DNA of 64,000 nucleotides from assembly GCA_937884755.1 (NCBI GenBank), contig CAKZYJ010000494.1:1-64000 (forward strand), written 5' to 3'. Positions 1 through 64,000 of this stretch are shown here, one piece after another. Origin of the DNA: an uncultured Flammeovirgaceae bacterium. Lineage in GTDB: Bacteria > Bacteroidota > Bacteroidia > Cytophagales > Cyclobacteriaceae. The position numbers and the translations under genes are program-made. Numbering within the stretch: the first letter of the stretch is position 1; the number at the start of each line of letters is the position of its first letter. The notes below the pieces were generated by a model. It saw nothing but the letters and a program-made list of their open reading frames with translations. It was not told the origin of the DNA and did not search any database.

Positions 1-787
1 ACTCGGCCTGAGTACCGGGGCGGATGAAGAATTGCATCTCCATCTGCTCAAACTCTCGCATCCGGAAGATAAACTGTCGGGCGACAATCTCATTTCGAAA
101 GGCTTTACCGATCTGGGCAATTCCGAAAGGAACTTTCTGTCGGGCGGTTTTCTGCACATTTAAAAAGTTGACAAAGATTCCCTGAGCGGTTTCAGGTCGC
201 AGATAGATTTTGCTAGAATCTTCGGCTACTGAACCTACCTGAGTAGAAAACATCAAGTTGAATTGTCTCACCTCCGTCCAATTAGTAGTGCCCGATTCGG
301 GACAAGTGATGTCGTATTCTACAATTAGGTCGCGTACTCCAGCTAAGTCTTCAGCTTCCAGCAACTCGTTCATCCGCTTAATTAATAACTCTGCTTTCTC
401 AACTTCTTCCGCTTTTCTCAACTCCTCTGCCTTATCCTCAATCAGCGTATCGGCCCGGTAGCGTTTGTTAGAATCCTTGTTGTCGATCATGGGATCGTTG
501 AAGCTGTCGACGTGCCCAGAGGCTTTCCAGGTTTGGGGCTGCATAAAGATAGCGGCGTCCAGCCCGACAATGTTATCGTTCAGGCGGGTCATCGCCTGCC
601 ACCAGAATTGCTTCAAATTATTTTTAAGCTCTACGCCGTAGGGACCGTAGTCGTACACGGCTTGCAGACCATCGTAAATTTCACTGGAAGGGTACACAAA
701 ACCGTACTCTTTCGCGTGGGCGATTACTTGCTTGAGCGAACTTTCGGGCTCGTGTGGAGCTGCTTCTTTGGATTTATTCTTTGCCAT
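1..787 (-). CDS. glyS: Glycine--tRNA ligase (dimeric type), partial at window edge
   Basis: Reverse-strand reading from ATG at 787: MAKNKSKEAAPHEPESSLKQVIAHAKEYGFVYPSSEIYDGLQAVYDYGPYGVELKNNLKQFWW... continuing to ...LRPETAQGIFVNFLNVQKTARQKVPFGIAQIGKAFRNE (class II aaRS motif); open to the window start. Confidence 0.93.
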   Translation of the reverse strand, partial: MAKNKSKEAAPHEPESSLKQVIAHAKEYGFVYPSSEIYDGLQAVYDYGPYGVELKNNLKQFWWQAMTRLNDNIVGLDAAIFMQPQTWKASGHVDSFNDPMIDNKDSNKRYRADTLIEDKAEELRKAEEVEKAELLIKRMNELLEAEDLAGVRDLIVEYDITCPESGTTNWTEVRQFNLMFSTQVGSVAEDSSKIYLRPETAQGIFVNFLNVQKTARQKVPFGIAQIGKAFRNEIVARQFIFRMREFEQMEMQFFIRPGTQAE

Positions 788-887
788 AACCGCAAAGATA
801 GAAAAGCCCTCCTCGGATTTACAACGAAAGGTCTGAATTATTGACCGCTATCAGTATGTCAGAAGGGAGAAAACGAAAAGAGGTTGG

Positions 888-1484
888 CTAGTATTTTTTA
901 TCAAAATTTACTTTGGCATATACGTCAGTCAGCGATAAGGTTAGATCGAGGACAGGAACCTGTATGTTACTTTCTAACCCACTGGCTTCGGTTAGTTTCC
1001 ACACATCTTGGGCTGAGCTGCGGGAAAACACTTCGATGTGAGGTTTTTCTTGAGAAACTAGTACGTATTCACGCAGACTTTCTATGGTTCGGTAAGCTTC
1101 AAATTTATCACCACGGTCACGAGCTTCGGTACTCTCCGATAGAACCTCCACAATCGTCAAAGGGTTGGTGATAATATCTCGTCGCTCGTCCGTCACAGCA
1201 GGATTGCCTTTAATTACAACCACATCAGGATATACATAGCTGGTAAGGCTAGGGATAAAAACTCTTAGATCACTACCAAATACACTGAACTCTTCCCGCT
1301 CATCTTCCAGGATATTTCCTAACAGACGGATTAATTTGCTAACAATAAAATTATGGGGGATACTGGCTCCAGACATAGATATAACTGTTCCGTCATGATA
1401 TTCATGCTTTTCCTCGCTTCGGCGTTCCTGCTCCAGGTAGGCCTCAGTCGTGATTTTAGGTGGGGCTAGAGTTTCCATCGTCAT
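888..1484 (-). CDS. Uma2 family (DUF820) PD-(D/E)XK-type endonuclease-like protein
   Basis: 198 aa; EERRSEEKHEYHDGTVISMSGAS, YPDVVVIKG and LTIVEVLSESTEARDRGDKFEAYRTIESLREYVLVSQ are typical of Uma2/DUF820. Confidence 0.88.
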   Translation of the reverse strand: MTMETLAPPKITTEAYLEQERRSEEKHEYHDGTVISMSGASIPHNFIVSKLIRLLGNILEDEREEFSVFGSDLRVFIPSLTSYVYPDVVVIKGNPAVTDERRDIITNPLTIVEVLSESTEARDRGDKFEAYRTIESLREYVLVSQEKPHIEVFSRSSAQDVWKLTEASGLESNIQVPVLDLTLSLTDVYAKVNFDKKY

Positions 1485-1523
1485 GTCACTTTTTCTCTCA
1501 ATATAGAAACGTAAAAAAATAGT

Positions 1524-1706
1524 TTATGTCCATTCTACCTGCCTCTTATCGTAAGTCACCGACTTTTCAGGGTAAGTGGCTAATATCAATGTCATCATGT
1601 AGTCCCAACGTTGCTGGGCATTGAGTACTAGGTAGGCAAGTCCATCCTCCGTTTCTGGACCTATATTTGGATTCCAAGAGATATTTCGCTCCGATCTTTT
1701 AGCCAT
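1524..1706 (-). CDS. Hypothetical 60-aa protein
   Basis: Short ORF immediately upstream of and co-directional with the Uma2 gene; no recognised domain. Confidence 0.45.
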   Translation of the reverse strand: MAKRSERNISWNPNIGPETEDGLAYLVLNAQQRWDYMMTLILATYPEKSVTYDKRQVEWT

Positions 1707-1858
1707 TGCTTCTAGGTTTCATCCTCTATGTAGTAAATCGTACGATTCATCGCAGGTGTACTCGAGTGTTGTGGTATTTACATGTTGGTATAGTCATGTA
1801 TCACCTAGTTACTTAAACACATAAGTACCTCAATACTCAAACACTGTAATACTAAAAA

Positions 1859-2914
1859 TCATCCATACTGATCTTCATAGTACTTTTGGTAATTACCAGA
1901 AGTAACATTTTCCAGCCACTCTTCGTTGGCGAGGTACCAGTCTACTGTTTTTTCAATGCCTTCTTCAAACTGAAGGGAGGGGTTCCAGCCCAGCTCATTC
2001 ATAAGCTTATGGGCATCAATGGCGTAGCGCAGATCGTGTCCGGCGCGGTCAGTCACGAAGGTGATAAGTTTCTCAGAAGTTCCTTCGGGACGATCCAGTT
2101 TCTTATCCATCACTTGACATAGCAATCGCACAATATCAATATTTTTCCACTCGTTAAAGCCACCAATGTTATAGGTTTCCCCTACTTTCCCGTTGTGGAA
2201 AATCGTATCAATCGCTCGGGCATGGTCTTCTACGTAGAGCCAGTCGCGCACGTTCTCGCCCTTACCGTAAATCGGTAGCGGCTTGCTGTGCTTGATGTTA
2301 TTGATACAAAGTGGAATCAGCTTTTCGGGAAAATGATTAGGACCATAATTGTTGGAACAGTTGCTGATGACGACAGGTAAATCGTAAGTATTGTGGTAGG
2401 CTCGCACAAAATGATCGGAGCTAGCTTTGGAAGCTGAATAAGGCGACTTGGGGTCATAAGACGTGGTTTCTACAAAGTAACCACCATCATCCAGCGAACC
2501 GTATACTTCGTCGGTTGAGATGTGATAGAACAAGTGATTTTCCAGATCCTCTTTCCATATTTCTTTGGCAGCGTTCAGCAGATTCACCGTTCCGAATACA
2601 TTAGTGCGGATAAAGGCCATCGGATCTTTGATCGACCGATCTACGTGCGACTCCGCTGCCAAGTGTAGTACCGCATCGGGCTTAATCTCCTGAAATAACT
2701 GCTGCATAGCGGCTTCGTCGCTAATATCTCCTTTTACAAAGTGATAATTATCCTTCCCCTCAATATCTTTCAGATTTTCTAGATTACCCGCGTAGGTAAG
2801 CGCATCCAGATTGTAAATCTCGTATTCAGGATACTTTGTTACGAACAAACGCACTACGTGCGAACCGATGAACCCGGCTCCGCCAGTGATCAAAATCTTT
2901 TTAGTTGTTGCCAT
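1859..2914 (-). CDS. rfbB: dTDP-glucose 4,6-dehydratase
   Basis: GGAGFIGSHVVRLF Rossmann motif, HLAAESHVDRSI, STDEVYGSL, YSASKASSDHFVRAY, NCSNNYGPNHFPEKLIPL. Confidence 0.96.
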   Translation of the reverse strand: MATTKKILITGGAGFIGSHVVRLFVTKYPEYEIYNLDALTYAGNLENLKDIEGKDNYHFVKGDISDEAAMQQLFQEIKPDAVLHLAAESHVDRSIKDPMAFIRTNVFGTVNLLNAAKEIWKEDLENHLFYHISTDEVYGSLDDGGYFVETTSYDPKSPYSASKASSDHFVRAYHNTYDLPVVISNCSNNYGPNHFPEKLIPLCINNIKHSKPLPIYGKGENVRDWLYVEDHARAIDTIFHNGKVGETYNIGGFNEWKNIDIVRLLCQVMDKKLDRPEGTSEKLITFVTDRAGHDLRYAIDAHKLMNELGWNPSLQFEEGIEKTVDWYLANEEWLENVTSGNYQKYYEDQYG

Positions 2915-3095
2915 AAACCCTATGTTTTTAACGAAATTCTATTCAGTAACTTTTCGCGATTCAGTGCAATAATCGGTATGTTTGACGATATATACTAAAG
3001 AGGTTTTACAGAAAATGCAGTGGCTCGTGTAAGATTAAACCCGTAATCTAATAAACTCTCTTTTAGTTACGTATCGTTACGATACTGTACCTACT

Positions 3096-3710
3096 ATGGT
3101 TAGCATGAAATACATTTGCCTAAGTATGATTGTCCTTCTGGAAGTAGCAGTGGCCTGCACCTCCGATTATGTTCCTAAACCTAAAGGATACAACCGGATT
3201 GATTTACCCGAGCATCGCTACGTCAGCTTGCCCGATACTTTGCCCTATAATTTTGAGTACTCATCCCACGCAACTCCTTATCCCGATACTTCGGTAAACG
3301 CCGAACCTTACTGGCTTAACGTCTACTATCCTGAGTATGATGCCAATATTCAGCTTACTTACAAACCGGTGAACCAGAGCGAGGCTATGCTGGAAACGCT
3401 GCTGGAAGATTCCTACCAGCTGACTGCCAATCATCAGATCCGGGCAGCTTCTATTGACGAAAATGTACTAGGAACGCCTAGCGGAAAGAAAGCGCTAATT
3501 GCTGAGCTAACTGGCGAAGTCCCCAGCCAGTTTCAATTTTACATTACCGACTCTACCAATCACTTTTTGCGGGGAGCGCTCTACTTTAAAACCGCCACCC
3601 AAAACGATTCGCTAGCCCCGATCATCGAATTTATTAAAATTGATATGATTCATCTGCTGAATACGTTGGAGTGGGAAGGTGAAGCTACTACCGCCATTGA
3701 TCTTCGCTAA
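3096..3710 (+). CDS. gldD: Gliding motility lipoprotein GldD
   Basis: Lipoprotein signal (VAVACTSDY), [41 protein letters not shown], typical of GldD. Start may be the internal Met at 3105. Confidence 0.85.
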
Positions 3711-3715
3711 CCATT

Positions 3716-5812
3716 ATGAGTCGGTTCTTCGATACCAAAATTGATTATCTAAAGGGTGTGGGTGAACGCACCGGAAACCTACTGCGCGAGGAACTGAGCA
3801 TTCATACCTTCGGTGATCTGATTCAGCACTATCCGTTCCGGCACGAAGACCGTTCGCAGTTTCATAAGATAGAAGACATTCGCGAGGACATGCCCTACGT
3901 ACAGGTGATTGGGCACATTCGTAAAGCCGAGATTATCGGAGCCGGACCGAAGAAGCGGTTGGTAGCCGTATTTGTGGATGATACCGGCGAGTTGGAACTG
4001 GTCTGGTTCAAAGGAATTCAGTGGCTATCGGGCAAACTTAAACCCCAGATTGATTACGTGGCTTTCGGTAAACCTAGCCGTTTTGGCCAGAAATTCAATA
4101 TGGCTCACCCCGAGATGGAATTGCTGGCTAGCATCGACCGCGAAAACGGGCAACTCTTTCCAGTGTACCATACTACCGAAAAACTCAAACGGGGCCGGAT
4201 TGATAGTCGTACTATCGCTCGCCTGCAAAAGCGCCTACTGGAAAAAGCCTACGAGCACATTCCCGAAACGCTGCCCGCCTCGCTTATTGAACGTTATCGG
4301 CTGATGCCCAAGCGGGATGCTCTCCGAAATATTCACTTCCCCGAATCCATCAACTGCCTGGAGAAAGCTACTTTCCGGCTGAAGTTTGAAGAACTGTTCT
4401 ACGTACAGCTTCGGCTCCTCACACTCAAGCTTGCCCGGATTGATAAGTATCCTGGTCAGGTATTCGGCGATACTAAACTGGTACACGAGTTTTACGAAAG
4501 CCACCTACCCTTCGAGTTAACCAACGCCCAAAAACGCGTAATCAAAGAGATTTACGCCGACTTGCATTCCGGCAAGCAAATGAATCGCCTGTTGCAGGGC
4601 GACGTGGGTAGCGGGAAAACTATTGTGGCGTTTATCTGTATGCTCATCGCTATCAGTAGTGGTACCCAGGTAGCCCTGATGGCTCCTACCGAAATTTTAG
4701 CCGAACAGCACTACCGCAATCTTACCCCCTTTGCCAATGCAATAGGGTTAGAGATTGCGTTGCTGACCGGATCTACCGGAAAACGAGGCCGCCGAATCAT
4801 CGATGAGATGCTACAAATGGGTACCTTACCGATTCTGGTTGGAACCCACGCCCTGCTGGAAGACCGGGTTCAGTTCAAAAACCTAGGCTTATCCGTAGTA
4901 GACGAACAGCACCGCTTCGGGGTAGCCCAACGGGCGAAACTCTGGCACAAAAATGCCGGAAGTGAGTATCCGCACGTACTGGTGATGACTGCCACTCCCA
5001 TCCCCCGCACGCTGGCCATGACGCTCTACGGCGATCTGGATGTTTCGGTGATTGACGAGTTACCTAAAGGGCGCAAGCCCATCAAAACGTTGCACCGCTT
5101 TGAAAATAAACGGCTACATGTGTTCGGGTTTCTGAAGGAGCAAATTCAGGCCGGACGCCAGGTATACATTGTTTATCCACTGATTGAAGAATCGGAGAAA
5201 TTAGATCTAAAACATCTGGAAGATGGCTACGAGTCTATTCGTCGCGCCTTTCCCGATGTACCCGTAAGTTGCGTACACGGACGTATGAGTGGCTCCGATA
5301 AGGACTACGAGATGCATCTGTTTGCTCAGGGCAAAACTAAAATTATGGTGGCTACCACAGTGATTGAAGTCGGCGTGGACGTACCTAATGCTACGGTGAT
5401 GGTAGTAGAAAATGCCGATCGCTTCGGTTTAGCCCAACTACACCAGTTGCGGGGCCGGGTAGGTCGCGGAGGAGAACAGTCCTACTGCATTCTGATGACC
5501 GACTATAAACTCAGCAAAGACAGTAAAGTACGGTTAGAAACGCTGGTACGCACGACTAATGGTTTTGAGATTGCCGAAACTGATTTGAAGCTACGGGGGC
5601 CAGGTAACATTGAAGGAACTCAACAGAGCGGCGTATTGGATTTACTGGTGGCCGACTTGAGCAAAGACGGTAAAATTTTGCAGGAGGCCCGCCTTTCGGC
5701 CGCTGAAATTCTACAAGATGATCCTGATTTGGTTTCCCTGGAACATGCGCCTATCCGTCAACATATTGATAAAGTGCAGAAAAACACGTTCAACTGGAGC
5801 AGAATTAGCTGA
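3716..5812 (+). CDS. recG: ATP-dependent DNA helicase RecG
   Basis: 698 aa; LLQGDVGSGKTIVAF, MAPTEILAEQHY, VVDEQHRFGVAQRAKL, MTATPIPRTLAMTLYGDLDVSVIDELPKGRKPI, QLRGRVGRG. Confidence 0.97.
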   Translation: MSRFFDTKIDYLKGVGERTGNLLREELSIHTFGDLIQHYPFRHEDRSQFHKIEDIREDMPYVQVIGHIRKAEIIGAGPKKRLVAVFVDDTGELELVWFKGIQWLSGKLKPQIDYVAFGKPSRFGQKFNMAHPEMELLASIDRENGQLFPVYHTTEKLKRGRIDSRTIARLQKRLLEKAYEHIPETLPASLIERYRLMPKRDALRNIHFPESINCLEKATFRLKFEELFYVQLRLLTLKLARIDKYPGQVFGDTKLVHEFYESHLPFELTNAQKRVIKEIYADLHSGKQMNRLLQGDVGSGKTIVAFICMLIAISSGTQVALMAPTEILAEQHYRNLTPFANAIGLEIALLTGSTGKRGRRIIDEMLQMGTLPILVGTHALLEDRVQFKNLGLSVVDEQHRFGVAQRAKLWHKNAGSEYPHVLVMTATPIPRTLAMTLYGDLDVSVIDELPKGRKPIKTLHRFENKRLHVFGFLKEQIQAGRQVYIVYPLIEESEKLDLKHLEDGYESIRRAFPDVPVSCVHGRMSGSDKDYEMHLFAQGKTKIMVATTVIEVGVDVPNATVMVVENADRFGLAQLHQLRGRVGRGGEQSYCILMTDYKLSKDSKVRLETLVRTTNGFEIAETDLKLRGPGNIEGTQQSGVLDLLVADLSKDGKILQEARLSAAEILQDDPDLVSLEHAPIRQHIDKVQKNTFNWSRIS

Positions 5813-6212
5813 TTATATAATTATTCTAAATTTTCTTATGGTTTTTTGATAAAAACAAGCCAAAGCTCATTATTAACAAAATGATAATACGTGATGTAAG
5901 ATTTACGCTCATCTTATAAGATTATCAACAAAAAGAACTAACCATCCGCAGATCATCAACTAAGCCCATACCCTCACTTCTGTTTCCCTATCAGGTTTCC
6001 CAAGCTTATTACAGACATCAGTTTAAGATGTACTAAAAATTAAGTATATTGCTTATTCGCAGAATAAAATTCTGGAAAATTTTGCTGTCACATAGATTGT
6101 GTTGTGACTTGGCTATGTCCCGAAAAAATAAACTAAGCCAATAAAATAGATTGGCAATAAGCAAATTATAGAAATTTTATTCTGATTTCCAATAAAAAAG
6201 CCCACTATCTAT

Positions 6213-9200
6213 TTGTTGAAAGAAAATATTAAAAATTTACATATGAGAAGCTCCCCTCCATCTCTGTACGACTCTACCTTTGAGCACGATGCCTGCGGAA
6301 TCGGATTTGTCGCTCATTTGCAGGGTAAGAAATCGCACAGTATAGTTGACGATGCTATCATCATGCTTCAGAATATGGAGCATCGGGGCGCCTGTGGTTG
6401 TGAGCCGGATACGGGCGACGGAGCAGGTATTTTAGTACAGAAGCCTCATCGCTTCTTTCAGGAAAAAGCTGAATTCGATATTCCGAATTTTGATCAGTAT
6501 GGAGTAGCGATGATTTTCTTTCCGGCCAATGGCGCTCAGCGCGAGGAGTGTCGCAAGCATTTCGACCGAATTATCGATGAATTAGGATTGGAGCTGATCG
6601 GCTACCGTTCGGTACCTACCAATAATCAGAGTCTGGGTCGTTCGGCTAAATTAGTGGAACACCGTATTGAGCAAGCTTTTATCCGCTGGAAAGAAGTTCC
6701 TTCGGCTGATCCGATGGCTTTGGAAAGAAGGCTATACGTACTCAAGAATTACGCTTCGCACACTATCCACCGGAAAGTAGCCGATACGGAAGACACCTTC
6801 TACATTGCCTCCTGCTCTTACAAAACCATCGTGTATAAAGGGCAGCTTACCACTTTCCAGTTGCGTCCCTACTACCTGGATTTACAACACCCTTCCTTCG
6901 ACACGGCCCTGGCTCTGGTGCATTCCCGCTTCTCTACCAATACGTTTCCGAAGTGGAAACTGGCTCAGCCCTTTCGGTTTATCGCCCATAATGGTGAGAT
7001 CAACACTATCCGGGGAAATGTAAACTGGATGCGGTCTAAGGAAGCTCTGCTGAAATCTACCTTGTTTACTGATGAAGAGTTAGAAAAACTGATGCCCATT
7101 TGTAATTCGGCTTTCTCTGACTCAGCTAACCTGGATTTGGCGGTACAACTGCTACACATGGGCGGACGCTCGCTGCCCCACGTGATGATGATGCTGATAC
7201 CGGAAGCCTGGCAAGATAACGACCTGATGGGCGATCCGAAGAAAGCTTTCTACGAGTACTATGCTTCCATGATGGAACCCTGGGATGGCCCGGCTTCTAT
7301 TTGCTTTACCGATGGTGAATTGGTAGGGGCCACGCTCGACCGTAACGGACTACGCCCATCCCGCTACCTGCTCACCGAAGATGATAAACTAATTATGTCT
7401 TCGGAAGCCGGAGCTTTACCAGTTGATGAGTCCAAAGTAACCTTGAAGGGACGGCTGAAGCCCGGCCGAATGTTTGTAGCCGACTTATCCGAAGGCCGTA
7501 TTATCAGTGACCAGGAAATTAAAGAAAGAATCTGCTCGGAGAAGCCCTACCGTGACTGGCTGAATGAGCATCAGTACTTCTTAGATGAGTTGCCGGAACC
7601 ACTCCATGTAAACGGACAGGATACGCATTCTTCCGACCAACTTCCTTTGCTAACCCGGCAACTAGCGATGGGGTTCACTACTGAAGATTTGAAGGTGATT
7701 TTGGCTCCCATGGTAGATAAATCAAAAGAACCAATCGGTTCTATGGGAGCGGATACTCCGTTGGCCGCCCTTTCCAGTCAAAGCCAGCATATTGCTAACT
7801 ACTTCAAGCAGCTTTTTGCCCAGGTCAGTAACCCGCCTATTGATCCCATTCGAGAAAAACTGGTGATGTCGCTGTTCACTAGCCTGGGAAGCACCAAGAA
7901 CATCCTGAACGAAACACCCGAGCACTGCCAGCAAATTAAACTGAAGCAGCCGGTTCTCACTAACGAACAGCTTAAACGCATTAAGTATCTACAGCATCCG
8001 GCGTTCACTGTACAGGTACTAAAGGCGGTATTCCCAGCTACTGGCGAAACCGGAGCATTAGAGCAGGCGATGGAAAAGCTGTCCACCGAAGCCGAACAAG
8101 CAGTATGTAACGGAGCAAATATTTTAGTCATTTCTGACCGAGCATTCAACGAAGATCAGGCACCTATTCCTTCTCTGATGGCAACTGGAGCTGTACATCA
8201 CCACCTCATTCGTAGTGGGTTGCGGGCCAAGACCAGTCTGGTAGTAGAAGCGGGTGATGTACGTGAAACGCATCATTTAGCTACGCTAATCGGCTACGGT
8301 GCCCACGCTATCAACCCCTACCTGGCATTTGCCAGCATCGCCGACTTGCAGCAACGCGGCCTGATCCATAACGACAAACCGCTCGAGAAACTGAACAAAC
8401 GTTTTATTAAAGCGGTAAATGCTGGATTGCTAAAGATTTTCTCTAAAATGGGAATCTCTACTATCCAGTCGTACCACGGAGCGCAAAGCTTTGAAGCTTT
8501 GGGTATTAGTCAGTTCGTAATAGATAAGTGCTTTGCCGGTACGGTGACCCGTATTGGTGGGGTGGAATTTGATGACCTGGCGGAAGAGGTCCTGGTGCGC
8601 CACCGCTTGGCGTTCCCTCAGGAGGCACTGGAAACCACCAGGCTGGAAGTCGGTGGTGTCTACCAATGGAAGCGCCGGGGTGAATATCATATGCTGAACC
8701 CACAAACCATTCATCTACTTCAGCAGGCTACCCGAAAAAATGATTACAAACTATATAAGCAGTACGCCGAAATCATCAATCAGCGTTCGGGACAACTGGC
8801 TACACTCCGGGGGTTAATGCAATTTAAAAAGCGAAACTCCATTCCACTGGGGGAGGTAGAATCTAAAGAAAGCATCTTCAAGCGCTTTGCGACTGGAGCG
8901 ATGTCGTTCGGTTCGCTATCGCACGAGGCTCATTCTACTTTGGCCATTGCTATGAATCGGATTGGCGGCAAAAGCAATAGCGGCGAAGGAGGAGAAGATG
9001 AAATTCGCTTTGAACGCAAGCCCAACGGCGATTGGGAGCGATCTGCCATCAAACAAGTGGCTTCGGGGCGTTTTGGGGTTACTAGTAACTACTTAACGAA
9101 TGCCAACGAGCTTCAAATTAAAATGGCGCAGGGAGCCAAGCCCGGCGAGGGTGGACAATTGCCTGGCCATAAGGTAGACGACTGGATTGGACGGGTGCGA

Positions 9201-10778
9201 AACGCTACTCCCGGAGTAGGACTGATCTCTCCCCCGCCCCACCACGACATTTACTCTATCGAAGATTTAGCCCAGTTGATCTACGACCTGAAGAACGCCA
9301 ATCGCGAAGCGCGGATCAATGTAAAGCTGGTAGCCTCAGCCGGAGTCGGTACTATTGCAGCCGGGGTAGCTAAAGCTCACGCCGATGTAGTACTTATCTC
9401 TGGTCACGACGGTGGAACAGGAGCATCACCTTTGAGTTCAGTACGCCACGCCGGAGTTGCCTGGGAACTAGGTCTGTCCGAAACCCATCAAACCCTGGTA
9501 AAGAATAATCTGCGCAGCCGCATTACAGTGCAGACTGACGGTCAGATTAAGACCGGACGCGATATTGCTATTGCTATTTTGCTGGGTGCTGAGGAATTTG
9601 GAGTTTCTACCGCCGCGCTAGTCACCGAAGGCTGCATCATGATGCGCAAGTGCCATTTGAATACCTGTCCGGTAGGCGTAGCTACGCAAGATCCCGAGCT
9701 ACGAGCGCTGTTTAGCGGAAAACCAGAGCATGTTATCAACCTGTTTACCTTCCTGGCCGAAGATCTACGGGAAATTATGGCTGAGTTAGGCTTCCGTACT
9801 GTAAACGAGATGATTGGGCAGGTAGACGTACTGGAGAAGCGCGACGATGTGAACCACTGGAAAGCCAAGAAAATTGACCTATCCCGAATTCTTTACAAGC
9901 CGGAAACCAGGCCCAACGTAGGTATCTACAAGCAACAGGAGCAAGATCACGGCATTGATGAGGTACTGGATTGGGATTTGATTGAGGCCGCTCTGCCCGC
10001 GTTGGAAGAATTAGAACCGGTGAAGAATGATTTTCGCCTAATCAATACTAACCGTTCGGTAGGGACCATGCTCTCTAATGAGGTTTCCAAGAAGTTCGGT
10101 AGCCCGGGGTTACCCCCCGGCACCATTCATTTTACCTTTAAAGGCTCGGCCGGACAAAGCTTTGCGGCCTTTACTACTAAGGGTATCCGGTTTGAACTGG
10201 AAGGTGAAGCCAACGATTATTTTGGCAAAGGTTTATCGGGCAGCGAGCTGATCATATACCCTCACCGTGAGTCAAAGTACGTACCCGAAGAAAACATGAT
10301 TATCGGTAACGTAGCCTTCTATGGGGCCACTTCTGGCGAAGCCTACATCCGAGGTCAGGCTGGTGAACGCTTCTGCGTTCGCAACTCCGGGGTGAAGGCT
10401 GTGGTAGAAGGTATTGGCGACCATGGTTGCGAGTACATGACTGGCGGTACGGTAGTGGTACTAGGCCGAACCGGCCGAAACTTTGGTGCGGGTATGAGTG
10501 GCGGTATGGCGTTTGTCTACGACGATGAACAACGCTTTCCGGCCTACTGTAACCATGAACAGGTTGACCTGGAAACAATGACTGATGAAGACGAGAATAC
10601 GGTGGTATCTATGCTTCAAAAACACGCTGAGTACACGGGTAGTATGGTGGCTCAGCGCATGCTAACAAACTGGGCACTAAGCCGTAATCACTTCATAAAA
10701 GTAATGCCGCGTGAATACAAGGCCGCTCTCGAGAAGCGACGGGCACAACAGGAGAATAAAACACAAGTAAAAGTATAA
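6213..10778 (+). CDS. gltB: Glutamate synthase large subunit (start possibly 6243)
   Basis: 1521 aa; [15 protein letters not shown] (N-terminal nucleophile Cys), [65 protein letters not shown]. Confidence 0.97.
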   Translation: [1521 protein letters not shown]

Positions 10779-10882
10779 GCCGAAGATTAGGACTTGAATT
10801 CTAGGTTTAGAAAAGTAGGTGTACCAGAGTCTGACACTTAACCTCTAACCTCCAATATCTGATCTTCAAAACCCGATCTACT

Positions 10883-12367
10883 ATGGGAAAACCAACTGGA
10901 TTTAAAGAGTTCAACCGGGAACTGCCGCAGGCGCGTGATCCCAAAGAGCGTATTAATGATTACAAGGAGCTATATCTGGATTTCGACGATAAAAAAACGA
11001 AAAAGCAGGCGGCTCGTTGTATGGACTGCGGTATACCATTTTGTCATAACGGCTGTCCATTGGGCAATAACATTCCCGAATTCAACGATGCAGTATACGA
11101 AGAGAACTGGGAGCTGGCTGCCCAGATTCTTCACTCTACTAACAACTTTCCTGAGTTTACCGGACGAATTTGCCCTGCTCCCTGCGAGGCCTCCTGCGTA
11201 CTGGGAATTATCAAGCCCCCGGTAGCTATTGAGCATATCGAGAAATCTATTGCTGAAAAGGCCTTTGAGCTAGGACTAATACAGCCCCAGCCACCTAAGG
11301 TGCGCACCGGAAAAAAGATTGCCATTGTCGGCTCCGGCCCAGCTGGGTTAGCCGCGGCCGCCCAACTCAATAAAGCCGGCCATTGGGTTACCCTATTTGA
11401 AAAAGACAAGCGAATCGGAGGATTGCTACGCTATGGTATCCCTGATTTTAAAATGGAGAAGTGGGTCATCGACCGTCGCTTGGCCGTGATGGAAGAAGAA
11501 GGAGTTGTTTTTAAAACCAGTGTGCATGTTGGTAAGGATATTACGGCTGAGCAATTAGAAGATGAATTTGACGCGGTAGTCATTACTACCGGAGCAGGTG
11601 TTCCGCGTGACCTACCCATTCCTGGCCGCGAACTGAAGGGAGTGCACTACGCCATGGAATTCCTTACGCAGCAGAATAAGCGGGTATCCAGCGACTGGCT
11701 CACGAACGACTCTGATATTTGGGCTACTGATAAGCACGTGGTAGTAATTGGTGGTGGCGATACCGGCTCCGATTGCGTAGGCACCTCCAATCGGCATCGG
11801 GCCGCTTCAGTGACTCAGATTGAATTAATGCCCAAACCGCCTACTGAGCGAGATGAAGACAATCCCTGGCCACAGTGGCCGATGATCCTACGTACCTCCT
11901 CCTCCCACGAAGAAGGAGCCGAGCGCAATTGGTCCATCATGACTAAAGAATTTGTACACGATGGGCAAGGAAACGTGAAAGGGCTGAAGCTGGCCAAACT
12001 AGAATGGAAGGTAAGTGAGCGGGATGGAAGACCTATGTTCGAAGAAATTCCTGGCAGTGAGTACGAAATTCCCTGCGATTTGGCTTTATTGGCTATCGGA
12101 TTCATGCACACCCAACGCCACGGGCTATTGGAAGATTTAGGAGTAGAGTTAGACCAACGAGGCAATATCGCCGCTGAAGAAGGCCGTTATCAGACCAATA
12201 AGCCTCACATTTTCACTGCGGGTGATGCCCGCCGGGGACAGTCGCTAGTAGTATGGGCTATTGCCGAAGGGCGTGAGGCTGCCCGAGCGGTAGACTTATA
12301 CTTGATGGGACACTCCGAACTGGAAGCTAGAGATGATTCACCCCTCAAAATTTCTAAGGCGGGGTAA
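10883..12367 (+). CDS. gltD: Glutamate synthase small subunit (NADPH)
   Basis: 494 aa; CMDCGIPFCHNGCPLGNNIPEFND, GRICPAPCEASCVLGI, AIVGSGPAGLAAAAQL, HIFTAGDARRGQSLVVWAIAEGREAA; directly follows gltB. Confidence 0.97.
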   Translation: MGKPTGFKEFNRELPQARDPKERINDYKELYLDFDDKKTKKQAARCMDCGIPFCHNGCPLGNNIPEFNDAVYEENWELAAQILHSTNNFPEFTGRICPAPCEASCVLGIIKPPVAIEHIEKSIAEKAFELGLIQPQPPKVRTGKKIAIVGSGPAGLAAAAQLNKAGHWVTLFEKDKRIGGLLRYGIPDFKMEKWVIDRRLAVMEEEGVVFKTSVHVGKDITAEQLEDEFDAVVITTGAGVPRDLPIPGRELKGVHYAMEFLTQQNKRVSSDWLTNDSDIWATDKHVVVIGGGDTGSDCVGTSNRHRAASVTQIELMPKPPTERDEDNPWPQWPMILRTSSSHEEGAERNWSIMTKEFVHDGQGNVKGLKLAKLEWKVSERDGRPMFEEIPGSEYEIPCDLALLAIGFMHTQRHGLLEDLGVELDQRGNIAAEEGRYQTNKPHIFTAGDARRGQSLVVWAIAEGREAARAVDLYLMGHSELEARDDSPLKISKAG

Positions 12368-12399
12368 TATCATACCTTACGACAAGCTAAAACTATCTC

Positions 12400-12431
12400 A
12401 AAACAGTTAGCATTTCGTTAGCTGTTTTTTT
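12400..12431 (+). terminator. Rho-independent-type terminator after gltD
   Basis: AAAACAGTTAGC-ATTTC-GTTAGCTGTTTT: a 12-bp stem with two G-U wobbles, followed by a T run. Confidence 0.7.
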
Positions 12432-12471
12432 GTTGTGTCAAAATACTTACCTTATCAGAAACTCCTGGCTC

Positions 12472-13797
12472 ATGAGATGGTGGTTTCTACTTTTCGTATT
12501 CGTTCTCGGTACCAATACAATCCTTGCCCAAATTAAACTAGTTAAGATTGATGAGGGAAAGCGGAATTATTGGCCTTGAGAGCCTTCCATAGCAATTAAT
12601 CCCCTTCAACCTAAACAAATCGTAGCCGGTAGTGTACTGAGTAATGTTTACTTTTCGAGAGATGCTGGGGTAAGTTGGAATGTCGATACAATCCGTTCGC
12701 CTTACGGAGTTTGGGGCGACCCCTGCTTACTAGCTGACTACAATAATCATTTTTTTTACTTTCACCTATCCTCGCCGGGTAATCAAGGGAGGAACGCCGA
12801 AAGTTGGCTGGACCGAATTGTATGCCAACGCTCTAGTGACGGAGGGCGCACCTGGAGCTCAGGTGCTAGTATCGGTTACCACCCAAACCACAATCAAGAT
12901 AAAGAATGGGCGACAGTGGACCCACAAAATAATCATCTCTACGTAAGTTGGACGGAGTTTGAAGAGTACGGTAGTACTGATCCTGAAGATAGTTCCTCTA
13001 TTGTTATAGCTAAATCTACTGATGCTGGAGAAACTTGGAGTGAACCAATACGGATTAATCAGAAAGCAGGTAATTGCCTGGATGATGACCAAACCGTAGA
13101 GGGAGCAGTACCCGCCGTGGGCCCTGCTGGGCAAGTATACGTGGCCTGGGCTAATAACGATACGCTTTATTTTGATCGCTCTACCGACGGGGGAAATACC
13201 TGGCTAGATAGAGATATCATAGTTGCCCAACAACCAGGGGGCTGGAGCCAATCAGTAGCCGGATTAGCGCGCTGCAATGGTATGCCAGTCACAGTATGTG
13301 ACCTGAGTGATAGTCCTTACCAGGGTACGATCTACGTAAACTGGACTGATCAGCGAAACGGTAGCGACGATATTGATGTTTGGTTAAGTCGTTCAACCGA
13401 TCAGGGAAATACCTGGTCAGAACCATTACGAGTGAATAATGATGAAGCCGGTCATCAACAGTTTTTAACCTGGATGGCAATTGACCCTACAACGGGCTAC
13501 TTGTATGTAGTTTTTTACGATCGCCGTAATACCAGTGGAACTGATACTGATGTGTTTTTAGCCTATTCTACCAATGGTGGAAATCATTTCACTAATGTCA
13601 AGCTCACTGACCAGCCTTTCAAAATAGACAGTTCAACGGTATTTTTTGGCGATTATAACAACGTCACTGCGTACGATCAGCGTATTTACCCCATTTGGAC
13701 GCAGCAAAAAGGAAAGAAACTCAGCATCTGGACCGCTCTAATTCAGCATCAGGATTTGGAAGAAGCAGTAACAAAAACTGGAAAAGAAGCCCAATAG
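12472..13797 (+). pseudogene. Sialidase/BNR-repeat exo-glycosidase-like gene interrupted by one in-frame TGA (codon 36, 12577-12579)
   Basis: Frame from ATG 12472 reads MRWWFLLFVFVLGTNTILAQIKLVKIDEGKRNYWP*EPSIAINPLQPKQIVAGSVLSNVYFSRDAGVSWN... and continues without another stop to 13797; repeated S-x-D-x-G-x-T-W Asp-box motifs. The ORF track shows only 12916-13797. Confidence 0.8.
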
Positions 13798-13907
13798 CAA
13801 AACCCACTTTCTTTTTAACCTAATAACTAAGGCAATTTTAGTGCATCTATTCTAAAAAAGTAAGATGCTTCCACTATTTTGCACAGTCGTTAATCAAACA
13901 AGATAGA

Positions 13908-16439
13908 ATGCATCGCTTCTTACTTTTACTTACTTGTTGGCTATTAAATGAAACAGCCGTAGCTCAGATACCAAGCCCTCAAGAATTTTTAGGTTATAAC
14001 CTAGGAGAAAGATTTACCCGCTACGACCGGGTTATTGACTACTTTGAAGAAGTAGCCGAAACCGCCGATCATATATCCCTGACTACTTACGGCGAAACCA
14101 ACGAACACCGACCTCTGGTAGTCGCTTACGTAACTTCTCCTGAAAACGCTGCGCAATTGGAGGCTATCCGCCAAGCTAACCTTGCGCGCACGGGCCTAGC
14201 CGAAGTGGATAACGAAGCATTTGATAATTTATCTATTGTGTGGCTTAGCTATAATGTGCACGGTAACGAAGCGGTTGCTACTGAATCTGCCATAGGTGTA
14301 CTCTACGAACTAGCGAGTGGACAGAGTCCCCAGGCGGCCGAATGGCTAGAGAATACGGTAGTCATCATTGATCCTTGCTTAAATCCTGACGGGCACGACC
14401 GCTACGTAAACTGGTACAATCAGAAGGCAAACGCTACACCTAATCCCCAACCCAAATCCTGGGAGCATGATGAACCCTGGCCAGGTGGGCGAATGAATCA
14501 TTATCTGTTTGACCTGAACCGCGACTGGGCCTGGGCTACCCAAAAAGAAACCCGCGAGCGGCTAGCACTATATAACCAGTGGTTGCCTCACATCCATGCC
14601 GACTATCACGAGCAAGGAGTGAACAGTCCGTACTACTTTGCCCCAGCAGCTGAACCCTACCACGCCATCATCACCGACTGGCAGCGAGAGTTGCAAACTG
14701 TGATTGGAAAAAACAATGCTCGCTACTTTGACGAAGCTGGCTGGCTCTACTTCACTCGCGAACGTTTTGATCTGCTGTACCCCAGCTACGGAGATACCTA
14801 CCCTACCTTCAACGGGGCCATTGGGATGACCTACGAGCAGGGCGGTTCGGGACGGGCCGGATTAGCCGTAATTACCGCAGAGGGCGATACCCTCACCTTA
14901 AAAGACCGTATTGACCACCACATCACCACCAGCTTATCCACTATTGAAGTTGCCTCTCAGAACGCTGGCCGTATTGTACAGGAATTTACCGATTTCTTTG
15001 AGAAATCGCGGCAGGGCGATTTTAGCATCTATTCTAGCTACGTAGTGAAGTCTGGTAACAACTCGGAAAAAATCAAAGATCTCCGTTTGCTGCTAGACAG
15101 ACATCAGATTGAGTACAGCGAAAGTACCGCTGCTCGCCGTCTTTCCGGGTTCAGCTACCAGCAAGACCGGGAGATTGACTTCCAACTGGAAGAAGGTGAC
15201 TTGGTGATTTCATCCAGTCAGCCTAAATCGGTACTACTACAAACGCTGTTTGAGCCCGAAGCTGAGCTTGCTGATTCTATTACCTACGACATCACCGCCT
15301 GGGCCATTCCTTACGCCTACGATTTAGACGCCTACGCGCTTGATACCAAAATCAATTCTGTTCAGGAAGTAATCGAAGATACTTTTGCACCCCAGCAGGT
15401 AAGTGAACCAGCCTACGCCTACGTGAGCCGCTGGAACGGCGTTCAGGATGCTCAATTTCTGTCTGAGCTTATTAAGCAGGGAATAAAGGTACGTTACTCC
15501 CAACGGGATTTTTCTCTAGAAGGACGGGCCTTTGATGCTGGAGCACTGATCATTACCCGTGCCAACAATCGCTCGCTCGGCGAACTGTTTGACCAGAAAA
15601 TTATCAGCTTAGCCAATAGGCTACAGCAAGAAATTTTTCCAGTTCGCACCGGCTACGTAGAAAGCGGCTTTGATCTAGGGTCAGGCGAGATACGCTTCAT
15701 TGACCCTCCCAAGGTACTATTGGCTGCAGGCGAGGATGTATCGCCCTATGGCCTTGGAGAAATCTGGTACTACTTTGAGCAGGAAATTGAGTACCCGGTA
15801 TCAGTCATCAACACGGAGAGCTTAAAGAGTGTTGACCTATCGGATTATAACGTACTCATATTACCTAATGGGCGATATGCTCAACTGTTAGAGGGCGTTG
15901 ACCTGAGAGAGTGGATACAGCAGGGTGGAAAAGTAATAGCTTTAGAAAATGCTTTGTCCTACTTTGGAGGTAAAGAAGAATACCAACTCGCCGAGTACTC
16001 CGATGACCAGGAAAAAGTTAATCTCGAGCAACTTAAAGAAGATTTTCGGGAACGCCACCAACTTTCAGCATATGAGGAGCGGGAGCGACGCGGCATTAGC
16101 AATTATATTTCAGGAAGCATCTTTAAGCTGCGTTTAGATAATACCCATCCACTTAGTTTAGGTTATCCCGACCATTACTTTACACTCAAACGAGGAAATA
16201 GTCGCTACGGCTATTTGAAAGAAGGTTGGAATGTAGCTACCCTAACTAGTGCCGACGAGTTGATAAGTGGCTTCGCCGGAGTCGAGATTCAGAAGCAGTT
16301 GACTAATTCACTAATATTTGGAGTGGAAGAAATGGGGAACGGTAGTATTATCTATTTAGTAGACAACCCGCTGTTCCGAGCATTTTGGCAAAATGGCAAG
16401 TTACTATTTAGTAATGCACTATTTTTAGTTGGACAATAA
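13908..16439 (+). CDS. M14 family zinc carboxypeptidase with C-terminal GATase-like region
   Basis: Signal peptide; NVHGNEAVATES (HxxE zinc site), FDLNRDWAWATQKETR, IHADYHEQG, MTYEQGGSG; C-terminal DYNVLILPNGRY...WIQQGGKVIALENA. Confidence 0.88.
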   Translation: MHRFLLLLTCWLLNETAVAQIPSPQEFLGYNLGERFTRYDRVIDYFEEVAETADHISLTTYGETNEHRPLVVAYVTSPENAAQLEAIRQANLARTGLAEVDNEAFDNLSIVWLSYNVHGNEAVATESAIGVLYELASGQSPQAAEWLENTVVIIDPCLNPDGHDRYVNWYNQKANATPNPQPKSWEHDEPWPGGRMNHYLFDLNRDWAWATQKETRERLALYNQWLPHIHADYHEQGVNSPYYFAPAAEPYHAIITDWQRELQTVIGKNNARYFDEAGWLYFTRERFDLLYPSYGDTYPTFNGAIGMTYEQGGSGRAGLAVITAEGDTLTLKDRIDHHITTSLSTIEVASQNAGRIVQEFTDFFEKSRQGDFSIYSSYVVKSGNNSEKIKDLRLLLDRHQIEYSESTAARRLSGFSYQQDREIDFQLEEGDLVISSSQPKSVLLQTLFEPEAELADSITYDITAWAIPYAYDLDAYALDTKINSVQEVIEDTFAPQQVSEPAYAYVSRWNGVQDAQFLSELIKQGIKVRYSQRDFSLEGRAFDAGALIITRANNRSLGELFDQKIISLANRLQQEIFPVRTGYVESGFDLGSGEIRFIDPPKVLLAAGEDVSPYGLGEIWYYFEQEIEYPVSVINTESLKSVDLSDYNVLILPNGRYAQLLEGVDLREWIQQGGKVIALENALSYFGGKEEYQLAEYSDDQEKVNLEQLKEDFRERHQLSAYEERERRGISNYISGSIFKLRLDNTHPLSLGYPDHYFTLKRGNSRYGYLKEGWNVATLTSADELISGFAGVEIQKQLTNSLIFGVEEMGNGSIIYLVDNPLFRAFWQNGKLLFSNALFLVGQ

Positions 16440-16458
16440 GCTGGCTGGTTAATCTCTG

Positions 16459-17346
16459 CTAGGGAGTTGGCACCAGAAAACCACGCTCTAGCATCCAGGC
16501 TTCGCAGAGTTCGGGCCAGGCCGAGAAGGCTGAGTAGCGGCTGCCCATCCCCAGGCCATGCCTCCCTTTCTCAAATACGTGTAGTTCGGCGGGAATATTC
16601 TTCTCCCGCAGGGCCAGGTAAAAGTAGATACTGTTTTCGGGCGGCACTCCCGTATCTTCGGTAGTGTGTACTAAGAAGGTAGGGGGAGTATCGGCTTTTA
16701 CCTGACGCTCATTGGAAAGTGAGGCTACCAGTTCGGCATCGGCATCTTCGCCGAGTAGTGAGCGTCGGGAACCTTTATGTTGATAATCTTCGGTAAAGGA
16801 AATCACCGGATAAAGTAGTACCATAAAATCAGGGCGGCTGCTTTGCAGATCGATTGGGTCGACAGCGTCAGCTCCGCCGGAATCTAAGTGTGTTCCCAGT
16901 GTTGAGGCCATATGTCCTCCGGCGGAAAATCCTAATACGCCAATCCGGTTAGGATCAATGCCCCATTCTTCTGCGTTGGCTCGTACGGTCCGGATGGCTC
17001 GCTTGCCATCATTCATAGGAATGGGATGTTTGTACCCGTTTTTCCCTAATCGGTAGGTTAATATGTAAGCTGAAACTCCAAAAGAGTTTAGCCACTGAGC
17101 AATCTGATGACCCTCGTGATCCATCGCCAACATGTTATACCCTCCGCCTGGGCACACTACTACCGCCGCGCCGGTAGCCATCGATGCCGATGCAGGATAG
17201 CGAATTAGCGATGGCATATCCTTTTCTTCAGTACCGGTAGCTCCGGGAGCACCTTCCGGCCACAACCGTAGGGTGTCGGGAGATGATTGAGCTAATACAT
17301 TAGCCAGTGTAAAAAAGCTGATTAGTAAGAAGAGAAAAATTTTCAT
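16459..17346 (-). CDS. Secreted alpha/beta hydrolase (acetyl-esterase/BD-FAE-like)
   Basis: Signal peptide; VVVCPGGGYNMLAMDHEGHQIAQWLN, GVLGFSAGGHMASTLGTH, catalytic D/H region PPTFLVHTTEDTGVPPENS...GRHGLGMG. Confidence 0.88.
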   Translation of the reverse strand: MKIFLFLLISFFTLANVLAQSSPDTLRLWPEGAPGATGTEEKDMPSLIRYPASASMATGAAVVVCPGGGYNMLAMDHEGHQIAQWLNSFGVSAYILTYRLGKNGYKHPIPMNDGKRAIRTVRANAEEWGIDPNRIGVLGFSAGGHMASTLGTHLDSGGADAVDPIDLQSSRPDFMVLLYPVISFTEDYQHKGSRRSLLGEDADAELVASLSNERQVKADTPPTFLVHTTEDTGVPPENSIYFYLALREKNIPAELHVFEKGRHGLGMGSRYSAFSAWPELCEAWMLERGFLVPTP

Positions 17347-17460
17347 GTGATGTGCAGATTAGGAACTTTATGTTACAAATTTTTGCGTGAGTTTTCAAAA
17401 ATCTACTTGTATACTCATACTGTGGGTTATACCCAGTTTGAATTACAACCAATTGATTTC

Positions 17461-19434
17461 TTATGAAGATGAAGATAAAAATACCAAAGCATAAGGAGGT
17501 AGATCAAGCGGAGTCGAAAATTCACTGAAATCAGATTCTAAAAATGAAGTAGGAGCTTCAAGGGCTGACGCGAAATTTTTTTCGTCTAAAAGCTTAACGC
17601 TGGAAAATAAATCACCTAAGATTTCTATCGATACCGGTTCCGGTTGTAGGTTAGCCATAATGCCCTTGGTGCCTTGATCAGTGCGAACTACTATCCCTTC
17701 TACCTTCCACGGATGGCTGGATTGAACTTCAAATACTTCTTGTACCTGTTCTGACAACAGATAATGAAACACCAGATACATAGGGTAAGGCGTACCAGGA
17801 GGCAACTGGCCAAGCTCAGAGAAAAAAGGCTCTACTTCCCCCGCTACTATTCCCTTTCTACCGACTGTCTCATAGTAGCTTACTGAGCTTACTCCGGACT
17901 GGATTAGATTTCGTAAGCTACCCACTGTCCAGCCTGCCCCAAACAGCGAAGCCTGACGGGTATCCACTGTTGGCGGTAAGGTGTCGGGATCAAGCGTTGG
18001 CTCTGGCCCGGTAGCGTTAGGGTTTCGCCGCATTTTCAGCGTAACGGGCGACACCTGCACCGGAACCCCATTAGCAAACTCCTGGGCACTAGCTATAGTG
18101 TAGGCCTGGGCCTGTAAGGTTTCAATTAATGATTGATTATCAAACTGATGCACCTGAGGATTAATAGAGTAGCTCAAAAAGTCGAGCTGGTTGCTGGGAA
18201 TGCGTTCCCGGTTGAGTTCGGTGAAGAAGTGATCGGTACCACTACCTAATCGAGCATCAGGGAAGTTACGACGTAATATTGGTATCGTTTCGTTTAATAG
18301 TGCTTCGGGAGTTACCTTATGCTCTTGATGCAAAATCAGTACAGATTTTACTTTTACACCCGATACCACATTAATGAAAGCAGTTAGTTCTTCAGAAACA
18401 TCATTGCTAAAATGTAAAGCAACTTCTAGTAAACAGCCTAATATATTTGCCTCTCTTACTGCCTGTCTCCATATTTGCTGCCAATCTGACTCAAAAAGTT
18501 TAATATCTATCCGATAATAGTCAAACTGAATTTCTTTCAGTAGGCTAATATTTTCTTGACTTAACGTATCAACCTCGGCGGAACGTCCGATGCCAATAGC
18601 TGGCAGCTTGGTAGTAGGTTTTTCAGTAATTGTTATTTGTGGAGTACTCTCATTCACCGAAATATTCGAAGGAGCTTGTTCTAGCTTCAGGAAAACCTCT
18701 TGGTATATTCTTTCGCCCTGAGGGACAGTTACCGGAAAAGGTTTCTCCAGTGGAGTGCAGTACGTTTTAAATGAATCGTCGGTCCAGTTGCGCTGATCCT
18801 CAGTCTCAAAAATGTCTCCGCTAAACTCTATCGAAGCCGTTACCTCTTCAGTAGGAGACCAGCGCATCCGACGAATATTCTTAAACGGCTGATGCGGACT
18901 AATGTAAACCGGAAACTTTCCTTCGGTTTTCTCTTCTTCCGAGCTTTCAATTTGGCAATCAGCTCCTGCTACGCTGGCCGGATGCAGCACACAAAAGCCA
19001 ATGCGGTTGCGCTGAAAGGTGCTGAGTGCCTCGCCTTCCATTGCGAAGCGAATGCTTCCATCCGCCTCACCTGTGATACGGTAGGTGGCAGAAAAATCAA
19101 TGTCTCCCTCCCGATAGCGACAGTTATAAGTTATCGCGAAACCATCGTTCAAGTGCTCAATCTTTTCCTGGGTGAGAGTGGGAGCTACTGTATTCCAGTT
19201 CTGATCGCGTACCGCTGAGTAGATCATCCGCAGCAGCTCCACCTCCCCCGCCCGAATGTAACGTAAATTACCTTCTTCGTACTGACAGCTAAGAGGGCCA
19301 GCGCGTAGTTCGGTAACTTCCGGGGGGCGGTGCGACGAACCACCGTAGTACATGGTTTCTTTAGCGGGTGCAGGTTGAGGCATAGCTGAGAGGTTAGGAA
19401 TAAAGTAGTAACTTACAAATTTTTCCGGCACCAC
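17461..19434 (-). CDS. D-apionate lactonase-like protein (start may be internal Met)
   Basis: MYYGGSSHRPPEVTELRAGPLSCQYEEGNLRYIRAGEVELLRMIYSAVRDQNWNTV..., RNRIGFCVLHPASVAG, EFSGDIFETEDQRNWTDDSFKTYCTPLEKPFP resemble the ApnL family as I recall it; no search performed. Confidence 0.65.
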   Translation of the reverse strand: MVPEKFVSYYFIPNLSAMPQPAPAKETMYYGGSSHRPPEVTELRAGPLSCQYEEGNLRYIRAGEVELLRMIYSAVRDQNWNTVAPTLTQEKIEHLNDGFAITYNCRYREGDIDFSATYRITGEADGSIRFAMEGEALSTFQRNRIGFCVLHPASVAGADCQIESSEEEKTEGKFPVYISPHQPFKNIRRMRWSPTEEVTASIEFSGDIFETEDQRNWTDDSFKTYCTPLEKPFPVTVPQGERIYQEVFLKLEQAPSNISVNESTPQITITEKPTTKLPAIGIGRSAEVDTLSQENISLLKEIQFDYYRIDIKLFESDWQQIWRQAVREANILGCLLEVALHFSNDVSEELTAFINVVSGVKVKSVLILHQEHKVTPEALLNETIPILRRNFPDARLGSGTDHFFTELNRERIPSNQLDFLSYSINPQVHQFDNQSLIETLQAQAYTIASAQEFANGVPVQVSPVTLKMRRNPNATGPEPTLDPDTLPPTVDTRQASLFGAGWTVGSLRNLIQSGVSSVSYYETVGRKGIVAGEVEPFFSELGQLPPGTPYPMYLVFHYLLSEQVQEVFEVQSSHPWKVEGIVVRTDQGTKGIMANLQPEPVSIEILGDLFSSVKLLDEKNFASALEAPTSFLESDFSEFSTPLDLPPYALVFLSSSS

Positions 19435-19525
19435 TGGGGCTTTTCCTGCTCTTTTGAATCAGGTTGAATTGTTGTACCCAAATCTTTATTGACACTTTTC
19501 GGCAGAAGTAGCTATTCTAAAAGTT

Positions 19526-20713
19526 TTGGTTACTTTGCGAGTTCAAACTCTACTGCCGGTGCCCGATCAATCCTTATATGTGCTTAGTATGTTATGCCTC
19601 AGTGTGCTTATCTGCGAATGGCTGGTGCGAACTACTTTTCTCAAGCACTTGAGCACGGCTCTACTAGTTATTCTATTCGTAGCTTTAATTGCCAATCTGG
19701 GAATTATCCCTTCGGCTTCTCAGGGTTCGCCGGTATACTCAGGTATTTTTGCCTACGTAGCCCCGTTGTCTATCTTTTTCCTACTACTGGATGTAAATCT
19801 GGAAAGCATTCGACGGGCAGGTGCTCCCATGCTCATTCTGTTCGGTATTGGTATTTTGGGGACAGTAGTAGGAGTGTTAGTCGGAATGTTTCTCATCAAC
19901 GGGGCCGAACAATTTAACGAACTGTATCCGCCCATCAGCGGGATGTTCGTGGGCACCTACACCGGAGGAAGCGTCAACTTCAACGCTATCGCCATTCACT
20001 ATAATGTGATGGAAGAAGGAGTGCTATACGCTGGTATGGCCGCGGTAGATAATATTATTACCGCCCTGTGGATGGTAGTAACACTAACTATTCCTACCCT
20101 TTTCCGACGAGGGATGAAGAAAATCGCGCCTAGTGCTCCTGCCCCGGCGGTAGAAGAGCAGCATCCCGAACGGGAAAAGGAAACTATTGGGGTAATGTCC
20201 CTTAGCATCCTGCTAAGTTTAGGTTTGTTCACATTACTCGTATCTAACATCATGGCCGACTGGCTGGCTACGTTTGGCATTGTCATTCCTTCTATACTGA
20301 TTCTGACTACCATTGCGCTGCTATTAGCTCAGATACCCAGTGTACACCAATTGCCAGGCGGACATCTACTCGGCTTATTCAGCGTCTACTTATTCCTGGC
20401 GGTAATTGGTGCCTACTGCGAGTTTGCCGCTCTTAGCCAGATTGGAGACTTAGCCTGGCGCCTGTTGGTGCTGGTAGTTACTATTGTACTGATACACGGC
20501 TTATTCACCTTCGGAGCCGCTGCGCTGGGTAAACTAGATTGGGATGTTGCCGCCGTGGCTTCCCAGGCCAACATTGGCGGATCATCATCGGCGCTAGCCC
20601 TAGCTAAAAGCCTGAACCGGATGGATTTGTATCTACCAGGAATTTTGGTAGGCGCACTGGGGAATGGCGTTGGCACGTATCTGGGTTTTCTAATTGCTGG
20701 CTGGTTAGCGTAG
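19526..20713 (+). CDS. DUF819 family integral membrane protein
   Basis: Multiple TM helices; GMFVGTYTGGSVNFNAIA, VAAVASQANIGGSSSALALAKS, LVGALGNGVGTYLGF typical of DUF819/YjcL. Confidence 0.85.
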   Translation: MVTLRVQTLLPVPDQSLYVLSMLCLSVLICEWLVRTTFLKHLSTALLVILFVALIANLGIIPSASQGSPVYSGIFAYVAPLSIFFLLLDVNLESIRRAGAPMLILFGIGILGTVVGVLVGMFLINGAEQFNELYPPISGMFVGTYTGGSVNFNAIAIHYNVMEEGVLYAGMAAVDNIITALWMVVTLTIPTLFRRGMKKIAPSAPAPAVEEQHPEREKETIGVMSLSILLSLGLFTLLVSNIMADWLATFGIVIPSILILTTIALLLAQIPSVHQLPGGHLLGLFSVYLFLAVIGAYCEFAALSQIGDLAWRLLVLVVTIVLIHGLFTFGAAALGKLDWDVAAVASQANIGGSSSALALAKSLNRMDLYLPGILVGALGNGVGTYLGFLIAGWLA

Positions 20714-20769
20714 GGACATTATTAGCACTGCTCTCGCTGAGTTATCCTAAACAATCCATCTGGTCAATA

Positions 20770-21780
20770 TTGTTTATGTTCTTAGTTAACACTCGATCTA
20801 TGGCTTATACTACAAAACATCTAACCTGCTTGATTTACCTCACGCTCTGTTTGGTTTCTGTTGGCTTTTCCCAACCCGGTCCAGCGCTGGTACCCGTGAT
20901 TGAAGGTGATTGGTGGACAGTGGCGGGCAACCCCGATCTGGGTAAGCTTACCTCCGATGAGCAGCAGCCAGTTGATTTTGGTATCTGGCAGGCGGCCGAT
21001 AGCACCTGGCAGCTTTGGTCATGCATTCGTAAAACTAAGGCACCCGGTAAAACCCGACTGTTTCATCGCTGGCAAGCCGCTAACCTTACCGACCACGACT
21101 GGACCCCTATGGGCATTGCCATGCAGGCTGATCCAGATTTAGGAGAAGAACCCGGCGGTATGCAGGCTCCCTATGTTACCCGCATTGATAATATGTACCA
21201 TATGTTCTACGGCGACTGGAACCGCATTTGTCTGGCCATCAGTCCCGACGGAATCCGTTTTGAACGCAAGCTGAGCGATGATTCCCCAGCCCTATTTGGT
21301 GACCCCGCCGAAACCAATACCCGCGATGCGATGGTGCTGCACGAAAACGATACCTTTTACGCCTATTATACCGCTCATCCCAACCAGATTGGCGCAGTCT
21401 ATTTACGAACTTCTACTGATCTGGAAACCTGGAGCGAGTCTACTAAGGTAGCCTACGGCGGACAGGCCGGAGGTGATAAGTTCTGGTTAGCCGAGTGCCC
21501 TTTCGTAGTAAAACATCCTTCGGGCTACTATTATCTATTCCGTACTCAATCCTACGGGCGGGTGGTGGATGGCATTACCGAAACCATTCCAAAAACCAGC
21601 GTCTACCGCTCCAAAAACCTGTACGACTTTGGCGTAGACGATGACCAATATTTTGTGGGTACACTGCCAGTTGCTGCCCCCGAAATTTTTCAGCATCAAG
21701 GCCAGTGGTACATCGCAGCTCTTCTACCCGATTTGCAGGGTATCCGCATAGCCGAACTTCACTGGGCACCAGCTCCCTGA
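20770..21780 (+). CDS. Secreted five-bladed beta-propeller glycosidase-like protein (GH43/GH32-clan-like)
   Basis: Signal peptide; repeated W/Y-D motifs: APYVTRIDNMYHMFYGDWNRICLAISPDGIRFER, TRDAMVLHENDTFYAYYTAHP, AECPFVVKHPSGYYYLFRTQSYG. Confidence 0.6.
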   Translation: MFMFLVNTRSMAYTTKHLTCLIYLTLCLVSVGFSQPGPALVPVIEGDWWTVAGNPDLGKLTSDEQQPVDFGIWQAADSTWQLWSCIRKTKAPGKTRLFHRWQAANLTDHDWTPMGIAMQADPDLGEEPGGMQAPYVTRIDNMYHMFYGDWNRICLAISPDGIRFERKLSDDSPALFGDPAETNTRDAMVLHENDTFYAYYTAHPNQIGAVYLRTSTDLETWSESTKVAYGGQAGGDKFWLAECPFVVKHPSGYYYLFRTQSYGRVVDGITETIPKTSVYRSKNLYDFGVDDDQYFVGTLPVAAPEIFQHQGQWYIAALLPDLQGIRIAELHWAPAP

Positions 21781-23468
21781 TTCTCAGCTATCACTTCCGG
21801 CAGGAAAAACTCGGGGTGCTGATCTTCTAGATCAGTGGCTTGCTGGTAGGTGTGGGCTACTTCCAGAATGGTAGCTTCGTCGTACAGATTACCGATAAAG
21901 GTAATGCTCTGTGGGTGGCCTTCCTCATCAAAGCCGATGGGTACTACCACTACCGGATGGCCAGTCATGTTGGTAATTAGCAATTGGCGTCCGCCCCGAG
22001 TGGGGGTAACTACCACATCGTACTGCTGCATCAGCGAGTCCATCGCCTGGACTAGCTGATAGCGATAACGGTTCGCCTGAATGTACTCCACCGCTGGAAT
22101 AAAGCGCGACTGCCGCAACGCATTGGGCCGGGAACGTTCATCCTGCCGTACCAGTGAGTCATCCCGATTGCTGCGGGTGAGATCATCAAAGGCCGCTCCC
22201 GCTTCAGCATACATGATCAGTGATAAAATCTTTACTGGGAGGGTGCTACTATCCGGTAGGTCTACCGATTGTAAATCAGCTCCTAACTCCCGTAAGGTAG
22301 CCAGAGCCTGCTCGTTATTAGCTTGAGCGGTGGTATCCTTTTCAAAGTATTTTTCCACAAAACCCATTCGTAAGTCCGATAGATCAACTTCGCCATCGTA
22401 AGCAAAATCGGCGCCTACCGTAGTCTGGTCATTAGCATCCGCGCCCCGAATGGCATCAAACACCAGTGCAGCGTCTTCCGCCGAGCGGCAGATTGGGCCC
22501 ACTTTATCCAGGCTCCAACTCAGGGTCATCACTCCGTGGCGGCTCACCCGTCCGAAGGTAGGACGCAACCCGCTGGCTCCGCAACGGGTAGAGGGCGAAC
22601 TGATAGAACCCATCGTTTCGGTACCGATGGCGAAACCAACTAGGCCGGCTACTACTGCTGAGGCTGAACCCGCCGATGACCCGCTGGCGCCTTGCTCTAA
22701 ATCCCAAGGATTTTTAGTGGTGCCGCCAAACCACACATCGCCCCGAGCCAAAGCTCCCGAGGTAAGCTTAGCGATGAGTACTGCTCCGGCATCTTCCAGC
22801 TTTCTTACTACAGTGGCAGTTTCGTTAATCATCTGATTTTTATGGGTGTTGGCCCCCCAGGTGGTTTTGTAGCCTTCTACTGCCAACAGATCCTTTACTC
22901 CGTAGGGAATACCGTGCAACGGCCCCCGATACTTACCCTGCTGTATCTCTTCATCCGCTCTACGAGCCTGCTCCAGCGCTAACTCTTCGGTAACGGTAAT
23001 TACACTCAGCAGGGTATCGTCATAGCGGCGGATACGATCAAGGTACAACTGAGTAAGCTCCATCGATGTAATTTGCCGACTCCTCAAGAGCGAAGCCAGT
23101 TCTAAAATACTGTAAAACGCCAGTGCGTCCTGATTAGCCGGCAGGGCTACTTCAACCGGAATATCCCACTTCGGGGTAATGGAAGAAGTGTCTACGGAAA
23201 AGCCTTTGGGTACCGGATTGAACAGCAGGACGGGTGGCACTTCATTTTTTAGGGTATACTGATGCATCAAATCAAAATCCTCGGCGTTATCCCGCACATC
23301 CGCCAGTAGCGTGTCAATTTCATCGTCGGTCAGATCCAGAGCTAGTAGTTTCTGGGCAGCCTGTACGTCATTATCGATAATCTTCCCGTCCGGTTGAGGC
23401 CCGAACGACAAAAAACAGACAAAAGCAGTAACGAGAGCCGTAGCAGCAATGATCAATAGGTACTTCAC
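21759..23468 (-). CDS. Amidase signature enzyme (GatA-like), exported
   Basis: GIPYGVKDLLAVEGYKTTWGA, GASGSSAGSASAVVAGLVGFAIGTETMGSISSPSTRCGASGLRPTFGRVSRHG carry the Lys-Ser-Ser triad; N-terminal signal anchor. Confidence 0.92.
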   Translation of the reverse strand: MKYLLIIAATALVTAFVCFLSFGPQPDGKIIDNDVQAAQKLLALDLTDDEIDTLLADVRDNAEDFDLMHQYTLKNEVPPVLLFNPVPKGFSVDTSSITPKWDIPVEVALPANQDALAFYSILELASLLRSRQITSMELTQLYLDRIRRYDDTLLSVITVTEELALEQARRADEEIQQGKYRGPLHGIPYGVKDLLAVEGYKTTWGANTHKNQMINETATVVRKLEDAGAVLIAKLTSGALARGDVWFGGTTKNPWDLEQGASGSSAGSASAVVAGLVGFAIGTETMGSISSPSTRCGASGLRPTFGRVSRHGVMTLSWSLDKVGPICRSAEDAALVFDAIRGADANDQTTVGADFAYDGEVDLSDLRMGFVEKYFEKDTTAQANNEQALATLRELGADLQSVDLPDSSTLPVKILSLIMYAEAGAAFDDLTRSNRDDSLVRQDERSRPNALRQSRFIPAVEYIQANRYRYQLVQAMDSLMQQYDVVVTPTRGGRQLLITNMTGHPVVVVPIGFDEEGHPQSITFIGNLYDEATILEVAHTYQQATDLEDQHPEFFLPEVIAENQGAGAQ

Positions 23469-23550
23469 AAATGAATACGGTTAAATATAGATGAAGAAAA
23501 TATTTGCCATCCCGTTACAGATTTTTTTGATAAATCCCTCATATTACTAT

Positions 23551-26241
23551 CTACTCTGCCACGGATTGATTCTCGTCTGATTGAAGAGTAGGCAGGTCGT
23601 CGATAGTGCTGCTGTAGATAGCATTAAAGATCAGTTTGTAGGTACTGCGGGGCTGCCCCCGAAACTGAGGGCGGAAGCCAAACAGTATAATATCACCCTG
23701 GCCGTGCATTACGTGCATGAGCGCGCCTTTGCCGCCAATGTGTTTCTTTTCACCAAGCGCCCACCCGCTCATCAGTAAATCATCTTTCGCATAACGAACT
23801 ACGGTTTTCACTGGGGGGTCAGGTATTTGCTCAATATCTTCTTTACCACCCTCGCCTTCGCGTTGCTGCTTCACTATTTCAAAGGCCCGGCTGCGGGAGA
23901 AGGAGGTGGCTACTGTATCTTGCATACCGTAGGCTAGTGGATAGTCAGTATCTACCGTGGCCCGGATTAATGAACCGGGGATAAAAAATTCCTTGCTGGA
24001 TAGGCCCGCTACCGCGTTACGCAATGGTAAGCCAAATTGCTGGATAGCAAAATCACTGGCTTCGTCGAAGGTAATCAAGGTTCCGCCCTGCTTCACGTAA
24101 TTATTTAGCGCTAACGTTCCTTCCAGTCCTAGACCACCGGCATACTCTTCGGGCATGTTGTGTACTGCATGTCCGTGCAAAATACGCGAAGGGCTTTGGT
24201 CGGGAATAATGATCGCGTCGTACCGAGCTAGATCAGCGGTTTGAATTTGCTCATCGTGTAGGGTATCATACTGAAAGCTATACTGGTCTAGTAACCAACG
24301 GGTCCAGCCCTCGTCCATATTGGCCACCCACGACTTATATAATCCCACTCGCGGTTGACGAAGCTGATGCAGGGCCGCCTTGGGCTGATCATTGACTCCA
24401 CTAAATGTCAATCCTAGTGAATCAGCTAGTTGACGCACCTTATTTTCGGCATTGTCCTCATTTTTAATCAATATGGTTCCAGCTACCAGACCACTCGTAC
24501 TCTCACCCAACCAGTAAAGCTCAGCACCATCCTTTAGTAACTGATTTACCGCCAGAGCACTAGCATTATCCTGTGGATTAAGCGCGTAGGCAAACGTAGC
24601 TCTTTTGGCCACTTCCCCAGTAGTGAATTCTACCTCCTGTGTTACTTCCGTTACTTTAATGTCTACTTCTTTATCCAATCGGTCTACGCGTACGCCCATT
24701 TGCATCGGTAGTGTCCAACCAGCCAAATCGTAAGGAGTTTTAGGCGGCCCACCTGGGTAAAGACGCAGATTGGGATACTCTTGTTTCTCTAACAAGTCTT
24801 TTAGATAAGGGCGAAAGGCTTGGGCACCGTACAGCACGTACGAACCCTCAGTGTAGGTAATGTCGCCCAAGCTAAACGAACGAGTAGCTTGGTGTACCTC
24901 CAAGCCACCTTGCAGCAAAATATTAACCAGATTGTAAGCTTCGCTAGGATTCCACTGTTCGGTAGGTACTACGTAGGCGAAAGCGTCGTCTTCGGCTTCA
25001 ATCGCATCGCGGCCCATGCGGTACATGTCATATAGCCACTTTTCTTTACGATCGGCTCCGATGCTGAGGGTCGCCATACCAGCCGTTAGCATATACTCTA
25101 CTGCATCTCGAAAACGAGAATCCCCCCCTTGCCAGGGGTTAGGATAGTTAATCTCAGTCCCGCTAGTAGCAATACCATTGCCGATTGTTTTGGGTACTGA
25201 GTCAGGTGGATAAAAGCGGGGAGTAGGTGTGGTATGGGCTGTTTCGGTCAGTATACCGATCTGATTATGGAAGTAGGGAGCCGTTCGCAATCCTCCGTTC
25301 CACCACATGGTGTAGGTTACATCCGATACCACTCCGGGCATATTGTTTACTGCAAACCGGGTCGCCATTTCGTTACCAACCAAATTCACACCGTTTACCA
25401 CCCCGGGATGAATGTGAGGATTAACCGGCTTAGAGAAGGGCGGAATAAAGATTCGGGCCCAACGGGGAGCTGACTGATGCTGGTTGAGTACAATTTGCGG
25501 ATACCATTCATTAAACAGTAAGTTAGTGACTGCTCGGGTTTCGGGTTGGGTATTCATAAACCAATCACGATTGTTGTCGTGCCCCACGTAATAATGGTAA
25601 AGTACTGGAGGATTAGACGTTTCGTAGGGTGTCCCTAAATTTTTCTCATACCAATTAGCCACTATATCTAATCCATCAGGGTTGATATTGGGCATTAGCA
25701 TAAAAATGACGTTTTCACGAATTTTACGCATCTCCGGGGTTTCTTCAGTAGCTACCATATAGGCCAGCTCCGGCGGGAACTGAGTAGTAGCTCTTTCGGT
25801 AGAGTGAATACCTCCGTCAACCCAGACAATGGCTTTGCCTTCCTGGGCTAGCTGTTGGGCTTCTTCGTCGGAAATACGTGCCCGAGCTAGCTTAGTGTTA
25901 ATGTCTTTCCAGCGGTCTAACTGCTGTAGGTTTTCTTCGCTCGAGATAAATAGTACGTACAGTGGGCGACCTAACACTGAGGTACCAATTTGTTGCATCC
26001 GTACCCGATCACTAGCTGCATCCAGTTGCTTCAGGTAATCGGTGATTTGCGAGTAATCCGCAATTTTATAATCAGCCCCCATCTGAAAACCAATTACTTC
26101 TTTGGGAGTAGGGACTTGGGCGAGAAGGGACGTAGATACTAAAAGGAATAAAAGGTGAAAGATGCGTAGGCTCCGGTTCATAGTTAGAAAGATCAATAAT
26201 ATAGAACCAGAAAAATACAAAAAATGAGACTCACTAGGCAC
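23551..26241 (-). CDS. M14 family zinc carboxypeptidase with C-terminal GATase-like region
   Basis: WVDGGIHSTERATTQ (HxxE), MLMPNINPDGLDIVANWYEKN, DNNRDWFMNTQPETRAV, LNQHQSA, GILTETAHT; C-terminal RYDAIIIPDQSPSR...YVKQGGTLITFDEAS. Likely start is the internal Met before NRSLRIFHLLFLL. Confidence 0.88.
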   Translation of the reverse strand: MPSESHFLYFSGSILLIFLTMNRSLRIFHLLFLLVSTSLLAQVPTPKEVIGFQMGADYKIADYSQITDYLKQLDAASDRVRMQQIGTSVLGRPLYVLFISSEENLQQLDRWKDINTKLARARISDEEAQQLAQEGKAIVWVDGGIHSTERATTQFPPELAYMVATEETPEMRKIRENVIFMLMPNINPDGLDIVANWYEKNLGTPYETSNPPVLYHYYVGHDNNRDWFMNTQPETRAVTNLLFNEWYPQIVLNQHQSAPRWARIFIPPFSKPVNPHIHPGVVNGVNLVGNEMATRFAVNNMPGVVSDVTYTMWWNGGLRTAPYFHNQIGILTETAHTTPTPRFYPPDSVPKTIGNGIATSGTEINYPNPWQGGDSRFRDAVEYMLTAGMATLSIGADRKEKWLYDMYRMGRDAIEAEDDAFAYVVPTEQWNPSEAYNLVNILLQGGLEVHQATRSFSLGDITYTEGSYVLYGAQAFRPYLKDLLEKQEYPNLRLYPGGPPKTPYDLAGWTLPMQMGVRVDRLDKEVDIKVTEVTQEVEFTTGEVAKRATFAYALNPQDNASALAVNQLLKDGAELYWLGESTSGLVAGTILIKNEDNAENKVRQLADSLGLTFSGVNDQPKAALHQLRQPRVGLYKSWVANMDEGWTRWLLDQYSFQYDTLHDEQIQTADLARYDAIIIPDQSPSRILHGHAVHNMPEEYAGGLGLEGTLALNNYVKQGGTLITFDEASDFAIQQFGLPLRNAVAGLSSKEFFIPGSLIRATVDTDYPLAYGMQDTVATSFSRSRAFEIVKQQREGEGGKEDIEQIPDPPVKTVVRYAKDDLLMSGWALGEKKHIGGKGALMHVMHGQGDIILFGFRPQFRGQPRSTYKLIFNAIYSSTIDDLPTLQSDENQSVAE

Positions 26242-26370
26242 GTTATTCTGCTAAAAAGTGGCCTATTACGATATTTTAGCAATTGAATTAGCGGTCAGTA
26301 GAAAATTTTAGGCCAGAAGTAAAGGGAAAAGCATTATATTTCCTCCTTTTTTGTTACTAATATTCTTTTT

Positions 26371-27903
26371 ATGCTACGAAAACTTAACCAAGCCGAAATC
26401 ACCTCTATTGCCCAAAAGAGTGACAGGGCCAATAATATTCAGCTTCCCAACTCCCGCTTTTTTGGCTACCCCGACCGAGTTATTCAATTTGGGTCAGGGG
26501 CCTTGCTGCGAGGACTAATAGATCACTTTGTTGACCAGGCTAATCATCAGCGTATCTTTCGAGGAAGAGTAGTAATTGTTAACAATACCCGTTCGGGTCG
26601 TAGTGAAAAGTTCGCAAATCAAGACGGTCTATTCACGATTTGTGAAGAAGGTTTTGTTGACGGCGATACCCAGCGTAATTTTTACGTAAATTCCGCCGTA
26701 TCCCAGGCAATACCTGCCACTGAACATTGGCCTAAAATTCTCAACTGCGCTCACAACGAGGCTATCACAACCGTAATTTCCAATACTACTGAGATTGGTA
26801 TCACCCTTCAGGAAGACGATGACCTTTCGGCCCACCCACCCCAATCGTTTCCAGGGAAACTAACCGCTTTTTTGTACGAACGCTACCAGGCATTTGCCGG
26901 ACTGCCCCAAAGCGGTATGCTGATCATTCCTACTGAACTCATTATCGATAATGGCGATAAATTAAAATCCACCGTTTTAAAGCTTATTGAGATTAACGAG
27001 CTAGAAGACGAGTTTCGGCAGTGGGTTATTCAGCATAATATGTTTTGCAATACTTTGGTTGACCGCATTGTGCCGGGAGAACCAGACCAAAGGAAGCAAG
27101 CCGAGTTAGAAGAGATTTTAGGCTATAAAGACGAATTACTTACGGTAAGTGAAGTATATCGGCTGCTGGCTGTTGAGGGAAAAGAAGAACGCCTGATTCG
27201 CAAGGCTCCGTTTTTGAAAGCTGACCCAGGCATTATCATTGATGAAGATATTACTCCTTATCGGGAGAGGAAACTACGCATTCTCAACGGGGGGCATACC
27301 ATCAGTGTAGCGGCTGGCTTCTTGTGCGGACTGAATACGGTCTTTGACTGTATGCAAGATGCAGTAATGGAAAGTTTTATCTCTCAAACTATTTACGATG
27401 AAATAATTCCTACGCTGGAAATTGACCAGACTATGGCCCGGGAATTTGCTAAAGACGTATTAGATCGTTTTCGCAATCCCTACCTAAATCATCAGCTCAT
27501 TAGTATCACTTTACAGTATACTTCAAAAATGAATATGCGCAATGGACTAACCTTTTCTAGGTACTTGAAAAATACCGGATCAGTTCCTAAAAGAATGTGC
27601 GCTGGATTAGCTGCTTACTTGTTATTCACTAGGCCTATAGAGGAAAAAGATGGAAAGTACTTTGGTGAATTTCAAGCAGAACGCTACCCAATAAACGATG
27701 ACCAGGCTGCATTTTTTTACCAGGTGTGGTCAAATGTAGATGCAGCAAATCAGGAGGAAGTACAAAAATTGGTGCAGCAAATATTAACTCACCAATCATT
27801 TTGGGATCAAGACATGGCGCCTTTTATTGAACAAACTGCCTACTATGTTATCGAATTTAGACGAACTGGCGTCCGAGAAGTCCTATCCTCTATCGTTAGT
27901 TAG
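26371..27903 (+). CDS. uxaB: Tagaturonate reductase
   Basis: 510 aa; RVIQFGSGALLRGLIDHFVDQAN, VVIVNNTRSGR, TTVISNTTEIGI, FPGKLTAFLYERY, RKLRILNGGHTISVAAGFLCG. Confidence 0.88.
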   Translation: MLRKLNQAEITSIAQKSDRANNIQLPNSRFFGYPDRVIQFGSGALLRGLIDHFVDQANHQRIFRGRVVIVNNTRSGRSEKFANQDGLFTICEEGFVDGDTQRNFYVNSAVSQAIPATEHWPKILNCAHNEAITTVISNTTEIGITLQEDDDLSAHPPQSFPGKLTAFLYERYQAFAGLPQSGMLIIPTELIIDNGDKLKSTVLKLIEINELEDEFRQWVIQHNMFCNTLVDRIVPGEPDQRKQAELEEILGYKDELLTVSEVYRLLAVEGKEERLIRKAPFLKADPGIIIDEDITPYRERKLRILNGGHTISVAAGFLCGLNTVFDCMQDAVMESFISQTIYDEIIPTLEIDQTMAREFAKDVLDRFRNPYLNHQLISITLQYTSKMNMRNGLTFSRYLKNTGSVPKRMCAGLAAYLLFTRPIEEKDGKYFGEFQAERYPINDDQAAFFYQVWSNVDAANQEEVQKLVQQILTHQSFWDQDMAPFIEQTAYYVIEFRRTGVREVLSSIVS

Positions 27904-28220
27904 CCATTAATCAGTCAGCTTTTTCCGGGCAAGACTGTAACCAAATGAAAAAAAGAAACAATGCAGTACCTAACCATTCCATATTAGTAATGTTTATATT
28001 TATATTACTAATGTACTATTTTTTATATAATAATACAATTTTTTAATGGTAAAATATTAAAAATATAAACTTTCCTATCCCAGCTAAGCTCTAAAAATTG
28101 TGTTTAGCAAACCCACTGCAATTATATAAGACTAGTCTGACAGATAATGATATGAAAAGGAAAAAGTACTTGGTCATGAACTCTCTGTTAGAATCATGAG
28201 ATGACTCTGGCAAGGAGTGA

Positions 28221-28258
28221 AAACAAAAAAGAAGAACTGCATAACTTGCGTTCTTCTT
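28221..28258 (-). terminator. Rho-independent-type terminator downstream of the siaC-like gene
   Basis: Minus strand: AAGAAGAAC-GCA-AGTTA-TGC-A-GTTCTTCTT followed by a T run (plus strand AAAAAA...AGAAGAAC/GTTCTTCT). Confidence 0.7.
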
Positions 28259-28343
28259 ACTACTGAAGATTGAAAGACTTCAGGTGACGAGATAATAAGC
28301 AGAGAAACTTAATGGATCTCTATAAATTCAAATTGTAATATCG

Positions 28344-28751
28344 CTAAATAGCTTCGGGAATAGGGATTAACTTGATTTCAAGTTGAGTATCCTCAATAAA
28401 GTCTTCAGCCTCTTCCAAAATATCATCATCTTCTTCAGGATAGTACCAGTTTATCGTCAAGTCGCCCCCTCGCTCTTGATACTCCTTAAGCACAAGTAAG
28501 ATTTCCAGTATACCTTTAGAAGAACTGGTATTAAAGTAGGTCATCTTAAAATCGAAGGTAAGCGGCCGCCCTGTTTCGGCATACGCTCGCAGCCAGTTAC
28601 ATAAACGCTCGTAAAACTCCCAGGTATTTTCCAGATACGATTCTCCTTCTAATAGACAGTAGCCTTTGGTAGCATCAAAATGTACAGTAGGGGTAAAGAA
28701 TGTATCCTTCTGTCCTTGTATCTCTAATATTTCAGGTTTCAATTCGCTCAT
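28344..28751 (-). CDS. SiaC family regulatory phosphoprotein (DUF1987)
   Basis: 135 aa; TPTVHFDATKGYCLLEGESYLENTWEFYERLCNWL, FKMTYFNTSSSKGILEIL (conserved S/T cluster), INWYYPEEDDDILEEAEDF. Confidence 0.9.
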   Translation of the reverse strand: MSELKPEILEIQGQKDTFFTPTVHFDATKGYCLLEGESYLENTWEFYERLCNWLRAYAETGRPLTFDFKMTYFNTSSSKGILEILLVLKEYQERGGDLTINWYYPEEDDDILEEAEDFIEDTQLEIKLIPIPEAI

Positions 28752-28769
28752 ACTTTTGTCTGATAGTAG

Positions 28770-29315
28770 TTACTCTTTATCAATAGTTACAAATAAAGAG
28801 AAAAATGAATGTCGTTCGTCAATGGTATATACTTCAATATCCAACGGATTGTTAGATAAGATAGCGGCCTGTACCAAGCCTATACCCGCTCCTTTACTTT
28901 GATCAGACTGCGGTTGGCGCCGCTGGATTCTCTTTAAACGCCGCAGTTCTTCACGATCAAGCGAGTTTATTGTATTGCAACTGTCTGCTAATCGGCCTAC
29001 GTCTGTAGTATAAACTATATTGCCACAAGAGAAAATATAGCTATTCGCCGTTTCGCTTAGCTGTAAAATACCAACACTTTCGGTACGTCCGGCGTAGCGG
29101 ATTTTCTCGGCCGAGTAAAAAAGTATATTCTGGGCCAATTCAATAAAGATAGAGAATATCTTCCGGCTGGCTTGAGGGAAATTATCTAACTGCCCTCGTA
29201 TATCCTTACTAATCTCTGCCATAATATTAGGGGTAACCGGCCCCTTATAAGAGATCAACAAGTTCTCGTCTTGCAGTATCATTAAGTGATCCATTGTTTT
29301 TCTATTGTGGCTCAT
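28770..29315 (-). CDS. SiaB family protein kinase (DUF6272)
   Basis: FIELAQNILFYSAEK (GHKL N-box-like), SKGAGIGLVQAAILSNNPL; lies between the phosphatase and SiaC-like genes. Confidence 0.88.
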   Translation of the reverse strand: MSHNRKTMDHLMILQDENLLISYKGPVTPNIMAEISKDIRGQLDNFPQASRKIFSIFIELAQNILFYSAEKIRYAGRTESVGILQLSETANSYIFSCGNIVYTTDVGRLADSCNTINSLDREELRRLKRIQRRQPQSDQSKGAGIGLVQAAILSNNPLDIEVYTIDERHSFFSLFVTIDKE

Positions 29316-29337
29316 TATAATCTTATGATTGAGTTGT

Positions 29338-31992
29338 TTATACTTTTATACCAATTAAGTTTATATCGTCTCGCTGCTCGGTTGATTGCTGATGGCTTTC
29401 TAAAGCCTCTATAAATTTAGTTTCTTGTTCCTCAATAGGGAACTGATACCATTCTTGAATTAAGTTCTTCAGTCGCCGTGACCCAAAACGCTTTCGTTCG
29501 GAATTTGATTGATCTACAAATCCGTCGGTTGTGAGATACAGTGTATCGCCCGGACTGAGATCTAACTGCTGCTCTAACTCAAATTTTTCTCTCTGAATAC
29601 TTCCTACTGTTTTTCTCACGCCTTTCAACACTTCTAAAGATCCTTGACGTACTGCATACAGAGTATGCTTAGCACCCGCATAATGAAGACGTACTGATTG
29701 ATCTGAGTTAGTATCCAATGCACAAATGCCAATATCCATGCCATCCTGGATACTATTATCGTTATCTCTTAATCGCTTTTTTACCTGCCGATTCAGATAA
29801 TCCAGTATTTCGGCAGGGTCTAAAAGCTTCTTATCACGAATTGCTTCATCCATCATATTATAGGCTATCAGCGAAACCAAAGCCCCTGGTACGCCGTGTC
29901 CGGTACAATCTACTACTGATACAATCCGGCGATTTCCATGTTCCGACATCCAGTAAAAATCTCCAGATACAACATCTTTAGGACGAAATATTACAAAGCT
30001 CTGCGGGAATATTTTTTTACTTTCTCTTTTACTAGGAAGTATAGAGAATTGAATTCGCTTAGCATACTGTAGGCTTTCCTGGGTTTTATAATTCTCAATT
30101 TCTAGTATCTGCTTTTGTTTTTCTAATTCTTCTTGAGTTACCTCTAGCTTCATGACACTTGTCTTAAGCATCTGCTCGCTCGCTTTCAAGTACGCATTTT
30201 GTTCCTGAATCTTTACTTGTTGTTCTTGTAACTTTCTATTATCCTGTCTTTTTTGAACAAAACTGTAGGAAAACACACCAATAATAGCCAAGAACGAGGT
30301 AATGATTCCATACCCGTACTTCCGTAAAGTTGCTTCCTGTTTTAGCCTTTGCTTCTGAAGTTTTCTTTCTGCTTCTAATAAAGCAATGGCTTTTTCTTGT
30401 TTTTCTTGTTCTGATTGATTTTGCTCTAGCTCCAGGGTTTGACGCTCCTGTAAACGCTGTAACTCCAGCAACTCTCGTTTCTGTTTTTCCGCTAGCAATT
30501 CTTGTTGAGCAAATGCTAACTGCTGCTCAGTTCGTTCTTTAGCTAACTGCTGATTTAACAGTTCTGCCTGCTGTAAGGCTTGACTCTTTCTTAGGAGTAT
30601 CAGTTCTTTTTCTTTTAGCTTCAGTGTACTCTCTTGGCGCTCTCGCTCTAGACTTAACTGCTCTTGCTCAATAATTAATGATTTTATATATTCTTCTTTC
30701 GCATCAATTCTCTCTTGTATGGTAAGAAGTTTTTTCCGCTCTGCCTTTCTCTGTGCATTTATCCTCCCTCTAATATCCCGATAGCTCTGCTGGTATATTT
30801 CCGCCTGTTCTTCGTTTTTTTCTTCCTGATAGATTATACTTACCAGTTTGTAACTTTCTACTAACTCATGGTTAGCATTCTTGGTAACGGCTAATTTTAT
30901 TGCTTTGTCAGCCATTTTTAAAGCTTGAGCGTAATTCTGGCTCATATAGGCATTAGAGGCTAAGTAGTTGAGCAAGTTAGCTTGCCCCACTATATCCCCG
31001 GATTGTTTTCTTATATCTAATGCTTCATTATACGCATCTTTGGCTCGTGAGAAAAAACCTAGATTAGTATAGGCTACACCAAGGTTAGTAAGCATAGAAA
31101 CCCGCATATCCGGATTTTCAATAATATCGCCGGGTAGTGCTAACGCTCGCTGAAAATAATCGATAGCAGCCTTCAGATTATTATTTCTTTTTTGTAAGAA
31201 CCCTAAGTTGTTCAGAGTTTGTAGGAGCTTGAGGGTATCTCTTTGTTGCAGGCTAATTTTTTGAACCTGCTCTAAGTATTGAATAGCACCACTAATATTA
31301 TTTACCTGCTTGTTTATGTTTGCTAGGGCTTCGTAGATCGCTATGGTAGAAGATATGTCCCTTTGAGATTGGTACAGCTTCGCTAATTGAAGATACGTGT
31401 CCTCTGCCTCTTCGTATTCTTCCAAAGCAAAGTAGCTCTGGGCTAATTTCTGCAATACGCCAGATACGTTAGGAATCTCTTTGTTTAAACGCCGCTTACC
31501 CGTTAAATATACTTGATAGTACTGAATTGCCTTTTGATAAGCCCGACTATCGTAATAGTGATTCCCTATATCACGCTTTACATCGAGAACATTATCTGGC
31601 TGTTGGGCCTTCTCGAAAGCCATGATTGCCCATAACATATGTCTCAAAGACTCTTCTGGCCTCCGTAGCTTCTTGTTGATAATGGCAATCTCATACAAAA
31701 GCGACGCTTCTTCGCTTACTGACTTCTTCGTTCTTGCTACTTGTAGTTTTTGTTCAGCAACCCCTAGTTCTTTCTTTAGTTGGCTTTGGTTGATTGGTCT
31801 AACTTGGGAGTTAATTACCGTGTCCTGGCTCAACATTGATCGGGATGGGGTTGTAGCAGTTTGGGCCACACTCATTAAACTCATCCACAATAGCAGTACA
31901 ATAACAACGAATACCTTTATCACAAACGATAAGGGGAGCCTATCAATTACTGGTAGTTGTAACTTTGCTATATGGTATCGCCCTCTAATCAT
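29338..31992 (-). CDS. TPR-repeat protein with coiled coil, TM and C-terminal SpoIIE/PP2C phosphatase (SiaA analogue)
   Basis: N-terminal TPRs (AIQYYQVYLTGKRRL, LNNLGFLQKRNNNLKAAIDYFQRAL); C-terminal FRPKDVVSGDFYWMSEHGNRRIVSVVDCTGHGVPGALVSLIAYNMMDEAI...GDTLYLTTDGFVDQ. Confidence 0.92.
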   Translation of the reverse strand: MIRGRYHIAKLQLPVIDRLPLSFVIKVFVVIVLLLWMSLMSVAQTATTPSRSMLSQDTVINSQVRPINQSQLKKELGVAEQKLQVARTKKSVSEEASLLYEIAIINKKLRRPEESLRHMLWAIMAFEKAQQPDNVLDVKRDIGNHYYDSRAYQKAIQYYQVYLTGKRRLNKEIPNVSGVLQKLAQSYFALEEYEEAEDTYLQLAKLYQSQRDISSTIAIYEALANINKQVNNISGAIQYLEQVQKISLQQRDTLKLLQTLNNLGFLQKRNNNLKAAIDYFQRALALPGDIIENPDMRVSMLTNLGVAYTNLGFFSRAKDAYNEALDIRKQSGDIVGQANLLNYLASNAYMSQNYAQALKMADKAIKLAVTKNANHELVESYKLVSIIYQEEKNEEQAEIYQQSYRDIRGRINAQRKAERKKLLTIQERIDAKEEYIKSLIIEQEQLSLERERQESTLKLKEKELILLRKSQALQQAELLNQQLAKERTEQQLAFAQQELLAEKQKRELLELQRLQERQTLELEQNQSEQEKQEKAIALLEAERKLQKQRLKQEATLRKYGYGIITSFLAIIGVFSYSFVQKRQDNRKLQEQQVKIQEQNAYLKASEQMLKTSVMKLEVTQEELEKQKQILEIENYKTQESLQYAKRIQFSILPSKRESKKIFPQSFVIFRPKDVVSGDFYWMSEHGNRRIVSVVDCTGHGVPGALVSLIAYNMMDEAIRDKKLLDPAEILDYLNRQVKKRLRDNDNSIQDGMDIGICALDTNSDQSVRLHYAGAKHTLYAVRQGSLEVLKGVRKTVGSIQREKFELEQQLDLSPGDTLYLTTDGFVDQSNSERKRFGSRRLKNLIQEWYQFPIEEQETKFIEALESHQQSTEQRDDINLIGIKV

Positions 31993-33981
31993 CTAAAATC
32001 TCAGATTCAGTCCTAGCCAATACATACCACGCGTTTGATCCCCAAAAGCGTATTCTAAATTTCGGTTGTCTAGCAGGTTCTGACTGCTAAAAAATACTGA
32101 GTGGTCCTCCCATATTTGATAAGATAACTTGCCACTCAAATTAAACTTAGAGGGGATCTGAAAGAAATGTGGCCTTTCGGTGTACTCATGCTGAGTATAG
32201 TAATAAAGTGATGCAAAAGCCTGTAGCTTCCCAAAAAAGGCTGTATATCTTCCAGTAATACCGCCAAACAGACTTGGTAAGGTACCAGGCCACTCAAAAC
32301 CATTATCAGATTCAGATAAAATCTTGGTTACGAATCCTGATAAAAGTAATCTACTAACCTGCCAGTCGATTTTTCCTGATATACCGGAACGGGCATAATA
32401 AGAAGTATTTATCCATTGTGTGCTATCTATCTCATTAGAAGGTTGATAATTAAAGTAGGTTATTTCTGTATTAACGTTTTTCGTAATTTGATAACGATAT
32501 TTTGCTTCGTAGGAAATCATTGCTTGAGGTTGTACAGATGCTTGAGGGTCAACAGTAGAAAGGTAATCGGGGTGACCAGGAGCATGTTCACCTAACGAAA
32601 TCGCAGCACTAATTTGATGTGAAGGATATAATTTGAGCAGAGCACTTAATTGATGGTTAATTAGCAGTTGTTTAGCCTCAGGATAATAATCACCCCGGTT
32701 AGCCATAATAACATTAAACCGATTCTGAAACAGATAAAATTGCTGAGACAGATTGATACTGTACCGTTGTCCTAATAATGAAGAGTACTGTAATTGGCTG
32801 TCTCTATCAAGAGAAACACTATCAGCCTCATTCTCCTTGTACTGATAGTTTAACGCTTCCGTTCCTAAACCGAATCTATAGCTTTTCCAATCACGAGCGT
32901 ATTCTATTCTTCCAAAGTATCGTGCTGCGTTTTCCCACAAGCGGTTGTCATACTCACCGTAACTAAAGGATTCCCGCTGATAAGAAGCGTATACAGTAAT
33001 TGGTTTCCAAGACGTTCGCAGAGACGCCCAATTAGAGTTAGATAGCCTATTGGTTAAAGCTATCTGCTGAATCCTTTGGTGTAGTGCCTGAGATTCTGAA
33101 TTTTGCATTCCTCCTTCTAACTGAATCCCAATCTCATTATTCCATTGGTAATTAGCGTTTATGTAGGCACCCGAATTTCGTAAAGCACCTTTAGCTATAG
33201 GATTGGTATTCTTTGCATCGATTTGATAAAAAAGTAAAGAATCACTGGGCACATAACGACGTTGACTGAAGATGTAATATTCATCCTGAAATCGAGAAAG
33301 TTGATTATAAAAACCAGACACTTTAGCTCGAAAACGTCCTCCCTGATTGAAGCTAATACTGCCTTGATAAGCTTGATTATCTCGTAACCCAACCCGGCCA
33401 TTTGCTTGCGTTCGCAGCCCTATTCCATTATCAGATTTAGTAACAATATTGATAATACCGTCCGTTGCTTCCGGACCATACCAGGCTCCTTGAGAAAAAC
33501 GTATAACTTCAATACGTTTGATATCCTGCAGCGCTATTGGGAGCGCTTCCCACCATACAGTTTGCTCTAAAAAGTTATAGTACGGAACCTCATTGATCAT
33601 GAGTAAGATTGCATTCCGATTATCTAGCGTCTCATTCGGACGCGATGTCCCCCGTAGATGCAGCGTGTAATTTCCGTTCGTACTTTGACGAACAAAAACA
33701 TCAGGCGATAAGCGTAAAGCCTCTAATAAGGTAGTGGCACCTGATATTTTTATTTCTTCGTGAGTAATAAGTGTATTACTTATTGCAGCCTCATCTACAC
33801 CTTGATTGCTCTTAGTAAGGCTATAAATTATCTGATTTTCTTCCTGCTCAGACTGTAATTCCATTCCCAGAATATCATCGGCTACCGTCAGGGTATAAGA
33901 AGTCGAGTCTGACGTCTGGGCAGTGGTTTTCAGTACAATGAAAACGAAGGCTAATACTGTTAATACTCCTTTAATCTTCAT
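31993..33981 (-). CDS. TonB-dependent receptor
   Basis: Signal peptide; plug motif SNTLITHEEIKISGATTLLEALRLSPDVFVRQ...IKRIEVIRFSQGAWYGPEATDGIINIVTK; beta-barrel with C-terminal aromatic (NLRF). Confidence 0.9.
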   Translation of the reverse strand: MKIKGVLTVLAFVFIVLKTTAQTSDSTSYTLTVADDILGMELQSEQEENQIIYSLTKSNQGVDEAAISNTLITHEEIKISGATTLLEALRLSPDVFVRQSTNGNYTLHLRGTSRPNETLDNRNAILLMINEVPYYNFLEQTVWWEALPIALQDIKRIEVIRFSQGAWYGPEATDGIINIVTKSDNGIGLRTQANGRVGLRDNQAYQGSISFNQGGRFRAKVSGFYNQLSRFQDEYYIFSQRRYVPSDSLLFYQIDAKNTNPIAKGALRNSGAYINANYQWNNEIGIQLEGGMQNSESQALHQRIQQIALTNRLSNSNWASLRTSWKPITVYASYQRESFSYGEYDNRLWENAARYFGRIEYARDWKSYRFGLGTEALNYQYKENEADSVSLDRDSQLQYSSLLGQRYSINLSQQFYLFQNRFNVIMANRGDYYPEAKQLLINHQLSALLKLYPSHQISAAISLGEHAPGHPDYLSTVDPQASVQPQAMISYEAKYRYQITKNVNTEITYFNYQPSNEIDSTQWINTSYYARSGISGKIDWQVSRLLLSGFVTKILSESDNGFEWPGTLPSLFGGITGRYTAFFGKLQAFASLYYYTQHEYTERPHFFQIPSKFNLSGKLSYQIWEDHSVFFSSQNLLDNRNLEYAFGDQTRGMYWLGLNLRF

Positions 33982-34152
33982 GGATGATAGTTGCTTCGCC
34001 CTACAATGCGGAGTAGTTCAATACAGCAGGTAATTTTGTGGTATAACACTTTAGTATATAGGATGCAAATTAAGGCGCAGCTAGACAACTACCATCGAAG
34101 AATACTTTATCATAGCACTAGCGTATGTTATTTAGCTATTTTAAACCTATAC

Positions 34153-36621
34153 TTAATCCGGCTGGATATTGATCCAGTCTATCCGAAGCAGTTCTTCGTC
34201 TCCTGTACCCCCAGTGAATTCTAGTTGGATGTCGTGATATCCAGATGAAAGTGACGTAAGAGTTACTGACACGGTTTGCCAGTTATCCCATCCACCCGTA
34301 GGCGGTACCGTTACCATTCTTATAAAAGCACCTCCATCTTTTATCACAATAAACTTGTTATCTGCATTGTTGTTCGATACTCTAAACTGGAACTCGTAAT
34401 CGCCGCTGCTTGATACATTCACTTCATAATTCACTGTATTGCCCTCATTTATAGAACCAAGATAGTAGTCCCCCGATGCTGTTGGCGAGTAAACCCGCTC
34501 TACTCCGTCACTTTGACTGTAGCTTTCTACCTCGAGAGTACCCGATGCCTCCTGAACGGGGACATTATCTGTTGTCACAGAGATAGCATTCGAGTATGCT
34601 GAAGGGCTTCCTTCCACCACAGCACGCACTCGATAATAATAAGTTGTAGACGGCTGTAAGCTAGCAATCATTGAATAAGTTGCTTCTACCGACACATTTT
34701 CGTAGCCAGGTACGATGGTAGTAAATCCAGCATCCGTTGCTACGTCTAACAAATAGTGAGAGGCATCTTCAACCAGACTCCAGCTTGCATAGATATCATA
34801 TGCATTGTTAGTTATTGGCTGTTGTGCCACCGGAGTACCTATTGTACTTGTTTGTACCGATATGATTGCTGAATAGTCAGAGGCAGTATTAGTATTATGA
34901 GCCCTAACCCGGCTATAGTAAACAGTATTCTCATTTAAACCTTCGACTAATAGGGATGTACCGTTCGTTACAGCTTCCTCGTAACCGCTAACTATACTGA
35001 GGAATTGATTATCCGTAGCTATATCAACAGTATAGTAGGTAGCGTCCGATGTCACATCCCAAGAAATAATAAACTCTGTGTAGGTGACATTAGAGGCAGT
35101 AATGTTAGTGGGAATATCTAAGGCAGTAGGTGATTTCGCTAATTGCTGATTAGCAATATTTGAGTATGACGAATAGTTAGTACCTTCTTTAGCTCGCACA
35201 CGATAGTAATACATTATATCTGCTTTCATATCCTGTACGTTATACAATGTATCTGTAATATCCTGTATAGTCTTGGTAATAGTTGAGAAATTAGGGTCAG
35301 TGCTTACTTCCAGCAAATAATTTTCGGCTTCTTCTACTGAAGACCATGATGCTGTAAACGAAGTACTACTTATATCTGAGGCTGCATGCAATACGGGAGC
35401 AGATAATAAAGTAGTAGTTACTTGAATAGTATTTGATGGATTAGAATCTGAATTCAGACCTGAGGTGGTTAAACGATAATAGTAGGTGGTATTTTGTTGA
35501 AGTCCGGTTACTTCTACTGACGTATCGTTTAGCATAAGCCCTTCATATCCACTCACAAACTGAGTAAAATACTCATCTGCTGCTACATCGAGTCTGTAGC
35601 TTTCTGCGGAAGGTACTGTCTGCCAGTTGGCTTGAAAACTGTTGCGCTGGATATTACTACCTGCTAATGCTACCGGCACATCCAAAGGCTGGGTAGTAAC
35701 AGTACCTTTATCTGAGTATTCGGAAAATGATTTTTCGTTATTTGCACGTACCCGGAAGTAATAAGTAGTATTAGCATTTAGGTTATCTAACAGAAACTGT
35801 GTACCACTGACAATTTCGTTCTGCACTAAAAAGGACTGAGCTTCTAAAAATAAAGGGTCAGTAGTAACTTCTATGGTGTAATCTACCGCACCTGTTACTG
35901 GTTGCCAACTGAAAGCAAACTCATTTTGTGTTACATTTCGTGTTTCTTCAATTACTGGTTTAGTTAACTCAGTAGTGATTAAGTGAATAGTATTTGAGAA
36001 ACCGGATGTGATATCTTCATTCCTTGCCAGAACTCGGTAGAAATAGTCCTGATCTACTTTTAAATCGTCTTTTATTATAACTGAAGTGTCTTTAGTAACA
36101 ATACGTTGAACGGAAGATGAATTAGTAAACTCAATATCAGAAGCTACCTCAACCTCGTAAATTTCAGCCTCGTCTATTTTCTGCCATTTCGCGGTAAATC
36201 GGGTCGGGCCTATCTCTGAAGCACTTAATGCCAAAGGGGTGGGCATACCTAGGGTATTCACTGCTACAATATCCGAAAATCTAGTTTGCTCACCAGTGCT
36301 AAGTTGAGCGATTAGACGATAATAATAAGTGTGGGCTACTTCTAAATTTTGTACTACTAGAAAAGTATCTTCAACCTCTACTGGAGTTTCATTAATTAGA
36401 AATTCTTCGTCAAACGACCCATCCATGGCTACTTCAACAATATAGCTTTTTGCTCCCAACAATGGTTTCCATGTAGCAGTAAAGCCAGTAGTCGTAATCT
36501 TTTCCGGCTGAACCGAAATAGGAATTGGATCTATAAACTCCTGAATTTCTGGAGTACAACCTAAGAAAAAGATAAGCTGAACAATAATGACAAATAGTAT
36601 TGATTTATAAATTCTATTCAT
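34153..36621 (-). CDS. Secreted lipoprotein with about seven fibronectin type III repeats and a C-terminal CBM6-like domain
   Basis: Lipobox-like LGCTPE; recurring F-x-A-x-W...A-x-x-Y-x-x-E/D-V-A-x-D-x-x-F...YYYRV units; C-terminal LEVESYSQSDGVERVY...DYYLGSINEGNTVNYEVNVSSSGDYEFQFRVS...DIQLEFTGG...LRIDWINI. Confidence 0.82.
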   Translation of the reverse strand: MNRIYKSILFVIIVQLIFFLGCTPEIQEFIDPIPISVQPEKITTTGFTATWKPLLGAKSYIVEVAMDGSFDEEFLINETPVEVEDTFLVVQNLEVAHTYYYRLIAQLSTGEQTRFSDIVAVNTLGMPTPLALSASEIGPTRFTAKWQKIDEAEIYEVEVASDIEFTNSSSVQRIVTKDTSVIIKDDLKVDQDYFYRVLARNEDITSGFSNTIHLITTELTKPVIEETRNVTQNEFAFSWQPVTGAVDYTIEVTTDPLFLEAQSFLVQNEIVSGTQFLLDNLNANTTYYFRVRANNEKSFSEYSDKGTVTTQPLDVPVALAGSNIQRNSFQANWQTVPSAESYRLDVAADEYFTQFVSGYEGLMLNDTSVEVTGLQQNTTYYYRLTTSGLNSDSNPSNTIQVTTTLLSAPVLHAASDISSTSFTASWSSVEEAENYLLEVSTDPNFSTITKTIQDITDTLYNVQDMKADIMYYYRVRAKEGTNYSSYSNIANQQLAKSPTALDIPTNITASNVTYTEFIISWDVTSDATYYTVDIATDNQFLSIVSGYEEAVTNGTSLLVEGLNENTVYYSRVRAHNTNTASDYSAIISVQTSTIGTPVAQQPITNNAYDIYASWSLVEDASHYLLDVATDAGFTTIVPGYENVSVEATYSMIASLQPSTTYYYRVRAVVEGSPSAYSNAISVTTDNVPVQEASGTLEVESYSQSDGVERVYSPTASGDYYLGSINEGNTVNYEVNVSSSGDYEFQFRVSNNNADNKFIVIKDGGAFIRMVTVPPTGGWDNWQTVSVTLTSLSSGYHDIQLEFTGGTGDEELLRIDWINIQPD

Positions 36622-37087
36622 ATGAATATAATTTTATCGCTACTAATATAATTATTATTATATTAATATTTAATTTATTCTATAACATGAAGCCTATATC
36701 TCGGTTTTACTTGACGTGACTAAATCAATGTTTTTGTCATTTTATAGCCTATCATCACACGATTATATCTATGCTTATTCTTATATTTTTACTCACAATC
36801 CTATAAATTCTACCAAATCTCATTTAACGTCGTAGATAATACATTGTAAGATTATTGCCATTTTGGCAATAAGGTTATTTTTGTATTAATCACAAGTAGA
36901 GAATTATTGCAATAAGATATTCAAGCAAATAACATTCTTATATTACATAATTCAGCAATTATTATGTTTATTGATATATTTGTATAATGAATAGTTTTAA
37001 ATCCGTTTACACAACCTACAAGTCAAATAGTATATTTGATTTAATATATATTGAAATATTATGACTCGTTGTTAACTGAGGAAATAT

Positions 37088-38242
37088 ATGGTTCCGAATG
37101 AATTCTCTTCTGAGAAAAAAACGACTAACGAACCCGATTACGCTATCGTAAAGGAGATACTCGGCGCATGTACTGATATAGTACTTATATTTGATGACAA
37201 CTTAAACGTTTGTTTTGTAAATAAATATGCACTAGATCTACTTAATTACGGTGAAGACGATTTATTAGGACAACATATCACTCAGATATTCCCTAAGCGG
37301 CAGCATCAGATGCTTGAATCAATCATTGAAAGTGTAGAAGACGGGCTGAAAGTGCAGGATCGCCGATCATATCTGAATGTAAGAGGAAAAAAAAATATCT
37401 CAGTAACTCTTTCTTTTTCAATGACATGTCGAGAACATTCTTTCAAGTATGTTCTAATTGCCAAAGACCAAAGACAGTACACTAAAGCTACAGACGCACT
37501 AAAACAGAAAAACGAAGAACTCAAAACGTTAATCTACCGTGCTTCACATGATTTAAAGGGTCCTCTAGCCTCGGTTAAAGGACTTTTTAACTTACTAAAA
37601 GATGAACCCGACGATACCGAAACACTGAAATACTATCTGGGACTAATTGAAAAAAGTGTTGATAAGTTAGAAGATACTTTGTCGGGATTACTCGAGGTAG
37701 GTCTTTCTTCCAAGAAAAACTTAGAGTACTCTCCGGTGAATGTCCGTACTTGCCTCGAGGAAATTATTGAGCGTTTTGAGAATTACCCAGGTCGCGAAGA
37801 TGTCATTATTCACCTTACAGCCAACACTGATCTGCTTATTCACACCGAAAAGAAGATATTTCAATCTATATTTCAGAATCTTATTGAAAATAGCATCAAG
37901 TATCGTAAGCCCAATCAAAACGATGCCGTGACAAAGATATCGGCCCGAAGGTTCCAATACGGAATTAAAATTAAGGTAAAAGATAACGGGCTAGGCATGG
38001 ATCGGAACTTGCAAAAGCGAGCCTTTGATATGTTTTACCGGGGTCACGAACATTCTGAAGGAAGCGGGCTTGGATTATTCATTGTAAAGAACAATGCAGA
38101 AAAGCTCGGTGGTGAGATCAGCCTTAAAACTAGTCTGAACATGGGAACTGAAATTTGGGTATACATACCAGACAAAGAGCAAATGCAAATGGTCAATGAT
38201 AAATCGGTAATATCAGAAGAGAGCACCGAGATGCTGATCTGA
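37088..38242 (+). CDS. PAS-domain sensor histidine kinase
   Basis: PAS-like DDNLNVCFVNKYALDLLNYGEDDLLGQHI; H-box IYRASHDLKGPLASVKGL; N-box IFQNLIENSIKYR; G-boxes VKDNGLGMD, GSGLGLFIVKNNAEKLGGEI. Confidence 0.92.
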   Translation: MVPNEFSSEKKTTNEPDYAIVKEILGACTDIVLIFDDNLNVCFVNKYALDLLNYGEDDLLGQHITQIFPKRQHQMLESIIESVEDGLKVQDRRSYLNVRGKKNISVTLSFSMTCREHSFKYVLIAKDQRQYTKATDALKQKNEELKTLIYRASHDLKGPLASVKGLFNLLKDEPDDTETLKYYLGLIEKSVDKLEDTLSGLLEVGLSSKKNLEYSPVNVRTCLEEIIERFENYPGREDVIIHLTANTDLLIHTEKKIFQSIFQNLIENSIKYRKPNQNDAVTKISARRFQYGIKIKVKDNGLGMDRNLQKRAFDMFYRGHEHSEGSGLGLFIVKNNAEKLGGEISLKTSLNMGTEIWVYIPDKEQMQMVNDKSVISEESTEMLI

Positions 38243-38514
38243 AGCCAATACTCAGGCCACTGTGGTACGGTATCACCCTTCTCAAGTGCCCCCCACGATG
38301 GCTTAAATCAGACGAAAACCGACTTCAAAATCCCTCATTAGCCTACTCGGCCCGGCCTGAATGTCAACACGCCCTAGTCTATTCAGAAATCAATCAGAAA
38401 ATTTCTACCGAGGAAGGGGAATCTGGCACACACTCGACCTTGTGTATAGCATAGACTTAACACGATTCTCGCAGATCAATACTGTTTTCCAAAATCGTAA
38501 TTGGTAACTTACCA

Positions 38515-40158
38515 TTGTTTGGTATATTTATTAAAAACCTCCTAACCTCCATGCTTAACCAGTTTCATTATGGAATCTGCTTTCTCATTCTAACACTAGT
38601 AACTGGCAGTTGTAGTCAGAAAGAGCCACCAAAGAGGCCTAACATCTTATTCGCAATTAGCGATGATCAGTCGTTTGCACATACCAGCTTTTACGGAACC
38701 TCCTGGGTGCAGACTCCGGCTTTTGATCGGGTAGCCAATGAAGGAGTTTACTTTCAGAATTGCTACGCCGGCTCCCCAGGTTGTGCTCCTTCTCGTAGTT
38801 CTATTGTTACCGGACGCTATCATTGGCAAAATGAGCAGGCGGGGCAACATGCCGCCGGTTGGCTAGCGAATTATGTACCCTTTATAGACATACTCTCGAC
38901 TAACGGGTACCATACCGGATATACTGGTAAAGGAGTAGGGCCGTTCAAATACGGCGATCCACCGCTGCGTAGTCAGAATGCTGCCGGAGAAGCCTACAAT
39001 AGTCTCGCCTACGAACCCGGAAGTGCCGATGATGAGCGCTTCGCCGAGAAAATCCGAACCACAAACTACTCCGCCAATTTCAGACAGTTTATGGAGCAAC
39101 GAGAGGCTGATACACCTTTCTTTTTCTGGTACGGAGCTTCCGAACCCCATCGGGATTACGAAAAGGACTCCTGGAAAAGGTACGGTAAGTCATTAGATAG
39201 TGTAAAGGCTCCAGCTTTTATGCCCGATACCGAAGAAATACGAGGCGACCTACTGGATTACGCGGTAGAAATTGAGTGGTTCGATCTTCATCTGGGACGA
39301 ATGATTGACTATCTAGAAGAGATAGGCGAACTGGATAATACAATCATCATCGTCACGGCTGATAATGGTATGCCGTTCCCCAGAGCTAAGGCTAACGCCT
39401 ACGAGTACGGAGTTCACGTACCCATGACAATACGCTTTCCTCAGCAATTTCCGGCCGGAAGAAAAGTAGCCAATCCCGTGAGCTTCGTAGATCTGGCACC
39501 AACTATCCTGGAACTTACCCAAACTAGTGCTGAAGGGATGCTCCCTATTAGTGGACGCAGTCTGGTTACCTTACTAAAATCTGAGCAGGAAGGTACGCTG
39601 GATATAGCGAATGACTATGTACTGGCAGGGCGAGAGCGTCATTCTTCTTCCCGTTACCAAAACTTAGGGTATCCCCAACGAATGTTGCGCCGAGGCCAGT
39701 ATTTATATATCTGGAACATGAAACCGGAACGATGGCCCGCGGGTGCTCCCCAACGTTTGCTCTCCGACTCTACCGAAGAATTACACCCTTACTACGGCAT
39801 TGATGAGGAAAGAGTACATCACTCCGATTGGGCCTTTACCGATATCGACGCGGCCCCCTCCAAGTCGTTTATTGTAGAACATCACGATGATGAAGAATAT
39901 GCAGAGTATTTTGATCTGGCAGTAGGCAAACGACCAGAGTACGAACTGTTTGACGTAGAAAAAGATCCTAACTGCTTAACCAACTTAGCCACCGATCCCG
40001 AGTTTACTGGCATAATGAGCGAACTGAACGAAATCATGCTTCAGGAGCTCACTGCTACCGAAGACCCTCGGGTGGTAGGGCCTAATCCTGAATTGTTCGA
40101 TACCTATCCCCGCTACAGTCCCATGCGATATTTTCCTAAACCCGATTGGGCGTTATAA
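38515..40158 (+). CDS. Sulfatase (Cys-type, formylglycine-dependent), lipoprotein
   Basis: RPNILFAISDDQSFAHTSFYG, GSPGCAPSRSSIVTGRYHWQ (C-x-P-x-R motif), TIIIVTADNGMPFPRAK; lipobox TGSCSQ. Confidence 0.95.
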   Translation: MFGIFIKNLLTSMLNQFHYGICFLILTLVTGSCSQKEPPKRPNILFAISDDQSFAHTSFYGTSWVQTPAFDRVANEGVYFQNCYAGSPGCAPSRSSIVTGRYHWQNEQAGQHAAGWLANYVPFIDILSTNGYHTGYTGKGVGPFKYGDPPLRSQNAAGEAYNSLAYEPGSADDERFAEKIRTTNYSANFRQFMEQREADTPFFFWYGASEPHRDYEKDSWKRYGKSLDSVKAPAFMPDTEEIRGDLLDYAVEIEWFDLHLGRMIDYLEEIGELDNTIIIVTADNGMPFPRAKANAYEYGVHVPMTIRFPQQFPAGRKVANPVSFVDLAPTILELTQTSAEGMLPISGRSLVTLLKSEQEGTLDIANDYVLAGRERHSSSRYQNLGYPQRMLRRGQYLYIWNMKPERWPAGAPQRLLSDSTEELHPYYGIDEERVHHSDWAFTDIDAAPSKSFIVEHHDDEEYAEYFDLAVGKRPEYELFDVEKDPNCLTNLATDPEFTGIMSELNEIMLQELTATEDPRVVGPNPELFDTYPRYSPMRYFPKPDWAL

Positions 40159-40181
40159 TCCAGTAGCCCACTACAGTTTAG

Positions 40182-41093
40182 TTGCCCTTTTCTTTCTCGA
40201 GTGGTTTGCGTATCTTTTCTGTACCAAACCGCCCTATGGAAAACTATCAAAATAAGACCGATCTGCTCATCTCATCTCAGGATGGCTTCTCATTATTCTA
40301 TCAAAAGTGGATACCCACCGAAAAAGTTGAACGGATCATCGTTTTTCAGCACGGACTGGGAGAACATTCCGATCGTTATCAAAACCTAATTCAGGCGTTT
40401 AGCGGTACGGGAACGGCTTTTTATGCACCAGATGCCCGAGGCCACGGCCGGAGTGGTGGTAAGCGAGGGCACGTAGCCCGCTTCCAACATTTTATCCACG
40501 ATCTTCATGATTTGATTCAGCGAGTACGGCAGGAAAACGACAATCAAAAGGTGTTTTTGCTAGGGCACTCCATGGGAGGAGCTATCGTGTTAAAGTACGC
40601 ACTCACCAAGGATTATCAGGATGGGCTTCGTGGTCTGATTGGTTCCTCACCGGGCGTTGAGCCGGTTATGGACTGGATCAAGAAAATTCAGAAGCCAGTA
40701 GCGGCTGTTCTGTCTCGAGTAGCTCCCTCCCTAACGCTGGATAATCAATTGGATGTTAACAATTTATCGCATAACGAACACGTGGTAACCGCCTACCAAG
40801 CCGATCCGTTGGTGCATTCCAAAGCTTCCACCCTGCTGGGCTACTCCCTATTCAATGTACATCACGATATTTATCGGGCAGCTTCTTCGATACAAATTCC
40901 GGTATATCTGATGCACGGCACTGCCGACCGGCTCACTAACCCCGAAGCTACGCAAAAATTCTATGAGCTTCTGGGTAGCACGGATAAAACGTTGCGTTTG
41001 TACCCCGGATTGTACCACGAAACGATGAACGAACGAGCGGAAGACCGACAACGAGTGCTAGACGAACTTAAAACCTGGGTATTAGCCCGCTAA
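40182..41093 (+). CDS. Alpha/beta hydrolase (monoacylglycerol lipase/lysophospholipase-like); start likely 40236
   Basis: IIVFQHGLGEHSDRYQNL, APDARGHGRSGGKRGHV, FLLGHSMGGAIVLKYA, LMHGTADRLTNPEAT, LYPGLYHETMNE. Confidence 0.93.
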   Translation: MPFSFSSGLRIFSVPNRPMENYQNKTDLLISSQDGFSLFYQKWIPTEKVERIIVFQHGLGEHSDRYQNLIQAFSGTGTAFYAPDARGHGRSGGKRGHVARFQHFIHDLHDLIQRVRQENDNQKVFLLGHSMGGAIVLKYALTKDYQDGLRGLIGSSPGVEPVMDWIKKIQKPVAAVLSRVAPSLTLDNQLDVNNLSHNEHVVTAYQADPLVHSKASTLLGYSLFNVHHDIYRAASSIQIPVYLMHGTADRLTNPEATQKFYELLGSTDKTLRLYPGLYHETMNERAEDRQRVLDELKTWVLAR

Positions 41094-41097
41094 TAGT

Positions 41098-42114
41098 ATG
41101 AGAAAGTGGTGGATTGCCGGAGTAATATCCTTGTTAACTATTTTTTCGGCAGTAGCAATTACTGTTTTTTTCTGGACCCAGACTCCCCACGGCACCCTAC
41201 ACTATCTGGCCGCTATCGGCCTACGCTTTATTTATGAGCCTCCCGATGTTCAAAACTACTCCCCCGCCGAGTTACGGGAAAGATATTGGCGGGAAGAGTC
41301 TACCTCTGCGGAATATCTGAACTATGTTTCTAACACAAAAGATACGATCGCTCTCACTACGGAAGGCGGTATTGTGATAAGATTATATTATCCTTCTTCA
41401 GCGAAGAATCTTCCTATCATTGTCTATTACCACGGAGGTGGGTTTGTATTCGGAACACTGAATGAGTACGATCTGCTCTGCGCCAAGTTGGCTGATAGGA
41501 CTTCAGCCTTGGTAGTATCAGTAGATTACCGGTTAGCACCCGAGCATCCTTACCCAACGGCAGCGCAAGATGCTTACGCTGCCCTGCAGTGGGTATACCA
41601 AAATGCTCCCTCAATCGGTGGTGACAGTACCCGACTGGCCGTCGCCGGCGATAGTGCCGGAGGTAATTTGGCCACCGTAGTATCGATGATGACCCGAGAT
41701 AGTAGTGAAGCATTCGTAGATTATCAGGTGATGCTGTATCCGGCTACTCAGTCGATAGACTTAACCACTGTATCTCACCAAAATTTCGGCGAAGACTACG
41801 GAATCACTACTCGGCAGATTGACTGGTATATTGAACAGTATCTTCCCGATGAATCGGATCGGTACGAAGCCTACGCTTCCCCACTGCTAGCCGAAGATCT
41901 AAGCAGCCTTCCTCCGGCTTTGGTAGTACTGGCCGGGTTTGACCCACTAAAAACCGAAGGTGAGCAGTATGCTAAGAAACTTCAGGCCACGGGCGTACCA
42001 GTCAGATTGCTAACTTATGAAAGTATGATCCACGGTTTTGCTAATATTCCTGAGTTTCCTCAATCGGAAGAGTTACTAGATGAGATAGCAAGTGCTTTAG
42101 AGGCGGTATTCTAA
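41098..42114 (+). CDS. Alpha/beta hydrolase, HSL family
   Basis: IVYYHGGGFVFGTLNEYD, VSVDYRLAPEHPYPTAAQDAYAALQWV, LAVAGDSAGGNLATV, SMIHGFANIP. Confidence 0.94.
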   Translation: MRKWWIAGVISLLTIFSAVAITVFFWTQTPHGTLHYLAAIGLRFIYEPPDVQNYSPAELRERYWREESTSAEYLNYVSNTKDTIALTTEGGIVIRLYYPSSAKNLPIIVYYHGGGFVFGTLNEYDLLCAKLADRTSALVVSVDYRLAPEHPYPTAAQDAYAALQWVYQNAPSIGGDSTRLAVAGDSAGGNLATVVSMMTRDSSEAFVDYQVMLYPATQSIDLTTVSHQNFGEDYGITTRQIDWYIEQYLPDESDRYEAYASPLLAEDLSSLPPALVVLAGFDPLKTEGEQYAKKLQATGVPVRLLTYESMIHGFANIPEFPQSEELLDEIASALEAVF

Positions 42115-42494
42115 TTTTCAGCTAGTTGAGCTTGGGATGACGATACTTGGATTTGGGTCAGGTAGAAATAGAGTATACGCGAGAGGATCAGAATGAACAA
42201 GCCGTAGGCGGTGGTAATAAAACTTACTTTTAATCCTCCTGCTAACATTGCTGTAGAAATATCTCCAGCAGCCTCTACATAATCAAATGCTTGTATCAGT
42301 CCGATAACCTGGGCAAAAAGACCCAGAAAGAAGCAGAACAGCCCAATCTGCTTAATCGCTGATGCTGACCAGGAAGTGGGAGTGGACCGGGTGATGAGGT
42401 GCCGCACGAACAAACCAATCATAACCAGACCCAATAAACTCAGCGTAAGCATGTATCCGAGTCCTCCCTCAAAGTGCCATTCAATAATTTTCAT
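42111..42494 (-). CDS. MotA/TolQ/ExbB proton channel family-like small membrane protein
   Basis: 127 aa with TM helices; GLFAQVIGLIQAFDYVEAAGDISTAMLAGGLKVSFITTAYGLFILILSRILYFYL resembles the ExbB/TolQ core. Confidence 0.7.
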   Translation of the reverse strand: MKIIEWHFEGGLGYMLTLSLLGLVMIGLFVRHLITRSTPTSWSASAIKQIGLFCFFLGLFAQVIGLIQAFDYVEAAGDISTAMLAGGLKVSFITTAYGLFILILSRILYFYLTQIQVSSSQAQLAEN

Positions 42495-42705
42495 AACGTA
42501 TTAGTGATGAGTGAAACATACCCCAATCGTACACTAAATATATCAACATCCGAAGAAACATCGGTGGATACCCGGAAACCGACGACAAACTACTTTTAAC
42601 GGTAGGTATTCCTCTTACTTCAGTCTGGAAAGTATTCTGACTGCACTATCCGGTCAAGTAACGACGGTTTCGGCGCAGCCAGCCAAAAAATAGTATTTTG
42701 GAGTT

Positions 42706-43755
42706 ATGGTTGCCAGACGCACTCCGTATGTTTTAATTCAGGTTGTTTTCTGGATACTGTTGCTGCTATTTAGCATTTATTACCTCGGACGGGAGGAGCA
42801 GCGGTACGCTGAGGGAGTAATCGTAAGCCTGCTGTATTTACCGGTGGTAGCCGCTACGGCTTATTTTATTTCCCGTTATCTTATTCCCCGCTATCTGCTT
42901 CAGGAAAGGTTTGTCCTCTTCTCTATCTATCTGCTCTACACCTTTATAGGCTCAGTTTACGCCTCACTGATGGTGATTATCACTAGCCTAATTGGGCTGG
43001 CCAATTTTGACTACAGCAATCTGCTGACCCCTATTCGCAACATCACCTCATTCATCGGTATTATCCACTTCTTCATTGTCCTGTTTGTCGCTATCAGCGT
43101 GACCGAGCAGTGGCATACTATGCAGCAAAGATATCTGCTGGCCCTGCAAGAGAAAAGTCAGGCTGAGCTGCGCTTTCTGAAAACTCAACTGCACCCCCAC
43201 TTTTTATTCAATACTCTCAATAACCTGTACTACCTCACATTGAATAAGTCTGACCAGGCTCCCGAGGTAGTGCTAAAATTAAGTCAGCTACTCGATTATG
43301 TGTTACAGCAGGGTAAAGAAGCCTGGGTAAGTCTGGCGGAGGAATGCGAGCGCATGCGCGATTTCGTCTACCTGGAATCGCTACGCTACCAGGATCGGTT
43401 AAAGTTAGAAATTGCTACAGATGAAGGATTGGAAAACTGGAAATTTCCTCCGCTGCTGTTAATCACACTGGTAGAAAACAGCTTTAAACACGGATTGAAA
43501 CAAACCCGAGGACCAGCATCCATTCGGGTGCAGGTTAACATTGAGGACGAAACATTGGCGATTACTGTAAAGAACTCGCAGTCTAAGTCCACTAAGAAGG
43601 TTACGACCCGTGGTATCGGACTGCCCAATATTCAGCGTCAGCTTGACCATCTGTATTCCGACGACTATCGTTTGTCACTCCATGACCTTCCGGAGTCGTT
43701 TACTGTCTATTTAACCCTTCCTGCTTATGCCTACCATCAAATGTCTGATTGCTGA
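42706..43755 (+). CDS. LytS/YehU-type sensor histidine kinase
   Basis: Four-TM N-terminus; LRFLKTQLHPHFLFNTLNNLYYLTL (His_kinase PF06580 motif), PPLLLITLVENSFKHGL. Confidence 0.94.
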   Translation: MVARRTPYVLIQVVFWILLLLFSIYYLGREEQRYAEGVIVSLLYLPVVAATAYFISRYLIPRYLLQERFVLFSIYLLYTFIGSVYASLMVIITSLIGLANFDYSNLLTPIRNITSFIGIIHFFIVLFVAISVTEQWHTMQQRYLLALQEKSQAELRFLKTQLHPHFLFNTLNNLYYLTLNKSDQAPEVVLKLSQLLDYVLQQGKEAWVSLAEECERMRDFVYLESLRYQDRLKLEIATDEGLENWKFPPLLLITLVENSFKHGLKQTRGPASIRVQVNIEDETLAITVKNSQSKSTKKVTTRGIGLPNIQRQLDHLYSDDYRLSLHDLPESFTVYLTLPAYAYHQMSDC

Positions 43756-44428
43756 CGACGAGCCCTATGCCCGGCAACTTATTGTGGATTACGCCCGGCG
43801 GGTTCCCTTTCTGGAGGTGGTAGCCACCTGCCGGGATGCTTGGGAGGTAGCCGAACGGTTAGAAAAAGAGAGCGTCGATTTACTATTACTGGATATTGAA
43901 ATGCCCGAGTGGGATGGAATATCACTGCTAAAAACCTGTGAATCGGCTCCCCGAGCGATCCTGATTACCGCTCATCGCGATTATGCCGTACAAGCCTTTG
44001 ATCTGGAGGTGGTAGATTACCTGTTGAAACCGGTGAGCTTCGAGCGCTTCCTGAAAGCTATCTATCGCTTTCGTAAGCAGCACGCAACCAGTTTTGACCA
44101 ACGGCCTCACCCCGAGAATTCTGCGCTATTTCTAAAACAAAACCGCCAGATGGTGCGGGTAGATTTTTCTGACATCAGCTACCTGGAGGTGATGGGAGAT
44201 TATGTAAAAGTGATTCCGAAAACCGGCGACCCCATTGTTTCTAAGATCACCCTGAAAGAGGTACTCAGCAAACTGTCCGAAGAGGCCTTCTTGCAAATCC
44301 ACCGTTCCTTTGTGGTAGCCAAAAGCGAAGTGGAAGCGATTACCACCGATAAAGTAAAAGTAGGCGATCAATGGCTGGCAGTGAGCCGCCCCTTTCGTGA
44401 TCAGGTACGACAATTGTGGAATGGCTAG
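43727..44428 (+). CDS. LytTR-type response regulator
   Basis: CLIADDEPYARQLIVDYARR, VDLLLLDIEMPEWDGISLL, LLKPVSFERFLKAI; C-terminal LytTR VRVDFSDISYLEVMGDYVKV...FLQIHRSFVV. Confidence 0.95.
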   Translation: MPTIKCLIADDEPYARQLIVDYARRVPFLEVVATCRDAWEVAERLEKESVDLLLLDIEMPEWDGISLLKTCESAPRAILITAHRDYAVQAFDLEVVDYLLKPVSFERFLKAIYRFRKQHATSFDQRPHPENSALFLKQNRQMVRVDFSDISYLEVMGDYVKVIPKTGDPIVSKITLKEVLSKLSEEAFLQIHRSFVVAKSEVEAITTDKVKVGDQWLAVSRPFRDQVRQLWNG

Positions 44429-44429
44429 T

Positions 44430-44795
44430 TCATATCCACTCCTGATCGTTGGTCGTTTTTTCGTGTTCTACTTCGCCGGTATGTTTCGTTGAGATAGGCT
44501 CAATGAGCATGAGCCAGACTTCCTCACCGTTGGTGCGGGGCAAGTGCTCCACTCCCTTAGGCACCACCAGTATTTCTCCTTCGTGTACTTCCACCGTTTT
44601 ATCCCGAAAATCCATATACAGCGTGCCCTTCTGAACGATGAACAACTCGTCTTCGTCGGCATGGCTGTGCCAGACTAGTTCATCTTTTACTTTAGCGAGC
44701 TTGATATACTGACCGTTTAGCTCCCCAATAATTTTGGGGGTCCAGTGCTCCTGGAATTTGCTAAACTTATCGTGTAGATTAATTTTATTCATCAC
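44430..44795 (-). CDS. Cupin-domain protein
   Basis: WHSHADEDELFIVQKGTLYMDFRDKTVEVHEGEILVVPKGVEHLP. Confidence 0.92.
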   Translation of the reverse strand: MMNKINLHDKFSKFQEHWTPKIIGELNGQYIKLAKVKDELVWHSHADEDELFIVQKGTLYMDFRDKTVEVHEGEILVVPKGVEHLPRTNGEEVWLMLIEPISTKHTGEVEHEKTTNDQEWI

Positions 44796-44802
44796 GCTGT
44801 TA

Positions 44803-45147
44803 TTATCCTCCGGCCGGTTTAGCCGCGTAACCCTGTTTCTGCAAATAGGCCACTACCTTATCGCGCTGGTCACCTTGAATCAGAATTTCTCTCTCCTTGG
44901 TGCTACCACCTACACCACAGTGACTTTTTAGTTTTTTACCCAAATCTTTCAAATCATCGTCCGAACCAACGAAGTCGCGGACTACGGTAACTCGCTTACC
45001 GCCTCCCTTACTTTCGCGCCACACCCGCAGCTTCTGCTCGCCGAGTGGCAACGTCTCTTCCTGATTGGGTTCATCCGACTCGTATGAGTAATCCGGGTTG
45101 GTAGAGTATACAATTCCGCTTTGATTTCTTTTATTCTTTCGGCCCAT
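44803..45147 (-). CDS. SUI1/YciH family translation initiation factor-like protein
   Basis: RVWRESKGGGKRVTVVRDFVGSDDDLKDLGKKLKSHCGVGGSTKEREILIQGDQRDKVVAYLQKQGY. Confidence 0.93.
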   Translation of the reverse strand: MGRKNKRNQSGIVYSTNPDYSYESDEPNQEETLPLGEQKLRVWRESKGGGKRVTVVRDFVGSDDDLKDLGKKLKSHCGVGGSTKEREILIQGDQRDKVVAYLQKQGYAAKPAGG

Positions 45148-45245
45148 GTAAAAAATTGATTGAATGAAAAAACTGTGCTACTCAAACAGCACTAAACAAA
45201 GTTAGCGATATTAGCTATGCTTCCTAAACGTAATTTTTGATAATT

Positions 45246-45986
45246 CTATTTGGCAGTTTCGTATTTCCACCCCATCAAATTCATCATCCGGCAGAATTCT
45301 GTTTGTAACGAGGCTTCAACTAAAATTTTCTGTTGGGTTACCGGATGGGTAAACCGAAGCGATTCCGCGTGCAGCAGCATGGTTTCCATTTGCCAGCGCT
45401 CTTTGAACAGCCGGTTCTGCTTATTGCAGCCGTGCGGCCGGTCACCGATAATCGGGTGACGGATGTGGTTGAAGTGCTTGCGAATTTGGTGCTGCCGACC
45501 GGTACGCGGCTTTACTGCTACCAGCGAATAACGGGAGGTAGGGTGCTTACCGAATGACACGGGTAGTTCAGCCCGTTCTAGGGTTTGGTACTCGGTGAAT
45601 GCCTCCTGAAGCTTACCATCATCCCGGCGTAGCGGATAGTCAATCTCGCCTTTATCTTCGGTGTGGCCCCGGACAATCGCCAGATATCGTTTCTCTACTT
45701 CGTTGTTCATAAACTGAGTTTGAAGAGCCGTCAGCACCGGCGAACTCAAGGCAAATAACAGCACTCCCCCGGTTTTCCGATCAATACGGTGAGCGGGGTA
45801 GACTGGCTGACCGAGTTGATCGCGCAGCAGTTGCAATGCCACCTCACTCACATCCTTAGCAATACGACTACGATGCACCAACAACCCATGCGGCTTACTA
45901 ATCGCCACTAAATCCGAATCCTGATAAATAATTGGTAACACAGTGGTAAAGGTAGCTGATTTAGAACAGAAGATTTCTTTTGCCAA
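45246..45986 (-). CDS. truC: tRNA pseudouridine synthase C-like (RluA family)
   Basis: VAISKPHGLLVHRS, YPAHRIDRKTGGVLLFA, VAVKPRTGRQHQIRKHFNHIRHPIIGDRPHGCNKQNR. Confidence 0.92.
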   Translation of the reverse strand: MAKEIFCSKSATFTTVLPIIYQDSDLVAISKPHGLLVHRSRIAKDVSEVALQLLRDQLGQPVYPAHRIDRKTGGVLLFALSSPVLTALQTQFMNNEVEKRYLAIVRGHTEDKGEIDYPLRRDDGKLQEAFTEYQTLERAELPVSFGKHPTSRYSLVAVKPRTGRQHQIRKHFNHIRHPIIGDRPHGCNKQNRLFKERWQMETMLLHAESLRFTHPVTQQKILVEASLQTEFCRMMNLMGWKYETAK

Positions 45987-46070
45987 GAGAGTCTATCCTT
46001 TATAAGAGAATTTTTAACTTGCTTTATTGGTGAGGTTAGTCTCACTTGTAATTCGCTCTCAGTATAGATT

Positions 46071-47831
46071 ATGGAAAGTAACTTCAGAATATCGCCTCGC
46101 ATTCTCGAGCACTTAGGTGTATCAGCATATACGAGCCTAAAAAAGTGTCTCGCTGAGCTTTGTAGCAATTGTTACGACGCTGACGCAGAACATATTGAAA
46201 TCACACTACCAGATGATTTTCAAGGCAACGCAAGTATAATCATCAAGGATGACGGCATCGGAATGTCGTCTAAAGATATTGAAGAAAAATACCTGTTTAT
46301 TGGCTATAACAGACGTGAGGTTAATGACAACGATAAATCGTTTAGAAAGAACCGACCAGTGATTGGAAATAAAGGAATAGGAAAATTAGCTGGTTTCGGA
46401 GTTGCAAATACTATCAAAATAGTAACTATTAAAGATGGCGGGAAGTCTGAATTAACACTCCATAAACGTATCTTTGATAATTTTGAAACACTTGCTGAGT
46501 GTAAAATTCCAATTAATGTCTCGAGTACAACTGAAGAACCTGGAACGACTTTAGAACTATCTAATCTTTCTGTAAAGCTCAAACCTATAGAAGCAAATCA
46601 ATTACGCAGACACCTGTTCAAAACTCTACCAAATGTTCCTGATTTTCTGATCAGAGTAAATGGAACACCCTGTTCAGCAGATGATGTTTTAGGCACTAAA
46701 TATCCAATTAAACATACAATAGATGGAATTGGCACCATAACAGGCTATTACATTATTGCGAATACCCGGCAGAAAAATCCTGGGTTAGTAGTCAGAGTCA
46801 GAAAGAGAGCTGTAACTGAACCAAGCTTATTTGGTCTAGAAGCAAGAAGTCACTTTTCGTTTTCAGCCGAAAAGATCGTTGGTGAGATTGAAGCCGATTT
46901 TCTTGACCCATACATAAACACTAGCCGAGATGATTTTTTAGAAGAAATAGAAGAGGTTCAAGTCTTTAAGCTTTATCTAAGAGATTTTTTCAAAGAAATT
47001 ATAGATGGGATTGAAAAAGAAGCAGAAGGAAAAAGAACTAGAAAGTTAATTGAAGTACCTGATGTTCAAGAGAAACTATCGAAACTTCCTCCTCACATTA
47101 GAAACAAAGCGAAAAAAGTCATTGAGGGTGTTGTTTTGAAATTAAAGACCGCTAGTGATGAAGAGGTAAATGAATTGGTAGATTGGATTATCAGATATTT
47201 TGATTCAAATGTTTTGAGAGAGCTTATGAATTCCATAATGCAAGCAGAAGTCAACGATGTCGAAAGATTATCTGCCTTGATTAGTGAATGGGGTTTAAAA
47301 CAGATGAATAATGTTACAGAAATTATTAAGGAGCAGATAGACATAATTAAAAAACTGGAAGAATTAATTGATAGTGACAAAGCTCTTGAAATAGAAGTAC
47401 ACAAACTCATTGAGGGAAATTTATGGCTTGTTAAGGAAGGTCTAGAACTATGGGCTAGTGATAAGCCATTAAAAAGAGTCTTGGATAACCATTTTGATAA
47501 GCTGTATAAAGACAACCAAGACGAAAGACCTGATTTGATTTGTCGCTCTAGGGACTCAGGTAATCAGGCAGTGATTATGGAGTTCAAAAGGCCTAGAGTA
47601 AAGATCAAAATGGATCACATAACACAGGCACTAACTTATGAGAGTATAATAAAGGCTCACAGACCTAATATTACTTTTGAAACTTATGTGATGGGACGTG
47701 AATACAATCCTGATGTAATGGCAAGTAAAGACAAACTTGCAAAAGGAGACTTATTTCTGTGGAGCTTCAGTGAATTGCTTCAAAGAACACGTTCTAGATT
47801 TGAACAGATATTGGAAATATTAAACAAATAG
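46071..47831 (+). CDS. GHKL/HSP90-MORC-like ATPase with C-terminal PD-(D/E)XK (Shedu/DUF4263-like) nuclease domain
   Basis: N-box ELCSNCYDADA, IKDDGIGMSSKDIEEKYLFIGYNRR, GNKGIGKLAGFG; C-terminal EVHKLIEGNLWLVKEG...RPDLICRSRDSGNQAVIMEFKRPRVKI (D...ExK). Confidence 0.85.
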   Translation: MESNFRISPRILEHLGVSAYTSLKKCLAELCSNCYDADAEHIEITLPDDFQGNASIIIKDDGIGMSSKDIEEKYLFIGYNRREVNDNDKSFRKNRPVIGNKGIGKLAGFGVANTIKIVTIKDGGKSELTLHKRIFDNFETLAECKIPINVSSTTEEPGTTLELSNLSVKLKPIEANQLRRHLFKTLPNVPDFLIRVNGTPCSADDVLGTKYPIKHTIDGIGTITGYYIIANTRQKNPGLVVRVRKRAVTEPSLFGLEARSHFSFSAEKIVGEIEADFLDPYINTSRDDFLEEIEEVQVFKLYLRDFFKEIIDGIEKEAEGKRTRKLIEVPDVQEKLSKLPPHIRNKAKKVIEGVVLKLKTASDEEVNELVDWIIRYFDSNVLRELMNSIMQAEVNDVERLSALISEWGLKQMNNVTEIIKEQIDIIKKLEELIDSDKALEIEVHKLIEGNLWLVKEGLELWASDKPLKRVLDNHFDKLYKDNQDERPDLICRSRDSGNQAVIMEFKRPRVKIKMDHITQALTYESIIKAHRPNITFETYVMGREYNPDVMASKDKLAKGDLFLWSFSELLQRTRSRFEQILEILNK

Positions 47832-47874
47832 ATACTATTCAAAACATTAGTCACAAAACTGTTAGCCATTAAAC

Positions 47875-48753
47875 ATGCCTACGCACCTAGAAGCAGAAGT
47901 TCGTGTAACTGAGCGTTTAGTAAAACAACTTATCGTTTCCCAGTTTCCGGATTTCGCTCATTTTTCGGTGGTATTTTTGGATGCAGGTTGGGATAATAAA
48001 AACTATCGGCTGGGTTCAGATTATCTGGTTAGAATTCCGAGAAGAAAAGAGGCGGCGATACTTCTACAGAATGAGATAGCCTGGCTACCTAAACTAGAAA
48101 AACACCTTCCTATCAGCATTCCTGCACCCGTTCGGGTGGGTCAACCTGATTCGCACTACCCCTGGGTTTGGAGTATTGTTCCCTGGTTCAGCGGAACCAC
48201 TGCCGATCGGGAATCACTGAACGAAACCGAAGCACTAAAATTGGTAGCTTTCCTGCGAGTACTTCACGGACAAGGCTCCCAAAATGCTCCAGTTAATCCG
48301 TTCCGGGCGGTTCCCATAGCGCATAAGTCGGATAAGGTAGCGCAGCATCTAAAAGAAATAAGCGCAGAAACCGATTTGGTTTCCGATAAATTGCTAGCAT
48401 TGTGGCAGGAAGCGGTAGCCGAAACGTCTCCGTCAGAAAGCTGCCTGATTCACGGTGATTTACACCCGCTGAACGTGATTGTGCAGAATGGCAGCATTTC
48501 GGCTATTGTGGATTGGGGAGATATTACCACAGGTGATGCGGCAACGGATTTAGCCAGCCTTTGGATGCTTGTTGATAATAAAGATGTTCGCCAACGAGCT
48601 TTGCAAGAATACGGGGCTTCGGAAAGCTTGGTTAAAAGAGCCATTGGTTGGGCTATCTTCTTGGGTATCATTCTGCTGCACACCGGGCTTACGGTAGATG
48701 CTAAGTACACCAATGTGGGTCAACGAATACTGAAAATCATTAATGAAGAATAA
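47875..48753 (+). CDS. Aminoglycoside phosphotransferase (APH) family protein
   Basis: GWDNKNYRLGSDYLVRIPRR, CLIHGDLHPLNVIVQNGSISAIVDWGDITTGDAATDLASLW. Confidence 0.92.
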   Translation: MPTHLEAEVRVTERLVKQLIVSQFPDFAHFSVVFLDAGWDNKNYRLGSDYLVRIPRRKEAAILLQNEIAWLPKLEKHLPISIPAPVRVGQPDSHYPWVWSIVPWFSGTTADRESLNETEALKLVAFLRVLHGQGSQNAPVNPFRAVPIAHKSDKVAQHLKEISAETDLVSDKLLALWQEAVAETSPSESCLIHGDLHPLNVIVQNGSISAIVDWGDITTGDAATDLASLWMLVDNKDVRQRALQEYGASESLVKRAIGWAIFLGIILLHTGLTVDAKYTNVGQRILKIINEE

Positions 48754-48778
48754 ACAGCACTATTAACTTTTAAGAAGT

Positions 48779-49711
48779 ATGCGAAAGCCCCTATTACTTT
48801 TTCTACTATCAGTCCTAACTTTCTACCCCAGTTTTTCTCAACCTTCCACTGACAGTTCGCGAACGGTCGCTATTACCATTGACGATCTGCCGGTGGTAAC
48901 TCGCCGCTATACTTCAGCCGTGAGGCTAGACATTACCCAGCGGTTAGTACGGAGTTTGGTAGAGAATGAGGTGCCAGCCATCGGTTTTGTGAACGAAGTA
49001 AAACTGTTTAAGAACGGAATATTAGATCAGGCCAAGGTAGACCTGCTTAAAATCTGGCTGGAAGCCGGACTGGAGCTGGGAAATCATACCTACTCCCACC
49101 CCAGTTTGCACAAAGTCAGCCTCACCGAATACCAGCAGGAAATTTTAGAGGGCGAGATTATTACTAAGAAAATCAGTGAGCCCTACGGCCAGGCCCCGCG
49201 CTACTTCCGCCATCCGTTTCTGCACACCGGGCGCAGTGTAGCCATCCGTGATTCGCTAAATCAGTTTCTGGAGGAACACGGCTACCAGGTAGCTCCGGTC
49301 AGCGTGGATAACTCCGACTACTGGTTTGCAGCGGCTTACGAACGAGCTCTTATCAACGAAGACGCCGATATGCAGCGGCGGATACGGGAAGCGTACCTTA
49401 CCTACATGGAAGATTATTTTGCCTACTACGAGCAGCAATCGCAGGCGCTGCTGGGGCAGGAGGTTGCCCAGATTTTACTGCTACACGCTAATGCGCTTAA
49501 TGCCGATACTTTTGATGCCCTGGCCGAAATGATACGCCAACGGGGTTACACTTTCGTTTCGCTGGGCAAAGCCCTGGAAGATACCTTTACCGGATCAGGC
49601 GGCATTTCCTGGATTCATCGTTGGGCGATTACGCAAGGTAAGAAAGGCGAGTTTTTTAGTGGGGAACCTGAGGTGCCCGAATTCGTTGATAAACTTGCCA
49701 ATAGCTTTTAA
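48779..49711 (+). CDS. Polysaccharide deacetylase family protein, secreted
   Basis: TVAITIDDLPV, ELGNHTYSHPSLHKVS, RYFRHPFLHTG, ILLLHANALNAD. Confidence 0.92.
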   Translation: MRKPLLLFLLSVLTFYPSFSQPSTDSSRTVAITIDDLPVVTRRYTSAVRLDITQRLVRSLVENEVPAIGFVNEVKLFKNGILDQAKVDLLKIWLEAGLELGNHTYSHPSLHKVSLTEYQQEILEGEIITKKISEPYGQAPRYFRHPFLHTGRSVAIRDSLNQFLEEHGYQVAPVSVDNSDYWFAAAYERALINEDADMQRRIREAYLTYMEDYFAYYEQQSQALLGQEVAQILLLHANALNADTFDALAEMIRQRGYTFVSLGKALEDTFTGSGGISWIHRWAITQGKKGEFFSGEPEVPEFVDKLANSF

Positions 49712-49720
49712 TTTTTAGTC

Positions 49721-50287
49721 ATGACCGCCCAAAGGTTGCTGGATCAACTTCAGCAGGAATCTCAAAAAATAATACAACAGGTGCAGGAGCAATTGCTTTC
49801 GCTAGATGAGCGAACACTGCGCCAACGCCCCGCTCCCCAGCAGTGGAACGCTCTGGAGTGCCTCGAGCACCTATCACTCACCTACGATTATTACCTTCCG
49901 CAAATGGAGGAAGCGATTCACGAAGCTCCCACCGATACCAGCGAAGAAACCTACGAGTCTACCTGGCTCGGGCGAATGTCTATTAGCTCCATGAAACCCA
50001 AGAAGGACGGTAAAATATCCTTCAAAATGAAAACCTTCGAGCGTATTAAGCCCATGACGGATCACCGCTCACCCGAAGAGGTCATTAACCGCTTTATCAA
50101 CCACCAGCAAACCTTTGAGTATCTCACCCAGCAGGCGCAAAATGTGTCGGTGAACAATACTAAAGTTACTACCCTAGCTGGCCCGTTAGTGCGCCTTCGC
50201 CTCGGCGACTGCTTTCGCTTTTTACTAGCCCACACCCAACGGCACCTACTGCAAGCCCAACGAGCACTACCTTCAATTAATGACTAA
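49721..50287 (+). CDS. DinB family protein
   Basis: QWNALECLEHLSLTYDYYLPQM, LAHTQRHLLQAQRAL (His positions of the DinB fold). Confidence 0.88.
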   Translation: MTAQRLLDQLQQESQKIIQQVQEQLLSLDERTLRQRPAPQQWNALECLEHLSLTYDYYLPQMEEAIHEAPTDTSEETYESTWLGRMSISSMKPKKDGKISFKMKTFERIKPMTDHRSPEEVINRFINHQQTFEYLTQQAQNVSVNNTKVTTLAGPLVRLRLGDCFRFLLAHTQRHLLQAQRALPSIND

Positions 50288-50293
50288 TGAGTG

Positions 50294-50338
50294 ATGATTG
50301 ATGACTAATCATAATACTATTCATTACTCATCAATCAT
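50294..50338. repeat. Intergenic inverted repeat between convergent genes
   Basis: Left arm ATGATTGATGACTAAT (50294-50309), right arm ATTACTCATCAATCAT (50323-50338): 15/16 complementary, 13-nt loop. Confidence 0.8.
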
Positions 50339-51417
50339 TAATCATCAAACAGAGGTAAGCGCATCAGGTACATATCGGCCGTAATATACAAGGCGGATTC
50401 ATCGTCGTTAAACGCACAGTTGGCCGTGGCCTGTCCGGTTTTGAGCGTGCCTAAATGCGTGCCCTCCGCGTTAAAAATCCATACGCCTCCCGGCCCGGTA
50501 GCGAATACGTGGCCGCTGCTGTGGACGGCCATACCGTCGGGTAAGCCCTTCTCCTCACCCACCTGGTCGGTGGCATCGTAGAAGACGCGTCCGTTGTCAA
50601 TGGTTCCGTCGTCCAGCACATCGTAGGCCATCCAGATGGCGCGCTCCGGGTCGGAATTGGCTACGTACAGTGTTTTTTCATCGGGCGAGAACGCAATGCC
50701 ATTGGGGTGGCTCATTTCATCCGTCAGCAGGGTCAGGCTGCTATCGGCCACCGAAAAGCGATACACTCCCTGAAAGTCCAACTCCTTCTCCTCGCTATCC
50801 GCTCCGCCGGGTAGGCCGTAGGGTGGGTCGGTAAAGTATATATCACCGTTACTGTGAAAGACTGCATCGTTAGGGCTATTCAGCCGCTTTCCTTCGTACT
50901 CCCCTACAATCGCAACAAAATCAGACTGCGGATTATCCAGCGGAGCATTCATGCGAGCTACCTGCCGGTTGCCGTGCTGACAGAGTACCAGATTTCCGTT
51001 ATCATCTAGCAGCAAGCCATTAGAGCCTGGTTCCTTTCCGGTAAATTCTGCTCCCGAAAATCCAGCTGGCTCCAAATACAGTGAGATGCTATCGCCCTCC
51101 TGCCACTTGTATACCCGATTGGGCGGAATATCCGAGAACAGCAGATAACCACCATCTCGCGGAACCCAAACCGGCCCTTCCGACCAGTCGAAGCCTTCGG
51201 CCAGCAACTCCAACTGAGCATCAGCCGAAACCACCTGATTCAAGGCGTCGTCAACCCGGTCAATCGTACCGACGGTGGGGTAAGCTGGAGCGGTCTCCTC
51301 AACCTCCCCTAAGGTGGATTGATTGGGAGAAGATGAGCAGGCGAAGAGAATAGATAGGCCCAGTGTGTAGCAGGATTGTCGTAGCATGTCGTCGGTTTTT
51401 GCGTTCATATTACGCAT
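50338..51417 (-). CDS. SMP-30/gluconolactonase family protein
   Basis: FDWSEGPVWVPRDGGYLLFSDIPPNRVYKW, GSNGLLLDDNGNLVLCQHGNRQVARM, KRLNSPNDAVFHSNGDIYFTDPPYGLP. Confidence 0.93.
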   Translation of the reverse strand: MRNMNAKTDDMLRQSCYTLGLSILFACSSSPNQSTLGEVEETAPAYPTVGTIDRVDDALNQVVSADAQLELLAEGFDWSEGPVWVPRDGGYLLFSDIPPNRVYKWQEGDSISLYLEPAGFSGAEFTGKEPGSNGLLLDDNGNLVLCQHGNRQVARMNAPLDNPQSDFVAIVGEYEGKRLNSPNDAVFHSNGDIYFTDPPYGLPGGADSEEKELDFQGVYRFSVADSSLTLLTDEMSHPNGIAFSPDEKTLYVANSDPERAIWMAYDVLDDGTIDNGRVFYDATDQVGEEKGLPDGMAVHSSGHVFATGPGGVWIFNAEGTHLGTLKTGQATANCAFNDDESALYITADMYLMRLPLFDD

Positions 51418-51536
51418 TTTTCCAGAAAATGCAATTCGGAGAATACAGTTTGAGTTGTCTCATCCCTCCCGATGAATTAACACATCAGCCTCAGATGAGT
51501 TAACTAAGTAGCGAAAAGAAAAAAAGCATCTATCTC

Positions 51537-53015
51537 ATGAAAATACTCTTAACCGGCGCTAATGGCTACATTGGAGTGAGGCTGTTGCCCGTGTTAGTAC
51601 GGTCGGGCCATACCGTAGTTTGTATGGTGCGCGACCGACGCCGAATGAACATTGACCAATCGCTGGTTGAGTCGGGTTGTGTTGAGTTTTGCGAGGCTGA
51701 TTTACTGAAGCCAGAAACCCTTACGGATCTTCCGAATGATATTGAAGCTGCTTACTACCTGGTGCACTCAATGGGAGGCCGAGGTAATTTTGAAGAAATG
51801 GAGCAGCAAGCGACTAATAACTTTGTCAATCAGGTCAGCAAAACTCAGTGTCAGCAAATTATTTATCTCAGCGGCATCGTCAATGACGATAATCTTTCCA
51901 AACACTTACGATCGCGTAAAAATGTGGAAGACGTCTTGCTCAATAGCGGAGTGCCGACCACAGTGCTGCGAGCAGCCATTATTATTGGTTCGGGGGGAGC
52001 GTCGTTTGAGATTATTCGCGATCTGGTAGAGAAACTACCACTTATGGTAGCTCCCAAATGGGTCAGTACCAAATGTCAGCCTATTGCGCTGCGCAACGTA
52101 CTACAGTATCTGGAAGGGGTACTAGGTAAGGAGGCTGCCTACCAGCGAATATTTGATATTGGCGGGCCCGATGTACTCACCTACGAACAGATGCTAATGC
52201 AATTTGCCAAAGTACGTGGTTTAACCCGGCACATTATTATGGTACCAGTGCTTACCCCCCGCCTCTCGTCTCTTTGGTTGTACTTCGTCACCAGCACCTC
52301 CTTCAAGCTAGCTCGCAGCTTGGTTGATAGCATGAAGAACGAAGTTGTGGTGAAGAAACGCGGTATTGAGAATGTGGTACAATTAGAGCATCTGATCCCC
52401 TACGAAGAGGCTGTACAACGAGCATTTCAGCGAATTGCCCAACGGGAGGTAGTTTCCAGTTGGAAAGACTCGCTAAATAGCAGTAAGGTAGATATTAACC
52501 TGCTGGACCATGTGAAGGTACCCGAACACGGAGTTTTCCGTGATGTGCGTAAAGTACCGTTTAGTAAGCCCAAAGAACAGGTAATTGAAAATATATGGAG
52601 CATTGGGGGCGAACGAGGTTGGTACTACCTGGGCTTTCTGTGGGAGATTCGGGGAATATTAGACCAGATGATCGGTGGAGTAGGATTACGGCGGGGGCGC
52701 CGCAGCAACAGCGAATTAGTACCGGGCGATGCCCTAGATTTCTGGCGAGTACTGGTAGCCGACAAGAAAAAGGGTAGACTGCTGCTCTACGCCGAAATGA
52801 AACTGCCGGGTGATGCCTGGCTGGAGTTTAAGGTGATTGAGGAAAACGGGCAGAACTATTTATTACAGACAGCTACTTATCGCCCGCAGGGCGTAGCCGG
52901 ACGACTGTACTGGTGGTCAGTCTGGCCTTTCCACGGCTTTGTCTTTCCGGGTATGGCTAAGCGAGTGATTCGCTTCGAGGAAAAAATTCCTGACGTCGGG
53001 GAGGTAGCAGCGTAA
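51537..53015 (+). CDS. NAD(P)-binding SDR-like protein with DUF2867 domain
   Basis: MKILLTGANGYIGVRLLPVLVRSGHTVVCMVRD, AAYYLVHSMGG, C-terminal GERGWYYLGFLWEIRGILDQMIGGVGLRRGRR...ALDFWRVL. Confidence 0.93.
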   Translation: MKILLTGANGYIGVRLLPVLVRSGHTVVCMVRDRRRMNIDQSLVESGCVEFCEADLLKPETLTDLPNDIEAAYYLVHSMGGRGNFEEMEQQATNNFVNQVSKTQCQQIIYLSGIVNDDNLSKHLRSRKNVEDVLLNSGVPTTVLRAAIIIGSGGASFEIIRDLVEKLPLMVAPKWVSTKCQPIALRNVLQYLEGVLGKEAAYQRIFDIGGPDVLTYEQMLMQFAKVRGLTRHIIMVPVLTPRLSSLWLYFVTSTSFKLARSLVDSMKNEVVVKKRGIENVVQLEHLIPYEEAVQRAFQRIAQREVVSSWKDSLNSSKVDINLLDHVKVPEHGVFRDVRKVPFSKPKEQVIENIWSIGGERGWYYLGFLWEIRGILDQMIGGVGLRRGRRSNSELVPGDALDFWRVLVADKKKGRLLLYAEMKLPGDAWLEFKVIEENGQNYLLQTATYRPQGVAGRLYWWSVWPFHGFVFPGMAKRVIRFEEKIPDVGEVAA

Positions 53016-53088
53016 AGGTCGGAGGCTAGAGTCTGGAGGTCATCGCAGTACGGTATTCGTATTGTCTGGGTTTTGACGTACAAAAACG

Positions 53089-54513
53089 CTATTTAAATAG
53101 CGGTACTCCCCCCGGAACCCCAAACTCCCTTTCCACATTATCCAGCACCAATACCCAATCATTCCCTCTTAGTCTTGTCGCTGGAGTGAAAGCTCTGATA
53201 CCGGTGGCATCCATGTCTCCAATGAGCGTCGTAGCCCCAGTCTGACAATTGAACCACCAGGCTTTTGCCCGAGGCCAACCGCAAAGATCAAGATCTAAGC
53301 GAACCTCTTTACCCGCGGCTAAATACACCATCACGTAGTCATCTCCACGGGTAGCTACATTATATTCGGTTTCTGGCATATATTTATTCGTCACAATTTG
53401 CTGGAACGGAATACGATCTAGAAACGGGCGGCTTTCTAATAACTTCCGCACATGAAACATATCCTCGGCACCAGGGAGATTCAAAACATCGTACCAATAA
53501 TGCCTGGCCCAGCGAGTAGGTTGGTGCTGGGGAGCGTTCATCTGCCATACATCATGGCAACCGTAGGTGTGCCCAAAAGCCCCACTAAACAGCGATTGAT
53601 AGGCTGCCTGACGCACATCAGCATCATCAAACCACCCAAATGTCTGATAATCCCAATCCACTGGAAAATGCTCATACCGTGGCTCACCATCAAGTACCGG
53701 CTTAATAGGTGTACGTTCATAGTCCGGAATTAGCCAACGGATATATGCGGCATAAGAGCGCTGTCCATGACTGGTTTGTATCATATTAAAATCCAACCAA
53801 TCCGCATCATGAAACCATTGTGAAGAGCTGTGTGCTCCATTAGGATGAAAGGTCATCAAATGATTTTTATCCTGAGATTTTATACCTTCCGCCATAGCGG
53901 TCCAAATAGGATTTTTTTCCTCGCTGCCCGGTCGGTCGGCTCCCATGAGATAAATAATATTAGAAAAGTTTCGGTAGCGTTTACCGATGATCTCTCCGTA
54001 GATTCTGGCATTTTCTACGGTAAAAATTTCTGGCCCCACCCCGTGCCTTTTGGTCACCTTGTCTCCCCAAGTTGGTACCAGTCCAATAAACATTCCTTTT
54101 TCGGCAGCCTTCTTGATGATCCAGTCTACATGTAGAAAATAGGCTTCGTTAATTTTGGTCGGATCATACCCCTCCAGAGGAAGATGACCTTCCGCGTTCG
54201 GAACATCCAGCCCCTCCAACTCGGCTAGAATCACGGCTTGTATTACCGTAAAGCCTTTAGCTCTACGATTTTCAAGATACATGGCAGCCTCATCCTTTGA
54301 AAGTCGATGAAATAGCTCCCAGGCTGTGTCCCCTAACCAGAAGAAGGGAGTGCCGTCTTCAAAAACCAGAAATCGTTTATTTTCTGAAACCCGTAATTTT
54401 CCGTGATCAAGATTATCGGATGGACCTACCCAAGTCGATTGACCTCGGGTAAAAAGAGGTAAGAAAATAAGAAGGGTTGCGAAGGATAATAGCCAATGAT
54501 TGCTGCGTAACAT
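53089..54513 (-). CDS. Glycoside hydrolase family 140 (apiosidase)-like protein (DUF4038)
   Basis: RFLVFEDGTPFFWLGDTAWELFHRLSKDEAAMYLENRRAKGFTVIQAVILAELEGLDVPNAEG, IYLMGADRPGSE, KPVLDGEPRYEHFPVDWDY, GHTYGCHDVWQM. Confidence 0.88.
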   Translation of the reverse strand: MLRSNHWLLSFATLLIFLPLFTRGQSTWVGPSDNLDHGKLRVSENKRFLVFEDGTPFFWLGDTAWELFHRLSKDEAAMYLENRRAKGFTVIQAVILAELEGLDVPNAEGHLPLEGYDPTKINEAYFLHVDWIIKKAAEKGMFIGLVPTWGDKVTKRHGVGPEIFTVENARIYGEIIGKRYRNFSNIIYLMGADRPGSEEKNPIWTAMAEGIKSQDKNHLMTFHPNGAHSSSQWFHDADWLDFNMIQTSHGQRSYAAYIRWLIPDYERTPIKPVLDGEPRYEHFPVDWDYQTFGWFDDADVRQAAYQSLFSGAFGHTYGCHDVWQMNAPQHQPTRWARHYWYDVLNLPGAEDMFHVRKLLESRPFLDRIPFQQIVTNKYMPETEYNVATRGDDYVMVYLAAGKEVRLDLDLCGWPRAKAWWFNCQTGATTLIGDMDATGIRAFTPATRLRGNDWVLVLDNVEREFGVPGGVPLFK

Positions 54514-54697
54514 TCCAGCAATTTACAAAACCAAATATGAAATTGTTGGTCACTCTAATAACAATTTTGCATTGGTAAAGTAATCCTAGTGTTCTATCAG
54601 TCAGTAAGAAATCAGTCACCAAAGCTTGTTTAATCCGTAGAAATTGGTTAGAAAGCGGATTACTAATTTTACCGTATATTCCTAAACCTCCGGTTTT

Positions 54698-55813
54698 TTG
54701 AAAGACATCATCATCATTGGCGGCGGACTGGCCGGGCTGATTAATGCCATTCGCCTGGCGGAGGCCGGATTAAACGTGCTTCTGCTAGAAAAGAAAACCT
54801 ATCCCTTCCACCGGGTATGTGGGGAGTATATTTCTAACGAAGTAGTGCCGTTTCTGGAATCGATTAATGCGTTCCCTTACGAACTGGAACCTTCCTCTAT
54901 CCGAGAATTTACCTTAACGGCCTGTTCGGGAGCTTCGGCCAGTATGCCGCTCGATTTGGGTGGGTTTGGAGTGAGCCGCCACGCGCTGGATCATTTTCTC
55001 TACCAGCGGGCTCAACAAGCCGGGGCTGAAATCTGTCAGCAAACGGCGGTACAATCAGTAGATTTTTCGGAGGGTCATTTTCGGGTTACATTGCCACAGA
55101 ATGAAGTGGTAGAAGCAAGATTGGTGATTGGGGCTTACGGCAAACGCGCCCGGTTAGATAAGCAACTGGATCGGCCATTTATCCAGCAACGCTCGCCCTA
55201 CATCGGGGTGAAGTATCATATGCGAGTAGATTTCCCGGATGATATAATTGCCCTTCATAACTTTCCCGGGGGCTACTGTGGAATCTCCCGGGTAGAAGAT
55301 GGGCGCTATAATGTATGTTATCTGGGCAGTCGGGCACAACTTCGCAAACACGGTTCCATTGAAGCGATGGAAGCTAAGGTACTGCACCAAAATCCGTATC
55401 TTAAAAATCTGTGGCACTCCGCTGAATTTCTGCTCGACCAGCCGGAAGTGATCAACGAAATATCTTTCGCGCCCAAACAACCGGTTGTCAACCACATCCT
55501 GATGTCGGGCGATACCGCCGGACTCATTACTCCGCTCTGCGGCAACGGTATGGCCATGGCCATCCACTCCGCAAAAATCCTCTCCGACCTGATTATTCAG
55601 CACTACAGTCCCGTTGGTTTCGATCGTACCGCATTAGAAACCCAGTACGCCGACGCCTGGAAAAGGCAATTTGCCGCTCGCCTCTGGGTAGGGCGCAACA
55701 CCCAACGACTATTTGGTGCCAAAATCAGTTCCGAAATTGGAGTACAGTTGGTGAAGCGCTGGCGCTCCGCTGCCCGTAGCATCATGCGCTACACCCACGG
55801 AGAGCCATTCTAG
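54698..55813 (+). CDS. FAD-dependent oxidoreductase (geranylgeranyl reductase/FixC-like)
   Basis: DIIIIGGGLAGLINAIRLAEAGLNVLLLEKKTYPFHRVCGEYIS, LVIGAYGKRARLDKQL, ILMSGDTAGLITPLCGNGMAMAIHSAKI. Confidence 0.92.
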   Translation: MKDIIIIGGGLAGLINAIRLAEAGLNVLLLEKKTYPFHRVCGEYISNEVVPFLESINAFPYELEPSSIREFTLTACSGASASMPLDLGGFGVSRHALDHFLYQRAQQAGAEICQQTAVQSVDFSEGHFRVTLPQNEVVEARLVIGAYGKRARLDKQLDRPFIQQRSPYIGVKYHMRVDFPDDIIALHNFPGGYCGISRVEDGRYNVCYLGSRAQLRKHGSIEAMEAKVLHQNPYLKNLWHSAEFLLDQPEVINEISFAPKQPVVNHILMSGDTAGLITPLCGNGMAMAIHSAKILSDLIIQHYSPVGFDRTALETQYADAWKRQFAARLWVGRNTQRLFGAKISSEIGVQLVKRWRSAARSIMRYTHGEPF

Positions 55814-55916
55814 GTAGGCAGGGCACCTCTCAGTTACTAAACCTCGGCTAACACATTAGAAAATTATTTCTATCTTAAAGTCAGAACTATTGCTAAAGTC
55901 GCTTAAAATCGAATAA

Positions 55917-56858
55917 ATGGATTCTGATATTAAAGAGCTATATGAGCTGTTACTTCCGAGGTTAGAAGCACTTGAAGAGCAGCGACTTGTCGTTCTTAAG
56001 AAGCTGGAATCTATCAAAAAAACCTCCCTAATCGTAGGGGGGATTATTCTGGTATTATTATTCTTCGTGATGGGTCTTTTCTGGGGATCGGTGGTATCAG
56101 CAACAATAAGTATCACGGTATACACCCTGCTGTATCACCGGGCAGTAAATGATTTCAAGAGAAATTATAAGCAAAATATCTTTCAGGAACTGATTCAAGC
56201 ATTAGGTCCGCAGTACAGCTACGATATGGATGGTAACCTAGAAGAAGATATCATGAAAGAAAGCGGTCTCTTTCACCAGTTTAATTCAGTCAAATGTGAA
56301 GATCTGATTCAGGGCGATTTTGATCGGTACGCTTTCCAAATGGGAGAAATTAACCTATGGTACAACTGGGCGAATAATAAAAATGACGTTGACAGAGGTG
56401 GGGCTACTTCCTATATTTTTAAAGGGCTGTTTTTTGTTGGCACTACCCCAGTTCACTTTCCGCTCAAGATCTGGATTCTTTCCAAGTTTACTCCCCAGGT
56501 GCACCCGGTGAGCCGCATTAACGATGATTGGGAAAAAGTAGAAGTGAAACACTTAGCGTTCAGGAAAGAGTATCAGGTGTATTCGGATAATAAAGCGATG
56601 GCTACCAAACTACTCCAGCCCAAAATTCTGGAAACTATTCTATCGGCTCGAGAGAAAGTGGTGGAAGATAAGATGCGCTACGAAATATCTTTTCAGGGGA
56701 ATCAGGTGTACGTTTCAATAGCCACCACCAAGGAGTTATTTGAACCGCAGATCAGTACTCCCATGACTGATTTTGACGTATTCGCCGCCAACTTTAAGTT
56801 TCTGACTAATACTACCAGCTTACTGAAAAATCTGAATATTTCCGAAAATTTAGCCTGA
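55917..56858 (+). CDS. DUF3137 domain-containing membrane protein
   Basis: Two TM helices near the N-terminus; ESGLFHQFNSVKCEDLIQGDFD, FKGLFFVGTTPVHFP..FQVYSDNKAMATKLLQPKILE-type segment. Confidence 0.75.
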   Translation: MDSDIKELYELLLPRLEALEEQRLVVLKKLESIKKTSLIVGGIILVLLFFVMGLFWGSVVSATISITVYTLLYHRAVNDFKRNYKQNIFQELIQALGPQYSYDMDGNLEEDIMKESGLFHQFNSVKCEDLIQGDFDRYAFQMGEINLWYNWANNKNDVDRGGATSYIFKGLFFVGTTPVHFPLKIWILSKFTPQVHPVSRINDDWEKVEVKHLAFRKEYQVYSDNKAMATKLLQPKILETILSAREKVVEDKMRYEISFQGNQVYVSIATTKELFEPQISTPMTDFDVFAANFKFLTNTTSLLKNLNISENLA

Positions 56859-56880
56859 ATGGTAACAGCTTGTTAGCCGC

Positions 56881-58488
56881 ATGCTGCTTTCGAACTACTT
56901 TTCCCTAGTGGCTTACGTATCCATGAAAATTGCCAGTTACACCTTCCTTTCACTATTGCTGATCGTTACCGTAAATAATGTGGGCAATAGTCAGGTTTTA
57001 CCCAGTGAAATACAATTTGTCCGGCAGGGTGTGCAGAGAATGATCTTCGACGAAGAGCAGTCAATCCTGCTAGCCAAGCTCGAGCCTAAAGCAGTAGTTG
57101 GCTTGTCTACCATGTATCCCATCCGTCATTACTTAAGTGAGAAGGCCGAAGTTTCGGTAAGTAATGAACAGTTGGTAATCCAGTCTGAGCAGAAAACCCG
57201 AACCGGAATATGGTTGGGAGGCTTTAATCCGTTTGCCACCTACTCTATCGATCTGGCTTCGTGCAGCGGAGAAGGAGAAATTGGTTTTGAATTTTCTGAT
57301 ACCAACCAACAGGAGCAGTTCATTATCACTGTCTTGGTTAAGGACACTTTGCTTACTGGAGTACAGCTCAAGGTTACCAAAAACGATGAAGTAATAGCCG
57401 AAGAATCGGTGGCGGTAAATCTTACGGGACAAGAAAGCATCAAGGGCAAAATCATCTTGCAGATGCTAGGCAGCGGGCTGGTGCTATATTCGCATAATCA
57501 AGGCTTGCCAAAAGTGATAGGACAGAGCGATTTCAATACCTACCTGGACTTACGTAGCAAACATTGTATTCATTCGTTTCAGTCGAGCTTATACCTGCAA
57601 CTGCTAGAAGGGCAGGTGGCGATCAACCAAGCCAAAATAGCCCTTACCACCGGGGTTGGACTGGCTGATATCAGAGCAATTACCTACGAAAATGGTGATC
57701 CCTTGCTGGATAAGGGGCGGCTGTGGTATACCATGTCTATTCGGGGGCGGGCCTTACCCCACCATATTCAAGGCGTATTTAGCATGAACCCATCCGTGTT
57801 TGACGTCAGACTGGAGGGTGTTATCTTATTTGACCGTGACGATGGCCTACTCCGCAACGAGATCGCTTCCCATATTTTTTACGACCGCACCCAGGACCTC
57901 TGGCGAGGGATCACTACGGGCTTTAGCGCCTTCGCTAATCCCGATGAAGAAAAAAAGCAGTTGCTGGTCGTGGAGAGTAAAAGGGATCCCCGCTTCGGCT
58001 TCTCCGTAATGAGCGCCACACCCTTTGGGGTAGTGGGAGATATTGAAGACCCTCATTTGCTGTTCGATGCGGAAGCAGGAAAATGGCGGATGCTCACCTG
58101 TGTGAACCAGGATGGTTATAAAGCCATCATGCTGGAATCAGACTATTGGAATAAAGAGTACGAACAAATTGCCGGTCCGGTGAAGCACAACTCCACCGGC
58201 ACATCCCTTCAGAAAATCGGAGATAAGCTGTACGCCTTTTCCGGAAGTAAGGAGAGAGAAATATTCATTTATACTTACCCCGATCTGGCAGAAGTTGGTA
58301 CCTTACAAATGGATTTACCTCCCTGGAACGAAACATCCGGTACCAGAGTATGGCCCAATGTAATTCAATTACCCGAAGGTTATCCTTTCAAATACGTAGC
58401 GCTGATGATGGATCGTTTTGACTACCCCGGCATGCCCGAACCGAACTGGACCTACGGCGCTATTTATCTGTACCACGGGTACGACTGA
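56881..58488 (+). CDS. Secreted uncharacterised beta-propeller glycosidase-like protein (start likely 56923)
   Basis: Signal peptide MKIASYTFLSLLLIVTVNNVGNSQ; C-terminal DPHLLFDAEAGKWRMLTCVNQDGYKAIMLESDYW resembles a GH43/GH32-like blade. Confidence 0.6.
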   Translation: MLLSNYFSLVAYVSMKIASYTFLSLLLIVTVNNVGNSQVLPSEIQFVRQGVQRMIFDEEQSILLAKLEPKAVVGLSTMYPIRHYLSEKAEVSVSNEQLVIQSEQKTRTGIWLGGFNPFATYSIDLASCSGEGEIGFEFSDTNQQEQFIITVLVKDTLLTGVQLKVTKNDEVIAEESVAVNLTGQESIKGKIILQMLGSGLVLYSHNQGLPKVIGQSDFNTYLDLRSKHCIHSFQSSLYLQLLEGQVAINQAKIALTTGVGLADIRAITYENGDPLLDKGRLWYTMSIRGRALPHHIQGVFSMNPSVFDVRLEGVILFDRDDGLLRNEIASHIFYDRTQDLWRGITTGFSAFANPDEEKKQLLVVESKRDPRFGFSVMSATPFGVVGDIEDPHLLFDAEAGKWRMLTCVNQDGYKAIMLESDYWNKEYEQIAGPVKHNSTGTSLQKIGDKLYAFSGSKEREIFIYTYPDLAEVGTLQMDLPPWNETSGTRVWPNVIQLPEGYPFKYVALMMDRFDYPGMPEPNWTYGAIYLYHGYD

Positions 58489-58522
58489 CACCTTTCAACT
58501 CAGCCCTCACCAAGCAACCGAC

Positions 58523-59710
58523 ATGAAAGCACTACTGACAGCATTTTTCTTTATGATCATCGCAACTTTAGTTCAAGCTTGCTCGCCAGCCCCAACTGAG
58601 GAGGAAGAAAGCTGGACCTTCGTAAGTATGCCCGATTTTCTGAACGTAGACTGCGATTACCCGCAGGAGGGTTGGGAAGATGCGCTTTCCTACGTACTGC
58701 AATCGGTGAAAGATGAAAACCCGGATTTTCTGCTGGTGGCTGGCGACCTGGTGATGGGGCACTGGGATGCCCCCGAATGGAATGATGCCGATACTATTCA
58801 GAAGTACGCTAATCGCTACTATTCCGCCTGGAAAAGCCGAATGGAGCAGCACGGATTGAAATACTACACCGCTATCGGAGACCACGAGGTAGGCGATAAC
58901 CCCTGGCACACTGACAAGAAATTAGCCGCGGTAAAAATGTATAAAGAAGCCTTTAACCACCACCTTGGTATGCCCCAGAACGGACCAGACCATATGAAGG
59001 GCACTGCCTTTTGGTGGCGGCACAAAAACGTGCTATTTATTTCGGTAGATGTTTTTGAACCCGGCGACAGCGATCAGGGCTTGGTCAAGGCGGGAGTAAC
59101 CGGCAAGCAACTTCAGTGGTGTCGGCAGGTACTGGAAGATAATGCGGATGCCACGCATAAAATTGTGATGGGGCATACCCCTGTACTGAGTCCGGTACGG
59201 CAGTGGAGTTCCAGTGGCCTAACCATTGAAGAGGGAGCAGAATCGGAGTTTTGGCAGTTGATGAAATCGTACAATGTGGATGCCTACCTCTGCGGTGAGG
59301 TGCACGCTATTACCTGTACCGAACGGGACGGTATTATGCAGGTAGCTCACGGTGGTTTGATCGGCTACAACACCCGCACGAACTATATGGTAGTTAAAGT
59401 GAGCGACAACAAACTGGAACTGACGCTCAAGGAGGTAGATATGCTGCCGCAGGGCGACCATCTGTGGCAAACCAAAAACAACCGCCCTTTAGAGGAAGTA
59501 ATCATCAGCGAAGAGAGTAGAAATAGCGGCTTCTATCCGGTAGGACTAATTACCATTGATAAAACTAATGGCAAAAATTTTACTAATCGCCGAGGGCTAT
59601 TTTTGAAGAAATACGAAGCCATGAGTGAGCGCGCTGTCCCCATTTTCAGAAAAAATAATCAACAGAATATTCCTACCGAAGTGACCAAAGTGGTGGTCGA
59701 GAAGGAATAA
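58523..59710 (+). CDS. Secreted metallophosphoesterase family protein
   Basis: Lipoprotein signal MKALLTAFFFMIIATLVQACSPAP; DFLLVAGDLVMGHWD, YTAIGDHEVGDNPW, HKIVMGHTPVLSP. Track ORF starts at 58418 and overlaps the previous gene; the Met at 58523 gives the signal peptide. Confidence 0.88.
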   Translation: MKALLTAFFFMIIATLVQACSPAPTEEEESWTFVSMPDFLNVDCDYPQEGWEDALSYVLQSVKDENPDFLLVAGDLVMGHWDAPEWNDADTIQKYANRYYSAWKSRMEQHGLKYYTAIGDHEVGDNPWHTDKKLAAVKMYKEAFNHHLGMPQNGPDHMKGTAFWWRHKNVLFISVDVFEPGDSDQGLVKAGVTGKQLQWCRQVLEDNADATHKIVMGHTPVLSPVRQWSSSGLTIEEGAESEFWQLMKSYNVDAYLCGEVHAITCTERDGIMQVAHGGLIGYNTRTNYMVVKVSDNKLELTLKEVDMLPQGDHLWQTKNNRPLEEVIISEESRNSGFYPVGLITIDKTNGKNFTNRRGLFLKKYEAMSERAVPIFRKNNQQNIPTEVTKVVVEKE

Positions 59711-59844
59711 TTGGAAACTACTACTAACGAGTTCATCATCTCCCTTCGCGGCCTAAGCAAGCTTAGTATTTTCGTTGCTATTCGCACAATTGGTATATTG
59801 GCAGCTAACACTCAGTATAACGCTAGTTTGATAAACTCCTAACC

Positions 59845-60912
59845 ATGAGAAAAACCTTCTACCTATTTTGTACCCTGCTCATGCTCGCTGGGGTGAGTAG
59901 TCTCGCCCAGACCTTCCCCGGCGAAGATTGGAATTACACCGAAATCCCCCAAGCCCAGGGCTGGGATGCTGAAAAAAGTGAGGCCTTCCGCCGCTACATT
60001 ATCGATAGTTCTTACGTCACCGGCCTGCTTATTGTGCACGACGGTAACATTGTGTTTGAGTATGGCGACGTGGAGGAGAATAGCTATATCGCCTCCTGCC
60101 GTAAAAGTGTGTTGGCCATGCTGTACGGCGAATACGTGGAAAATGGTCAGATCGATCTGGACAAAACCATTGAGGAGCTCCGCCTTGATGATGTAGAAGG
60201 CATTTTGCCCATTGAGAAACAGGCTACCATCCAGGATTTGATTTCGGCTCGCTCTGGAGTGTATCACCCTGAAGGGTACCCCGGCGGCATGCAGCAGTAC
60301 GCCCCGGCGCGAGGCTCGGTAGAACCGGGTTCCTACTGGCTGTACAGCAACTGGGATTTCAACGTAGCCGGCTACGTATTTGAACAGGAAACCGGGAAAA
60401 ACATCTACGATGAAGTAGAACGAAAATTAGCCCAACCGCTAAATATGCAAGACTGGGACCGATCGCTACAACAGAAGCAGGGCGATACTACCATCTCTAA
60501 GTACCTGGCCTACCCCATGTGGTTTTCTACCCGCGATATGGCCCGCATCGGCTTGCTCATGCTGCACCACGGCAACTGGAATGGTAAACAACTCATTAGC
60601 GAAGCGTGGGTGGACGAAATGCTGAAGCAACGCACCTCGTACGAAGAACTAAATAGCAACGTTCCGGTATTTGAAGGGACCGGCGTGGATTTTGGCTACG
60701 GCTACATGTGGTGGCTCTGGGAAAATACCTCGGACGAACGACTAAAAGGCGCTTATTCCGCTCAGGGGGCGATGGGGCAAAGCATTACAGTCTACCCTGC
60801 CATCAATACAGTAGTGGCCTACAAAACCAAAGCTGCCTACCGAAGGCGCAACAGCCGGGAGGTTCGGTTAGACTTACTCAAAAAAGCCGCTGAACTTTAT
60901 ACCGCTCGTTAG
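59845..60912 (+). CDS. Serine hydrolase (beta-lactamase/class C-like), secreted
   Basis: YIASCRKSVLAMLYGEYVENGQIDLDKTI (SxxK-like), WLYSNWDFNVAGYVFEQETGKNIYDEVERKLAQPLNM. Confidence 0.9.
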   Translation: MRKTFYLFCTLLMLAGVSSLAQTFPGEDWNYTEIPQAQGWDAEKSEAFRRYIIDSSYVTGLLIVHDGNIVFEYGDVEENSYIASCRKSVLAMLYGEYVENGQIDLDKTIEELRLDDVEGILPIEKQATIQDLISARSGVYHPEGYPGGMQQYAPARGSVEPGSYWLYSNWDFNVAGYVFEQETGKNIYDEVERKLAQPLNMQDWDRSLQQKQGDTTISKYLAYPMWFSTRDMARIGLLMLHHGNWNGKQLISEAWVDEMLKQRTSYEELNSNVPVFEGTGVDFGYGYMWWLWENTSDERLKGAYSAQGAMGQSITVYPAINTVVAYKTKAAYRRRNSREVRLDLLKKAAELYTAR

Positions 60913-60966
60913 CTGATAATGTAGCGATACTATCATTTTATCCCCATCCGAGCCACTTCCGCCGCT

Positions 60967-61893
60967 ATGAAACAATTACTCCTTTACTTGTCCTTTTTAG
61001 TTGGATTTCAGATTAGTGGGCACGCTCAGTCAGCGTATGAATTACCGCAATCAGTGAAGAAGATATTGTTTCTGGGGAATAGTATTACGTGGAGTGGCGA
61101 ATACGTGGACTTCGTAGAGACTTACTTCAGGGCGGTTAAGCCCGAGCATTCGCTGGAATTTATCAATGCGGGCCTGCCTAGCGAAACGGTATCCGGTTTA
61201 TCCGAACCCAACCATGCCGACGGTAAGTTTCCGCGCCCCGATTTACACGAACGTTTATCACGGGTACTAACAGCGATAAAGCCCGATCTGGTGATTGCCG
61301 GCTACGGTATGAACGATGGGATATATCTACCGTTTGATGAGGACCGATTTAGCAAATTCAAAGAGGGCATCGTCTGGCTTCATAATGAGGTTGTAAAGCA
61401 AGGTATTGCTATCATCCACGCAACGCCCCCCGTATTTGACGAGCGAAAAGGAGCGGCCTACGCCAACGTGCTGGACATTTACTCAGACTGGCTAATTAGC
61501 AAACGATACACCGCCAACTGGAACGTGATTGATATCCACTGGCCCATGCGAAAATACCTGGAAGGCAGACGGCTTACTGATGCTGCTTTTACCCTGGCCG
61601 AGGATGGAATCCACCCTGGCACTACCGGTCACTGGCTGATGGCTAAAGAGGTATTATTGTATCTGGGAGAGCAAGAGGTAGCCTCAGCCGATAGCATTGA
61701 GGAAGCGCTATCGTCTTTCCAAAACGTCGATAAGCTATTGCGGCTGGTAAGCGAACGTCAGGAAATTCTAAGGAACGCCTGGTTAACTCACACCGGCCAC
61801 CAACGACCCGGCTTACCAGCGGGGATACCCATCTCTGAAGCCAAGGAAAAGGCGGAAGCGATTGATCAAGAAATTTCTGAGTTAGCGCAGTGA
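60967..61893 (+). CDS. SGNH/GDSL hydrolase, secreted
   Basis: ILFLGNSITWSGEYVDFVETYF, LVIAGYGMNDGIY, LAEDGIHPGTTGHWLMAKEVL. Confidence 0.92.
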   Translation: MKQLLLYLSFLVGFQISGHAQSAYELPQSVKKILFLGNSITWSGEYVDFVETYFRAVKPEHSLEFINAGLPSETVSGLSEPNHADGKFPRPDLHERLSRVLTAIKPDLVIAGYGMNDGIYLPFDEDRFSKFKEGIVWLHNEVVKQGIAIIHATPPVFDERKGAAYANVLDIYSDWLISKRYTANWNVIDIHWPMRKYLEGRRLTDAAFTLAEDGIHPGTTGHWLMAKEVLLYLGEQEVASADSIEEALSSFQNVDKLLRLVSERQEILRNAWLTHTGHQRPGLPAGIPISEAKEKAEAIDQEISELAQ

Positions 61894-62135
61894 TAAAATG
61901 CAAAGTAGTGCTTAGCATTAGCAAAATAATTCGCCTTGTCGATATCCAATCGGTAGGTAAATCAACCGTTGAAAAAGCCGCTCAATCCGAGTTTAAGGAT
62001 TTTGAAGATGCCCTACAAAACTACTGTGCCGAAGAAGCCAAAGTGTCTACCATAGTCACCCGAAACGTGAAGGATTACAATAAAAGCAATTTATCAATTC
62101 TAACACCATCTGAGTTGCTTGCAGTGGTTGCTTAG
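61890..62135 (+). pseudogene. PIN-domain toxin-like remnant, N-terminally truncated
   Basis: VEKAAQSEFKDFEDALQNYCAEEAKVSTIVTRNVKDYNKSNLSILTPSELLAVV matches the C-terminal half of PIN domains (FKDFEDALQ, ITRNxKDF); the N-terminal D-x-N half is absent. GTG start overlaps the SGNH stop. Confidence 0.7.
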
Positions 62136-62453
62136 CCGCGAAAGTTACACCACATCTCTTTGGTGAATAGAAAAACCTTCTCCAGGTAAAATTTCCAATA
62201 CTCCCAAATGTGTAAGATTGAGCGAGGCCAAAGGATTCTACAGCAGAACCTTGGTTGAAGGTTAGCCAAACCGAGAAGTTCATATTCTTTGTAAAAAGTG
62301 TTAGATTCTTTATTAGAGTTTGTATATTAAACCATGTAGTCATTAGTGGTTATTACACCTGAATAATATCGGCTTAGAAAAATAGTATTACCGATAGAAA
62401 AAATAACGGAGATATTGCAATTATCAATTTGTTAGTGGCAAGTGATAAATTAA

Positions 62454-63725
62454 ATGAATAATTCAGTACATAAAAGAGACTTTGACATATTTCTTAGTTA
62501 TGCAAGTGAAGACAGACACATTGCCGACAATATAGATAACTGGTTATCTGAATTCGCAGGCTTCCAAGTTTGGTATGCACCAAGAGAATTAAGTGGAGGC
62601 TCATTACTTGCCACCGATCTTCAAAAGGCGATTTCTCGTTCTAGAGGAATAATCATCATCGCTACCCAAAACTCTGTAGACAAAGGGTGGGTTAAGAACG
62701 AATACAATTCTGCGATGGATGAAAAAAGTAATCATCCTGATTTTAGAGTAGTTATACTTAGATTCGGCACGTCATCGCCTGACAATATTATGAAAGGAAT
62801 GACTTGGATTAATATTGAACAAGAAAAATTATCACCGGATAATGCAATTTCCATAATCAAATCATTTTATCCTGGAGAGAAAAGACCTAATCCAAGTAAT
62901 TCAAAAGACATTTATATAAGTTGTTCTTGGAGAGCAAATGATAACAGAAGTGCCATATCTGTAATGATGCAATTAGATAAAATAGGTTTTCGACTCATTG
63001 GAGATTCTGAGGATCAACAGAAATTTGGCGAAGGGAATAGAGTTGAAAGAATCATGTCAAGCTGTGGTGCATTTGTTTGTATCATTCCTTTCCGAAATAA
63101 TCAAGAAGCCAATGATGGAGAAAGGCCATATAAATACTTTCTGAAAGAAATAGATTATGCTAACCAGTTACAAATTCCAACTTTAATAATCTCTGATCCA
63201 AAAATCATTTCGGTCAATGGGCAAAAGAATCAGTGGCTTCAGTTAGATACAAATGCTCATGAAATTAGTGATGAGATAAAAATAGAAATTGAAAACTTGA
63301 TGGATGAATGGCGTAAACCACCAAATCCACAATATATATTTTGTGCTTTAGACTTGGATAATGAAGCAAAAAATGCCACAAATTATTTCCGACACTTAAT
63401 TGAAAGGATAACAGGCATGGTCACAATTATTGGTACAGATATTTCTGATGAACCGATACAATTATCCATTATTCAGTCCATACAAAATTCATTTTTAACA
63501 GTAGCTGATATTTCGGACGACAATCTTAATACTTGCATAGAAGCAGGAATAGCAATTTCTTCAAAGGCTAATGTTGAACTTATTTCAAAAGGGGAACCTA
63601 GAAGACCACCATTCATGCTAAGATCTTTGCAACTAATTACTTTTGAAGATGATATCGAGAAAGTAGGTAGAATTCACAAAATTGTATTTCCGTACAGACG
63701 AAGAATAATAAATGCTGAACTCTAA
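62454..63725 (+). CDS. Three-domain protein: N-terminal TIR, central TIR-like, C-terminal nucleoside deoxyribosyltransferase-like domain
   Basis: DFDIFLSYASEDRHIADNIDNWL...VWYAPRELSGGSLLATDLQKAISRSRGIIIIATQNSVDKGWVKNEYNSAM; then KDIYISCSWRANDNRSAISVMMQLDKIGFRLIGD...PYKYFLKEIDYANQLQIPTLII; then IIQSIQNSFLTVADISDDNLNTCIEAGIAISS...PFMLRSLQLITFEDD. Confidence 0.82.
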   Translation: MNNSVHKRDFDIFLSYASEDRHIADNIDNWLSEFAGFQVWYAPRELSGGSLLATDLQKAISRSRGIIIIATQNSVDKGWVKNEYNSAMDEKSNHPDFRVVILRFGTSSPDNIMKGMTWINIEQEKLSPDNAISIIKSFYPGEKRPNPSNSKDIYISCSWRANDNRSAISVMMQLDKIGFRLIGDSEDQQKFGEGNRVERIMSSCGAFVCIIPFRNNQEANDGERPYKYFLKEIDYANQLQIPTLIISDPKIISVNGQKNQWLQLDTNAHEISDEIKIEIENLMDEWRKPPNPQYIFCALDLDNEAKNATNYFRHLIERITGMVTIIGTDISDEPIQLSIIQSIQNSFLTVADISDDNLNTCIEAGIAISSKANVELISKGEPRRPPFMLRSLQLITFEDDIEKVGRIHKIVFPYRRRIINAEL

Positions 63726-63854
63726 ATATCTGTCATTTACACTAGATATGACGGCATACCTCGAATGGTCGCATATTATTATCCGTCAGAAACAGAAAAA
63801 AGGACAAGTCCCAATGAACTTACCCTTTCGTTTATAAATACTCTAACAATTACA

Positions 63855-64000
63855 TCAACCCATATTAATATCCCGTTGGGCGAAGGGCTGATCGTACAAA
63901 CGGGAACCCGTCGCCTCATACAACGCGTTGGCTAAGGCGCCCATTACCGGTGGTAAGGAAGGCTCGCCCAGTCCGGTAGGATCAATGCCGTTCTCTACGA
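63855..64000 (-). CDS. Molybdopterin-binding xanthine dehydrogenase/isoquinoline 1-oxidoreductase large subunit, C-terminal fragment (window edge)
   Basis: Minus-strand reading [47 protein letters not shown], typical of molybdopterin-subunit C-termini (GEPSLPP..ANAxxxATGxRL). Confidence 0.82.

Follow-up and report, generated by a model that had tools for sequence, protein, structure and literature searches.

An open reading frame of 423 codons near the end of the window (the whole stretch of DNA analysed here, the first 64,000 nucleotides of the 83.6-kb contig C494) encodes three Rossmann-type units in succession. The first is clearly a TIR domain, the second is TIR-like but diverged, and the third is a DRHyd domain. 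On balance we think that this gene, which is present as a single copy in its 8.35-Mb draft genome, encodes an immune-type enzyme that occurs sporadically, belongs to the TIR-DRHyd-SLOG class and is predicted to attack NAD+. In antiviral systems, TIR, DrHyd and SLOG domains are one class whose role is to produce, use up or detect NAD+/ADPR signals (PMC9503650). The most economical reading, we infer, is that of an NAD+-cleaving TIR protein in which units 2 and 3 would mediate oligomerisation, form another active site, or recognise or process nucleotides. An anti-phage role for the protein appears fairly likely. The coordinates of the gene, its units and the neighbouring features are collected in Table 1.

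Table 1. The three-unit gene, its surroundings and the genes preceding the Verrucomicrobiaceae copy. Positions refer to the window unless another record is named.
Feature	Position	Strand	Detail or basis
Whole gene, TIR - TIR-like - DRHyd protein	62454..63725	+	423 aa, ATG start, no internal stop
Unit 1, TIR domain, predicted NAD+ glycohydrolase/cyclase	62454..62873	+	residues 1-140; TIR_2 PF13676
Unit 2, diverged TIR-like domain	62892..63317	+	residues 147-288; hhalign, model
Unit 3, DRHyd (nucleoside deoxyribosyltransferase / DNPH1-like)	63315..63722	+	residues 288-423; AD...NTCIExGIA motif; hhalign
PIN-domain gene, C-terminal remnant, neighbour	61890..62135	+	PF13470 positions 66-115 of 115 only, E 1.1e-6
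Dispersed repeat	62280..62433	+	ends 20 bp before the start codon; self-comparison
Duplicated 3' fragment, start, molybdenum-hydroxylase-type gene	63796..64000, on to ~64080 of contig	-	self-comparison
MntA-type nucleotidyltransferase, 96 aa	contig 72936-73226 (L021 11937-12227), beyond window		PADLOC PDC-S09, E 3.9e-27
Truncated HepT-like gene	contig 73344-73598 (L021 12345-12599), beyond window		profile positions 85-118 of 120 match
Verrucomicrobiaceae locus, first gene of apparent four-gene operon	L058 5135-6433		
Verrucomicrobiaceae locus, membrane protein	L058 6435-8486		weak alpha/beta-hydrolase match
Verrucomicrobiaceae locus, RyR-domain protein	L058 8483-9970		PF02026 E 9e-33; four predicted TM segments, sub-threshold SLATT matches

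The initial annotation had proposed an N-terminal TIR domain with a plausible catalytic Glu in WVKNE, and this was borne out. TIR_2 (PF13676) matches residues 12-124 with an E-value of 4.4e-20 and 72.8 bits, against a curated cut-off of 28, and a profile of the eight unit 1 sequences of the family (the window copy and the seven homologues described below) matches AbTir at 1.2e-13 and the 7uxr TIR at 6.3e-14. In the alignment with AbTir, E83 (GWVKNEY) falls on the Glu of the WxxxE helix (WTNYE), and it is kept in all eight. NAD+-processing bacterial TIRs, AbTir for example, are among the closest solved TIRs by sequence, and the ThsB_TIR match to the protein stays under the Pfam cut-off. That this TIR cleaves NAD+ is likely. 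The protein resembles the stand-alone TIR NADases and cyclases (AbTir, 7uxr TIR) in that its TIR aligns over ~90 residues with the same catalytic-Glu helix, and differs from them in the TIR-like and DRHyd units that follow.

Taken by themselves, units 2 and 3 match nothing in Pfam and have no NCBIfam or PADLOC assignment of their own, PADLOC models matching unit 1 alone. The C-terminal segment had been described as deoxyribosyltransferase-like, and comparison of unit 3 with other DRHyd proteins agrees with that description (hhalign 98%, E 1.3e-13; the control comparison of unit 3 with TIR gave only 19%). Those DRHyd proteins, with the window protein left out, match DNPH1/Rcl in the PDB at E 1.2e-5 with their conserved Glu on YELG, and E363 of unit 3 stands at the position of this 'YELG' Glu. 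Their alignment, which was assembled from weak unit 3 matches in Bacteroidota, has AD, N, N, E, G and PF invariant. The PF05014 cut-off is passed by one DRHyd relative (L020) but not by unit 3 itself, which lies below every sequence cut-off. Compared with DNPH1/Rcl and nucleoside 2-deoxyribosyltransferases, whose match to the relatives of unit 3 centres on the YELG Glu, unit 3 has NTCIEAG where DNPH1/Rcl has NxxYELG. It is the most conserved of the three units, with A351, D352, N359, T360, C361, I362, E363, G365, I366 and A367 invariant in 8/8. These profile comparisons place unit 3 in the DRHyd superfamily. That it is an active hydrolase we can propose only tentatively, and an equally tentative case can be made for a ligand sensor.

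Unit 2, which the initial annotation had called a second TIR-related segment, aligns with the family's own TIR (unit 1) profile (hhalign 60%, E 8.4e-5); since YKYFLKEIDYA is paired with GWVKNEYNSA, E232 meets E83, and the spacing Y228-x3-E232 equals the W79-x3-E83 spacing of unit 1. Against an independent TIR profile the comparison gave 24%, with the Glu out of register. In the best homologue there is a TIR_2 match to unit 2 at E 0.0057, the predicted model shows an alpha/beta pattern for this unit, and the control comparison with the DRHyd profile gave only 5%. S156, G183, D184, R196, C204, P212, R214, Y228 and E232 are invariant in the eight-row alignment. We can therefore call unit 2 TIR-like with moderate confidence: its likeness to unit 1 and its invariant Glu support the earlier proposal, but the weak agreement with independent TIRs leaves the TIR identity itself at that level.

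Each unit has one Glu that is invariant in all eight rows of the family alignment, E83, E232 and E363. By alignment, E83 and E363 occupy the known catalytic positions of their superfamilies, and E232 is probably at the catalytic position of unit 2. This conservation bears on the possibility that units 2 and 3 are non-catalytic pseudo-enzymes which bind a nucleotide and gate the TIR, making the protein a one-piece sensor-effector of the sort proposed in the initial annotation. Such an arrangement would suit a gene that is solitary both in the window genome and in Ulvibacter, the strong divergence of unit 2 from TIRs, and the view that some domains of the class are sensors (PMC9503650). Against it, units 2 and 3 both keep their Glu in 8/8 sequences at ~30% identity, together with the full AD...NTCIExGIA motif, and unit 3 is the best conserved unit. 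A conserved binding site could also account for this pattern. We consider the pseudo-enzyme arrangement somewhat unlikely.

AlphaFold, run with the eight-row family alignment, returned a model with pLDDT 78.3 and pTM 0.80; from the single sequence, without the alignment, the values were 35.5 and 0.25. In the former model strands and helices alternate in all three units, and the domain borders proposed at the outset (1-140, 145-280 and 290-423) agree with it. A Foldseek search of the whole model against the PDB and viral models was uninformative, giving mostly low-TM matches of double-Rossmann and sugar-isomerase type; we gave no weight to the TIR and deoxyribosyltransferase entries among them. 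Wrong folds or the lack of a conserved Glu, which would speak against the three-domain reading, were looked for and neither was found, the TIR fold of unit 2 being only moderately supported.

Single-protein queries of genome contigs, viral contigs, plasmids and phages found no relative beyond the TIR domain. Relatives were retrieved with a three-row alignment built from domain 3, with which ~85,000 species genomes were scanned. This gave at least seven full-length homologues from Bacteroidota, Planctomycetota, Verrucomicrobiota and a deltaproteobacterium. The carriers among the matches listed are Ulvibacter antarcticus, two Prevotellaceae, one Bacteroidales bacterium, the deltaproteobacterium, Planctomicrobium and a Verrucomicrobiaceae bacterium; identity among these matches is mostly 27-34%, with Ulvibacter antarcticus at 71%. 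All seven have the units in the same order and nearly the same length. Copies beyond these seven surely exist. When ~570 genomes of three other groups were scanned with a profile of units 2 and 3, no additional copy emerged, and a protein query found none in ~1,100 genome scans within the phylum of the window genome. A broader alignment yielded a pattern with 221 matches and no confirmed relative among them, and one match, to a sensor protein of two-component type (L027), proved spurious when its sequence was read. The family is rare and its distribution sporadic. In a tree, the Verrucomicrobiaceae, deltaproteobacterial and Planctomicrobium copies form one branch. Separately, a Blastocatellia protein (L060 3941-5179, in a partly masked record) has a TIR fused straight to a DRHyd-type domain, with the middle unit absent.

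Between the window copy and that of Ulvibacter dN is 0.22 and synonymous sites are saturated, which indicates that the protein has been maintained under purifying selection. DNA similarity with the Ulvibacter locus is limited to the gene, the flanks being unshared. The sporadic spread, and 71% identity to Ulvibacter without common flanks, would fit horizontal transfer.

The gene had been noted as AT-rich, and rightly so: its GC content is 34.1% against 45.4% for the window, a value equally low in 4 of 207 sliding windows of gene size. The PIN remnant reported upstream was also found, as the C-terminal end of a PF13470 domain. Just before the start codon lies a dispersed repeat of ~150-200 bp, which occurs mostly 5' of single genes; further copies on the contig (~66347-66514 and 70707-70898) are each immediately upstream of a gene, and the sister genome has it too (copy listed at L092 8440-8670). 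In some copies ATAACGGCAATATCTCCGTTA and its reverse complement form a long inverted repeat. The dispersed repeat may be mobile, or else serve as a cassette-type recombination site; its identification as a known RNA was dropped, as there was no Rfam match. Downstream, 63831-64080 is 86% identical to 77006-77255 of the contig; this duplicated 3' end is found on either side of a variable interval. The full downstream gene (contig 77030-79225) we take, from reading its sequence, to be of molybdenum-hydroxylase type, and its duplicated fragment, judged by this self-comparison, marks a rearranged border. In the genome of a sister species (G003) the same interval, from an SGNH hydrolase to the molybdenum-hydroxylase-type gene, has other genes and no family gene. 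The interval is a variable region with toxin-antitoxin debris (PIN, MntA/HepT), not a proven defence island. No known defence partner was found in the window or in contig 64-81 kb; in keeping with the initial annotation, ThsA-type, CD-NTase and SAVED genes are absent from the ORFs read around the gene, including those of the ~17 kb of contig beyond the window (64-81 kb).

This setting also bears on whether the protein serves immunity at all, or is instead a housekeeping or stress enzyme of NAD+/nucleotide salvage. Several copies do lie amid housekeeping genes. Against a salvage enzyme stand the extremely sporadic distribution, the lack of the gene in the corresponding interval of a sister species, its AT-richness and its place in a variable interval, and the presence of a TIR and a DRHyd domain on one chain, which is the style of conflict proteins; we regard it as very improbable. 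It had been suggested that the neighbourhoods of homologues be inspected for defence islands. Neighbours of the Ulvibacter and Bacteroidales copies are mostly housekeeping genes, and the enrichment is therefore weak; the local interval has only toxin-antitoxin remnants, and PADLOC recognises nothing but the TIR. Just 5' of one Prevotellaceae copy (L056 337-3700) we observed a transglutaminase-kinase-TIR gene with a stop within the TIR, followed by a small TIR reading frame.

We compared the protein with described systems. ThsB-type TIR models weakly match unit 1, and the signal-plus-receptor logic of Thoeris (ThsB TIR plus ThsA-type effector) is possible in the branch with RyR neighbours; unlike Thoeris, the locus (window end and contig 64-81 kb) has no ThsA-type gene and the chain has three units. 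The protein differs from the TIR effectors of CBASS and Pycsar in having no SAVED/STING-type sensor domain, and its locus has no cyclase partner, the nearest nucleotidyltransferase being the 96-aa MntA type. Swarozyc is a diverged DUF4062 TIR-like NADase with an auxiliary domain and anti-phage activity (PMC13174449). The window protein likewise joins a TIR-like NADase (as predicted here) to auxiliary domains, but its TIR is of another branch, its auxiliary domains are others and it has no DUF4062 match; the deltaproteobacterial copy alone has a gene nearby whose start, by our reading, is like DUF4062. Units 1 and 3 are members of the TIR-DRHyd-SLOG class and unit 2 resembles it, and the three-unit chain is not described in the portion of PMC9503650 available. 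A paper on tandem TIRs was rejected as a precedent because it concerns amoeba proteins of a different kind. By sequence, then, the protein belongs to a known class but in a new form: none of the described systems compared has this chain, and the features of Thoeris, CBASS and Swarozyc that were looked for are lacking.

Genes with a RyR domain adjoin the family gene in two of the eight copies (the matches listed plus the window copy). At the Verrucomicrobiaceae copy four genes run in the same direction with gaps of 1, -4 and 30 bp, the family gene being last and preceded by a gene for a RyR and 4-TM protein that ends 30 bp 5' of it. At the deltaproteobacterial copy (L054) the upstream genes encode an AAA protein that ends in a RyR domain and a SAM-TIR protein, and the downstream gene a large WD40 protein, the one whose start resembles DUF4062. 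The Planctomicrobium carrier has a related AAA-RyR gene (28% identity), located on a different contig. RyR genes are present in 5/8 carrier genomes and absent from the other three; in Verrucomicrobiota a RyR gene passes the cut-off in 2 of 96 genomes, one of the two being the carrier. Of the five carriers with RyR genes, the genome of L055 has one beside an unrelated TIR gene. In Bacteroidales (L079, minus strand) a 98-aa stand-alone RyR gene and a TIR-transmembrane gene (7807-8103 and 8103-9260) form a TIR-RyR pair with the RyR second. Both 2'cADPR and 3'cADPR are ligands of phage RyR proteins, one of which also cleaves them (PMC13232231); this makes a pair of TIR signal and RyR receptor plausible in the Verrucomicrobiaceae copy. 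These phage proteins (RyDEP) share PF02026 with the neighbours at L054 and L058 but serve phage counter-defence, whereas the L054 and L058 genes are bacterial and fused to AAA or transmembrane segments. In the window genome the sole RyR gene (116 aa; L078 6068-6418, on contig C330 of G000) lies in a prophage among phage structural-type neighbours; we therefore rejected a RyR pairing for the window gene in its own genome, and the prophage gene is a candidate TIR-signal sponge.

The proposal that the protein is a self-contained, single-gene effector is only partly supported: the gene is solitary in the window genome and in Ulvibacter, but in the Verrucomicrobiaceae/deltaproteobacterial branch RyR, TIR and membrane-protein neighbours suggest a diffusible signal with a separate receptor, at least there. 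The protein might instead be a signal maker only, a ThsB-like half whose TIR units produce a cyclic ADPR isomer, with unit 3 limiting this signal by hydrolysis and a separate receptor (RyR, or an unlinked SLOG/macro protein) responding to it. The RyR and 4-TM gene in the apparent operon, the AAA-RyR gene upstream of the deltaproteobacterial copy and its counterpart in Planctomicrobium, and the binding of 2'/3'cADPR by phage RyR domains (PMC13232231) all favour this; that RyR genes lie near only 2/8 copies, that three carrier genomes have none, and that the only one in the window genome is in a prophage on another contig tell against it, and we judge it somewhat unlikely. More specifically, that the family makes the signal in a Thoeris-like system not recognised so far, with a cyclic ADPR isomer, bacterial RyR membrane/AAA receptors and a DRHyd unit that tunes or ends the signal, seems to us decidedly doubtful. 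With so small a sample, and an association that was observed rather than predicted beforehand, the RyR neighbours are a strong lead, no more.

In the scheme that we infer, which covers the NAD+ chemistry, the trigger, the abortive outcome, and the RyR pairing in one branch with its absence in Bacteroidota, the NAD+-cleaving protein would oligomerise via its TIR units upon infection. Unit 1 would then split NAD+ into nicotinamide and ADP-ribose or a cyclic ADP-ribose isomer, and this splitting would lead to a growth stop of the infected cells (abortive infection). Unit 2 may supply either a further TIR active site, possibly a composite one, or an oligomer interface, and unit 3 would act on, or be gated by, an N-glycosidic nucleotide, which might be NAD+ itself, a derivative of ADPR or a deoxynucleotide that arises in infection. 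In the Verrucomicrobiaceae/deltaproteobacterial branch a RyR-domain partner would probably read the product, in one case a RyR and 4-TM membrane protein; in the Bacteroidota branch, the window included, the protein would probably act through NAD+ loss with no partner, or else together with one encoded at an unlinked site.

A single chain here combines branches of the Rossmann class that handles NAD+ and nucleotides, so that production, sensing and removal of an immune signal could all fall to one protein. The response of animal ryanodine receptors to cADPR has long been debated. The RyR neighbours in one branch connect bacterial TIR signals directly, and in a way that can be tested, with the domain type of these receptors and, if the family does prove to be the signal-making half of such a system, it would provide a bacterial counterpart of cADPR-ryanodine-receptor signalling.
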